Shown here piece by piece: positions 1 to 64,000 of a stretch of DNA of 64,000 nucleotides (position 1 is the stretch's first letter; each line of letters opens with the position of its first letter). The position numbers were made by a program, and so were the translations under genes. This DNA comes from Brachionus koreanus (Eukaryota; Rotifera; Eurotatoria; Ploima; Brachionidae), in assembly GCA_016987375.1 (NCBI GenBank), contig PJRA01000509.1, forward strand, positions 1,043,564 through 1,107,563, read 5' to 3'. Under the pieces are notes generated by a model, which was not told where the DNA came from, did not search any database, and worked only from the letters and a program-made list of their open reading frames with translations.

Positions 1-988
1 CTATGATTCAAAAACAAAATTCAAGAGCTATTTATTGACTTATCTTGAACATTACAGAGAAGATAAATTTACTTATTGGATGGATGTAATCAAATCTCAT
101 GACATGACCAGTGCAAAGTAAAAAAAATTAAAATAAATTTTACATTGAAAATTTATTTCTAATTTTTAAGTGTTTTTTTGATTGGATCGTGTCCTGGTCG
201 CTTTCCAAGTAGCAAAAAAATATTTGGCCATGTTCGACTTCGAAAAGTATTGGCAGATTATCTTAAAAATTCATCGCCAGTCGAGCAGCCAGATCGATTG
301 ATTTGTCAATTTTCAAGTATTGGTTCACTTGGACCGACAGAAGACAAATGGCTATGCAAAGAGTTTAGTCAATCTCTATCGTCTTGTACTAATCCATTGA
401 GTTTCCAAATTACAAAACCTATCCTGATTTATCCCAGTGTTGAAGATGTTTTCAAAAGTTTTGAAGGACCATTGGCTGGCGGTTCTTTGCCATATTCAAA
501 ATCAGTTGCAACCAAACAACCATATTTAAATGATTTTTTCTAGTAAGTTGTGATTGAAGTTTTAGATGGATAAATTATTTTATTTTTAAATTAGTAAGTG
601 GAAGGCTGATACAACAGGACGAACTAGAGCAAGTCCCCACATTAAAACCTTTGCTAGATATTCTAATGACTACAAGAAATTGTATTGGTTTTTATTGACA
701 AGCGCGAATTTGTCCAAGGCTGCATGGGGATCATTTGAAAAAAATGAAACTCAGTATCACATATTGTCTTATGAAATTGGTGTTCTCTTTATTCCTTCCA
801 TTATGAATGTATTTTTTGAAATTCAAACTTATTTATTTTTCATTTAGCATCTCTTTTTTTAGGAACAAAAATATTTTTTCGAATTGAATGAATCTGAACC
901 AGACTTTTTAGTACCGTATGATCTGCCGCCTACTAAATATGCTGACAAAGACAAGCCATGGCTAGTTGATTATTTATTAAACATCTAA
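1..988 (+). CDS. TDP1: Tyrosyl-DNA phosphodiesterase 1, 3' part (5' end outside window)
   Basis: TDP1 hydrolyses 3'-phosphotyrosyl links left by stalled topoisomerase I and acts in nuclear DNA repair. Four exons join in phase: 1-117, 171-542, 595-808 and 863-988, with introns of 52-54 nt. Visible signs are a PGR-containing stretch, an IGSLG block ([17 protein letters not shown]), [15 protein letters not shown], and the second HKD site made of PHIKTF with the downstream Asn of [10 protein letters not shown]. The C-terminal [16 protein letters not shown] block precedes the stop, as in animal TDP1. The first HKD site lies upstream of the window. The protein ends soon after the PYDLPP block, a little shorter than human TDP1. 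An AATAAA at 1029-1034 is the likely poly(A) signal. The assignment is firm; the splice points are inferred from phase and family alignment. Confidence 0.93.
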
Positions 989-1028
989 TTTTTATCTAAT
1001 TTAACATCAACTCTATATTTGTACTAAA

Positions 1029-1034
1029 AATAAA
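1029..1034 (+). terminator. Candidate poly(A) signal of the TDP1 gene
   Basis: AATAAA lies 41 nt after the TDP1 stop codon. In DNA this AT-rich the motif occurs often by chance, so its position behind a gene end is the only support. Confidence 0.45.
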
Positions 1035-1157
1035 ATAATTTTTTTACTTTTTTTTAATTTTTTTTTAACAAAGAGTAGCATCTTTGAAAGAGTTTAAGTC
1101 AAGTGTTTTTTTGCTTATTTTTTCCTAGTTTTGAACAATGAACTATCGGTTTTTACA

Positions 1158-1577
1158 ATGAATGGAGAAAAAATTTTTGTTGAAACAATTAAATTTTATG
1201 AAAATCAAAAACAAGAATATGTGTATAAAATGTAGTAATTTTATTTTAAAAAAAAGTGTGATTGAATAAAAAATTTTTCTAGTCCAATTAAGTCAGATAG
1301 AATATTGAATTTGGATCAATATGACAATCTGCCTAGAACAATGGCTTATTTAGATAAATCATATTTTAGTAATACATGGAAATCAACAAACGATAACTGT
1401 TATCCTGAACAAATCAAATACATTACAACAGTAAATAGTTTTAAAGAAATACTAATTTATTCTATTGATATTGATATAAAACCGGTAGTTTTATTAAAAT
1501 TTAAACAATCAATCAATTCAAAAACAGATACGATACTTACAACTCCAACAAAAAGGAAATCTCTTAATCAATCATAG
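1158..1577 (+). CDS. Small two-exon gene, unknown function
   Basis: I do not recognise this protein. An ATG at 1158 opens exon 1 (1158-1234). A 48-nt GT-AG intron (1235-1282) is followed by exon 2 (1283-1577), and the two join in phase to give 123 residues. The product has no signal peptide or membrane segment. It is rich in Tyr, Asn, Ile and Lys and ends with a basic tail (TPTKRKSLNQS). The reading frame stays open upstream of the ATG to an acceptor-like CTAG, so more 5' exons are possible. It lies about 170 nt downstream of TDP1 on the same strand. Support is the phase-matched short intron, of the same size class as those of its neighbours; there is no family match. Confidence 0.4.
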
Positions 1578-2901
1578 GGTCATAGCATTATATTTTATTT
1601 AATTCTAATATTAAATTATCCTGAAAAATTATATTGAAATTTATATTTTAAATTGTATTTTATTATTTTGTGTTTCATTTATCTTATTGTTTATTTTTGT
1701 CCTTTTTATGTATCATTCATACCAGTTATGTCTTAGTACACGAATCTTACTGTAGCTTATTATTAATATTTAATAAGCCGTTAGCCAAAAATAATAGGTT
1801 TACAACGAAAAAAATATTTCTTGATTTAGGAGAAAAAATTTTCTGCAAAAAAATTTAATTCAACAGGACAGTTTTTTGTAAGATTAAATCATTTTTTTTC
1901 TCCAAGAATTTTTATTTTTCAATATTTTATGGAAAAATTTTTACCAAAAGTTTTGATCTAATTTGGATGATAATGCTAAAACTCTTTTATTTAAATTAGT
2001 TAGCTGCAATCAATGATTTTACTTTCCAATATCAAGACATTATGAATCAAAAACGATTTTTTTAAACAGATCAAAAAATGGTTGTACAAAATATATCAGC
2101 TGAAATAAACATTTTTTACCCTTATTTTTTCAAAAAATCTACTTTTTAGTTTAAATGATTTCCTTTTTACATAGTTGCATTTGAATTTAGGTGATGTTTG
2201 CTTTGGATAGAAAAAGCACAAAAAATATTTTCCCATCTTTTATTAAAATTTCTCACATAAGAATATGTTTTAAGAATAACTGAGATCCCCAATATTAAAG
2301 TATTAAAGTTAATTTGAGAAAATTGTCGTAATTTTACAATATTTTATTTATAATTATAGATTTTTTTAATTAAAAAATAAAATTTAGCAATAATTTAATT
2401 CATAAAATTTGATCATAAACCAAACAAGCTTGTGAGAAGTTGATGAACTCATCTTCAAGTCAAAGAGTGAAGATCCATTTCATTTTAAAATCGCATTCTA
2501 CTTGATGCATGAGCTAAAAGTTTTTACATAAAGTTTCTTTGTCTTATTGAAATTCTAAAATTTTAAATTAATATTGTCACAAAAACTAAAAATTTGACTT
2601 CCAGCAAAATATAAAACTAAAGAACCAAACCAAATTAAACTTACTTTAAACCAAATTTATTTTAAATTAGATTTTAATTTTAATAATTTTAATAGTAAGC
2701 TTTAGATTTTTTATCTTAAATGAAAAACATTCATTTAAGGTGATTAAAGGTTGATCAAAGAATTAAAATTTAATGAGAAATTTTTATAAAAAAAATACAC
2801 TGAAACTTTTTGATTTTTATCAATTAATTCTATTTTTTAATTTTTTTAATTTATAATCAATTATTAAATATTTCGTAAACATTTAAGTTTTAATCTTTAA
2901 G
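1578..2901 (+). other. AT-rich spacer; probably holds the missing first exon(s) of WDR81
   Basis: I see no recognisable coding region. The 62-codon ORF at 1670-1858 is low-complexity and looks like chance. The first visible WDR81 exon starts at an acceptor (AG at 2900-2901) with no upstream ATG in its frame, so a phase-0 5' exon must lie in this spacer or further upstream. I could not identify it. A short ATG stretch ending in a GT near 2740 has the wrong phase. Confidence 0.5.
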
Positions 2902-5900
2902 GATTTGAAAACAGCAGCCACAGCCTTAATATACAGTCTTTACGGGCCATCTTTTTTGAATAATGAGAAGCTAGAAATTAGCTCTCATCTAGTCGATCTT
3001 AAAAATTATCACATTCAAGATGATGAAATTAAGCTTGAATATTCTATCAAAAATTTGTACAATCTTCACGATATTTTATTGTACAGTCCAAAAACTCTAG
3101 ATTCACATGAAAAAACTCTGTTCATTCTTTACCAATTAATCAAGTTCACTAAAAAAATCAATGGCCTGAACTTAAATATAAGTGAATTAAAACTAAGCGA
3201 TATATTCATTGACCAGAACTATTGGTTACGTTTGAAACTTCCAATTGATTCTATTCTAAACTTGTACAAAACTGAAGCTAAACAGCAAATAATCAGTCTT
3301 GTTGAGGATTCTTTTTCTATTACCAATCAATTGGAGGACGTATACGATTCATATAAGCACTTAAGTCATCAAGATTTGGCCAATATTACAAAAAATTGGT
3401 GTTTTAACAAAGTAGACAACTTTAACTATCTTTTGATGCTAAATTGTATTGCTGGAAAAAAGTTTAATTGTCCATATAATCATCCAATATTTCCTTGGGT
3501 CACTGACTTTACTTCAAAAACAGGAAATTTTCGAGATTTAACTCAGTCAAAATTTCGTCTAAATAAAGGTGACGCTCACTTGGATTTGACTTATCAAGCA
3601 AGCTCTCCAACAGGAGCATATCATTTGACTGAGTTTTTGTCTGAAATAACTTTTTTTGTGTACAAATCGAGGATTACAGATAGAGATACTTTATGTAAGC
3701 ATGTGAGACGAACTTGGGTTCCCAATGAATACCCGGCATCGGTCAACCGGTTGTATATGTGGACACCTGAGGAGTGCATACCTGAATTCTATTATGATAT
3801 TAACATTTTCAAGTCAATTCATGAAGATATGTCAGATCTAAAGCTGCCTGAATGGGCTAGTTCGCCTGAAGAGTTCATCAAAGCTCATCGAAAGCTGCTT
3901 GAGTCAGAACATGTTTCAAAAAATCTACATCATTGGATAGACTTGGTTTTTGGCTTTAAATTGAGTGGAGATGCGGCCATTGAGGCTAAAAATGTTTGCT
4001 TACCATTAATTGATGCTAATCAAGCTATGAAAACTCATGGAATCGTCCAATTATTTAATGTGCCGCATCCGGTTAGATCCATTAGCAGGACATACCATTC
4101 AGAACAGTCACCTTTTGTTAAAAACAAATATCGGTGTAATAAAGTCAAATCGCTCAGTTCTGAGTCAGATATAAGGAAAAAGTATAAAATTAGATAATTT
4201 TTTTCTATTTTGAAATTTTTAACAATCTAATTGAAGAACCATTGTGAAAAATGAAGAACTAAATAATTCAACTATTTATTTACCTGAAGATTTTAATCCA
4301 TTGGAAAGACTGGAACAAATAGAGTCAATGTTAAAATTTGTGAATAAAGTGTATCATTGTTTGCCTCAAAACGAAGAGAAAAATGAAAACAAAAATGAGC
4401 TAAATTTTGAACAGCTTGTTAAAAATGACCTAAAATGCTTGGCATGTATTTTGTGCGAAATAATATTGTTTAATAAACTCAAGTGTTTACCACAACTAAA
4501 CTCGCTTAAAACACGCTATGAGTTCATTTGCAAAACAATAAATCAGGAGCCTCATTTAATAACAGGGTATGTTTCAAATTAAAAAATTCAAATTGATTTT
4601 TCTTCTAAAAAATTTTAAAACTCAATTTATGAGAAAAAAGAGAAAACAATCCTAAATATTTGGTGTTATAGAGTAATCATGAGTTTAGGTGTTTATTTTT
4701 GGTGCTGTACCAAATGCAAAATTAAAAAAAAATTTTATTATCTTGTACTTTGTTTTAAATTCATAATGTATTAAATCAAAAATTTTAGAATTTAAAGCGG
4801 ACCTAAACTTACGTTTACGCTATAATACCATGTGTTAATATTTAAGAATATTATTGCATGTGCGAGATCTACTTTGGTGCATGGCACAAAAGTATTTCTT
4901 TGTGTCTTATCGAACAAGAAAGTATTGTATAGTATTCACTTTTCTATTTCCTCCCTATTTTTGTCAGTATCCAATTTTTGAAATATTTTATCTAGGCATA
5001 ATGATTGTGATAGGGGCACAGTGTAAGGCTTTCCAAGAACTAAGTATAACCATGCTCTGCATCATATGTTAAAGCATAAATATTGTCTGTGAAAAATTTT
5101 TTATTATATTTTCTTTACGTCTGCAGTAATTCAAATAAATACTCATTTAATATAAAAAAATGATTCAAATTCAAATTTTATTATAAAGGTTAAAGTTAGA
5201 CCAAAAATAAAATATTAAAATATCATTTTAATTTTTTATAAAAATTTAACTAGATTAATAAATCTTTAAAAAAATATATAAACTTAATTCTTTGTCTTTG
5301 ACAGATGAATTTTAAGAATCTTCAAAGTAATGCTTTTCTAACACAAGCAGTTAATCAAACTTTTTGATTTGAAAAAAATTAATAAGAAAATTTTTAGTCT
5401 TTTTGATTGTGCAATTTTTCCCATTTCCCTTTATGTATATTCTTTTTACAATTAGCTGGAGTATATGTTCTATGCAATGGATAGGAAGACAAATTATCGA
5501 CCAATTTCTTGTTTCAAAAGCCTAGTTGCTTTAACTACTATTGTGATATGTAACATTTTTAAAAACTTATTACTTAATTCCATACCCATTCAAAATCTAA
5601 AACACAATTTCTTTAACGTCTCCAGCACAGTGTTTTTCAATCATGCATTTAAAATCCAATGCAAGTGATTTGAATGCAAAGTTTTCTAGATAATGTCCTT
5701 TAGCAGAAAGATAAGTATAATTCTGACATGATATCCAACTATTATTAGTTAAATTTAAAAAACTAATATGTTTAAGAGTTTTTTTTTAATTAAGAGTATC
5801 GTTAAAAAAGTTTAAGAAGTTTTAAGAGAATATTAATTCAACTTAATTTATTAGATAAAATGTTGAATTTTCTAATTTTAGAACTATTAGATGATCATTT

Positions 5901-8900
5901 ATGCATTGGTCATTTAAATCAGCATAGCCATAATTTTATTGCTTACATTCAATTTTACTGATCATCTACATAATTTAATTTTCAAATTTTTATTTAAAAA
6001 GCTAATTCTTTAAATATCTATTGAGTTTTGAAAGAATTTTTCTAAAAATATTTTAATTTATTTTATCGTCAAGACCTTTCCAGCCATTTATATTGAGTGT
6101 AATGAAGCCATTTAATGAATTGCCATTATGCGATTCGAAACATTCTAATTTTAAATACCAAAAGCAGCTCAAACAAACTTATTACTTGGAAAACATGATA
6201 AAATATCAGAGCCAAAACTTAAATGTATCAACACTGCTAAATCCACATTTAACTGTTCTTCCATTTAAATTGTTTTTTGAAAATTTGTATAAGTTTAACG
6301 AAATAGCGTACAAACTGGACTATTTGATTGATGAATATGACCTATTAGAGAAATCATATATTCTTAAGCAATTAAATTTGGTTATTAAACAAACAGGAAT
6401 GCTTAATATGAACCGTAATGTTGAAGACTTGGCTTTTTATTCTGCAGATGAAACATCTTCTATTGAGCAAACGATCAGTATTGAACAATTACATGAGCAA
6501 AAATTTTATTTAGCTCTTCTCTACTTGCCTAAATTAATGTTCGATATGAGTGATCCAAAAAAAAATTTTCTATCGCAGTCTATATGCGTTGGAAATGAAT
6601 CATATGATTTGATTGTTCAATATTTAATCAATCTATTTGAAAATCCGAACACTTGTGCCAATTCTTTTTTGTTTTTGTTCAATAAGCTCCCAAAATTTTT
6701 GTCCAAAAATGAAATTCAGAAAAGATTTCTTCCAATTTTGCTCTCAGTTCTTAACATTGTTGATTTAAATGAAACATTGGGCATAAACTTTCACCGCGAT
6801 GATGATAAAGTCAAATTTTGCAAACTTTTTGATTACACATTCATAAATGAGCTTAGAATTATTTTTGGCTTAGAAGTCTTTTTGAGTCAAATATTTCCAT
6901 TTCTGATCGAAGCAATTTCAGGCTTTAAAGATTTTGATTTTGAGTCAACTTCAACAATAACGGACAACATATCAACTGTCGCATTCAATTGTTTCCAAAG
7001 GGTAATTACAACCCTAGGACCAGTTCTAACTTGCAAGTTTTGTTGCAATGATCTATTTAAAATGCTTGCCATTTGCTATATGAACCAGAAATGCTTGATT
7101 CGAATTGAAAATAGTGACAATCCGCTAAATAGTTCTCATCCGGTCGAAGGAGATCGTTTTGCCAATTTGATTCTGGCATCTCTTAAGACAGTAGCTATGT
7201 TTTATGGAGAACAAGTCATAGTAGCTCAATATTTGCCATACGTATCAAACACAGTAAAATTTTTCATTATTTTAATACCAAATATTGCCCTATTAATTAA
7301 TTTGTCATTATATCGGGCGTTCAAACAAGAATGTTCAAAAGTTTTTTAAGGTAAAAAAATATGTCCTCATTGACTGAATTTAACCAAATTTTATACAGTT
7401 ATTTAATTTCATCTAATAATTGAATAAAATATAAAATCTAAGTTAATACAAATTTTAGTTACAAAATATTAATCACTTTTTTTTGCTCTTAAAATTACCT
7501 ATTAGAAATATACATTAACAATGAAAACATTAAAGGACACTCGTCAATTTTAGGTTTAGGTGCTCCAGATGCCATAATTCTGGAGATTATTGGATTTTAT
7601 ATATTTTTAATTATTAGATGATATTAAATAATTGTACAAAATTTGCTTAAATTCGGTCAATGAGAGCATGTTTTTTTACCTTAAAAAACTTTTGAACACC
7701 CGTTATTTTTGAATTGAATTACTATAATTGACAAAAAATTTTCAATAAATTAACTCTAGGTACTTCGTTTAATGAAATCTAATGGGTTTAAGGATTAAGC
7801 ACACATAAAAATCTGATCCACACGCTTCAAGTTATTTTACCCACACATACTAAATCTTGTAAATACATCCACGGACTATCACACAAGAAAACTGAAAAAA
7901 AGACTAGGCCTAAATAAATAATTTTTCTTATCAAAACTTAGGTTCTCTACTAAGCACACTCTATAGTGTGATTTATAGTCCAAAAAATTTTAAAAATTGA
8001 AAAAAAAATTGATTAAGTTATGAATTGATGAGATACAATTATGTGTTCGACTCAGTTAATCTCGGATCAGAGTTGTTCCGAAAGCCAGATCAAAAAGAAG
8101 TTGCACAAAAGATTATTTAAATAATTTGACTCAATTTCGGAAAAAAATTATAAATATAAAGAAACACAACAAAATTTTTTAAAAAAAATTTAAAACGATA
8201 AAATTCTTTTTTCAGTCTTCTGATTATTTGAAAATTAAGTCTGGATGATATAAATAATGTTCCCAAATTCATTAATATAATTTTTAAATAATCGCAAACA
8301 ATATTTTTTATTGTTTCAATAGACATTTTTTACTTTTTGAGAACAAATTTTTTTATATATAGAAAAGGTCTCTTTATAGTGACTTTTAACTTGATGATTA
8401 ATGATAAACAATTATAATTTGTTAGAAAATGAGCGAAATTAGAGATTATTGTTTAATAAGCAAAATTAAAAATTGAAATAACTTCTTTACATCTAAAAAC
8501 ATTTTTGAAAGATGTGTCAGCTGGTCACTGAATTTGTTCACATTAAAATTTGATCTTAAAATTTTATTATAATGAATGAAATACTCCTTTGAAGAATTTC
8601 TGAATTTTAAATCATTATAAAAAATTTTTTTTCAATCTAATTTTTTTTTTGCTTTTCTGGTACAAAATTCAAAATATACACAATTTATAAATTTCTCACA
8701 AGAATTCTTATGAAAATATTTAAAAAATAAATATCAAGCTCAAAAGTTGTGGCCATTTTTACACATTTAATAACTAGTATTTTGTTTAAATTTTTTGGCT
8801 GCTTTATTATAAGTGTTGTTTGAATTTTTTTGCCTTTAAAGGATAAATTTTTAAATATTAAAGTTTTTAATTTAGTTATCTGACTTTCAAGAAAATTATA

Positions 8901-11900
8901 TAAATTAGAAAGGTTTTCGTAAAAAACTTATGATTTATTACTCAAACTTTTGGCTACTTTTCTAAATAAACTAAATTTGATGAAAAGATTTCCGAGTGTA
9001 CTAATAGACTTTCAAGTCGTTTGGAGGCTTCATTGTTAGCTGGAATGGTTCTGGTCAATTTTTCAATGAACTATTTGGATCTTAAACTTTTGATGGATGA
9101 ACTTGGCGTAACTAAAAAACAAAAATGAATTTTTAATTTTATCTCTCTTTTCAAGTATGTAATAAGTCAAATTTTAATACCAGTGATTAAGATTTACTCT
9201 AACATGAAACTAAAATTTCCAAACGGATATTTAATGCGACAGGCATTAGCTTATAAAGCATTAGATATCATATTAATATTGAGTCTGCGAATAGGACTTG
9301 AACAAACACGGATTCTAATGAAAGATGTGCTGAAAATTTTTTTTGACAGCTTTAGTCAAGTTAGATTTAGTATCATGAATCCAGCTGTAATGCCATCCAA
9401 GCCGATTCAAATAAAAAGTGATTCAAAGTATAGCACCAAAGCTTTGTTCATGAAGCCCCGTGTTTCAATAATGTCTTTCAATCAACGAAGCAATAAGCAA
9501 GATCAAATTTCGAGAGAATTGTTGACAAGCGATGAAGATGACTACTTAAAAGTGTCAATTGATCTTTCTAATAGTTTGGGTGGAAAAGGCTTTGAATTCA
9601 ATTCAAGTGGAACCAAATTCAGAACCCAAAGCTTTGGATTATTAAGTTTGAATAATGAAGAAGATTCTAATCAGCCAAATAATACAGAAACACAAGAGGT
9701 TTTATTGGAAAATTCGGTAGAAAATTTAGGCCCTAATGAGGAGATGGTTAATACATTCAGTTGTGAGTTAGCCCACACGGCCTATATGGGAATTTCAAGA
9801 CTTACTAGCGGGTAAATAAATAAAATCTTTAATCTAATTCTGAATTTTTTTCATAGAAATTACATTGATAACATACTTACAAATGGGGATTTGATTCACA
9901 AAATGTGTCTTTTAAATGAACAAATATCAAAACAACCAAATAGAACCCAGCCGTTGAATATAAAATGTAAAAATTTCTCTATCAATTAAAACCTTAATTT
10001 AAAATTTTACTCAATTTTTTTTTAAAATTTTTATTCTATTTGAAAAAGAATTTAATTTTTTTTGTCCAATAGGAATAAGACAGAATTCTAAGGATTTTCT
10101 GAAAATAATCAATTTGTCTAAAAATCAAGCTTAAACAAAAATTTGGTTTTCACTTACATAATTCTAGTGAAATTTGCAGAAATTTTGCACGTATTGCATT
10201 GCTAAACAATTAATCCAATGTTTGATTTTTCTTGGAATATTAGGTGTTTATTTTGAAAAACTTTTTCTCAGAATTGGTGTTATATTAGATTAAAATATAA
10301 AAATGGTCTTGTGTAAATAATTTCGGGTGAATCTGATGCCAAAGAAAAAAATGACAAAATATTTTATTGTCAAAAAATTTTTTAAGATAATAATACTAAA
10401 TTGATTTATTGTTAATTTTTAAAATAGGAAATTAATTAAAAAAATAATGATAAAGTAACTTAAATGAATAATAATTATCGTTGTTTGAAAAATATTTATT
10501 TTAAATTCAAATAATGCATCTTGGTCATCATTTATTAATCTTTCAGAATCAAACCAATACACGTATGGATATTGATTAAACTGACAAAGTGTAAGCAAAT
10601 CGTTATCAGTGTTGTTTGAATCTTTTTATTGCTCTTGGATTACCACTAAACTCGATTCTTTATCCTATTTTTTATTAACTATCTCGTATCTTTACATTAA
10701 ATTGACTTTTGTTTCTCTATTTAAGAAAGGAGAATAGATTTCTTATTTTATTGTATTTAAACTGTTTTAAGTAATCAAGTACAGACAAATTAAATAAAAG
10801 CCCTAGAGATTTAATTTTTCAAATTTAAATTTGATTTTATATCAAGCAAGAGAATCAGAGTCGAAAAGTATAACTGGAATCAGCATAACAAGTCTTCAGA
10901 GTCAAAGAACTAGATTTTCAAGTTCTCAAAGCACATCATACGGATCATCATTTAGTGAACATGTTAGTATAAGTGGCAACCAAATTCAAATAAATTCAGA
11001 TGATCTAAGTCCGAATCGGGAAGATTCAAAGCTTTCACTTGCACACAACAAGTTTACACTTAAATTTAGCGAAAACGATTTAAAAGAGTAAAACATCAAA
11101 TTAAATTATACCGTATTTCCTCGTTTGATTATGATGTATCTCAAGCTAAGACACGTTTCTGAACCATGTATCAAATTACATCTCACCCAAGCAATAATAT
11201 TTTTAATTATAAACGCATGGTCTATTAGCATTAACCTGTGTTTAAATCCACATTAGACTCTGAAATTATTGATTAATTAAAAATACTTTTCTATCCACCA
11301 GATGTATTTTGGTGGATGGCCCAAAAGCGTGTATTAGCTTGAGATACTGCATAAACAAACGAGGAAATAAGTTACTTTTCCTAAACTAAATTATTAATTA
11401 AAGTCATAAATCGAAATTGGACACTTCAAGACACCTGAGCGAGAATTGGTTGGCTTATTGGGAAAATGAGATTCGGTCAAGTTCCAAAGGAAATTTGTTT
11501 GATTTTAAGCATATTGGTCTTCTTACTCTATCTGGACATACTAACACAGTTAAGTGCATTTATTCATTAGATAATGAATCATCGTTTATTAGCGGAAGCA
11601 AAGATAAAACAGTTAAATTATGGTCGCTTAAACTTCATGGAGGAAATAAGAAAAATCAGCAAACATGCCAATGGACTTATAGCAATCACAAAAAGCCAGT
11701 AAACAGCTTACTATTTTTGGAAAGTTTAAGATTGTGTGTTTCATGTGACGGTTCAGTACATATTTGGAATCCTTTTGCTGGAAAAAAAGTGTTTCAGTTT
11801 GACAACCCTATAGTAACTTGCATGTCAAATTTGAGTTCACCGTCAAGCTCTTTTGTGGTGGCCACAGTAGATAATCTGGTTAGGTTTATAGATTTGAGGA

Positions 11901-12467
11901 CAAAATCGTATGCGTACGAGTTGAAAACTTGTTATGCTCCATCCGGCTCTATTAAAAGTATTTCGACTACGGACAATTTGCTCCTTGTTGGTTTTTCCAC
12001 TGGATTAATGAGTTTAATTGACATGAGAACTGGTTGGATCCAAGAGTCATGCAAAAGTTTAGATAATGAAATTCTGAACTTAAAATTTTATTCTAATGAT
12101 CGATTTTTGTGTTCTTATAGTGACGGTACAATAACTTTATCTTCAATAAAAGACAAAGTTCAAGTTCAAAATATTATCAAGTGCTACAATGAACCAGTGC
12201 CTTTCATTAGTGTTAATAAAAATCAATTAATAACGTCGACAGCCTCGAATAAAATCGGAATACATTCAAACATTGATGGACCGAGTCAAGTAAATGATTT
12301 TTTTGATTTTCTTGATTCAAAATAATTTTTTTCATAAGATTCCTTTTTCTGTGAATAAACTACAACCAGACATTTTCAAAGGTGTCATAACAAGTCAGAC
12401 TTATTTGCCTCTAAATCGATTGTTATTACTTGGTTCAGATAGTGGTGATATTAAATTAATTTGTTGA
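2902..12467 (+). CDS. WDR81: WDR81 homologue: BEACH domain and C-terminal WD40 protein (N-terminus not found)
   Basis: WDR81 works with WDR91 on endosomes to limit class III PI3-kinase activity and so drives early-to-late endosome conversion; it also has a role in aggrephagy. Nine exons join in phase: 2902-4181, 4237-4566, 6074-7253, 8997-9107, 9156-9811, 9857-9966, 10847-11087, 11404-12289 and 12339-12467, giving about 1640 residues (human protein about 1940). Exon 1 carries the BEACH domain (FNYLLMLN, PIFPWVTDF, SKFRLNKGD, VPNEYPAS, DLVFGFKLSG). Exon 2 has IYLPEDFNPLERLE. Exon 3 ends with a GEQ...YLPYVS block matching the GEP...YLPYIS block of vertebrate WDR81. Exons 4-6 continue its helical region. 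Exons 8-9 hold the WD40 repeats (SGHTNTVKC, FISGSKDKTVKLW, VSCDGSVHIWNPF, LLLGSDSGDIKL). Introns are 45-55 nt except four long ones (1.5, 1.74, 0.88 and 0.32 kb). A first exon is missing. Confidence 0.92.
5465..5668 (+). pseudogene. Possible non-LTR reverse transcriptase relic in a WDR81 intron
   Basis: The 67-codon reading frame contains NYRPISCFKSLVALTTIV, resembling the conserved NYRPI(S/T) block at the start of the non-LTR retrotransposon RT domain, with the typical following Leu-rich helix. No catalytic YxDD, endonuclease or other RT block is visible nearby, and the frame closes after about 200 nt. It lies in the 1.5-kb intron 4567-6073. I read it as a degraded 5' fragment of an RT domain. 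The match rests on one block, so chance is possible. Confidence 0.4.
7332..7698. mobile_element. Foldback (MITE-like) element in WDR81 intron 7254-8996
   Basis: Two inverted arms of about 105 nt (roughly 7332-7440 and 7590-7698) are nearly identical as reverse complements. Both outer ends read TGTTCAAAAGTTTTTTAAGG going inward. About 150 nt of unrelated sequence separates the arms, and no coding capacity is visible. Internal matched landmarks include ATTTAATNTCATCTAATAATT. I could not define a clean target-site duplication. Arms this similar in an intron indicate a fairly recent non-autonomous insertion or an inverted duplication. Confidence 0.75.
9967..10846 (+). other. WDR81 intron, 880 nt, no feature seen
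   Basis: The intron joins phase-1 exons. It is AT-rich and I see no coding block, long inverted repeat or RNA gene in it. Confidence 0.6.
11114..11369. mobile_element. MITE-like element with about 48-bp terminal inverted repeats in a WDR81 intron
   Basis: The left arm (11114-11161) begins TATTTCCTCGTTTG and carries GTATCTCAAGCTAA. The right arm (11321-11369) is its reverse complement with about six mismatches. The element nearly fills intron 11088-11403. It contains an inner hairpin near 11293-11317 (ATCCACCA ... TTGGTGGAT). There is no coding capacity. This is a typical layout for a short non-autonomous DNA transposon; the superfamily is unknown. Confidence 0.7.
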
Positions 12468-15400
12468 TTTAGATATAAATTTTATTTCGAAATTTTAATT
12501 TATTTTTTTATTTTAATTTTATTATTTTCCTGATTTTTAACTCATTTTATTTATTACAAAAAAAATAATTAATTAATCAAAAATAGGTTTAAGAAATATA
12601 TTTCTTAAAATATGATATTTTTTTTTCCATCAGATAGACCAAACTAATTCAGAGATTAAGACTAATAATATTACATTTTTTTTTAAATTGATTGATAAAA
12701 TAAAACATGACTTTTTAATCAAAAAATTCTGTTTCTTTGAGTATATAGTTGATTTTAATTATCATTATTTGTTTTCAATTGAAACCATTCACTCGATGAT
12801 AAAATTTAAAATTGTTAATAAAATATTAGTTGATTGACTCATAAAATAGCACTTTATTTTTAATTATTTATTTAATTAAAGTTTAAGTCCCATGGAAAAA
12901 TTTAAATATGATTTTATAAAAAATTTAAAATATTCAAAATATATAAAAGATTCAAAATATTCTATTTCTGTTAAAAAAATTTACTAATTAATTTTCAGAA
13001 CTTAATTGTTTTGTTTAGTTTAGTTTACTGAGTAAATATAAATGGCACAGTAGATGACATACATCGTTGTTTACAGTACTTTGTCTTTGAATTACTTTAT
13101 AAATATATCAAGTTTTTATATTATAGACTGTTTTTTACGTATCTGTTGAGTAAATTTTGGTCAAATTTTATTCCAAAAAAAACTGGACAGTCAGTGTAGG
13201 GTATTTGCATGCTAAAAAATTTTAAGCTTGGCTTTTAGCATTCTATTCTGAACGCTTTTTGAAGCCAAGTTGTTAGTTTTTTCAATTATCTAATCCATTA
13301 AGTATTTCTTGTGACAGATTACTTTTAGATCTTATTGAATCAAACTTATTTTATTATTTGAAAAATAAACTTGAGAATTTCCCGCACTTACCCGAACGAC
13401 AACAGCCTTCTTTTCAGTCCCCTTGCTTATGTTTGTTATTTAATATATAAACAAAAATTAAAATAATATAATTTAGAAGTGTTTGAAAATCTAAGATTAA
13501 AAATTCAATTTGACTAATTTTTCAATTGAATTTAACTTAAATTAAAAGCGTCTTCATTTTTTCGAAAATTTAAATATCTGCAAATAAAATACCAAGATTT
13601 TGAAATAATCTTTTGAAGCAAATTAAGTGGATGTGGGAAATTCATATTTTTTATAATACTTCTAGCAAAATCTGATTTTATTAAATATCGATTCAATTAC
13701 ATTTAGGTTAAATCTTTAATTTTAAAATTGCTTTCAAACTTTTTGAACTTAGAATATAATTAAAATAATATTTTGATGCTTTATACCAAACAATCTTGAC
13801 AAGTAAATTAATTTAATTTTATTAGGTTAATTTTATTCATCTTAACTTACAATTCTACAATTTTCACTGTTAGACTATTTTTGAAATTTGATTTCATTTA
13901 AAAATTAACATCTTGTAACGTATGAATTTAATTCTTTAAAATTCTTAAGTATGAATTATTTAATTTGTTTTTATTAAATAGGTATTTATTAATTCAGTAG
14001 TTTTTTTTATTTAGATAGCTTCAATTGAATACTTCAGTTGAAAAACCTTTAACAAAATTTTATTATATTTAAATTTGAAAGGTTAAAAAGTTAAAAGAAT
14101 TTTCAAATAAAAATGGAATGAAATTGGGCATTTTAAAAATTTTGGAGCTATATAAGAGCAAATGTGCAATGGTGCCATCAATCAAAACTCGAAAGCTAGC
14201 TTCTTTTTTATTAATTAACTATTTACTAAATAGCAGAAAATTTTTATTTAGAACCTTTTTAAAATAATTGTTGTACAATTAGATTTATTTCTCAAATCAA
14301 TAATTTTAATTTAATAAAACGTTTAAATCTTAAAACATCCAAAAAATATAAAATTGCTCATAAAATTAGCAAGAACAATTTTTTAAAAAATTTTTTTAGA
14401 TTATTTGTTTATAAAATCTAATTTAAGGTTTTCTTAAATTTATTTACATCATTTCAAATTTGATATGAACGCTGATCACTGAATTTATCAGCGTCAAAAA
14501 ATTCCTATTTTTTATTTAAAAAACTGACCAAATTTTCAAATTTACCAATTGATTTATTTACTTTTAATTTTTAGTGTTTCCTTTCAATTGATTTCTCCAA
14601 AAATTCATAAAAATAATTAATTTAATATTAAAGTTTAAATTAATTAATATTTGCTGTCTTAAGGTAACAGTTAAATACAAAAATATTTTGATTGCCTGGG
14701 TTTTTTTTTTTACTACTTAAAACTATTAATTAATTTATTAGATGATATTGAAAAAAGCATCTGCATCGGCTAGAAAAACTTAAATTATTTAAATTAAGTT
14801 TGGGTTGAGCCAACAAAAAAATTAAAATTTGAATAGAACGTTTGAATATTATTAATTCAAATTAATCTGTATCCACATCATCATAATCTTTTTTTGAAGA
14901 TACTTTTGTATCAGCATTTGATAGCTTCATCTAATGTTAAATTATTTCAAATGTCAACAACTCTTTCAAAAAAATATTTTTTGTTGCCTGAAAGTTTATT
15001 TAAAATTCTTTTCTAAAAACTTAATGCTAGTTATTCAATTTTTAAATAAGAATGTTTTGACTGGGCTTTAATTTTATTTTCTATTTTTTTTATTTTGTTC
15101 CTTTTTTTAATTTGAATTGGAAGAGCTGAATCAACTAGGCCACAATTTATATAGATGATTTATTATTTAAGATTAATAGATATAAGATCAACATAAAATT
15201 TATAGAAAAATTGAATGATTCTAGAAAGATTCAACTTTTAGAATTAATCAAAAAATTATTTGGAATAAAGATAATTTCACTTTTTTTTATTTTTCTTTAG
15301 AGTTAAGTTGTTTATGGACATTCAAATTCAATCAAATATAAGTTATTTTTTATTTCTATAATAAAATAAAAACATGCTATTTATATGGAATATTTTGCTT

Positions 15401-17673
15401 CAAATGAAATGAATTCAAAATTGCCTTTATTTCTGAGAGTAGTGAGCAAATGTTTACAGTAATTTTAAAATTTAGAAATTTTTTTACAAATAAATTGAAG
15501 CAAATAAAAATAATTTGAAAATCTGACTTAAAAATTAATATTACTGTTAATCTTAATTTTTTTCATAGTTCATAGGCTAAACTTTTTCTTCAAGTCATTG
15601 AGATTTAGCGATCGACAATTTGCTCCGATTAGTGTTTTTTTTAACGCTCCACATAAAACAAAAAAAACTAATTTCCTAATCCGACGAATGAAAATATTAT
15701 TTTATTTATTGAGAAATAGAACAATACGCATATGAAGTAAAAACACAAATTTGATTAGTTTTGAAAAAAAAAATATTTCAATAATCTCTTTCGAGAAAAA
15801 TTTCAGCTTTTGTTATTCTAAAACTTTATTAGTTTAAATCTAATACTAAGACCGTAAGGTAGCGCTAGGCATGAACTCTCAAAATTTGAATTCGATTAGA
15901 AGAATTTTCACTTTCAATATTGTTTTAATTAATTATTTATCGAGTTTAACACTTTAAGACGTTCTCGAAGAGAAAGAGAGAACATAAGAAAAATATTTCA
16001 AGTTTATTTTAGTTGAAACAATAACAAACAAAACTTGTTATTTAATTGATCATCAAGCAAGAAATAACAATTTAATTTAAATTTATAAAGTAATTATTTA
16101 TTTCGATTATTTGCAATATTTTTTTCAAAGCTTACTATTTTTCTCTTTTGGAAATTTTGTTTTTTACTATTCAAACAAAATCGATCAATAAAAGAAAAAT
16201 ATTAAAAAACTAAAACTTTATTTGTTAAAATAAAATCGATTTTGAAAATATTTTTTATTAAATATTTCATTCAGGAACTAGACATGTTTTTGAACGAATC
16301 AGAGATTTGTCTATATGATGGTGTAGTTTCAAAAAATCAAATATAAAGAGCTCAATATTTTTTTTTAGTTTAGGACTTAAAAAATAAGATAATAATTTTT
16401 TTCCTGAAGACTGAGAGTGTTCATTTTTAAATGCTCTCAATTAGAGCTTTAATTCAATCTGATAAATGAAAAATTTTATTTTATTTAAATTGATAAAAGC
16501 TTTTAAAAGCATATAAATTTAATTAGAATTAGCAATTTTTTTTCGAAAAATAATTTAATCATTAGGTGAAAACTTATTTAAAAGCACAAAAACTAAGCAA
16601 AATATTATGACGCATTGCAAAAATATTTTTTTTTAATTTAAATTTAAGTTTAATATTATTTTTTTTCTGAGGTGAGACAAACAAGAAAGATAAAACATTA
16701 TTTTATTTCAAATGCCAGTGAATCAAAGCAAATTTATCTCTTTTGTAGTAGCTGTCTCACGCTGTAACACTTAAAAACCGAGTTTTTGTGATTTATTGGA
16801 CCTTATCTTTTTACTTTTTCCACGAAAATAAGCACATTTTTAATTACAAAATTTAAATAATTTAGATATTTTTTTAATTTTAGTTTTCTGAATGAAAAAA
16901 AGAAATTCAAAAATCATTTAGTTTATTCAAGTAAAAACAGAGAGACGATGTAACATATAACCCCCGATACAAACCCTCTCGGGTTTGAATATGTAGTAGT
17001 TGTAGTAGTAGTAGTAATTCTTCCTGCGACGGTTAACATGTAGAGTGTCTGAGACCATCACCGCCGACTGGCCGTGTAGAACTATAGCAGCCAATTCTAT
17101 TGAATTTATATAAACCTTTTTTATAACTAGCATTTGACATAGATTTCACCACATTTTCTGGCTACTTATTCCAATGCGAAATTACTCTGTTTGAGAAAAA
17201 AACATGTCTGCCACTTAGTGCAGCTGCAAAATCGTTTCTAATTTTTCTATTTCCTCATATTAATAAATAAAATACTAAAATACTCGTTTTTTTTATTTAA
17301 GTTTTTTTATCTAAGTAGAAAATATCCAAAATGAAGAATGCCAGTAGAAAAAAACGTGTGTGAACATGTATTTTTTAATTTTTTTTATTAATTTATCTCA
17401 AAAAGCGCCTCTTGTATGATAAAAAATAAAAAAAAAAATTTTAATTTTTTATTTTTTAAATGTAACTATCAAGTGACTTAATTTAAGATAAATGTCATAT
17501 TAGTATGTGTGAGTGTAGTTTTTTAAAGTTTTACTGGATAGTTCGTATTTTTAAATTGTAAATATGCCAAGACAAAAGAATTGTGTGTGTTTTGAAGAGT
17601 ATAGTTAGCATCGAAGCAAAGAACTGAAAACGTTCATAGTTAGAAGAAATTTGTGAATAGGTCCAAGGTGAAA
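12468..17673. other. Gene desert upstream of the forkhead gene
   Basis: There is no credible reading frame on either strand. The sequence is AT-rich with many homopolymer runs. The only compositional break is the more GC-rich patch at about 16925-17170, listed separately. The region probably holds cis-regulatory DNA of the forkhead gene, inferred only from position. Confidence 0.55.
16925..17170. repeat. GC-richer insert with a GTA-repeat tract and a small palindrome
   Basis: In strongly AT-rich surroundings this patch has ordinary base composition. It holds an AACCCTCTCGGGTT palindrome near 16972-16987, a GTAGTAGTTGTAGTAGTAGTAGTA tract near 16993-17017, and a non-repetitive stretch with several CG dinucleotides. 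The minus strand is open for 68 codons, but with a poly-Tyr run made by the trinucleotide repeat, so I do not call it coding. It may be the end of a transposable element or a conserved regulatory block. Confidence 0.4.
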
Positions 17674-17682
17674 TATAAATAG
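17674..17682 (+). promoter_or_regulatory. Candidate TATA box of the forkhead gene
   Basis: TATAAATAG, a canonical TATA element, lies at the end of a less AT-rich block (17520-17770) and 558 nt before the forkhead ATG. A plausible model is transcription starting about 30 nt downstream, a 5'-UTR donor near 17723 (GAGG then GTATC) and an acceptor just before AACTGAGC at about 18221. TATA-like strings are frequent in such DNA, so this is tentative. Confidence 0.35.
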
Positions 17683-18239
17683 AGCAAAGTGGTGTTTGCG
17701 TTAGTGATGAGTCGAGCATCGAGGGTATCAAAAGTGTAGTGTTACATCTAATAGCCTTATGAGTGTTCATTTTCTTAGCAGAAACCTTTAGACAGAAACA
17801 ATTTTCAAGACTTAGAAAAAGTTAATATTTTATTATTCTAATTTTCAATATTTTGCATTAGCTAAAAAAATAAACAAATGCGATAAAAATTGAAATTCTT
17901 TAAAACAATAATTTCTGAAACTAATACTTTTTAAACATAAGGTAAATCAGAGGGAGAGAATTAATTCTAAAACAATATTTTATTGGTTTCTGTGCATAGA
18001 AATAAAAAAAAGAAAGAAAAAGAGTGAAAAATTCCATTTAGAAAAATAAAAAATATTTTACTTAGACATATAAAAATTGCCAACGAATCACAATATTTTT
18101 GTTTAAAACTCAAACCAATAAACTAGTTCAGCCAATAAAAAATATTGTTTATCTTTTATACAAATTATATTTTTGCTAAGAAGTATATTTAAAACTTATT
18201 TTTCTAATCAATATATTTTAGAACTGAGCAAAATAAAAA

Positions 18240-19406
18240 ATGTCTAATAGCACAAACTTGGGAATAAACCCGTATCAATTGAATTATATTCGCGCAGTGC
18301 AGATGGCCGCACTGGCGGCCTCAACACCCCATCAGCCACCAGAGCTAATGACCAACTTGTACTTGAACATGTCGAGCACAGTGACCAAAGCGTCGCCTAG
18401 TTCTTCGTCTTGCTCTTCGCCATACCAGTCATCCTCTAGTCAGCACCAAAAACCTCCCTATTCATACATAGCCCTGATTGCCATGGCAATCAAAAACGCG
18501 CCTGACCACAAAATAACTTTGAACGGAATATACCAGTTTATCATGGAACGGTTTCCCTACTATCACGAAAATAGACAAGGATGGCAAAATTCGATCCGGC
18601 ACAATTTATCATTGAACGACTGCTTTGTAAAAGTCAACCGGGAGAAAGGCAAGCCTGGCAAAGGAAACTATTGGACTTTGGACTCAAAATGCGAGGAGAT
18701 GTTCGAGAATGGAAATTACAGACGACGAAAGCGAAGACCAAAGCAACAGATTAAAGAAGACGCTGACTTAGACGATGGTGTATCGAAAAAAATTAAATTA
18801 GACGACGATGAAGACAAATATTCGCTGTGTACTTCATCGATTAGCTCGTCGGCATCGACCAGATCGAGATCGCGTTCCAGCTCTGTGTCGTCGCTCGATT
18901 CTTCTGCATCCACTTCATTTAAAAAGAGAAAATTAAAAAAAAAGAAACACGTGGGAAAAGAAATTGAAAAATCAGCCGAGAAAAATTTAAATTCAACTGC
19001 TTCTTCGGGCACCGGCTCGTCTTTGGATTCGACTCGGTCCAATTTTTCAATAGACAATCTCATGAATCATGAAGAGGAAAAAAATCCTAGCAAAAGAAAC
19101 AAAACACCACCGTGTTTGGAAAATTTGCCCATACCACCGCAAATAGTCAGCGCGGTTCCGCCTCCTCCGGCCAAAAATAAGCTAGAATTGACACCATCAA
19201 ACAATGGTATAGGCAACTATCAAGCAGCTATGACTGCAGCCTTATTTAACTCTAGCACAGCAGCGGCTCTTGCGCCTTTTTTAGTCAATCAAAATCATTT
19301 GTTTAACACTCTAGCACAACCCAGTCCGTACATGAATCAGTTAGCTATGTGTGCCAATTTGAACAATCTAAATTCGTTCAATTCAACTACATCTGGCAAA
19401 AATTGA
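18240..19406 (+). CDS. FoxL1: FoxL1-like forkhead transcription factor
   Basis: A nuclear DNA-binding transcription factor of 388 residues in a single exon. The forkhead domain spans about residues 70-168: [25 protein letters not shown], helix 3 with [19 protein letters not shown], and YWTLD. The wing-2 block [15 protein letters not shown] and the [15 protein letters not shown] stretch fit FoxL1 better than FoxC or FoxF. A Groucho-binding eh1-type motif FSIDNLM lies at residues 269-275. Basic clusters at about 161-168 and 229-237 can serve as nuclear localisation signals, and a Ser-rich linker lies between. The N-terminus is Ser/Ala rich. ATG 18240 sits just after an acceptor-like TTTTAG, so a spliced 5' UTR is likely. 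AATAAA occurs at 19581. FoxL1 genes act in mesoderm patterning in other animals; the role here is inferred. Confidence 0.9.
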
Positions 19407-21884
19407 GGACTCACTTGCACCAACCTTAAAGCTTTAATGTGTAATCAAAATTGTTTGACTTATTTTTTTTTTAATTTTGTGCAAATTTATTTATTTATTT
19501 GAGTATTTTAAATGTTTCAGAATTCGTTCTATCTTGTTTTTTTTTTTCTTTTCTTTTTATTTTGTTTAGTTTACAAAAATAATAAAAATTTTAAAAGATT
19601 CCATAGAAATTTTTTAATTTATCAAATTTATTTTTCTTGAGAAGTTAATAATGTGACCCAAAATTTTATTATTTTTGCCATATATTAATGCCATATAAAC
19701 ATCAATAATTATTTTTTTGATTCTGATACTGTCATTTGATTTTTGAATAGATAGAAAAAAATAAATCCATTTATTTATTTTAAAGAAAAAATAGCTTAAT
19801 TTTCAATTTAATAAAAAATATCGATTTTTGTTTGCTAGTGAAGTTTTTTTTTGGACTTTTTTTTTTCAAATGAATCTCGTTTCGAGGTTCATAAAATAAT
19901 AAGGTTGGCAATTCTATTTGAGAGGCGAGCGAGCAGCGGTGTTTGAGCATTTAAGAATTCCAATTATTTAAAAAGCAAATAATTTGTATTTAAAAGAAAA
20001 AATTTATTCATTAATTATTAATATTTGCTAAAAAGAAAAAGTAGCAAATAATAGGTAAACTTAGTTTTTTCTTTAAATTGAAAATATATATTTTAATAAC
20101 ATAAATTGTTTACTTTTATTTTTGTTTCTTGATAAAACATTTAGAAAAAGAGAAAATCTTTCAAATCCATTATGCAACTTGTTTATCCTAGCGCTTAATT
20201 AAACCCAATAAAATAATAATAATAAAAAAAATAGAGATTAAGAAATTATTAAGTCTTAGAGGCATACAGCCCCAAATCGGATTATCAAGTTCAACAGGTG
20301 GTTTATTTTGCATTTGTAATTTTTTTCTTCAAATTTTCTCCTCTATTTGAGGCTGATTTAACTAAATTTCCAAGTATTTCTTTGATGACCAAATCTTACT
20401 GACCGATTTCGTGGGATTTTGCATTACATAAACACATATTTACAGTAAGGATTAACTTTAGCCAATTTAAAGCTTATTTAGCCGTTCATCAGTGTTAAAA
20501 ATCAATAAAAATCGATTAATTTTGATACCGCTGCTATGGGTAAATACAAAAATACCTTAAAAAAATAAATTAATATTAAGTACTTAAGTTTAATTTGTTT
20601 GCCAATAGCGGGTCTTTTGCTTATCAAAAAAGAAAAAGGTTTCAATTCAATTAGAGCGGTTCGATGGTGTCGGTTGATTTAAGTCAAGCCTGGAAAACTT
20701 GAAGTCTGAAAAGTTCAGAGACACTTTTGCCACTTGAGGAAGAAGCGTAAACAAATTTTAATGGAATAGAAAGTTTGTTTGTTTGTTTTTTTATTTTTTG
20801 AAATTGGCTTATTATCGATTAAAAGATCTTACCTATTAATTCAAATCATCTGTAAAAACATTTTTGACTTTTTAATTTCAAGAGCTTCTAAAATTGTTTT
20901 AGTTTAATTGAATTAAGCTCATTGTTTATATTTTGTTTTCTAAATAGTTTTATTAGTGTTTGTAATTTTAATCAATTTTTTTTGCAGACAAAATAAAAAG
21001 AATCATTTAAAAATTTATTTTTCAAAAATGTATAAAATTTATTTATCTTTTCTAAATTTAAAGGAAATTTTTATTAAATTTTAAAATTAGAACTTAACAT
21101 TTCTTGTGCGATTGATTCTATTTTAAATAAAGTATGCGTCAAAGTTCTTTCTAATAAAGTTAAGAGTATCAATAAATATTTGATTTCAAGTATTGTAATA
21201 AAATTTTTGTTGTAAAATCCAACGCTTGTGATTAAATTGAATTTGATTTGCGCAATTTCATTCTTTTGAAAGCAAATATTTTTTTATTTTTATTTTTATT
21301 AAAAAAACGAATTTACTTAATATTTTTATATTTTTATTTAAACATTAAATCAACGTTTTTTGAAGAAATGTATTTTTTTTTAATTATTTATTTAGCGAAA
21401 ACTTTAGAAAAGCTAAAGTAATTTTTTTTTCAATTTCAAAGTTAATCAAAAGGCTAATGTCCATGTCTTTAATGGCCGACTAACACTTCATTTATTTGAT
21501 TTAATAAAAATCAAAAAATAGTATAAAACAAAATTATTTAAAAAAGTTAAACTTTAAAACATTTAATTAAACTATTTGAATTTTTTAAATCTTTAAAGAT
21601 CAAATTGAGGCTTGAATGTTGAAAACTTCAAAAATCGTCTCATGATCATTAAGCTTTTCAACAATCTTGGATTTTTATTTTTATAAAAAAATTAATTTTC
21701 TCAATAGCTACTTTTTATTTTAGTATCTAATTTTCAAAGTAGAAAATGTAATAAATCAATTGAATAGTACCTAAATTAATTTGTAAATATATAATATAAT
21801 TTTTGAGTATCTAATGTTACATGAATTTCTACCGAATTAAAAAATTTAAATACTAGTTGATAAATAAGATAATTCATTAAAAGA
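19407..21884. other. Intergenic region downstream of the forkhead gene
   Basis: No gene seen. Two short less AT-rich blocks (about 19905-19945 and 20650-20760) could be regulatory or unannotated RNA. The first copy of a roughly 95-nt direct repeat lies at about 21327-21420. Confidence 0.5.
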
Positions 21885-22452
21885 ATGAGTGATTCAGAAA
21901 CATCAACAACCTTAATATTAAGACCAGTTGGTCCAAAAGATCAAGATACTGATGATAATGACGAAATTGGCTAGATTGAAGTCGAAGTAAAAAAAAAACA
22001 GTGGAAAAGCAAAATTATTTAAAATCGATACAATAACTACATCTGTTGTAAAAAAAAGAGAGGAAGACCACCCAAAAATATTGAGATCGACGATGATGAA
22101 GATGTAATATCGGAACCATATAAACGAAGTAAATAAGTGTTTATCAATTTGTTAACTAAAAATTATAAGCATTAGCTGCTAATTTCTCTTTCTCAATCTT
22201 AACTTTTTTATTTTATTATGACTTATTTGTGATTTTTTGATTATTATATTAGATACTGAATAATTAATTTATATTTTTTTTTATTTATTTTTTTGTTTTT
22301 TTTATTAGATACCAAAATAAAAATATTTGATACTAAAATAATTTATCCTTTATTTTTATTTTATTCAAACATATAATCAACGTTTACTGAAAAAATAAAT
22401 TTTTTTTGAATTTAATTATTTATTTTGCGAAAACTAAGAAAAAGCTAAAGTA
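21327..22452. repeat. Pair of about 95-nt direct repeats flanking a broken AT-hook ORF
   Basis: About 21327-21420 and about 22349-22452 share the same order of landmarks: AAACAT, AATCAACGTTT, a T-rich run, AATTATTTATTT, GCGAAAACT and AGCTAAAGTAA. The copies differ by small indels. They bracket the AT-hook relic at about 1.03 kb spacing. This could be a tandem duplication or decayed terminal repeats of an insertion. Confidence 0.5.
21885..22136 (+). pseudogene. Broken AT-hook / acidic ORF
   Basis: An ATG opens a frame rich in Ser, Thr and Asp that meets a TAG after 29 codons, then a TAA further on. Downstream, in another frame, KKRGRPPKN forms a canonical AT-hook core followed by an acidic stretch (IEIDDDEDV) and a basic end. 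Together these look like one small DNA-binding protein with an acidic-basic layout, interrupted by two in-frame stops and at least one frameshift. I found no phase-consistent intron that removes them. A relic of an AT-hook gene or of a transposon-borne ORF is the simplest reading. Confidence 0.4.
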
Positions 22453-23062
22453 AATCATAAGTAACAAACATTTCTATATTTTGATGATAAAAATTAAGCA
22501 AATAAATAATTAAGTTGATTTCTAATTTTTGGTTCAATAATTTTAGATTTTATTTTTTATTTTTTTCATTTTAGACAATTTTAAAAATTTTTCAAACCAG
22601 GAAACAAATTTTAGTTTAAAAAAAAAAAAGACACCATATTTTAGTTAATTAAAAATTTATCACTATTTAGTGATCGTAAAAAAATTTAAAAATAAATAAA
22701 ATTTATCTATTTGAAGCTTCTTAATAAAAATACACTTGAGAAAAAATGTTGAAATTCAATGTAGATCAATATCAAAACAAACCCACTAGACACTTATTGC
22801 TATTAAAGTTAAAGATTTAAACTAAAAATTCCTATAGCCAAATGGTAAGAAGCCCCAGATTCAACTTGTTTCACTGATATATTAAAAAAATTATTTTAAA
22901 ATTTTTTTTTAAATTTAAATATTCTATAAATTTGCTTAAATCTTCATTAAATGCTTAAATTAGCTAATTAGAAATTTTTTACCAATTAAAATTTATACAA
23001 TTTTATTAATGTAATTTCTTCAATATTTATTTAGCTAGCTAAAATTCTTTAAAAATCTTTAT
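22137..23062. other. Intergenic, nothing further seen
   Basis: AT-rich sequence between the AT-hook relic and the 3' end of VWA8. Apart from the second direct-repeat copy there is no recognisable feature. Confidence 0.5.
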
Positions 23063-26000
23063 TTAAGAAAGCATAGCAGATTGAAAAATTTGCTGCATAA
23101 TTTTGGGTATATCGTTTGTATTCATGCAAATAAACGCTTTGTTTGCTGGCAAATTGTTTTTCAAATAGCTAGCTTGGTTTCCAAGAGTGCCTATAAACAA
23201 GCAGAATACATTTATTTTTCGGTCCGTTTCGGTCATAATGCGAGAAAAGTTTCTCGGTGATAGACCATATCTATCAAAATTTGCATCAGACAATACAATA
23301 ACAAAATAGTCATCTGCTTCTTCTTTAGCCAAATCTTTAATTGCTTGACTTGTTGCCTCAAAAGTATGATCGCCAGACGAGCAAAATTGTGAATGAGCAA
23401 CCAAAGTATGCAAAATTTGAAGCCGCTCTGCTTCGTTTTTAGGCGCTTTACCAGCCTCAACAAAACCAATGTTGTATCCGTCTCCAGAATGACCAACAAT
23501 GTCATACACAATCTTATTCTCATAACCACAAAATGATTCCATTACCATTAAAACAGATTCCATTTCGCGTTCTAAACGATTGTCAACACCATTAAACCGA
23601 TACATGCTCCCACTTACATCAACAACTATTTTGAGTCTTTTGGGCTTTTCATGTTGAAACGAATTGTCCGCGTTGGGATCTTCACCTCGTCTTTTGTAAA
23701 CATTTTTTTCTCCTGTAATAGCTTCAACCAATTTGGCATCATCCAGATCACCTTGAGTTTGATTCTTAAGCCACTGGCGTTCTTTTTTTTTTGCCTCAAG
23801 ACTATCAAGAATATTTCGCAATTGCTGTATTGGACGCTTTACATTATTTAGATATTTTGTGTAAACTTCATGCTCATAGGGACTCATTTGAATTTCTTTA
23901 AGACGCTCTTTGAATGCTTTTTCACCCATTTCACGTGCTGCTTTGCGCACATGTTCTGGAACATTCTGTTTCATTGTGTCACTTACTTGAAATACTTGAT
24001 TGCCAGAATCAAGACGGTAAGGACCACCAACACCGCCAAGTCCAGCCGTATCGAATCCCCCAGAGCCTCCGGCCCACGTATTTCCTCCAACATGTGGTGC
24101 GTTTGTTTCATCAATTTTGCCATGCTTTGGACCATTGAAATCTTTAAGTTCGACATTCGGACTCTCTTTGAAATATTCAAGACTTAGCTTTGAAGAATAT
24201 GACTGGACCATTTTTTTCCATTTATCTAGAGAAATCGTAAGTTGGGCCTTGTCCACTTCCCATTGATGCAAATTTCCGTAAAAATCAAGACTGTAAACAA
24301 ATTCGCTTGAGGCATCCAGTAAATATTCTGATTCATTTTGACCAGTTTTCAAATCCCAAGAGTCAAGATTGGAAAAATTGAATGGCTTTGGAACTTGAAG
24401 ATATTTAACCGTCTTTTCATTTAAGTCTATTATTTCAATTAAACCCAGGGTGTTTTCAAAGAAATCATCTAGAGCAGGTCGGCTTTCATTGCTAACTTGA
24501 GTGATTATTAGTTTTTTTTCATAGTCTATCATTGACTTCAATAGAGGATTTTGGCTTTTAATTTTTGAATTTTGGTTTCGGAGGGGAACTTCTCGGGGAC
24601 AATACCATTGATTTTTTTTGTTAGCATCTGAATCTGATAAAACGATAAAATGATTTTTGATTGAGGGAATAATAATTGCATTTGACAAAATTTTCTCAGG
24701 TGTTAACTAAAAAAAATTCAAATTAAAAATGGTTTCTGTTTGTTTTAATTATTTTAATTAAAAAAAAACTAGAGTTTGAAAAATTTTAATCAAAAATTAT
24801 TTTCTTTATTTAAATGAAAAGGGAAAAATTTGAATTAGATTCAGATGAAAGCTCAAATTGAAAAAAAATCATATATTTAAAATTATCTTTGAAAGGAAGA
24901 AACAAATTTTTAATCATTTTAAAAAAAACTAGATTATATTACGCATTTTTAATTTTGGGATCAAGATTTTAACTACATTTTAAGGTAAATGAGTTTTAAG
25001 CCATTTTATTAATATAATTAGATCTTAATAATGTACCATTGACAAAATTGACTTATTTGATTTAATAGTTTTTGTTCCTAATATCCAAATCAATAAATAT
25101 TTAAGTATAGTTTAATGGACTCGATTCTGTTTGTTAAATTGATCTAAACAAAAGTCAATATTTATCAATGTTTGCATTTTTAGTTTCAATTCATTGACTT
25201 AAATGATCATATGATATTAATAATAATATTTTAGTTTAACTAAATTAACAAAGCAGAACGACTATCGTAGTCCCACTATAGTAGACTTAATTTTTTTAGT
25301 TTATTTCTACCGATATTATTGATTTGGTTGATCACCTTTTTTGAATGCTACTGTTACACAATAATATGCTTCTTTCTCACAAATTTAATTTTTTTTTTTT
25401 TTGACCCNNNNNNNNNNNNNNNNNNNNNNNNNNNNNNNNNCGGTCCCCCATTTTTTGATGAAAGGGGTTTAAACATGGGCCCCGTATTGCAGAGATATTT
25501 TGAAGATTTTTCCACCCTCAGTGGGTTTTGAACCCTCCACCCTCTGCACAAATTTAATTAATAAAATTGAATAAATTTAATTAAATTGCAGAAAGTTTGA
25601 AACAAATTTGTAATGGTAGAAGATCAATTTTTTTTTTGAAGCAAAAAATTATCGATTAGCACTGATACTAAGTTACTTGGCTTGTAAAAATTTTTTAGAC
25701 AAAATCTGAATTTTCATTTTTTGCAATAAGTGTGTAAAATTTTATTAAATACAAAGCAATTTAATTTAAATTTACAGAATAAATTTTGCAAATTTTTTTC
25801 TAGTTAGAAAACAAAGCATGCAAACTGTCTATGCAAAATTATTAAGAAATTTTTTTATCAGTTTTTAATTTGTTATTTTTTCTCAAAAATATAATTAAAT
25901 TGAAATTTTAATTTGTAAAAAAAATAACTATACTTTAATTAATAAAATTTTACCTCTAAAATGAAGTTATCTTTTTTATTTTTTACATCAATTGAGCTCA

Positions 26001-29000
26001 TAAAAGTATCTCCAGGTACAAAAAAGTTTGAATCAATTTGATTAATTTCATTGCTGAAAATGTCAATCAAATAATAACTTAGGTTTTCATTTTTTACCAT
26101 ACTGGTGTTATTTATATCACCTGGGTTATACAAAGCGGCTAGTAAACATTGTTCACTTATTTTCACTAAGTTATTTATTCTAAGACTTGAATCAACAGCA
26201 ATTCTTTTGTCATTCAATGTGTTGAAATTCAGTATTGTAAAATCACTTGATCCAGTTTTATATTGAATTAAAATATTTTCATTAAAAGTTACAAGCCTAT
26301 TTTGACTAGCTTGAGTTTGAAAATATTTTGAAATTTTGGCTCCTATAAATTCTCTGGAAAATTGCAATTTTTTCCCAACCAAATTAACAAAATCTAACTC
26401 GATGGCTTGGTTGGTTGATTCTTCAAACAGAATTATAGCTGAATTAATATTATTAATTTTGAAATTTGGATAAAAACTTCGCCATGCTCCTTTAAAATAA
26501 TTGCCGACGAGAATTTCTTTAGCACTGTTACTATCTAAATCAATTTCCACAACACTTAATGGCTTAACACCAGCAACATAGACTTTTTTTCCAATTACCA
26601 TAAAATCTGATATTAATTTTTGTCTAGCACCTAATGACCAAACAGATCTCAACTCTGAAAACAAATCAGCTCTTTTTTCAACTTGTTCACATTCAAAAGT
26701 TTCACATTCTATTTTAAACGGTGCACCAAAACCGAACTCTGAAACTTCTACTGAACTTGGTGACAACTTTTTTGTCCTCACATCTAAATTGGACATTATA
26801 TGGTGAAGTTTTTTTATTTGTGAAAGACTAATGGACAAACGTGATGCTCCAACTGGAATTCCATGTTTATTCATGACTTCTGTAAAAGTTTCTTTCAAAT
26901 TGTTTTGGTCCTCATACTGATCAAAATCATATACATTTGCCAACACTTGGGGCAAAGAGTCATCTGGATATTTTTCTAAATGTTTAACTACATTTACAAT
27001 CTCACGCGTAGAATAAGGATAAGAAATTAAGCCCTGATCGGACATTTGTCGTAAAGTTCCAAATGCGGAGATTAGTTTCTTCAAAATATCTTCGCTAAGA
27101 CTAGGCGCATAGTTTCTAAGCATCTGAATTTCAGAGTCCGGATCGGGGTTGTCAATTGGATGTGTGGAAAGAAGATCTCCTAGAATAGAAAAAAAATCAT
27201 TGCCAAGAAATGGATAGCCAGGTCGATTGGCAAGGATAATCATGCGAAAATTTGGATGCATTTCAATAAAATTTTCACTATTTCTTCCATTTAGATGCTT
27301 TACAATTCTACGACCATCGCTTAGTATCATTTCACCACTTTCTATTAAACTCTTTAAAACACTTGTCACATGTAGAGGAGCCTTGTCCGCCTCATCTATG
27401 ACCAAAACTTCGCCAGTTTTTATTGCTTTTACCAATGGTGAGTCTTCATAAAAAACTACCCCATTTTTAATGCATGGTTGGACTGTGAGTGAATGAACAG
27501 TAGTATCACGATGTAGCTGCAAATATTCTCTTGGAGTCTGTGTCATCATTAAAAATTTATCGACTAATTTATTTTTACCTGTTCCTTGATTTCCGATTAG
27601 AAGTAAATGCTCATCCAAGCTAAAATCTTGATATAAACTATTGAGTATTTTAGAATGTAGCTTATTCTCGTAAAATACAACATCAGGTATTTTGGAAAGT
27701 TTGTCGATTTTAGCTTTTTTAGGAATTTGTGCTATGTCAAATGATTCTTCGGATGATTCGAATATAAACTTGGACAAAAAATCATCAAGAACTTGTTTGT
27801 TTAGGCTAGGCATAAATTTGTACAAACAAGAGTTTAAAATTTCTTCTTTAAGATTAATATTTGGATATTTTTCAATTTTTTTGCATAAACGAATCATTTT
27901 ACGCAAGGTGAACAAACTAGATATGTGCTTTAAATGACTGTCTGTTTCAGATGCAGCTTTAAGTTGATTAATTATATCGAATAGTTGTTCATGTTTGTCA
28001 TTTAATTGAAATTTCTTGCTCAAAATTTCGTGTTCATAGTCAAGGCCTAGCGGATCAACTTTCTGGTATAGGAACAAATTCAAAACTTCAGAATTGAGCC
28101 ATTCGATAGTCACTTTATTATCTGTTAGATTAGAGGCCTCGGCTGTGCCTACTATTCTAAAAGCGGGATCAATTCGCATCAGTATATTTTTAATTCTCTG
28201 TTTTTCTTGATCAGTTTGAGCCGAATTTACCAGTTCATCATATTTGTCATGACGAACTAATTTTCGTCCATCAAATAAGTCTAGTTCACGGTCTTGAATA
28301 AGTCTACGCAAAGACAGCAAAGTGTCATCTTTAAGTCGGTGAATTCCATCTAAGCAAAAAGGAAATTGTTAAAATAGCAAAAAATAGTTAAAAAGGCTGT
28401 TTTTTTCAGTGTTATTTAAATTATTTTTAGATAAAATTTAATTAAAACAAAATTTAAAGCAAAAATGTTTAAATTGAATTGATTAATAACTCAACTTAAT
28501 ATTTTAAAGAATATTTTTTTGAAAATAATTAAATATTCTTATTTTAGAATAAAATTTTTAGAAAACGGTTATTCAGAATTTTTCCTCGTTTTATTTTTAC
28601 CCTTAGCAAATTATTCTAAAAATAAATTACTAAATAAAAATGAAAATATATTCAAATAAATTAAATGATTTTTTCGTTCCCAATTTTATAAAAGAAAAAA
28701 GAAAAATTTATTTATAAAATTATAAAAACGATAAAAAACATTGAAAATAAATTAAACTTGATCCAGATGACTGTCTAAGAAAGCAAGCTGCATATTGCTT
28801 GTTCTTGTAAGTATTTTTTTAAAACAATTAGCTTCAAACTCAAAAATCGAAATGGGAATAAATTAATAAATTTTTTTCGACAGTCAGCAATTTTTTTTTA
28901 AACTAGCGCTTATATTAATAAGTAAGCTTCTTTTTTAAATTGATGATTGCCTGATTTGATAATTTAACATCAAATATTTTGATAATATTTCATGAATTTT

Positions 29001-31461
29001 AATTTATCAAAAAAGAAAGAATTTATGTTTTGAATTTGAATTTCACAAATTTTCCATCGATTATTAAAAAAAAATCAAATTTTTCCTTTATATTTATTGT
29101 TCCCAATGTTAATGGTCTTACTCGAGCTGTCGATGAATCTTAAGTTCTACTAGTGCTTAACTTGGTTTGTAATTTACTTTTCTTAAAAGGTCTACAGAGA
29201 AAGATAATCCTATTAAATATCTTAAGCAGGACTTGTCAAGTTCCTAATCCAGGACGGTATAGGAACCTGAAAGATTTCAAAAGATTTAAGATTCTTATGC
29301 TTTTCTTAAATTTTCTTAACGCAATTTTTTTCTTACTTATAAGATTTTTTAGGATCAATAAAGAATCAGTTAATTAAAACTCACAAGAAAGTCAATCAAG
29401 AACTAGTTTGATAAGATCTGATAAGTAAAAGAAAATTTAAGAAAAGCACAATAATCTTAAATCTTTTGTTAAATTGAATTGAATTTAAAAATATTTTTTC
29501 AAGTTAATTTGAAAAAAAATTTTTTTTAAAGTATTATAAATATCGTGAAAATAGATATTTTGAGTTTATTGTAGTATTTTATGTTTTCAAATATTGTTTC
29601 TAAAAATCTTTCAAGTTGAAGTGAAAAACCATAGAAGAACATATTAATTTCAATTAGAATAATATCCTTAAAACTCTTTAGATTTTGTAAATCTATAGCA
29701 GTGAAAAAATTTCTTTATTTGTTTAAGAGTCATTATTATCTTTCTTTTGAAACCAACCCAATGAACTAATTTTTAACATATGTGTCAATCGATGATTTTT
29801 TTACATTAAAAATAAATAAAAATTTTTTTTATGATTTTTAAGAAATTTTTGAATGCTTTTTCTTAATAAAACTGATGATTATCATGGTGAATTTTCACAT
29901 TATTGACTTTCTCAATTAAAATATCATGATAACAATTAGACATGTAATCCGAGTTTTAGAATTATTAAAAATAAAAAAAAAACTAACCTAAAACCATAAG
30001 ATCTCCATTTACGGCCGCCTCTATTAATGGTGAATTTAACCATTTTGTATCACCACTAGCCTCAGTAACACGTTGCTGAATCAAATCTCTTGCACTCATA
30101 TCCTTAAATAAATACATCGATTGAGTAGAATAATCTAAAAGAGTGGCAAATTTGTTAATTAATTCAGTCTTTCCACAACCAGTTGGTCCTATTAAAACAA
30201 AGTCATGACCACTCGAATGATTCAAGAACATGTCCACTAATAAACTTGAATGATATTTATTCATAATAAAGTTCTCATTCTGATTATTTAGGCTATTTCC
30301 CTTAGTCACATCAATAGAAAATAATTCACTATTGGACTTGAAATTTATTGTCTTAGATTCCAGCTTATCATTTACAGAAACAAACTCATTTTCAATAGAC
30401 ATTCTGTCCTCTTCTATTCCAAATTTAGTCAACATATTTGATACAACTTTTTTTTTACTATCATCATTCTGATACAGAAGCTGGTATGGATAAATTTTTT
30501 CAACCATGCTAATTTCTTTAATAGGCAATTTATTAAAATTGTCCATAATTTTAGCGATTTTATCCAAATTTTCAATGGGAAAATCTACTAGGCCAATGCT
30601 GTTCATTTCGGTCGAATATAAAGAATAGGAAAAATCAAAAATTTTCTTGATTAATTCTGACTCAACATTTTTATAATTAGATTTTAAAAAGAGAAAAAAA
30701 TCATCATAACTTGGATAGGATACTAGATGAGCCTGGAATCGGGACCTTAGAGGCGGATCGAGTAAATTTCCTTTATATTTTGGAACGGGTAGACCAATGG
30801 CTATAACCCTAAAATCTTCATGAACTCGAAGCAAATTGTTCATATCTGAATTCAAGGATTTTAATTTGTCATATCGTTCTGGTGAAACCATGAATTGTCC
30901 GTCATCCAAATTAATTTCTCTATTTTCGAGAAGATTGTTCAATATGGGAAGCAAGTTTCGCTCGGCTTTTTCTATACCTTCAATAATTAGGATACGGCCA
31001 TTTAAAGCAGCATTTACTGCACATTGATTTTCGTACAAAACTGATGAGTTTTTTACTTCGCGACGCTGCTTGATGTCAGATTCGGTAGTGTCTCTTGTCA
31101 AACACAAATATTCCACTTCGCGTTTCGTTATTTCGGCGTAAGAAAATGCCAATTGACGTCTAAATGCACCTGGTGGAGAACCGATTAAATAACAGTCTTG
31201 TTTGAGTGAATCTTTTTGCATTAGCCATCTCAAATTTTGTAAATATGCTTGCGAACTAATAGAATTATTTAATCGGGCAAATCCTTTTGGAACTTTTTCT
31301 TGATAAACAGGATCATTGAGCTCTTTTACTTGATCTCCAATGCGAATAAAGGTTTTTTCTGGAATTTTTTCAGATGAATAAGTTCGATTAGAGCTTCTGA
31401 AAGTAAGTTTTTGACTTATTTGAGCCAATTTGAAAATGTTTGTCGGTCTAATTGGTATCAT
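23063..31461 (-). CDS. VWA8: VWA8 homologue: mitochondrial AAA+ ATPase with C-terminal VWA domain
   Basis: VWA8 is a dynein-like, MoxR-type AAA+ ATPase of the mitochondrial matrix side. Three exons on the minus strand, 31461-29988, 28349-25954 and 24706-23063, join in phase to 1837 residues (human about 1905). The N-terminus is basic and Ser/Arg rich, fitting a mitochondrial targeting peptide. A degenerate first P-loop (GSPPGAFR) is followed by GPTGCGKT at about residue 425, GNQGTGKN at about 744 with Walker B VLVIDEADKAP, and a VWA domain with an intact MIDAS motif DVSGSM at about 1653. A Gly-rich linker (NTWAGGSGG) precedes the VWA part. The join LVLDGIHRLKDDTLL across intron 1 matches the family. 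The introns are 1638 and 1247 nt; the second holds the assembly gap. The whole gene lies head-to-tail 144 nt after a small membrane-protein gene. Confidence 0.94.
25408..25440. other. Assembly gap (33 N)
   Basis: A run of N lies inside VWA8 intron 2 between a long T run and a C-rich segment. Coding sequence is not affected. True length is unknown. Confidence 0.99.
25441..25552 (-). repeat. Possible tRNA-derived SINE fragment next to the gap
   Basis: The segment right of the gap is much less AT-rich than the intron around it. On the minus strand it reads GGGTTCAAAACCC (complement of 25523-25534), which resembles an RNA polymerase III B box / T-arm. No matching A box can be seen on the available side. 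A repeat here would also explain why the assembly broke. An alternative is an unrelated hairpin. Confidence 0.3.
29279..29467. mobile_element. Foldback element in VWA8 intron 1
   Basis: The left arm (about 29279-29321, AAAGATTTAAGATT ... TTTTCTTAAATTTTCTT) is inversely repeated at about 29431-29467, with a weaker inner match (TTACTTATAAGATTT against the complement of AGATCTGATAAGTAA). The loop is about 110 nt. There is no coding capacity. It looks like a short, partly decayed MITE or inverted duplication. Confidence 0.55.
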
Positions 31462-31605
31462 TTAAAACTTAACTAGTTTAATAAAATAAAAAATGTAATT
31501 TGGCTTAAAATTCGACTGTCAATAGCGAATTTTATAAGAAAAAAAAAAGTTCATAAAATGATATATTTATTACAGATCATTTGAAAATTTTGTTTTAAAA
31601 GAAGT

Positions 31606-31773
31606 TTAGTTTGAATCTTTCGGTGATGGTGAAGTATTTTCCAGCTTTTTACTCGCCATTTCATCAAAATAAGGCTTCCAAATGTACAAGCTGACCAGAA
31701 CGTTTACGCCCAAGAATACTGCAATATCTAATGGTTTGAATCTTCCAAAACCAAACACATAACGTCGGGACAT
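31606..31773 (-). CDS. 55-aa single-pass membrane protein, PIGBOS1-like
   Basis: An ATG at 31773 opens 55 codons ending at 31606. The layout is a short basic N-terminus (MSRRYVFGFGRFKP), one hydrophobic segment at about residues 15-31 (DIAVFLGVNVLVSLYIW), and a Lys/Glu/Ser-rich tail. Size, topology and the YIWKPYFDEM block recall vertebrate PIGBOS1, a mitochondrial outer-membrane microprotein that contacts the ER protein CLCC1. The similarity is weak and judged from memory, so other small mitochondrial membrane proteins are possible. AATTTAG just before the ATG could be a splice acceptor. It lies 144 nt upstream of the VWA8 start on the same strand. Confidence 0.6.
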   Translation of the reverse strand: MSRRYVFGFGRFKPLDIAVFLGVNVLVSLYIWKPYFDEMASKKLENTSPSPKDSN

Positions 31774-33608
31774 TATTCTCTAAATTTTCGAAAAAAAAAA
31801 TTTTTTTACATAAAAGCTTTAATAATTTTATTAATTTTAAAATTGATTTGATTTTTGTCTTAAGAGAATGTTAAATAAAATTAGACAATTTAACAAAAAA
31901 TTCTCTTTTTTTCAATTTTTCAACTTCATTGATGATAATAAAAATAAAATAATTCGTTTTTATTTTCTAACTATTTCACTCAATTGGATATTTAAACAAA
32001 AAGAAGAAAAAAAAATCCCTTAAAAAACAATTTTTTGCATTAACTTCTCTTCTCCCTATGTCATTTCAATATCGATGAGCTCTTTCGTGTTATTGACCTT
32101 CATGTTGCTGCTGGTCTTACTAACTTACGTTGCCCTTGAAGTCTCCATTAAAGGGCTTTTTTTAATATCCTATTTCTTTTATTCTAAGTGTCCAAGTCCG
32201 AGTCATTGGGGTGTCTATGTCCAAGACATAGCAATATAAACAATAATGCACAATCACAATACTTTTTAATTTAATTTAATTAAAATAAAACAATGATTTA
32301 TATTTTCAATAATTTTGTAATTTTAATTCTTAAACTAAACTTTTAAGGTATTGAATACAAACCGAGCAAAAATTTTCTCTCTTGATGAACTAAAATTTAA
32401 TAAAATAAAATTAAATTAAAAAAAAAAACTACAACAAACCTTTTTTATCTAAAATAAAACTTTGAATTTATTTTATTTTAGGAAACCAAATCAATAATCA
32501 ATTTAAATCGTATTGATTTTTTAGTATTTCTGTCATTTTTAAATAAGTTAAAATATTTAAATTAAAAAGGTGCAACAAAGTAAATTGCACTTTGTTGCAG
32601 CATTTTTTTTTAAATTTTATTTTAGCAAACCTTAATTTGTCAGAAAAAGAAGAATATTTGTTTGATTTGTATTTAAATTTCATAATGCCAACTTTTAATC
32701 AAGAATTCTAAATAATTTGAAAAACTTTTTTTATTATTTTTTAAGTTTCGAACACTGATTTGAGGATATCTGAAAAATAGTTTCATTCTCCAAAAAAAGC
32801 TAATTTATATACCCAAAACCTTTGGGCCTTGAGCACCCCCTTGTTTTATTATTAAATTTTCCAAAAAAAAAAACATATTTTCTAGAAAATCTTTTTAATT
32901 AGAGACGAAATTTCGAATTATTTTTATAGCAAACTTGATTTTTCACAGAAATTAACTTTTTTTACAAATTTTTTGAGGGATGTTATTTGAAAAAAAAAAT
33001 TTCTCAAAATTTAGGATGTTTTTTATGCATAGAAAAGTCTTTAATTAAAAATTGATTTAATCCAAAGGGTGAATTTAAATTAAAATACTCAGAAAATAAA
33101 ATTTTTTTTTGAGCAAGTGTTTAATTCTTCTATGTTCAATTCCTGGCGCACTCTTTGGTGTATATTTGCTTTTTCTATTGATATAAGAATGATTATTGTT
33201 TTGATTTCTTAAAATAGAAGAAATTAAAATAGAAAAAGCTTTATTTTAGATAAATAAGATTTAACAATACAAATTTATATTATTGTATTTATAAAATAAT
33301 CAAAACTCGAACATTTTGGGGTAGAGTCTAAAAAATTTTAGTTTTTTTTATTAATCGATAGTCTCAAAAATGAAATATTGAGCATTAGAGCATCGTGCAC
33401 CTAAATTATATTATTTCATAATAAAACTTGGTCTTTTTTACTTTACTTAAAAGTCTAAAGAAAAATTAAAAAAATTGGTCAAATTTTTCATAAAAAGATA
33501 TATTATTGCTGAAGATATTTAATTTTATTTTTTAATTCTAAATAAAATACTAATTAATATTATTTTAAATTTAAAGATATCTTTAGGATAATTTTTATAT
33601 ACCAAACT
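31774..33608. other. Intergenic region with one candidate small ORF
   Basis: Mostly AT-rich. A less AT-rich block at about 32040-32240 contains the 54-codon candidate described separately. The remainder holds nothing I can support; the minus-strand ORF at 32498-32683 is low-complexity. Confidence 0.5.
32075..32239 (+). CDS. Candidate 54-aa hydrophobic small ORF
   Basis: ATG 32075 opens a frame with a strongly hydrophobic start (MSSFVLLTFMLLLVLLTYVA), a second hydrophobic stretch (GLFLISYFFY), and a short tail with one Cys and a CPSPSHWG block. It could be a small membrane or secreted peptide. The block is compositionally distinct from the flanks, which mildly supports it. It may equally be promoter or UTR sequence read by chance. 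I recognise no family. Confidence 0.22.
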   Translation: MSSFVLLTFMLLLVLLTYVALEVSIKGLFLISYFFYSKCPSPSHWGVYVQDIAI

Positions 33609-34810
33609 TTATGGCATGAAAGCACCTTTAACGCTTGTAGCCTGAATACCAACTCCAGGGGTTGTGAATAATCGCTTACCCCACTGGGTCAAATCATTAA
33701 CACTGGATTTCAACCAAGTGTATTCTTGACTTTGATCACCACTTACCATATTCAATGGAGCTAGACTTTGTCCACAATCGTTACCATTTCCAGCCCATGA
33801 CCAGCCTAAATAGCCAATTCTTTTATCTCTAGCATAAGTCATCAATTTTGTGTAATCGATGTTTACCCATGAACACGATGGGTGTTCGGGATGCTTGTCA
33901 GCAAATTCGCCAAATATCCAGGACAAACCAGTATTGTACAATTTATTAATATAAGTATCCATATTGTAACGGCCACCAATTTTCCAATCAGCATAGGCAT
34001 GAATGGAGAAAACTATGTTTCCATTGTAGTGATTGTTTCTATCGTAATTCACCAATGATTGTCCATGAGAAATAATTGCAGTTGGATCTTGGGCATAAGC
34101 TGGAGCGTCAATGACCAAAACGCCTTTCCAGCCTTTGTTTCTAATTATGTTGATTGCGTTCTTGTAAGCATCGTGCCAAACTTGAGCCGAAGTACCAAAT
34201 GGGCTCTTTAATTTTATTATAAATATTTAAGCTTATTTTCAAAAATATATTTTACCCATTCATTAGCAATATTTATCATCAAAAATCTGTGATAACGCTG
34301 GAATACGTAAAGATGCTCGGCAAACCATTGAGCCAATCTGCTTACTTGAGAAGAATCAGAACTACCTGTGGCGTCATGTAATTGAACAATTACAGCAAGC
34401 TTATTTCTAATGGCATTCTTGATTGCGTTTTCTAAATCATTTATTGTAAGACCACCAGATAAAGAAATTCTCCACTGGATTCTGACCGTATTGGCGCCCA
34501 AACTAGAAATAGATTTGAAGCTCTTTCTGGCATAGAATCTACTATAGTTGTCCCAATCAGCATTGGCACTATTTACTCCTCTGATCAGAAATTCTTTTCC
34601 ATCACAATCTCTAATTTGTCTACCAGAAACAGAGAAACCATAATTAAATCTTTCACATCGCCAAAATGCATCGCTATAAAACGAACAAGTGAGACCTGAG
34701 GCACAAGTCTTATCACCAGTATAACCACTTCCGCCACATTGATTCCATTCTTGCACAACAGCGCTTGACAATTGAAACAAGGCAAATGAAGCAACAATCA
34801 ATTTAAACAT
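33609..34810 (-). CDS. Secreted GH5 endo-beta-1,4-mannanase (GH5_8-like) with N-terminal CBM1
   Basis: It probably cleaves beta-1,4-mannan in algal or plant cell walls in the gut lumen. Two exons, 34810-34256 and 34205-33609, join in phase 0 across a 50-nt intron to give 383 residues. ATG 34810 begins a signal peptide (MFKLIVASFALFQLSSA). Residues about 20-53 are a fungal-type CBM1 module with its Cys pattern (QCGGSGYTG, CASGLTC, WRCE). The GH5 barrel follows: GVNSANADW, VQLHDATGSSD, the acid/base Glu in INIANEW (residue 184), SIHAYADW, the nucleophile Glu in IFGEF (residue 285), and YLGWSW. These blocks resemble bacterial GH5_8 mannanases. A cellulase is the alternative. The intron falls directly after the catalytic NEW motif. 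A CBM1 on a bacterial-like GH5 catalytic domain suggests horizontal acquisition and module shuffling. Confidence 0.88.
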
Positions 34811-36724
34811 TTTGTTGTTCAACACTTTTTTAAAAATTGATGTTTTCTCAATTTATTTTAATCGAATTTATAGCAGGTGACAAATAAATATTAAATATAG
34901 ATCAAAATTTAAAATCCTTAGCCAAATAATGCAATCTAATCTTGCAGAATATAATTCCTATTGATATTGACATTGAACCTCACACTTTTAAGGTTGCAAA
35001 AAAGCCTACCTTACATTAAGCAAATTTTTGTCTTTGTTTTTGATTCAGACAATGTCAACATTTAAAAGTAAAAAAACATAAGCTGATAAAGTAAATAACT
35101 TTAAAAAAAAAAAAACAAAAATTAAATTATAATCAAGGATTACATGAAAATTTTCTTTTATAATTTTGAGGATTTTTTTTGTAAATATTTTGATTTTATT
35201 TGAAGACTCTAGATTAGTATAATTATTTGGTTTAATTTATTTGCCCTAAAAGTTGAATTTAATAAAATGATTTAAAGTTTTACCCTGAGAATTAAAATTA
35301 ACTTTAACAAAAATTTGAATTTGCTGCAACTAGAAAATATTTTGTTTTTGATGAGAAAAATAACAATATTTTTAATGGATTGTCCGATTTAGTTCATTTA
35401 TTTAAATAGTAAAAGAGGCGATGTAAATTATTTTACCAAAATAATTTCTTGCTAATACTCATAGCTAAATATTAATAGCCTTTGATTTGAGTAGTGTTTG
35501 GCGGGGCCAAATGTTAATTTTTTTTTAATAAATTTTACGCTAATTTCTAGAATTAAACAAATATTTGAGCTAATTCACTTCTTTTTGAGAAATAAAAATT
35601 AAAATAAAATTTTAGGATCTTGTATTTTTAAAACTTAATAAAATAAGTTAAATGTTAAAATAAACAGAATTGAATGCTCATCATAATGATATCTCAAACT
35701 CTTTGCTTATTCAATTTTGAAAATTTTATAAAATGTAAATTTTAAATAAATATTTTGAAATTTTAGTACTAAAAAAGAAAAAAGCTCAATCAGAAAAAGC
35801 AGTAACTTGTGAAATATGCATGAGGAAGGTGAAAATGTGCTTAAAATGTCCTTAAAGATGGTTACATGAATTGTTCAAAATATTTATAAGTGATTCAAGT
35901 CTTCAGAGGAAGAAAGGGACAGGTAGGTTTTTAGTTGGTTATCAAAGTAAACGGACATTGGCGAGTTTTTTCTCATGATTTAACAGATTTCGATATTCAA
36001 CAACGCATTTTAATTCGAGAAAACCACTTAAAAGAATTCTCTAGATATTGAGTTTTTCAAATTAACTGTTACTTAAGATGAGAAATTATTTCAACATAAA
36101 TAAATGGTTGGACCCATCACAACCAGCTAAGATAGTCGTGAAAAGAGGTAGCTTTGATAAAAGTGTGACATTGTGACTTTTTTTTTTATTTTGTTTTAAA
36201 GTCCACATAGCTAAAAAAGAGACAATTGTGTCAAAAAATAAAAATTTTTATTTTAAATTCAGCAAAGAAAGTGAAAGATTTTTATTTTTCTAAGCTTTTT
36301 TTATAATCAGCCGAGTAAACTAATTTTTACTTTTTTAACAAAATTGTTTTTTTCGGATACCTTTAAAAGACACACCCCAATTTTTTTAAAAGACAAATTT
36401 TGGTTTTTAAGGGTAAATTTAAAATTTTTTTTCTCTTAAGTATTTTATTGTTAATTTGGACCTGCTGATAAAATCATGTTTGTTTTCTCACTAGAAAAAA
36501 TCTTGTATGAGATATCATCTTTTATTTTTTTGGTTTACTGCACACCATTACCTTGTTTTTACATCTATGTTTTATTTCGTCTATCAACAAAGTAAAAATT
36601 AATTTTGAATAAAAAATTAATCCAAGTTTAAATAAGTACTTTTATTTATTTAAAAACATTTTTTCACTGGATTTTACAAATAAATTCAACTTAAAAAAAA
36701 AACAAAATTTTATCAATAAAATAT
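34811..36724. other. Intergenic, nothing clear seen
   Basis: AT-rich DNA between the mannanase start and the TRIM gene end. A short stretch near 35770-36130 is less AT-rich and has broken reading frames, but I cannot assign it. Confidence 0.45.
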
Positions 36725-39470
36725 TTAACTTTCAGTTTGCTTTGACTCAGGAGTTTCTGGATTTTCTAACTTTATGACTAAAGTACCTTGCGGTGTCATT
36801 AGCCTAATGCCACGTTCCAGTTTAGTCAAAGCTCCAAAAGCAGCTTGACCAAACTGCTGTGCATTAGACTGGTTTCCCTGTTCAGTGCAAGGTTTATTTG
36901 AATTAGACATTCCGTAGCGGAACTTTCCTCGTCTGTCCAAAATGGACAAGCTATTTGCTTCTGGATCAATAATAATTATTTCGCTGCTGGGCAAAACAGC
37001 AATAGAACAGCCAGGTTTAACATGCCGGCGAACCCTTCGGCCTAGTTTATTTCGGTCTACGGGAGCATTCGAATCTTCATCAATGGAAGACTGACTGCTT
37101 AATGAAGGATTCGTTTGCGGATCTGTTTGAGTTTCTTTGCTGTCTGTTTTAAGTGAATAATTCGATGGCGGTGGAGCAGTTTTTTTCTCAAATATTGACC
37201 TATTTGTTGTTGCTAGATCGTGAATCATTCGAATATCTGTCTGAGCTTCTGTTTCTTTAATCAAGTCAGCCATCAGATCACGAACATCTCTGTATGTTAT
37301 TTGGGTTGACTTATCTACTGATAACTCAGATTGAGACACCTCTTCATCGTCATGGTCATGACTAGTCTCATCCTCATCACACGAGGAAAATCTAGCCGAT
37401 ATTCCTCTAGCTATTTCTGATCTGTTACTTTCACTATAATCTAAATTATCGCTATCTTTCAAAGTTCCTAAATGAAGCGATCCGGGTAGAAAATTGATTT
37501 TTTTCAGAATATTGTCTGGTACTGGATCCAATTTAATCTCTTCAAATTCTTCAAATTTTTCACATAATTGTTTTTTTAAAAGCAAAAGCTCTATATCTTT
37601 GCCTTTAACAACCATGTCTGTTAGATTACAAGTTGATTTGAGCTGATCTAAATACGATTCTAGCTCATCTCTCTTGTTCAAGTACTGATTGGTTTCGCCA
37701 CCGTAGAGACTTTTCAATTCTTCTACAAGAGCTTTTTCTTTTTGCCTAATGGCTTCTATGAAATTTAAAGCACAACTGTGTATTTCATCTTGTGTATAGA
37801 GTATTCTGGTCTCACATTGTCTAAGCATATCCAAGCGATTTTTAATATCGCTTATTTTTTGACGGCACTTGCGTAAATTTTCCTCAATTGCGTCTTTATG
37901 GTGATCTATTCCGGATTTAAAATCTACTAAATCATGCTCAAGATGCTCGGTAAATGTGCACGGAACACATACACAAACTTCACATTGTTCACAATAGAAT
38001 CTCACTTGCTCATTTGGATGGTCCTTGCACATGATGTCCTTTTCGTTCTCGAGCTCGAATATTGAATGGTTTTGTGTGATTTTCATAGTTTGATGCTGTT
38101 GAGCGCAAGAATCGCACATCAATTTTTGACACTCAACACACTTGGATGTGGCATCTCGGTCCCGTTGATGGACTACTTTACAAATTTCACATTCGCGAAT
38201 TTTCGATGGCTTTTTGGACAAAAGGAGTTCGTTGAGGCTGCTTATTAGAAAATTATCGTTCAGTTTGCGGACGCCTCCTGTTGGAATAACTGTTTTTTTG
38301 CGGCATATTGGGCACGAAAATTCCCGATAATCCGTGTATTTGTAAGAGCGCTGGGCACTTACGTGTTGTTCAATGCACTCCTCACAAAATGTATGCAGCT
38401 AATTGAATGAAAAAAAATTTTTTAATAAATTTTTTTTTAATGTAAACAAAAATCAAAATTTTATTCATCTCTTTTTCATTTTATATATATATATATATAA
38501 TTTTATCTGAGTTTTCATTTTCCCAAAAAATTTAGTTTTAAAATAAGGTTAAATAATTTGAAAGAAAAAATTTTTTTAATTAAAAAAATTTAACAAAAAA
38601 GTTCTTTGAAAATAAAACTCCTTACCTTTGCCATGGCTGTGACTCAATGAACAGCACTGAACTTAATCACATAGAAGAAAAATTCAAATGATCTTTTAAA
38701 TTAGGATCATAAGCCTCAATATGTTAGGAATTTCTGGCTTTCGTATCTTTCTGATTTTTTTAAAATATATTCAATTTTTTTCTAAACGAGAAAATATGAT
38801 GATAAATATAAATGACTTATTCAACATACATAAAAAAATTTCAATATAATCGAAAGAATTTAGATATACAGATAAGGAAAGATGTGATTTTAATATTCCG
38901 AAACCTCGCTGATCCTTAATTTGAAGGAGCTATAATGTAATTTAAAATATTTGTAATTATTCTAAAAAATAAAAGAAAAAATTTATTTTAAGCTTTATTT
39001 TTTGGATTTTGAAAAATAGAGAGTAAAAATACCCAAATAATATGTTAAATTGTTAAATTTTCATTTTTTTCTAATTTTTAATTAAAAAAAAACTGACTTT
39101 ATATCGTCAATAAATTTTTTCAAAATTAAAATTTTTTTCTTTTAAATAAATAAAATTCGAACTATTTTTTAAATTGAAATACAATAGTTAATTTAAAAAA
39201 ATTTTCTATCTCTTAATGAACTCTATTCAAACAAAAACATGAAACTTGATTACTTTAATTTTGTCTTAATCTAACAAAATGTATTTGTTAAAAAATTTTA
39301 AATTGAATTTTTCTAAACCATCGAAATAAAATATCTTCCAATTATTAAATTTCAAAAATACTTACACATGATAGACATTTCGGATCTTTGTAATGTTCAA
39401 AACATATTTTGCATGTCAAAAATTCGTCGTTGATTTGTTCGGCTAGTTGAATTGCTTGAGTTTGTGCCAT
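36725..39470 (-). CDS. TRIM protein: RING, two B-boxes, coiled coil, remnant NHL end
   Basis: A probable E3 ubiquitin ligase. Exon 1 (39470-39366) and exon 2 (38398-36725) join in phase 0 to give 592 residues. The RING spans the 967-nt intron: CKICFEHYKDPKCLSC then LHTFCEEC and CPIC, residues 20-67. B-box 1 is at about 105-147 (CEIC ... CVECQKLMCDSC) and B-box 2 at about 159-191 (CKDH ... CEQC ... HLEHD). A coiled coil covers about 200-325, and an acidic Ser-rich linker follows. The C-terminus (about 485-555) has SIAVLPSSEIIIIDPEANS and LDRRGKFRYG, like one blade of an NHL propeller. Sequence order resembles the TRIM2/3/32 group, but the NHL domain is far too short for a six-blade propeller. 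An alternative first exon is possible at 38634-38626. Confidence 0.82.
38482..38499. repeat. TA dinucleotide microsatellite
   Basis: Nine TA units in the TRIM intron, just upstream of exon 2. Confidence 0.9.
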
Positions 39471-42400
39471 ATTCTTTCCCTTGAACCAAGTCAATTATAA
39501 ATACTCTATAATATTTGTCTAAACTAAAAGAATAAATTCTTTAGAACAATGAAAAAAATATCAGCTTATCGCAAATTAGTAGCAACACCTCAGAGCCTTA
39601 ACCTCAAAACAAAAATAAAGAATAATTAAGTCCATAATTTGAAAACTGATAGGTTAGCAAGCAAACTTTTCAGATATTTAAAATTATCTGTAAGATATTC
39701 TTATTTATCATAAATTATCTCTTTCTTAAGTTCCAGATTATAAGCGTGCTATTATTAAAAACCAAAATTCCTTATTCTTATAAAAACTACGTCAGTCTCT
39801 ATTAATCAATAACATAGACAGACTAAATAGAACAATCTATTTCTATCTTGTTTTCACTCTGCCAGTTGGAGCTTAATATTTTTTTATTAATAAAAACAAA
39901 TTTTATTTATTTACTGATCGGACTTAATCAAGAGCAACTTTAATTTAAAATTTAATCAAAATATTTAAATATTTATTAATGGTTTTAATGCTTGTCATTT
40001 AAATTTTATTCAATTAGAATCTTGAATAATTTAAATTTTTGAAAAAAAAAACCTAATTGATTTTAATTTCCTATTGAAAAGCTCTTTCAAATTAACTTAT
40101 TTTAATCACCACTTTATTCGTCTTTTTTAAATTGAATTACACATTCATTAAGATAAAATTTTTTTTTGCAATTTAAATTTTTTTTATAAATTTAAAGTGA
40201 ACCTTTTTTAAAACAAAATGTTTTATCTAACCATGAATCTGCATCAAAAAAGTTCAAAAGCTACAATTAACAGGAAAATTATAAAATAATTTTTTTAATT
40301 ATGAAATTCCAAAAAAATCAATTCATAAAATTGAATTATTTGGCAAAATTCTCGAATTTTCTGATTTTTTTTATCTTTTTTAAATTAAATTAGTTTCTCA
40401 ATACGAGATAAAACAAACATGGTATAGTCAAATCTAGAAGCGACCATAACCAAAATAACTTTTGAAATTGGATCTTTAAAATCTTTTGATTTTTAAAGCT
40501 AAAAAACAAGCAATAAAAATGTGCAACCAACTATTATAATAATCAATTTTTAAGAATCTGAAGAAAAGATAATCTGAAAAATGCTTAATAGCGAGAAAAA
40601 GACTTACGCAATGCATCCAATCTTGTGTTTCTTTCGCAATTATTATAACATAACCTAGCTATAAATTTGGCTTGTATCACATATTCTCTCAATTATCCTA
40701 AACTTTTATTTAAAATTATTTATTTTAATCAATTAATGCAATCGTTTTGGCATAAGATATATTATTCAAGCCAAAATTAACCAAGTCATTCAAAAAAAGG
40801 TTCCACTAGCTGGTACTCTTTTGATTTTAGCGATTCTTAAAGTTTGATATATTTTTTTATTTGATCAATTACGCAATATGGCAGCAGTATTTATAGACAT
40901 TAGATTAAGAAATTTTTTTGATGTGTTTTCTTTAAGGTAAAACCTACATGAATCAAATGTGCTGAAGACGCATTTAATGGAATTTGGTATGAGTATCAAG
41001 CAGATTAGAACAAACATCTAGTCAAGTCTTGATAATAAAATGGCTTATTATCTTTATATTTACATATTAATTTGTTATTTCATATACGTCAATTGGTTAA
41101 TCGTGAATCATAGCAGCCAAACTAGGGCTTAAATTTCCTTATCAGGTAGATGACTCTTTATTCAATTAAAACTTTGATTCTATGAATATAAAGTGCATCT
41201 TAATTTGTTATAAGTTTCTTTTGAAGTTGATTGTTTATTGATTTTATTATTAGTTTGTATTATGGATCTTTTTGATAACAATAATAGTTAGAGTTTATTG
41301 ATGTTTTAACAACTTGAATATGTGAAATTCAGGTTTAAAATCTTTTAAGTCAAAATTAATTAAAAAAATTTATTGAAGTCTATTTTTCTTTTATTTAAAA
41401 AACCACTTAAAGTTTGGCATATTAGAAGTTTAGATAAATTTTATTAAAGCAATATTTTATTAAAAGTTTAAATTTAAATATTTGAATATTATGTAAGGAC
41501 CAAAATTTAAATCAATTTCGAACACTACAGAATTTGCGTCTGCAGTTTAAAATTACAAAATTTAGATTTTCATTTAACTATTTAAAAAGGTTTTATTTTA
41601 AATCAATTTAAAACGTCCGATTTTTATAGTGTTAAATCTCCATAAGAAAATTTGTACTTTTTTATGGAATCAGCAAAGGTGATGAAAATTTGGCAATGCA
41701 TCAAATCTTGTGTTTCATTATTTTTAAAGCAATGGCTTCTTTCTCCAAAAATTTTTAAAAGATTAAAACCTAGAAAATTGAATCTTGAAAATCATTGAAT
41801 TTTGAAAATTAAATCAGAAGTTCCAAGTGCTCCTTATGAGACTCATTTGCTTTAAAAAGAGTCTGGAGCAAACATACAAACCTAATAGCTTGTCCAGAGA
41901 GAAGCAGATTAATGAAAAGCATAAGTAGTAGTTTGATTTTTTTTTAAATAAAGATTTAAAATAAATTTTACATAATGGTCACAAAAAATTGAAGACTGAT
42001 CACATAATTTATTAATTCAATTGACGTCTTTAAGGCGATTTAAAATAAAAATAAGAGAATAAAAGAAACAAATATGTTTGAGCATTTATAATAATTTCAA
42101 TGTTAATGCATTATGATTTTCTTTAATTTGGTTAATTATTATTCTATTGATATATAATATGTAACCATCTAGTTAAATAACAGGCGAAAAAATACTTATG
42201 TTTTTTGATTTTAGATTTCTGATTGAAAAAAAATGATTATATTTATTTAACTGAACTCAATAGAAGACAAAAGATGTAACATCTAGAGCCAAAAAAACCC
42301 TCTATCTTTTAAGTGTTAAAGCATATTTAACGAAGATTAAAAAAAATCTTAGCTTCGAAATTTGGTTGCTTTAATATTTTGAATAAAAATAAATGACTTT

Positions 42401-43015
42401 AAAAAAAATGGGTCTAGTTGAAAAAAAAAAACATAAAAATTTAAAAAAATGGCATTTGAATTGATGTGATCTTTTTTTTTTTATTCTAAACTTAATGTTT
42501 ACAACAAAAAAAAGAAAAATAAAAATTTTTTATCTTTCTACATCTTAATTTTGATCACCAAATATGTGGCCAGAGTTCAGATTAGGTGCAATTGTTCAGA
42601 TATCTCACTAAACCTAAAATTAAACTTTAAGATTCATTTTTTTTTCAATGACAACAATTGTATTTTAATCATTTCTAAACCTGGAAATTAATGTTTGATT
42701 TAATACTTTATGATGGATTTTTTTTTGATCATTATTATTTATTTCAAATCTAAGCCAAATTTGACAACTAAATTATCTATTAAAAAAATGAAAAATATTC
42801 TAGGTATCCGACTAAAATTAAATATCATAAAAGATCGTTTTCAGAATCTAAACTTAAACTAACCCAATTTTTGTTGAAAATCCTGTAAAAAATTCCAGCC
42901 AGGGCAAAAAAATTTATAAAGCTATCGCTTTTGCTAAAAATAATTCCCATCAGATATGTCAAATATTTACATTATTGTATAAAATGAGAATGATTGCAAC
43001 TTTAACTTATATAAA
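39471..43015. other. Gene-poor interval between two divergent genes
   Basis: No coding region is recognised on either strand in 3.5 kb. A roughly 24-nt string (GCAATGCATC, then TCTTGTGTTTC) occurs near 40609 and again near 41693. The promoters of TRIM (leftward) and of the coiled-coil gene (rightward) must lie here, but I cannot point to elements. Confidence 0.5.
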
Positions 43016-43624
43016 ATGAGCAAAATAGTACAAAGATTGAAGCATATGGGATCTGTAGAAGGTCCGAAATTCGGCCGAAGTCGATCTGAAGAAAGAGAAA
43101 ACGATTTAACCCAAGACGAAAGTCATCTTAACAAATTAATGAAATTGATTGAAAAAGAATCAAATACTCTTGAGGATTTAAACGAAAAATTGACTTCGGA
43201 ACGAAGTGAATCTAATAGGGCTCGTTTGCATAGACTAATAAATATGCATAATCAGTCTTTTTCAAATTTAAGTCAATCATATAGAGCACATGCAGATATT
43301 TTGAGTAAACGATATAATTTAATGAAAAGATCGAGAGGAAAGAAATCATCTCAAAGGAGTTCGTCCAGTAGCAGTTCAAGTTCAAGCTCGAGCTCAAGCA
43401 GCGAATCTGAAAAAGAAGAACATCGAGGATTTTTGCGAAAATTTCACTTGGGACATGAAAAAGGTGAAAGGCATAAATCAGAAAAGTCTAGAGAAACTAG
43501 AGAGAAGCCAAGTGAGCAAGAAAAACCTCCAAAAGAAGAAAAGAAAGCTACAGCTGTTGAAATAGCTAAAAAAATGTTGCCAAATAAAGTGAACATGGGG
43601 TTCTATTTGAATATCAGACATTAA
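43016..43624 (+). CDS. Ser/Lys-rich coiled-coil protein, unknown function
   Basis: A single-exon frame of 202 residues that I do not recognise. Residues about 25-108 are charged and helical with heptad-like spacing (KLMKLIEKESNTLEDLNEKL), likely a coiled coil. A 15-Ser tract follows at about 116-130, encoded by mixed AGT/TCA/AGC codons, and then a Lys/Glu-rich tail (KSEKSRETREKPSEQEKPPK). No signal peptide or membrane segment is seen. The mixed Ser codons argue against a raw trinucleotide slippage artefact and for selected coding sequence. A GT after KMLPNK (GTGAACATG) could be a donor, so a further 3' exon is possible. Confidence 0.6.
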   Translation: MSKIVQRLKHMGSVEGPKFGRSRSEERENDLTQDESHLNKLMKLIEKESNTLEDLNEKLTSERSESNRARLHRLINMHNQSFSNLSQSYRAHADILSKRYNLMKRSRGKKSSQRSSSSSSSSSSSSSSSESEKEEHRGFLRKFHLGHEKGERHKSEKSRETREKPSEQEKPPKEEKKATAVEIAKKMLPNKVNMGFYLNIRH

Positions 43625-45886
43625 AAATATTAATTTGAATTTATTCATTTGAGATTTTTTTTGATTATTGACCGTACAATCTTTAAATTGTACAGAATAA
43701 TAATAGTTTTACCATTTTTTTAATAAGAATTAAAATAAAATTAAATCATTTAAAATTTATTTAATGAATTGTATGATTAAAAAATTAAATGATATTTAAT
43801 GATAATTATCCATTTTTTTAAAGAATTGCTTTAAATTAATCAAATCTTTTTGTAAAAAAAAACTTTAAAAAGTAATTTTTTTTAATCTGACTTAAGATTC
43901 TGTTGGACTATACTTTTAGTTTTAAACGTAAAGAATAACTTGTCTGACTTCAGAAAAAGGAGATTTATTGACGCCTATTGCTTCGCTTTATAAAATTCAT
44001 TGATAATTGGTTTTTATTATTTTATTTATTTATTTGTTCTTCTGTTTCGAGCTAATGCTCCTTTAAGTTGAAAAATTCAGATTTAAATAGGGTAAAATTA
44101 AAATTATTTAAAGGATACATATTTTTAATTATTCCATGGCCCAGGAAATAAAGAAGAAATATCAAAGGAGAAATAACACAGTTAAGTTCAGTATTCGAGA
44201 TATCTTGATTCGAAACCGGCTTTCTTCAAATAGTTTGTCAACTAATGGAACAGAATTATTAAGTCCAGTCTTAACATATCTCTAACTCATTTCAAAAAGT
44301 CGATTCCAGACTGTTAGTAATTTAAGTTTATTTAAGGCCTCATAATGTAAAAATGTTGGAATGAAAATATCAAATTTTAGTTTCAGAATAGACCTAACGG
44401 CAAAAAAATTGAATAACCTGTATTCTTTTAACATTAGTTTCTGATAATGAGTAAAAAAAAGCATATGAATAGTCTTTAATAGATGCAATCAAAGATTTTT
44501 AAAGGTTCCCTAATGTGCTAAAACTTAGACTCAATTTTTTTTAAACAAAATTTTTATTAAGTTTTACTTTGAGTTATTTTATCGAGTGTTTAAATTTCTT
44601 TTTATGCTAATAGATCTGAAGTTCGGTCCTTGTGTTGGATAAGATTTCTTAAGGAACAAAGTAATATTTGCAGCTTTCGGAGTTTTACGAATTTCTCCTT
44701 TTTCAAGTACTTATTATAAAATAGAAAATTAATAAATACCTTAAAGAAGTTGTTAAATGACTTCTTAAATTCAAAATGAAAGTGTCTGTTTCATGTTCAT
44801 GTACTAATGGAAAAAGTAAATCAGAGGAACAAACAATTAAAAGCAATCAAATAATTTTAAAAAAATTGTAAACAAAAGTTAAAAATTAAAAGCAGAGAAA
44901 AGGAGTTCAAATGAATTATTCATTTGATGACGAAATTGAATTCGAAATAAATAAATGGAGAGTACTAACTAATATTAAAAAATAAACAAATAACAAATAT
45001 GTTGGAGAATTTTAAAACATATGATAATTCGCAAGGCACTAGAACGCATCCATTAAAAATTTTTGGTTTTCAATTATGAGAAAGAAAAATCAAAATTTTA
45101 TAATAAAAGTTAAAAAAATATAATTTTATTTAAAAAAAACATAATTAACAAAATCTGATCAAATTCTTATATTTCTTCATGGTTAACTCTGATAATGATG
45201 GTACATTCAGTATTGCACTGACACTTTTAGAGCAAGTTTACACTATTCACGCTTAATTTTGTTATTGATTTATTTAGCAAAATAAAACAATGGAAAAGTA
45301 TGGAAAATGTATGATTTTTTTTAGAAGAAAATTGGATTGGTTATTTTGTTATTTTTGTTAAACTTAGGTATGCAATCGAATTATGGATTTTTTTGTAACA
45401 AACAATTTTGCTGAAGCTTTTATTCAATTACAAACAGATATTCAATATAATAGAAAACCAAAGTATATTTTGATTAATGAGAGAATCAGAGAAATACAAT
45501 AAATCTACTCCAAAGATAATTTTGCAAATTACAGCGAAAATCTCTATCAATATTAGGTTTTTAGAGCAATGCTAGTTACATAAAACTTGCTATAAATTGA
45601 TTTATAACGTGCGCATTGCTCAAATAAATCGCCTATATTGTTTAGTTAGTAAAGAATTGAACACTAAATTATATTTGAAAATTTTAGACTCAGACTAAAG
45701 TTTTTACAACATATAATTCAGTCTCTTATATTTGTTTTGTAATTTTTGTACTAAGTTTTCACATTTTCAAGAGACTTAAGTCAGATTTTGACCACAACTC
45801 ATTTATTATTACAAAGGATAAAAATATTTAGACCCAAGTTTTCTTTTTATGAAATTAAAATAAAATTTAACTTAAATGATTAATTT
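43625..45886. other. Intergenic region with scattered tiny ORFs
   Basis: No gene can be supported. A 49-codon frame at 44136-44285 is listed separately. Other short ATG frames near 44776, 44911 and 45000 do not join in phase to anything recognisable. Confidence 0.45.
44136..44285 (+). CDS. Candidate 49-aa small ORF with an FSIRDIL motif
   Basis: ATG 44136 opens 49 codons with a basic start (AQEIKKKYQRRNN) and KFSIRDILIRNRL. FSIRDIL resembles eh1-type repression motifs found near the N-terminus of some homeobox proteins such as BarH. No homeodomain is visible downstream, so this may be a stray exon, a relic or chance. Confidence 0.2.
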   Translation: MAQEIKKKYQRRNNTVKFSIRDILIRNRLSSNSLSTNGTELLSPVLTYL

Positions 45887-48673
45887 TTAAAAAAATTTAA
45901 TTAGAAATATTTTTGTAATTAAAAAATAAGAGACAACTGGCTTAATTGCCTTGCTTGAACGAATTGTTTCAATTACAGAATTTTCATCTTCTTCAATTAA
46001 AGGCTCATTCAACTCAAAGATAGCTTCTGAGATTGTAGAATCATTTTGAATCGAAAGATCAAAAAGTTTAGTACTAGCTCTTATCATTTGAGTAAAACTT
46101 TCATTCAACTGAACACAATCATACATGCACGCATTCTGAAGAACATCCTGAGGCATATTCTCATCATCTACTTCAATCTTAATCCCAGAGCATAGACTAC
46201 TGCATCTTTTTTGATCAGAACTTCGTTTTTTGCGCAAAGAAAAATTTTCATTGTCTACTGTAGTTTGACAGCCTTCGTACAAATAGCCCAAGCTTTCAGT
46301 ATAAGTCTCGTGTTTAGCTCTTAGCAAAATTGAAAAGAAAGAATTCCATCTAGATATCAAAATGTGTGTTTTAGTTTGTTCAATGAACAAAATACGATAG
46401 GGAATTATTCCTCTAGTAGTAACAACCATTTCTACTGATTTGTTATTTTGAATATCATCTGTATATTCATTTATGTAATCAAGCCCATTGTCAAAAGTGG
46501 TCGGAAAGCTTGTGTGATTGGCTTCGAAAGTAACATTGGTGCCATTTTGTAGTGTGTACACAAATTTAATTTTGGTCAAAACAGTGGCAATTTGATCAGC
46601 TCTACCAATGTGTTTGTCAGTACAATAAAGAACAAAGCTACCATGTTGAAAGCAAATGGCGTCCGAACCAATTGAGCAGAGTTCATAATTGTTTTTGTAT
46701 GAGAATACATGAGGATCTCCAGTTATCCATGTTGTGTGTCTGATAAAATCTTCACCTTTTGGACATTTGAATTTTGAGTTTGATGAACAATCATCAATTG
46801 AAAGCGATGGATCGCATTTTGGTGACAAATTGCCATTCAGAGATATATTCTCTTTCTTGGTCATTAAAAGCATTTCACAGCTTGGTCTTTTTCTAGAATA
46901 AATTACTGTTCTATCTGATTTTAGTTGTTTGAGCATGCACTTGGGCATGATGTTTATATCATCAATAGACAATGTTATACCAGCGAATCCAAATGAGTAC
47001 GAAAATTGGGAACATAAAGATTTTGATGAAAAACTCTTAATTTGATTATTTAGTAAGTTGATTGAAATTTGTGTCACAAATATATTTGCTTCGCTGATTT
47101 TTCTTTCAAAAGCATAGTTTGGCAATCTGCTTATTTTATTATTGCTCAAGTCTAGATATCTAAGAACTGTAAGTTCGCTAAAATCGGCAATTGCTTTCAA
47201 ACGATTTCTGCCCAAGTATAAATACCGTAGATTTGTGTTATTTTTGAAGGCATTTACGTTTATTCTAGTTAAGAGATTATTATTTAAATAAAGTGTGCGT
47301 AAATTAGATAAACTTGAAAAGGAATTTTTTCTTATTTTTTCAATTCTATTTGATTGAAGATAAAGCTTTTTAAGACTTTTTAAATTTTCTATTTTGATGT
47401 CGTCAATCATGTTGTTTCCAAGTCTTAAATATTCAAGATTAGTTAAAGAAGCCAAGTTTTGATCTGAAAAATATTTAATCAAATTGTTATTAAAATGAAG
47501 AGATTTTAAATTTTTAAGAATATTGAAATTCGAATAGTCTCCTATTCTATTTGAAGAAATATCTAAATAATTCACGTTTAAAATTGCATTTAAAGTTTTT
47601 CTGCTCAAACTAGTTAAATTATTTGATCTAAGATTAAGATTACTAATAAAAGGAAGATAAGAAAAGTCTATATCTTGAATGTAATTATAAGATAAAGATA
47701 GATATTTCACATTTATTAAATTGCCTATTTTTTGTTGATCAATTGATCCATTTAAATGAACATTTGATAAATACAGGTGAGTAAGATTTTCTAGGCAAAA
47801 TAATTTATTTGAACCCAAATTGTTGTTCGAAAGTTGAAGTTTTCTTAAATTATTTAGCCCACAAAATGTCCTTGATGGAATTTCGGATAAATTATTTGAG
47901 CTTAAATAAAGACCGTACAATCTATGATGCATAATTGAGGGTTCTATCTGGGCTACTAAGTTTGATACCAAGTGTAATTCTCTCAAATCTGTCAAGTATT
48001 CCAACATTTTACCATTTAATTTAGTGATTCTATTTCTATTTAAATAAAGATTAGTTAATGATTTTGACTCAATTTGAACATTTTCCAGAAAATTGTTACT
48101 AATATCTAATCTATACAGATTTGGAAACGATTGTGTAAAATTGAATTCAAAATTTGAAAAATTGTTATATTGAATGTTCAACTCATTTAAGTTGGAGAAA
48201 TCACTAAAATCTTTCATTGTTTGAAAGACAGTAGCATCATTGATGCTAGATCGTCTGATTGTTAGTCTCTTTACCATTTTAGATATATGAACTTGCTGTG
48301 CTGTCAGTATAATACTCAAGTTTGAAATCGAATCCAAATAAAGATAGTCTAATTTTTGAACATTTTCAAAGGCATTTGAATCAACAGCTTTTAAATTATT
48401 TCCATAAATATATAAATAATTAATGAATAAAAAATCAAAAGCTTTGCTTGGAAGATACTTTAAATTTCTAAAGCTTAGCGTATAAATCTTATTGCTTGGA
48501 ATCGGATAAGTTATATTTGGAAATTCGGCACTATTACAATAAATTCTGCATCCACTTATGGAATACGATGAAGAGCATGATGGAAAAGGACATCTTGGAT
48601 CAGAATATGATAATATAATATAAATACTTATTTGTAAATAAAAGAAATAAAATTTCATTTTTAATGCTAACAT
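45887..48673 (-). CDS. LRR-RGM fusion: leucine-rich-repeat ectodomain joined to a repulsive-guidance-molecule core
   Basis: An intronless gene of 928 residues from ATG 48673 (an in-frame ATG at 48658 is the alternative start). A hydrophobic leader (FYFFYLQISIYIILSYS) is followed by a Cys-rich cap (CPFPSC ... CRIYC) and roughly 18-20 LRRs over residues 60-555 (repeats such as LRTLYLNNNLLTRI and LKKLYLQSNRIEKI). After a Cys-containing linker the RGM part starts at WITGDPHVFSY (GDPH at 652-655, the self-cleaving Asp-Pro site of RGMs). It continues with LTKIKFVYTL, FPTTFDNG, GYLYEGC, a furin-type RKKR (814-817) and NACMYDC, matching the order of blocks in vertebrate RGMs. The last 17 residues are hydrophobic, as in a GPI signal. 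RGMs are neogenin ligands and BMP co-receptors. The usual RGM N-terminal BMP-binding domain is absent and LRRs take its place. A plain von Willebrand D fragment is the alternative for the GDPH part. Confidence 0.75.
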   Translation of the reverse strand: MLALKMKFYFFYLQISIYIILSYSDPRCPFPSCSSSYSISGCRIYCNSAEFPNITYPIPSNKIYTLSFRNLKYLPSKAFDFLFINYLYIYGNNLKAVDSNAFENVQKLDYLYLDSISNLSIILTAQQVHISKMVKRLTIRRSSINDATVFQTMKDFSDFSNLNELNIQYNNFSNFEFNFTQSFPNLYRLDISNNFLENVQIESKSLTNLYLNRNRITKLNGKMLEYLTDLRELHLVSNLVAQIEPSIMHHRLYGLYLSSNNLSEIPSRTFCGLNNLRKLQLSNNNLGSNKLFCLENLTHLYLSNVHLNGSIDQQKIGNLINVKYLSLSYNYIQDIDFSYLPFISNLNLRSNNLTSLSRKTLNAILNVNYLDISSNRIGDYSNFNILKNLKSLHFNNNLIKYFSDQNLASLTNLEYLRLGNNMIDDIKIENLKSLKKLYLQSNRIEKIRKNSFSSLSNLRTLYLNNNLLTRINVNAFKNNTNLRYLYLGRNRLKAIADFSELTVLRYLDLSNNKISRLPNYAFERKISEANIFVTQISINLLNNQIKSFSSKSLCSQFSYSFGFAGITLSIDDINIMPKCMLKQLKSDRTVIYSRKRPSCEMLLMTKKENISLNGNLSPKCDPSLSIDDCSSNSKFKCPKGEDFIRHTTWITGDPHVFSYKNNYELCSIGSDAICFQHGSFVLYCTDKHIGRADQIATVLTKIKFVYTLQNGTNVTFEANHTSFPTTFDNGLDYINEYTDDIQNNKSVEMVVTTRGIIPYRILFIEQTKTHILISRWNSFFSILLRAKHETYTESLGYLYEGCQTTVDNENFSLRKKRSSDQKRCSSLCSGIKIEVDDENMPQDVLQNACMYDCVQLNESFTQMIRASTKLFDLSIQNDSTISEAIFELNEPLIEEDENSVIETIRSSKAIKPVVSYFLITKIFLIKFF

Positions 48674-49087
48674 TTTCACCCGAATAATGAGTATTTATAT
48701 CAATCCAATTTTTAAAAAATAATGCCTGTAATTTAGTATATAACCAAAGAGATTACTCAAAAGATATGTAATTTAGTATTTGGCATTTATTCAAATCCTT
48801 TGGCAATAAGAAAATATAAATTAATTCAAAATTTACGTAAGTTAATTTAAAAGAAAATGTTTAAACAAATACCTAATTTAATAAAATGAATGAAATTACA
48901 TTCTTCATTAAGATATTTTGTTGGAATTTTAAGTTAATAAATATTTTTAAAAAATTTTTTTTTCCAATATCTTAAAATCAGTTTTGTGAAATTTAGTATA
49001 AAATAAAAAAATTAAACAAAATTTAATGCTAAAAAAGCTTATAATTTTTTTTCTGAAGGCTTCTAATTATTTCTGTAAGTGCAACAT

Positions 49088-49193
49088 AGTTGTAGCAAAA
49101 ATCAAAAGAGAGTTTTACCAGATTCTTGATAATGGTGTAACTTTGAATGTTACATCATTTTGTTAAAAAGAACTCTCTTTAATAGTTACAACT
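49088..49193. mobile_element. Short palindromic (foldback) element
   Basis: Imperfect inverted repeats run from AGTTGTA at the left end to TACAACT at the right. Inner matched blocks are AAAGAGAGTT / AACTCTCTTT and AATGGTGTAAC / GTTACATCATT around a 7-nt loop. A related core (GGTGTAACATTCAAAGTT) recurs in inverted sense near 57551, so this may be a small dispersed family. Confidence 0.5.
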
Positions 49194-49391
49194 CTTTGTC
49201 TGAGCAATCTGATTATTTTGTTATTTTCTAAAGTATTTAGTTATTGTTCCACTGATCGCATCAACAAATACTTGATATTTAAAAATATTAATAATAATAT
49301 TAATTAATATTAATAATTTAAAAATATGTTTGTTTTCTATTTTATCAAAATTGTTGTCACAAAAATTGAATCTTAGAAAAAGTGTTATTAA

Positions 49392-49603
49392 CACTAGAAG
49401 CACCAAACAAATGACTCGTTTGAATAAATTTTTAAATCCTCATATCTTTTGAATAGATTTTTCAAATGAAAATATCTTTTTTGATTTATGTAGATTATAA
49501 AATTTTCTTTAAAACATGATATAAATTTATAAAATTAATATAGTTTTTTTATATTATATTTTTGAATTGAAAAAACGTGAAAAAATGCTTGGTGCTTCTA
49601 GTG
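49392..49603. mobile_element. piggyBac-type MITE (212 bp) with TTAA target duplication
   Basis: The element starts CACTAGAAGCACCAA and ends with the exact reverse complement TTGGTGCTTCTAGTG. It is directly flanked by TTAA on both sides (49388-49391 and 49604-49607). TTAA duplication and a C(A/C)CTAGA-like terminus are hallmarks of the piggyBac superfamily. The interior is AT-rich and has no coding capacity, so it is non-autonomous. Perfect 15-bp ends suggest it is not old. Confidence 0.85.
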
Positions 49604-50083
49604 TTAAAGAAAAATCAAAAAAATAATTTTACATTTTGTTTTCACTTAATTTAATAATATATTTTTTTTTTCAGAATTAGGAAAATCTAGTAAAAAAATA
49701 AAGTAAAGAAGTTAAAATAAAAATTAGTTTTCTCCATGGTAATCAACTCAAAAAGCTTGGAATAAATTTTCAAATTTTTTTCCAATTTTTTTTGTCAAAG
49801 CTTGATTTTTTGCAATCGGAATTCAGTTAAAACTTAATTTTAATTGATTTTTAATTTTCATTAATAAAATCATGTTTAAATAGGCTTTTTGTAAAAATTT
49901 TGAAAAAATTAGTTTTAAAAAAATTAATGATCCTTTCAATATTTATTTAAATTTTTAAGATCTAAATAAGTTGAGCTATGCTATAGACCAGCTTTTTTGA
50001 TTATCTAAAAATTTTTTAAAATAATTTAGAGGAAAAAAAAACAATCTAAAATAATTATCTAAAATACAAATAAATCGATTTGA

Positions 50084-51454
50084 CTATTCATTATTTTGCA
50101 TTACGATATCACCTAAAAATTCATAGTCTTGAATTTTGTTGTAAATATGAGCTGATAGTCTAACATACAACGAATTTTGGATATACTTAATAGGAACTTC
50201 AATTGAGTGATTAAAATAAAAAAAGTTTTGAACTAATTCTGCATCTTCATATAAATACGGTGATTTCACATTGTCTTTTTTTAGTATGTTATTAACAAAT
50301 TTATCCGGTAGACGTACACACATCATTGTAGAACACAAATTTGGATCAACCATAAAATTTGTTTGCCATAAGCTTTTCAAATACTCACTTGCTTGTTTAA
50401 CCAGACTATGGCAATAATCAATTGTTTTTTCAAAACCACCAAAGGAGTTCAACCAAATTTCTAAGTTGGCATAAAGACCCAAAAAGATGGAATAATCTTT
50501 CAAGCCAGACCAGATAAATTCCGAATTGAAGCCAGTATTTATTCCATGAGAATGCACTGAAGGTCTTACTGTAAAGCTATTTTCTTTGACGTATAAAAAT
50601 GCTGTTCCTTTTGGTCCGCAAAGCCATTTATGACAATTAGTGAACATTACATCTACATTGGGTAATAAATCAAAGGAGAAATGTTTAACTGAGCCAAGAC
50701 TGTGAGCTGCATCAACAACAAACAAAATGTCAGATCTTTTTAATTTGCAATATTCTGAAATTTTTTCAATTGGCATCAAAAATGGTTGATTACTTGGAAT
50801 ATGATCTACGAGAACAAGTCTTATTTTTTTTTCTTCTTCATCATTTTTTAAAATAGATTTAAATTTCTCCAGTGTTTTGTTTTCCAGATCATCTTTGTTA
50901 AAAATTGGAAAACTTATGGGTTCTTCAATTAGAATAGCTTTCTTTTTCAAACACAAGTCTTTTAAAATTTTTTTATACACCCCATAAGTTGTACTAAAAA
51001 TGAAAATTTTGTCACCCGGGTTAAGGTCCAAGCTAGAAATCAACGAATTGAATGCAAATGTGCAATTGTCAACCAATGCTAATTCACTTGGTTTGCATTT
51101 GAATATCGCAGAAAATTTTCTAATCAAGTCGACTAATAAAGGCATTATTTGACGATCGTAAAACCTTAATGGTTGCGACTCGGCATAGCATTTCCATTGA
51201 TGTACATATTCAAGAACTGGTTTAAATGTTAGACCGAATGCACCATGATTTAGGAAACAAAATTTTTCATCCAAACAAAAAAGTTTTTTTTTTACATCTG
51301 TTGAGCCAAATTCAAGTTTATCAAATGGAATTGAATCAAATATGACTTCAAGTTGTGGTGAGTTGTAATCATTTTCTGGGCAATGTATTAATTCCTCTAC
51401 ATTTGAGCTATGAAACGATCCAAAATCTCTTTTGGCACTTTTATTTTTCTCCAT
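50084..51454 (-). CDS. PLP-dependent class V aminotransferase-fold enzyme (isopenicillin-N-epimerase / Egt2-like)
   Basis: A single-exon protein of 456 residues from ATG 51454. The class V fold signs are present: FLNHGAFG (about 67-74), the ring-stacking region NCTFAFN, the PLP-binding Asp in FVVDAAHSLG (residue 248), and the Schiff-base Lys in TNCHKWLCGPKGTAF (residue 276). The motif order fits the branch with fungal isopenicillin-N-epimerase-like proteins and hercynylcysteine sulfoxide lyases (ergothioneine synthesis). Cysteine desulfurases of the NifS type are less similar. There is no targeting signal, so it is likely cytosolic. Substrate cannot be told from sequence. Neighbours give no pathway hint. 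Confidence 0.82.
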   Translation of the reverse strand: MEKNKSAKRDFGSFHSSNVEELIHCPENDYNSPQLEVIFDSIPFDKLEFGSTDVKKKLFCLDEKFCFLNHGAFGLTFKPVLEYVHQWKCYAESQPLRFYDRQIMPLLVDLIRKFSAIFKCKPSELALVDNCTFAFNSLISSLDLNPGDKIFIFSTTYGVYKKILKDLCLKKKAILIEEPISFPIFNKDDLENKTLEKFKSILKNDEEEKKIRLVLVDHIPSNQPFLMPIEKISEYCKLKRSDILFVVDAAHSLGSVKHFSFDLLPNVDVMFTNCHKWLCGPKGTAFLYVKENSFTVRPSVHSHGINTGFNSEFIWSGLKDYSIFLGLYANLEIWLNSFGGFEKTIDYCHSLVKQASEYLKSLWQTNFMVDPNLCSTMMCVRLPDKFVNNILKKDNVKSPYLYEDAELVQNFFYFNHSIEVPIKYIQNSLYVRLSAHIYNKIQDYEFLGDIVMQNNE

Positions 51455-53009
51455 AATTTTTTTCAAATTATTTTTTTAAATTCCAAGAATTTTTAAATCA
51501 TAATTAAAGGCAAATATAAGTTAATAAAGATAAAGAATTTTAAAAAATATTATTCGTAAATGTAAAAAAATTTCATGCATCAATTTTATGCTCAAAATAA
51601 ATAATTTTGTTTGAGAGTTGAACAAAAGTATAATAAGCTGAAAAGTTTCAAATAAGATATAAAAGATTAAATTTTTGATAAAAAAAGGGTTTTTTCTTTA
51701 AAAAATCTTTACATTTCTTTTAGAAATTATAAATTAATGAAATAATGAAGAATTTTATTAAAATATGATTTGATTTATTTACCAGCAGAATTTCGCATAA
51801 CATGGTCTTGTTTATTTAATTGCTTGATCTTGTTTGATCAACTCTTTACCACATAGACAATTAAAAAAAAAGCATCGTTGATTTTATTAAAAATTTAAAA
51901 GTTGAATAAAGTTGGATTTTTAAAAACAATTAAAACTGAACATAAAATCTTAATGCACTATATAGTCGAGAATAAAAGGCAAAAAATTTGTTTTCAACTG
52001 TAAAACTTGATCAGATGAAAAGTAGATTGTTTCATTTTTTTTAATTTCGTAGAATATAAAATGACTAAAAGGCAAATAATAAAATATTTCTTAATTTAAA
52101 AAATTAAAAATTTTAAAAATAACTTATTAGTTTTTCAATAAAATTTTTTTTCTGTTGATTTTCATTATTATTATTTAATCTTTGATAATGAAAAAAATAT
52201 TTAAAAAAAGATGAAATAATTTATTAGAATTAAACTCTTGGAGATTTTTTAATTGAATTATGAATCTGCAAATGAGTTAATTGTTTTTTTTTTAAGTGTA
52301 CAAACCTCTGTTTCGGAGATTCAATCTAATATTTGTCAACTAAAATAAATATTGCAAATAATATTACTAAAAATTTGATTTATTTCTAATTTTTAAAAAT
52401 TTTAAATTGCTCATTAAAAGTAAACTCTAAATGAATAATTTTAAATTATATACATAAAATAAAAAACTATCTATTTGAGATATATTTTTAACTAATCTAT
52501 TTATAGTTTTATTTGCTTTTTTTTGTAAATTTTTACGTATTTTTTGTCCGACCGAGTAACCCTCAAATAAAATTTTTCCAAAAAAAAGAAATATTTGCAT
52601 TCAAAGGCTAAATAGATAAAAATATTAGGCAAATCACGAGAAAAATTACTGCAAATGCAATGCTTGTGCGTACAGAATTTGAAAATAAAGCCTACATAAA
52701 GAATTATATTTTATTGTTGGGAGTAAGATCTCTATAGATCAAATTTACTATTTAGTTTTGAAAAATTCTAAATTTTTATTTCTATATTTTACAATTATGT
52801 CAAAAATATTATTCAAAAATTAATTTATTCTTGTAAATGAACAAAAATTAAATTTATAAAATATTAAAAAAAAAGTGACTTGGGGTAAAAATTTTATTAT
52901 CTTCTTTTGGTTATTTTGCTTTTACAAGTATTTAAAAAAATTTAATTTTAATTTTAAAAAAATCACCAGGAAGCTGTAAAAATTGTGGAAAAAATTTTAA
53001 AAATATTGA
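51455..53009. other. Intergenic, nothing seen
   Basis: 1.55 kb of AT-rich DNA between two minus-strand genes, without recognisable coding sequence, inverted repeats or RNA genes. Confidence 0.5.
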
Positions 53010-54580
53010 TTAACAAAAGCTTATAAAAATACCCAAAAAAGCAACTAGAGATAGTAGTGAGATACAAAATTTAATACTAGGCAATGAATTCAATTTAGAA
53101 TGTGTTGATTTTTTGACAGGCTTTGCCACATTCATAAATGGAACCATAAACAAGAGTATCATAATCTGCAAAACAAACCAATTGAGAAAACAATAAATCC
53201 CTTTTAGATTAAATTTTTTTTTCTTGTCATTTTTGACTTTAAAGTAAACATCTTCAATTTGATTAGCGGCCGAATTCCATGAGTGATTTAGAGCGTTTTG
53301 GCGACAATTGTATTCCAAAATTTTTCTTTTATTTATTGCTTTTTGCAACGCTTGACACGCATCTTCTACATCATTCGGCCTCCATGTATAGCCATGCATA
53401 CCATCTTTAAAAAATTCCTTCATTTGCTTTCCTTCAGCTGCAACAATAGGTATTCCACTACTCATCGCTTCTAAATAAACCTGTCCAAAAGTTTCTGATA
53501 CAGATGCATAAACAAAATAATCTGCCGAAGCATATGCTGAGGCTAATTCAGCACCTTGTAAAAATCCTATAAAATGAGTCTGTTTTTCAGGAAACAAAGG
53601 TTTAAGATGTTCAATATAAGGACCACCTCCTACTATGCATAGAAAAGCTTGTGGGAAATTTTTCAGTATTTCTACCAAAAATTCGAAGTTTTTCTCTGGA
53701 GATAAACGACCAACCGATACCAAGAGGATTTTATCTGGAGAATAGTGTCCATTAAACATTCTGCATCTCATTTCTTGGCTTCTATATGTCGGATTAAACA
53801 ATTTGGAATCAACACCTGTTCTCCAAACATGTACTTCTTGCTTAATTCCATTCTCAAGCAGCAAATTAGCAAAATCTGAACTCACTGTTAAATTGAAATC
53901 AGCCCAATTCAAAAACGTTCGTCGCAATCTTTGATAAATAGAGAGGCTAAATGGTGCTATAAAAGGCTTTATATACAATGGAATGTAGTAGTCTAAGTTT
54001 GTATGGCTAGACCAAACGATCGGAATATTCAAACAAATAGCGATTGAGGCACAAAAAGTCGCTGCAGGCGAATGCTCGACACAATGGACTACGTCAGGCT
54101 TGAAATCTAAAATAGCTTTTAAAATTCCATACTGCATAAAATTTAAATTGAAAAAGAGAAAATTTTTATTTTTTTTATTTTTTTATTTACCTGAGGTAAA
54201 AGAAAAGGCAGAGCACAGTCGAGAGAATTTTTAAATTCTAATGCATACAAACGACTGAATGAGATTCGTGACAATGTATCAGGATCATTGGTCAAAGTTT
54301 CACATCCCTTTTAAAATATAATTCAAGTGAATTTTTCTACAATAAAGAAAATTACTTTGCAGCCGGTTATGACATGAATTAGATGACCATTGCCTGCTAG
54401 GCGAATTATTATCTCTTTAAATCTTCGGGCAATTCCGCTTGTGTACGGATGAAAACTTTCAGTGCATATCAGTATTTTTAGATTAGATGCTTTTGCTTCG
54501 TTTAATTTCATAATTTTTACATCATTTTTATGCTTTTCATATGCCATTTCTACTGCCAAGCCATTTGTCTGGTCTAGCAT
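53010..54580 (-). CDS. GT4 glycosyltransferase similar to plant/algal sulfoquinovosyltransferase SQD2, with C-terminal membrane segments
   Basis: Three exons, 54580-54356, 54307-54191 and 54131-53010, join in phase 0 across introns of 48 and 59 nt, giving 487 residues. The N-terminal Rossmann half has ILICTESFHPYTSGIARRF. The middle has VVHCVEHSPA, and a VDSKLFNPTYRSQEMRCR stretch that is very close to the GVDSESFNP...RSQEMR block of plant SQD2. The C-terminal half has VGRLSPEKN, IVGGGPY, GFLQGAELASAYASADYFV, and the nucleotide-sugar EX7E motif in SETFGQVYLEAMSSG. Two hydrophobic segments at the C-terminus (about 425-445 and 467-485) suggest a membrane anchor. SQD2 makes sulfolipid in plastids; animals are not known for it, so the substrate here is open (another UDP-sugar and lipid acceptor is possible). 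The resemblance suggests acquisition from an alga or other non-animal source, inferred only. Confidence 0.82.
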
Positions 54581-56624
54581 TATTTCTAAACAAATTTAAA
54601 ATTTAATTTCATCAGCTAGCAATTTAAGTTTAGACATACAAATAGTTTTTGAGATAAAAATTAATTAGTTTGATTTTTGAATAGTATTTTTCAAACAAAA
54701 ATCTTTAGAATTTTAAAAATTAAATCAATTAAAATAAAAAATAATTAAAATAAACATTAAATATGGAAAAGAAATTTAGGATAAATTTTTAGTACAATAT
54801 TAAAATCGAACGATTTTTGTAAAACTTATTCTCAAAGAAAATTTTCTTCGTTTAAATAAGCGAAAATGTGGGTTGATTGTTTTTTGAAAATATTTACCAC
54901 TTGATTAAAATAAAAAACTAATATTTAATTTCTTAAGTCTAATCAGTCTTGGTTTATATTAATTCATTTAATTTGATCAAATCATATTTTTATAATATTA
55001 GCTATAATTTTCAATCACTGTAGGAAAATTTTCAAACAGACTCTAAGAATAATAATAATTTTTTATACTAGAGCTTAAACTATTAGTAAGGAGTTTCTAA
55101 GAGTAATTTAATTTTTTTCAATTTCGCTAGTGAGGGATCAAATTAGTTGCATTTGAATATTATAATTTTTCTAAAACCTCAATTTTCCGAGTTGAATTAA
55201 TTGCGTAAGAAAAATACCTAAAAGATCATCATATTATAAGTTTTACTCAGGAGTTAATTCCTAAAAATCTTCTAACGACTTAAGACTTAATATTTGCTAT
55301 TATTCATAATAATTTTCATAATTGCGTTTCTAATTTTTGTTTTTCGAAAAAAAATTTATGCCTAAATAAAAGGTGAACTAAGTGTTTTTGATCCATTCTT
55401 GCTTTAAAGCGATTAATTTTTTCTAAATAATAATACAATTATTTAAGAAACGTCCTTTTCTTAAATCTTTTAAAAAACCAAAAAATTTTTTTTTATAATT
55501 TTTGATCAACACCATTATTCATTAATTATTCAAAAGCAAAAGTTTAAGATATTTTTATTTAAGATTTTATCTCTGAAAATTTTATTTGAATTTATGTAAA
55601 AAAGTAGCACAATTTAGAAATTCCAATAATTACCTAATTTAATTTGTAATAAAAAATCTAAAAAAATGATTTAAAGCTTCACCAGAAAAAAACGAATTTT
55701 TTTGTAAATTCTAAATCAAATATAATTTTACTATTTTTTTAGTAATCTTAGAGCCACTTTTTTTAAACCCAAAAAGAAACAATAAACACGAAAATATTAT
55801 TTTTGATAAATAATGGCCCATTTACTTTATAAATAAATTCATTTTTCTTTTATGAAAAAAAAAATATTGCCGCAGGAAGTATCATGAATCGAATAAAATT
55901 TTAGATTATTGCATAATATTTTGAATAAATTTCCACGAATGTTCGATCTTTTTTAAATTGCTTAATCATTGTTTTTTGTTGATATTTAAATCTTAATTCA
56001 GCACCTTGTAAAAAAGTAAAGTTAAGAATAAAAATTTTACGGATTTAAAATTATCCATAATTGTGACTTAAAAAAAAAGATATATGACTGCGTTCTTAAT
56101 CATCTAAAATATTAAATCATCTAATTTTTTTAAAATAAATTTTTCTATATATCTTTATTTAATAACTTATAGCATATTATAACATAATATTCATTCATGG
56201 TTCCTCATTATTATGAATTCTTTTTTAAAATAAAAATAGACTGTTTTTATGAGAAAAATTAGTTTCAAACAAAAATTTTAATTAATTGAAAAGAATGCAT
56301 GCATCGTGATACAAATCGCGATTTTTTTAATACTTTTTTGTTATCAATTATAAAAAGTATTTTGAAATAAGTAATTAGTTTTAAAATAAATTAAGTTTTA
56401 AAATGCTTTTTTTATATCCACCATTAATCATAATGCTTTATTTTTTATACTAAATGATATAGTTCAAATCATTAGTAAAAAAAAATAAATATTAAAGTTT
56501 TAGATAATATTTGCATTCCAATAAAATTTAAATAATAAATTAAATATTTTTAAAAACTTTTATTTTCGAATAAGCATTGAACAACAAATACAAAATTTAA
56601 TACTAAATATATTTTCAAATAATT
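54581..56624. other. Intergenic, 2 kb, one short match to the neighbouring gene
   Basis: AT-rich with no coding region. A 21-nt string at 55994-56014 is identical to 53544-53564 inside the glycosyltransferase gene; nothing around it extends the match. Confidence 0.5.
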
Positions 56625-59600
56625 CTATTCGGAATTTTTTTCTTGTTCGAGTGCTGCACTTGTACTTATTTTTTCTTTAACAATTTTATAAATTTCTTGT
56701 GTCTTTATTACATGATTCTATAATGAAAAAAACAATGTAATTCAAAAAGTAAAAGATGCTATTTAAAAGTTTACCTTAATCACTTCAAGTTTTTCAAATA
56801 CGTTCATTGTTTCTAAAGGCTTGTTATTATATCGTTTTTTGTCAAATGATTTTTCCGCTAGATTATCTATTCCCCACATAATTCTAGACATGTCGAGAAC
56901 CTAAAAAAATAAAGTATTTTAATTTTCAAGATTTTCAAGGGTTTCATTTTCAAATGAATACTATTAAAGCATGTAAAAAAAATTTTCTAAAATTAATTAT
57001 TTCAAAAGTGAGCTTTTTTCTAACAATAAAAAAAAATATTAAGATATTCTTTAATGAATTATTTCAAATTAAAAAAAAAATTAGATGAGATGATATTATA
57101 AAAAACTAAAAAAATCAATTTAAATTAAGATTTATTATCGAGTATTTTTGATTTATTAAATTTTTTTTAAGTAAAATATTGTTAAATCACGCCGCATGCT
57201 TCAAAGATAAGTTTTAAACCAAATTTAAATTCAATATTAAGACTTGAGATTTTCGTGAAAAATAAAAATCAATTTTTAAAGTAATTTATTTGATACAAGG
57301 CTACAAATTAGATTCATGAAAGATTACAAAAATTTTTTAAATTAAAACGAAAAATTTATTTAAAACTAATTTTAAAAATTTTTATAAATTAAATTTGGCA
57401 GTTTTATGTCTCCCTGATACTAATTTGAGGTTATCTAAATTTTACAATATTAATTTTATAAACTAATAACTTGGTTTTCTGAAATGGTACAAAATAAAAA
57501 AATAGCATTTTACTTTTCTGATGGTTTAATTAATTCTCTAAATGAAACATGGTGTAACATTCAAAGTTTCATCAATAGTTAAATTCTGTTAATGATGTGC
57601 AATTCATAAATGCAAAATGCATTATATTTTAAATAATTTATCTTTAAAAAAAATTATAGAATTTTTATAATTTTGTTCTGTTATATTGTAATAAATTTCA
57701 CAAAACCAATAACTTTGAATTCAATTTCAAGAGTTGTTTATATAACTTTATTTAGAATTTAATAGACATGAATAAAATTTATAAATTTTAAAATTTCTGA
57801 AGCTCATTTTTAGACCGTGAAAATTAAGACCAACCTTTTGGCCAGCGGTCATGCAAACTTTTTTATAGGAAATTTTTTAAAAATTTTCTCAAAAAAGATA
57901 ATATGGTCTTTAAATATAATTTAGAAATTTAATTTTTTTCAAATAAAAAGATTTAGAAAAGTTTTTTTTATTAAATCGGGTTCAAATTTTCTAAAAATTT
58001 TATTAACTGTCTCCCATAAATTTGATCCATTTTTTTGCGCCCTTTCAATGAAACCTTTTAGCTAATAGCTGGTCAGTTTTAGCGGACACGATTGCAGTAA
58101 AAAAAAATGAAAAAAAATTGATGAAAGTGTATTTTTGAAGTTTGAGCGCTTAAGAGAAGCTAGTTGTTGCCTAAAATAATGGCTTCATAACTCACTCTAG
58201 TTTTAATGGTTATTTTTTTAAGTAATTTTTTTGATATTTATAAAAAATAGAATTAAAGTTTATTTTGAATTTTCATTTTATGTTTATCAGGCTTAAAAAA
58301 AAAACTTTTTGAAAATTATTTTCTATATTGATTTTTCGTCACTTGAATAATTTAGAAACAACTTAATAAAAATAAATTTTTGAAAAAATATTTTCATTTA
58401 AAAAAAGACCAAGAGAAAATGTTCGTATGAAAAAAAAATTGATATTTTAAATTCTTTCTAAATTGAGACTTTTTAGTTTTATTTAAAAAATTTAATTCTT
58501 TTTACCATCTGAATAAAAACTTTTTTAAAACAAACAATGAAAATAAAATAATCGTATTTATTTAAGTAAATTTAATAAATCTCTATTTTTTGTTTGTTTT
58601 AATTTAATGCCAAATTTAAAAAATTAAGTAATCAAATTTTTTTACTTACTTGTTCTCTTTTTTTATCACCATCTTTCATTAGTGCTTCTTCGGCCCTCGA
58701 ATTTTTAAGCTGTACTTGCTCTTTGACTTGCATTAACTCACCAAGTTTGCTATTTATGGTCATTTTATTTGCATTGTGATCGATTGTTAATCTTTCATAT
58801 TCAGTTCTCAACTCTTTTAGTTTATCAGAATTGGCTATTAAATTTTCGAATAAATCAAGATTGGTATCGAATAGAGTTTGATGTCGCATCATAAGACTGG
58901 CATATTTTGATTCACCTGCCTCTAAATAATCTAAAAATGAAGCAAGTTTATTTATTCTAATTTTTGTTTTCTAAATATCAACCCACTTTCTGGAAGCATA
59001 TCGATTACTTTAGATAAAAACTCCTTGTATTTTTTATTTTTTTCGACTTTTTTTGTATAATCCTGATGACTTTGTTTAACCTCTTCAAGTTGTTTTACTA
59101 ACAAGTCATATTCGAGCATTTTTTGTAAACGAAGTTTTAGTTCTGTTTGGTACTTGGCTATTGCTCTTTTTCTTATAGACTCCTTTTCATTTATGAATTG
59201 TGAATATTGTCTTATCAATTGTTGATTTTTATCCTGCTTGACAAGCAACTGAGCATGTCGATCTTGACAAAGATTGATTCGATTTTCAAATTGCTTTCGT
59301 TTAGAAGTCAATTCTTGCTTCACTTGATCTTCGTCGTATCGGTACTTGGCCAAAATGTTTCGTTGTAGCTTGAATTCGAGTCCTTCCTTTAGAACGCCGG
59401 TTTTTCCAGTATTTAGTGTTTGTATTTCAGTTGTTCCTTCGTCTTGCTCTCTGAAAACAAAGATCTGGTTTAAATGGCCAGATAAACATTAAATTTACTT
59501 GTCATTAAGTTGAGTCAGAAAAACTTTTTTGTTTTCATATTCCTCTTTTTTGTCATCTATCAATGAGAGAATATTTTTTCGTATCATACTACGTACCATT

Positions 59601-59632
59601 TGGTTGTCATCTTCGGATATGGCCATTGTCAT
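56625..59632 (-). CDS. Ciliary coiled-coil protein of the DUF4200 family (CCDC42/CFAP73-like)
   Basis: Five exons, 59632-59499, 59450-58987, 58930-58650, 56900-56775 and 56717-56625, join in phase to 365 residues. The protein is almost entirely charged coiled coil. The DUF4200 region is recognisable from LEFKLQRNILAKYRYDEDQ through QLIRQYSQFINEKESIRKRA to KYKEFLSKVIDMLPE and SKYASLMMRHQTLF, the same order as in CCDC42 and CFAP73. Proteins of this family belong to the axoneme, where CFAP73 is part of the modified inner-arm complex with CFAP100. Which member this is cannot be settled by eye: the C-terminal exons (MSRIMWGIDNLAEKSF) do not clearly match either. The introns are 48, 56, 1749 and 57 nt. 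Confidence 0.75.
56901..58649 (-). other. Long intron of the DUF4200 gene
   Basis: A 1749-nt intron, AT-rich. Near 57551 it carries a sequence matching the core of the palindromic element at 49088-49193. No exon-like sequence is seen. Confidence 0.5.
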
Positions 59633-61545
59633 CTTTTTAAATCTTGGATAAAAAAAGAATTCTAAAAATTAAATAAAAATCTCATGAGAAACTTGTGCTA
59701 TTAATATTTTTCAGAAACCATAAAACTAATAATTTTTTTTCTCTAAAATTTGTTAAATGAATATGTTTTGAAAGATTAAACTAAATAAAATAGTCAATTA
59801 AATCTGAGTAAAATTTGCTGAATAAACAATTTTTGTACTGATATTTTAAAAATGACAAAATTATCGGAAAAAAATGGTTTCAATTTTTTTTTAAATTGAG
59901 CAAAAATTTTAAAATAAAATAGTTGGTCATATTTTTCTGAAACACGGCTAGCAAATTAGGTACTTGGCAATTTAAATCTGCACTTAATTAGCTTACTATT
60001 AAAACATAGAAAAAAAAGTATAGTCAGTCAAATGCTTTTTATTTATTAAATAAAAAACACTGCTACAAGAGTTGCTTTACATAAAAAACAATTATGACTT
60101 AGTGATTCACAAAATGCAAACAATAAAGGTAAAAATTTATTTCTATGCTCCTGACAAATCCTTTCAAGCATTATTTTTAAATTCAAAAATTAATGATAAT
60201 TTCTAACAAAACAAAAACACTATTAAGTCTTTTGATTATTTTGTTATTGCTTTTGTTTATTTGCTAAACAACCGTATGCTTCTCAGAATGTGAGCTTGAA
60301 CAATAAAATACTTTTTTTGGATTTACATTAAATAGTTAATAGTTAACCTAAAATTGAGCGCTGACCCAATTGATTGAAAATTGGATTTAGACTAAAAGTC
60401 TCTAAGTAATTAGTATCCGTATTATTTATCACGATAGTTTAATTCCACTTTTAGGACAAAAAAAATCGAAAGAATTTGCTAGAATTTTGCTAAAAAAATT
60501 GAATTTACATTTCCGGATCAAATAAAACGATTTTCCTGGAGTAATTGTTTGTATCAGTTGCTACGTTTGGTTAACCTCATTGGATTTGAAAGTTTCTTTT
60601 TCCAAATCGATTGCTCTAAGCTCTTTATAATTTTTGATTAATTTGAAGATTGATTTTATAATATGTTTATTTAAATTACTAAGATTAAAAATCAAATAGT
60701 ATGCTTTTTTAAAAATTCTAAATGGAACGATGAGTAGTCTTTATTAAACTACTTAGCTTTAAAATAATAACAACTAAAATTAAGTTTATTTAAAAATTAG
60801 AAATTTTTATGGCGCCGTGGGGTCTGTTAGTTTTTATGCAAGCTTATTTTTTTTTACAAAATGTTTTTTTTTTTGAAAAAAAAATCCTAATTTTTACTCG
60901 ATTAGAAGAAAACTGTCTAGGGCAATTAAATATTTATTTTTATTAAATATTTTAATTTTATTTTATAAAACTAATGGGAAATGTATCAGAAAAATTAGAG
61001 AGTTATTAGAAGAAAAATTCTAAAATTAAATTTTTTATAGCTATGCTATGTTAAAGCTAACAGTAAACGAAATAAATAATTTTAAAAAAACTCTATATGC
61101 TTTAATTTAGCTAATTTTATTCATTAGACTTTCAAAGTATTTGAATATTTGAATTTTAATCGATTGGATTATTCAATTTTATTTCGAAAAAAAATATAAT
61201 TAAAAATAAAAGTCTTCCAAAAAAATTAAAAATCAAAATTAAAATTTAGATTGAATTCAAGCGTCTAGTAAAGTTAGGGTATTTTGACAAAATTCTACAA
61301 AATAAAATCCTATTTTTGTGATTAAATTTTTTAGAGCTTGTTTTTTAAGTCAATAAATATGCATAACAAAAAACCTAAAATTTTAATTAAAATAAATAGC
61401 CACAATAGAAAATTATCATGATTTTAATTTCTTTTAATTTTTCAAATATACCAACTGACCAGTCTTTTATTTTAAATTTATTTTAAGATTCAAATGGAAA
61501 AAAAATATTATAGAATAAAAGCTAAACACAAAAATATACAATTTT
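59633..61545. other. Intergenic, nothing seen
   Basis: 1.9 kb of AT-rich DNA between the 3' end of the protease gene and the 5' end of the DUF4200 gene. There is no supported feature. Confidence 0.5.
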
Positions 61546-62619
61546 TTATAAAATATTCAATGTTTCAATAATCCAGTCGGAATAGGCTGTTACATTCATA
61601 AAATAGAACGGCTGTGACCCATTACATTTTCTCATGGTGCTGTTTGAAACGTCATTTCCGAATGAGATAATACCAAAGAGATACCATTTATGGTTTCTAA
61701 AGGCAAGTACAGGCCCACCCGAATCACCAAAACATGTACTCTTCGGAGTTTGGGTCTCGTCATATGCACACACAGTTTTCTCTTTATCCCATCTATCACC
61801 GATCATCCCAGTGTTGCAAAATAAACTGTCTTGCTTTTGAACTTTAAATATGGCTTGTTGCAATGAATTTTTAAAATAGTTCGAATGATCATAATCCTCT
61901 GAATATGTTCCCCATCCAATTGCCACAACCCAGTCATCATATTTTAGATTTTGCTCGACTGTTTCTTCATCAAATGGCAAACAAACTAAATTTACCTCAG
62001 GTCTATTTATTTTCACTTTTCTTCTTAGTTTGATAATAGCTAGATCGTTAAATAGAGAAAAATTGTCCATATTGAAATCAGGATGCCAATTAAAAATGTC
62101 TATTTTGTAGATATTATCATCGGTTAGATGCAGAGGATCTGTGTCATAATCATGTATTCCAACATGAACTTCAACCATATTTAATACCAATGTTAAATTG
62201 TAATTCAATGGCTTGAAAAAAAGCCAGAGACAATGAGCTGCAGTTAGAACGTGCATGTCTGATATTAGATTACCACCACAAACATGATAACTCTTGTTAG
62301 CCATTAGCCGAATCGAGACTAGAAATGGCCATGAGTTTTTGACAGAGTCTTCGCCACCAATGATTCGTTTTCGTCTGCTTGAGAATTCAAATTTGGAGAG
62401 ATCAATGCTTGGTTTGTGCCATGTTTGGCCACAGTCATCCCAATTGAATTCAAAATTTTGTTTATTAGAATTAATTTCAATGAAAATTATCATAGTTATT
62501 GCAAAAAATATAATCAAACATATTGCTATAAAAATAAAACAATTCTGTTTAGTTTTAGGCTGTGATTTTTCCTTTTTTCTTAGTAAAGAATGATTTACTT
62601 CGGCACCAGGTGAATTCAT
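61546..62619 (-). CDS. Type II transmembrane S1 serine protease, chymotrypsin-like pocket
   Basis: A single-exon protein of 357 residues. A basic cytoplasmic N-terminus is followed by one membrane segment at about residues 27-48 (CFIFIAICLIIFFAITMIIF) and a short stem with a Cys. The zymogen activation site is RRKR then IIGGE (residues 82-90), a furin-type rather than trypsin-type site. The catalytic triad is intact: His129 in LTAAHC, Asp192 in NDLAIIKL, Ser300 in CFGDSGGP. GWGTYS is present. The residue at the primary specificity position 189 (six before the active Ser) is Ser294 rather than Asp, which predicts chymotrypsin-like cleavage after large hydrophobic residues. It acts outside the cell or in secretory vesicles. 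A broken copy of the membrane-segment DNA lies 1.45 kb upstream. Confidence 0.9.
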   Translation of the reverse strand: MNSPGAEVNHSLLRKKEKSQPKTKQNCFIFIAICLIIFFAITMIIFIEINSNKQNFEFNWDDCGQTWHKPSIDLSKFEFSSRRKRIIGGEDSVKNSWPFLVSIRLMANKSYHVCGGNLISDMHVLTAAHCLWLFFKPLNYNLTLVLNMVEVHVGIHDYDTDPLHLTDDNIYKIDIFNWHPDFNMDNFSLFNDLAIIKLRRKVKINRPEVNLVCLPFDEETVEQNLKYDDWVVAIGWGTYSEDYDHSNYFKNSLQQAIFKVQKQDSLFCNTGMIGDRWDKEKTVCAYDETQTPKSTCFGDSGGPVLAFRNHKWYLFGIISFGNDVSNSTMRKCNGSQPFYFMNVTAYSDWIIETLNIL

Positions 62620-63918
62620 CTTTCATTTGAATTTTGAAAAAATATATTACTATCTTTTGCTATCAAATTGAAACTTGAACATTAAGCTAGATATTATTTT
62701 AATTAGTTATTTCTTTAAAGGTTAAAAAAAATCTTAATTAGAACTTAACGCTTCACTTTTAATTCGTATTCCTTGGTTTGATTTCAAAGATCATGTTTCC
62801 TGCTAAAATTATCAAAATATTTTTCATTAACTGCTGAATTATCATTTCTTTTATGCTAGGAAAAGAAAAAATATTTTCTTAGTGAGCTTTTTGGCTCGAT
62901 TTTTATTTATTTTGACTAGTAAAATATTCTTTGCAAAAAAATTAGATTAATATTTTTACATCAAGTAAAGAATTTTAAATGACTCGGAAAAAATTTTAAT
63001 GCTAACAGTTTCATCACAATCAGTTCGAATTATTATTTTTCCAGGCATCTAAACCTATAGAGAGCAATATTCTAATGTACTTTAAACTTACAATTTGTCT
63101 TATATTTTAAGCCAAAGCTAAATGCTAAATGCGAAAGAATTAGCACTCTGGTGGATTTATTTATCAAAAAAATAAATAATAAGACATTATCTTAATTAAT
63201 CTTGAATAGAAATAGGTTCGCTGTAATAAAAAATACCAAATATATACAAAAATAAAAATTTTCAATTAAATAATTTTTATTAAGGTGGCTCAAATTTTTT
63301 TCAAAAATTCACGGTTTTTAGAATAATTTTTTTTCATAAGCTTTAAAAGTTTCAAGTGATTGTACAAAACTTGTCTAGAGCATTTTTTTATAAATAACCA
63401 AATCAATTAAAAATAAACTTGAGATAAATGAACAATAAAAGCTTCAATTCAAATCATAAACTACGACATTTTTAGTAATTTTTTTTTGCCTGAGTAAAAT
63501 TTTAAGGAATTATATTTTTGTTTTGTTTAAATAAACAAAAAATTTAAATTAAATTGCATAAAAAAGTTAATCCATGAAATTTTGTCGCTAAGATCCTTAT
63601 TTAAATTTAATTTAAATAAATAAAATAAACAAGTGATTTGAATTTAAAAAATAAAAAATTACATTAAATTTTAATTTGTAAATTATAGCAACTTTAAACT
63701 TTGGAAAAAATTATTTAAGTTATAAAAATAAATGATTTATATTTCATAATAAATGATTGAAAAAATTTTGCAGTATATTTTAAATTTCTAAATTATTAGT
63801 AGGTTAAATTTTAAATCAGAATTACTAATTTTTTATATTAATTAAAATAATTTTAATGCTTAAAAATTGATCTTTTATGATTTTAAATGTCTTCAGCTGT
63901 AGATTCTTTAGTTAAATT
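62620..63918. other. Upstream region of the protease gene, nothing seen
   Basis: AT-rich DNA without recognisable coding sequence or repeats. Confidence 0.5.
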
Positions 63919-64000
63919 TTTTAATTTAATTGAGAAAAATTATCATAGTTATTACAAAAAATATATAATCTAACAAATTGCTATTAAGATAAAACATTTG
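63919..64000 (-). pseudogene. Decayed partial copy of the protease transmembrane-segment DNA (runs off the window)
   Basis: About 80 nt here align with 62465-62545, which encodes the membrane segment and adjoining residues of the S1 protease, with roughly 80% identity by eye and several indels. Shared landmarks are AAAATTATCATAGTTATT, CAAAAAATATA and TTGCTAT. No protease domain lies to the left, where it would be expected on the minus strand, so this is a fragment rather than a complete tandem gene. The upstream part may continue beyond the window. Confidence 0.55.

Follow-up and report, generated by a model that had tools for sequence, protein, structure and literature searches.

The locus considered here lies on the minus strand of the Brachionus koreanus window (the whole stretch of DNA analyzed, 64,000 nucleotides) and raises two questions: whether leucine-rich repeats (LRRs) are joined in one protein to the core of a repulsive guidance molecule (RGM), and what such a protein would do. 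RGMs link neogenin guidance and BMP signaling via two modules of one protein. In vertebrate RGMs, according to the available part of the source, BMP binding requires the N-terminal domain (N-RGM), whereas for neogenin the C-terminal domain suffices (PMC7354924).

Results

An LRR ectodomain and an RGM core in one reading frame

A first-pass annotation had described a leader, 18-20 LRRs, and a series of RGM-type blocks in one open reading frame, and our analysis confirmed this arrangement. The window protein comprises, in order, a leader, a cysteine cap, approximately 18 LRRs, a C-terminal LRR cap, the RGM C-terminal core, and a hydrophobic end (Table 1), with an LRR ectodomain of the extracellular type joined directly to the RGM C-terminal domain within one frame. 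The open frame begins at 48694 and the methionine of the reading frame lies at 48673; an alternative start methionine at 48658 corresponds to the start of the Brachionus plicatilis orthologue model P0001.

Table 1. Features of the LRR-RGM gene (window positions).
Feature	Position	Strand	Residues	Basis or remark
Coding frame of the LRR-RGM fusion	45887..48673	minus	928 aa + stop	Single exon; no internal stop
Leader (signal-peptide-like segment)	48599..48673	minus	1-25	Peak 12-residue hydropathy of 2.0
Cysteine segment resembling an N-terminal LRR cap	48494..48598	minus	C28, C33, C42, C46	Cysteine positions
Approximately 18 LRRs	47024..48493	minus	61-550	Pfam LRR_8, E 1e-47
C-terminal LRR cap with short cysteine-bearing linker; junction to RGM core	46754..47023	minus	551-640	Invariant cysteines; LRR-chain alignment to ~628
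RGM C-terminal core	46070..46753	minus	641-868	RGM_C match, RGMB profile match, Foldseek
GDPH motif (predicted self-cleavage site)	46709..46720	minus	652-655	At start of C-terminal domain
RKKR furin-type site	46223..46234	minus	814-817	Between conserved EGC and next cysteines
C-terminal tail ending in a hydrophobic stretch (putative GPI-anchor signal)	45890..46069	minus		Hydropathy

A simple LRR pattern occurs 18 times in the window protein; 500 shuffled sequences contained it 4.4 times on average and never more than 9 times. The predicted structure of the LRR region has a pLDDT mostly above 85. In structural alignment, residues 35-628 are covered by at least one fifth of the aligned LRR chains. 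The array carries cysteine caps and a leader, the latter recognized by hydropathy alone, as in extracellular LRR proteins; the four cysteines of the N-terminal cap are kept in all six rows that reach it in an eight-row alignment.

The same fusion is found in at least five other proteins, P0001, P0002, and P0005 from B. plicatilis, P0004 from Brachionus calyciflorus, and P0003 (a lower bound, one search having missed P0005 and another found it), and in paralogues on other contigs; the fusion is conserved across the genus Brachionus. This protein-level conservation opposes an artifactual join and upholds the view of a real fusion in one reading frame. Together with the single stop-free frame across the junction and the junction cysteines C554, C579, C599, C629, and C637, invariant in a nine-row alignment, it makes an artifact in which assembly or read-through united two distinct genes extremely improbable.

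Identity of the C-terminal domain

The full-length window protein matched Pfam RGM_C slightly below the curated cut-off of 27 (25.1 bits, E 1.1e-5), and its C-terminal 309 residues alone matched slightly above it (28.4 bits, E 1.1e-6); the alignment spans nearly the entire profile. RGM_C also matched all seven related fusions examined with it (8/8 in total), and the core contains the conserved RGM-type blocks FPTTFDNG, GYLYEGC, and NACMYDC. With a seven-row core profile, RGMB was the one PDB sequence matched at E up to 10, its GDPH aligned with that of the profile. The comparison of predicted structure with RGMB proposed earlier gave a concordant result, with RGMB chains at Foldseek ranks 1-7 (E 2.4e-5 to 5.7e-4; next chain 0.017), so the domain resembles RGMB in fold, as judged from a predicted core model of low mean confidence (51.7; approximately 68 over residues 51-170).

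The first-pass annotation had set the choice between RGM_C and an ordinary VWD domain as one of two tests of its reading, and the outcome was RGM_C. At E≤0.001, the VWD profile (PF00094) had 25 matches genome-wide, and neither the window gene nor any of its four paralogues was among them; the profile was also missing from the match lists of all seven cores (E up to 10, with HMMER filters dropping most matches above ~0.1), each of which contained RGM_C. With RGMB leading both the Foldseek and the profile search, a mucin-like or zonadhesin-like VWD domain with a chance GDPH is mostly refuted, and we regard it as very improbable. An Ig domain, which an LRIG protein would carry, was not among the Pfam matches (E up to 1) of the full-length protein; scanning the C-terminal part alone gave a weak Ig_SIBA-E_3rd match inside the RGM core (E 0.06, below cut-off).

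Absence of a recognizable BMP-binding domain

The BMP-binding RGM_N domain was not in the Pfam list of the window protein at E up to 1, and its profile (70 positions) gave no match in a genome search run without a positive control. LRR chains reach residue ~628 and GDPH starts at 652, which leaves approximately 24 residues and seemingly no room for N-RGM. The suggestion that LRRs stand in place of the BMP-binding domain was therefore borne out, N-RGM being unmatched and the LRR alignment running nearly to GDPH; this looks like an exchange of LRR for N-RGM at the domain border. As N-RGM was not found, we class the window protein as an RGM-derived variant and not as a canonical RGM.

Cleavage sites and C-terminal tail

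GDPH is kept in 8/8 close fusions and altered in two diverged paralogues, to GDLH (L012) and GLDG (L013). The furin-type RKKR site noted earlier is indeed present, and an RX[K/R]R-type site occurs at its position in six of the eight close fusions (the window protein, L004, P0001, P0003, P0004, and, by reading, P0005), being absent from L005 and P0002. We presume that RKKR and the RNRR of hemojuvelin (HJV) occupy the same alignment position. A parallel is already known: hemojuvelin has an RNRR furin site (PMC4395201, PMC2323002), which is reported as missing in RGMa and RGMb in the available part of one source (PMC2323002), and the two HJV parts are described in the accessible text of the other as joined by disulfides (PMC4395201).

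Judged by hydropathy alone, the terminal hydrophobic stretch is weakly GPI-signal-like (15-residue mean 1.82). For an interior transmembrane segment, no interior 19-residue stretch of the window protein exceeded a mean of 1.11. The label "receptor" given to the protein at first is unlikely to hold, because a transmembrane-plus-cytoplasmic part was not seen by hydropathy.

The LRR-RGM family

An RGM_C search of the 83-Mb genome returned three places, all of them LRR fusions, and a core protein search returned five, namely the same three and two LRR proteins with diverged cores. On five contigs, the family comprises three close copies and two diverged ones, and of the earlier one-gene claim the single frame stands and the single gene does not, since this is one of at least five LRR-RGM genes in the genome. 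The diverged copies score 66 bits (C1, GDLH for GDPH) and 55 bits (C46, GLDG for GDPH) against the core profile, compared with 6.8 bits for the best of 1000 shuffles; Pfam RGM_C, searched to E 1, matches neither. With GDPH lost and cores diverged, these two copies seem partly released from the original role of an RGM, and some copies may no longer perform it. In the C11 copy, a stop and a frame change precede the 702-codon frame, in the N-terminal part.

In the tree, each of the window, C11, and C2 genes has its own B. plicatilis partner (100/100), for which reason the paralogues look older than the species split. Between the window protein and P0001, 206/230 core positions are identical, as are 360/446 aligned LRR positions with 94 gap positions; orthologues differ less in the core than in the LRRs.

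Several further observations concern these loci. The GDLH paralogue (L012, 2612-5851) has a long extra C-terminal region and is a natural cleavage-site variant. The C11 copy is flanked by two near-alike, oppositely directed copies of one gene (L005, 805-1860 and 6811-7827), glycosyltransferase-like by eye, the second of which is split into two frames. Relatives of the LRR portion of the window protein are encoded at L028 (2064-3827), L029 (1419-2819), and L027 (1175-3670); the first two show no core match, L027 may or may not carry a core, and the L028 frame starts approximately 10 kb past the end of the GDLH copy on one contig.

Possible partners in the genome

A Neogenin_C match (E 9.8e-12) was found in the genome, and upstream of it on the same strand lie an Fn3 frame (fn3 22.4 bits, below the cut-off of 25), which by eye includes a membrane-type stretch, and a frame with Ig and Fn3 domains (fn3 E 4.4e-48). 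These frames are consistent with exons of one unassembled candidate neogenin/DCC gene. TGF-beta-type ligand matches occur at five places. In Caenorhabditis elegans, the role of DRAG-1 in axon branching depends on its GPI anchor, and the protein interacts with the neogenin orthologue UNC-40, as stated in the available part of the source (PMC8595726).

Other genes in the window

A Forkhead transcription factor is encoded in one open frame on the plus strand (18237-19406; Forkhead E 1.4e-40). On the minus strand, several long frames at 23063-31461 look as if they were exons of one large AAA protein, which we presume may be VWA8-like; Pfam matched AAA_5 in 25942-28368 (E 1.5e-31) and nothing at E≤0.001 in 23066-24706. 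Two adjoining minus-strand frames at 33609-34852 combine a fungal-type cellulose-binding module (CBM_1, E 8.1e-11) with a glycosyl hydrolase family 5 domain, a candidate for gain from fungi or bacteria or for a rotifer cellulase/mannanase.

Discussion

By analogy with RGMs, we consider it rather probable that the window protein is an RGM-derived rotifer guidance ligand, held at the surface by a GPI-type anchor or shed, which binds neogenin and in which LRRs replace the BMP-binding module. Its leader would be removed, the core would fold like RGMB, and the chain, as RGM biology suggests, would cut itself at D653-P654 within GDPH, with the LRR half held to the core by cysteines as in HJV. The C-terminal tail may then be exchanged for a GPI anchor, and cleavage at RKKR could shed the ectodomain, as at the HJV RNRR. 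The core would bind the rotifer neogenin/DCC receptor, and the LRR head, in place of N-RGM, would contact a second partner, so that direct BMP bridging of the N-RGM type would be lost or replaced. Since LRIGs, which also contain LRRs, prefer the same BMP ligands as RGMs (PMC10441800), the LRR head could still touch BMP signaling.

The RGM-fold core may instead have been re-used in an LRR adhesion or immune-type recognition protein, as a self-cleaving, disulfide-linked, membrane-proximal stalk that has lost neogenin binding. The spread of copies over five contigs, two of them with GDPH replaced and cores diverged, would suit this explanation, as would the 110 matching LRR stretches in the genome and the related frames L028 and L029, in which a core search found nothing at E up to 10. 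It is nevertheless doubtful, given that the core is better conserved than the LRRs between orthologues, that RGM_C aligns over almost its full length, and that neogenin is retained in the genome. A bolder form of the guidance-ligand reading, which we hold to be unlikely, is that Brachionus RGMs are now LRR-RGM fusions only, with LRRs in the exact place of N-RGM and neogenin uncoupled from BMP bridging, the differing LRR heads of the paralogues each giving a separate address to one shared self-cleaving neogenin ligand.

Under the favored reading of an RGM-derived guidance ligand, evolution seems to have swapped the BMP module for another recognition head, while the animal has retained both a receptor of the neogenin type and ligands of the TGF-beta type. 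The family would offer a natural test of the neogenin-binding half acting alone and bears on the origin of new guidance ligands. The B. plicatilis relatives are named leucine-rich repeat-containing 15, slit-like, and chaoptin in the database, which suggests that these names hide the RGM domain. In agreement with the first-pass annotation, no description of an LRR-RGM architecture was found in the open-licence literature searched. The precomputed Pfam domains of the protein database list LRR and RGM_C for P0002 and P0003, so the combination exists as data.

Among known systems, VWD proteins (VWF, mucins) share a distant fold kinship with the core and contain a GDPH-type motif, the VWD profile itself being unmatched in LRR-RGM. 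The Nogo receptor, which is GPI-anchored, has a similar LRR ectodomain with caps and was recovered when the LRR part was compared with known structures; to our knowledge, it has no RGM core and a different function. We likewise know of no RGM domain in the LRIG proteins (LRIG1-3, SMA-10, Lambik), which resemble the window protein in their leucine-rich repeats and promote BMP signaling. Unlike it, LRIGs are described in the accessible parts of the sources as transmembrane proteins with Ig domains, and the ligand specificity of LRIG1 was called reminiscent of RGM by the authors of one partly available study (PMC10441800). With the RGMs (RGMA, RGMB/Dragon, RGMC/hemojuvelin, and DRAG-1), the window protein shares the C-terminal RGM domain, GDPH, the hydrophobic end, and the leader, and, with hemojuvelin, the furin-type site. 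It differs from them in that N-RGM was not found and approximately 600 residues of LRR ectodomain are present instead, in the single-exon coding frame, and in belonging to a multigene family within the genus.
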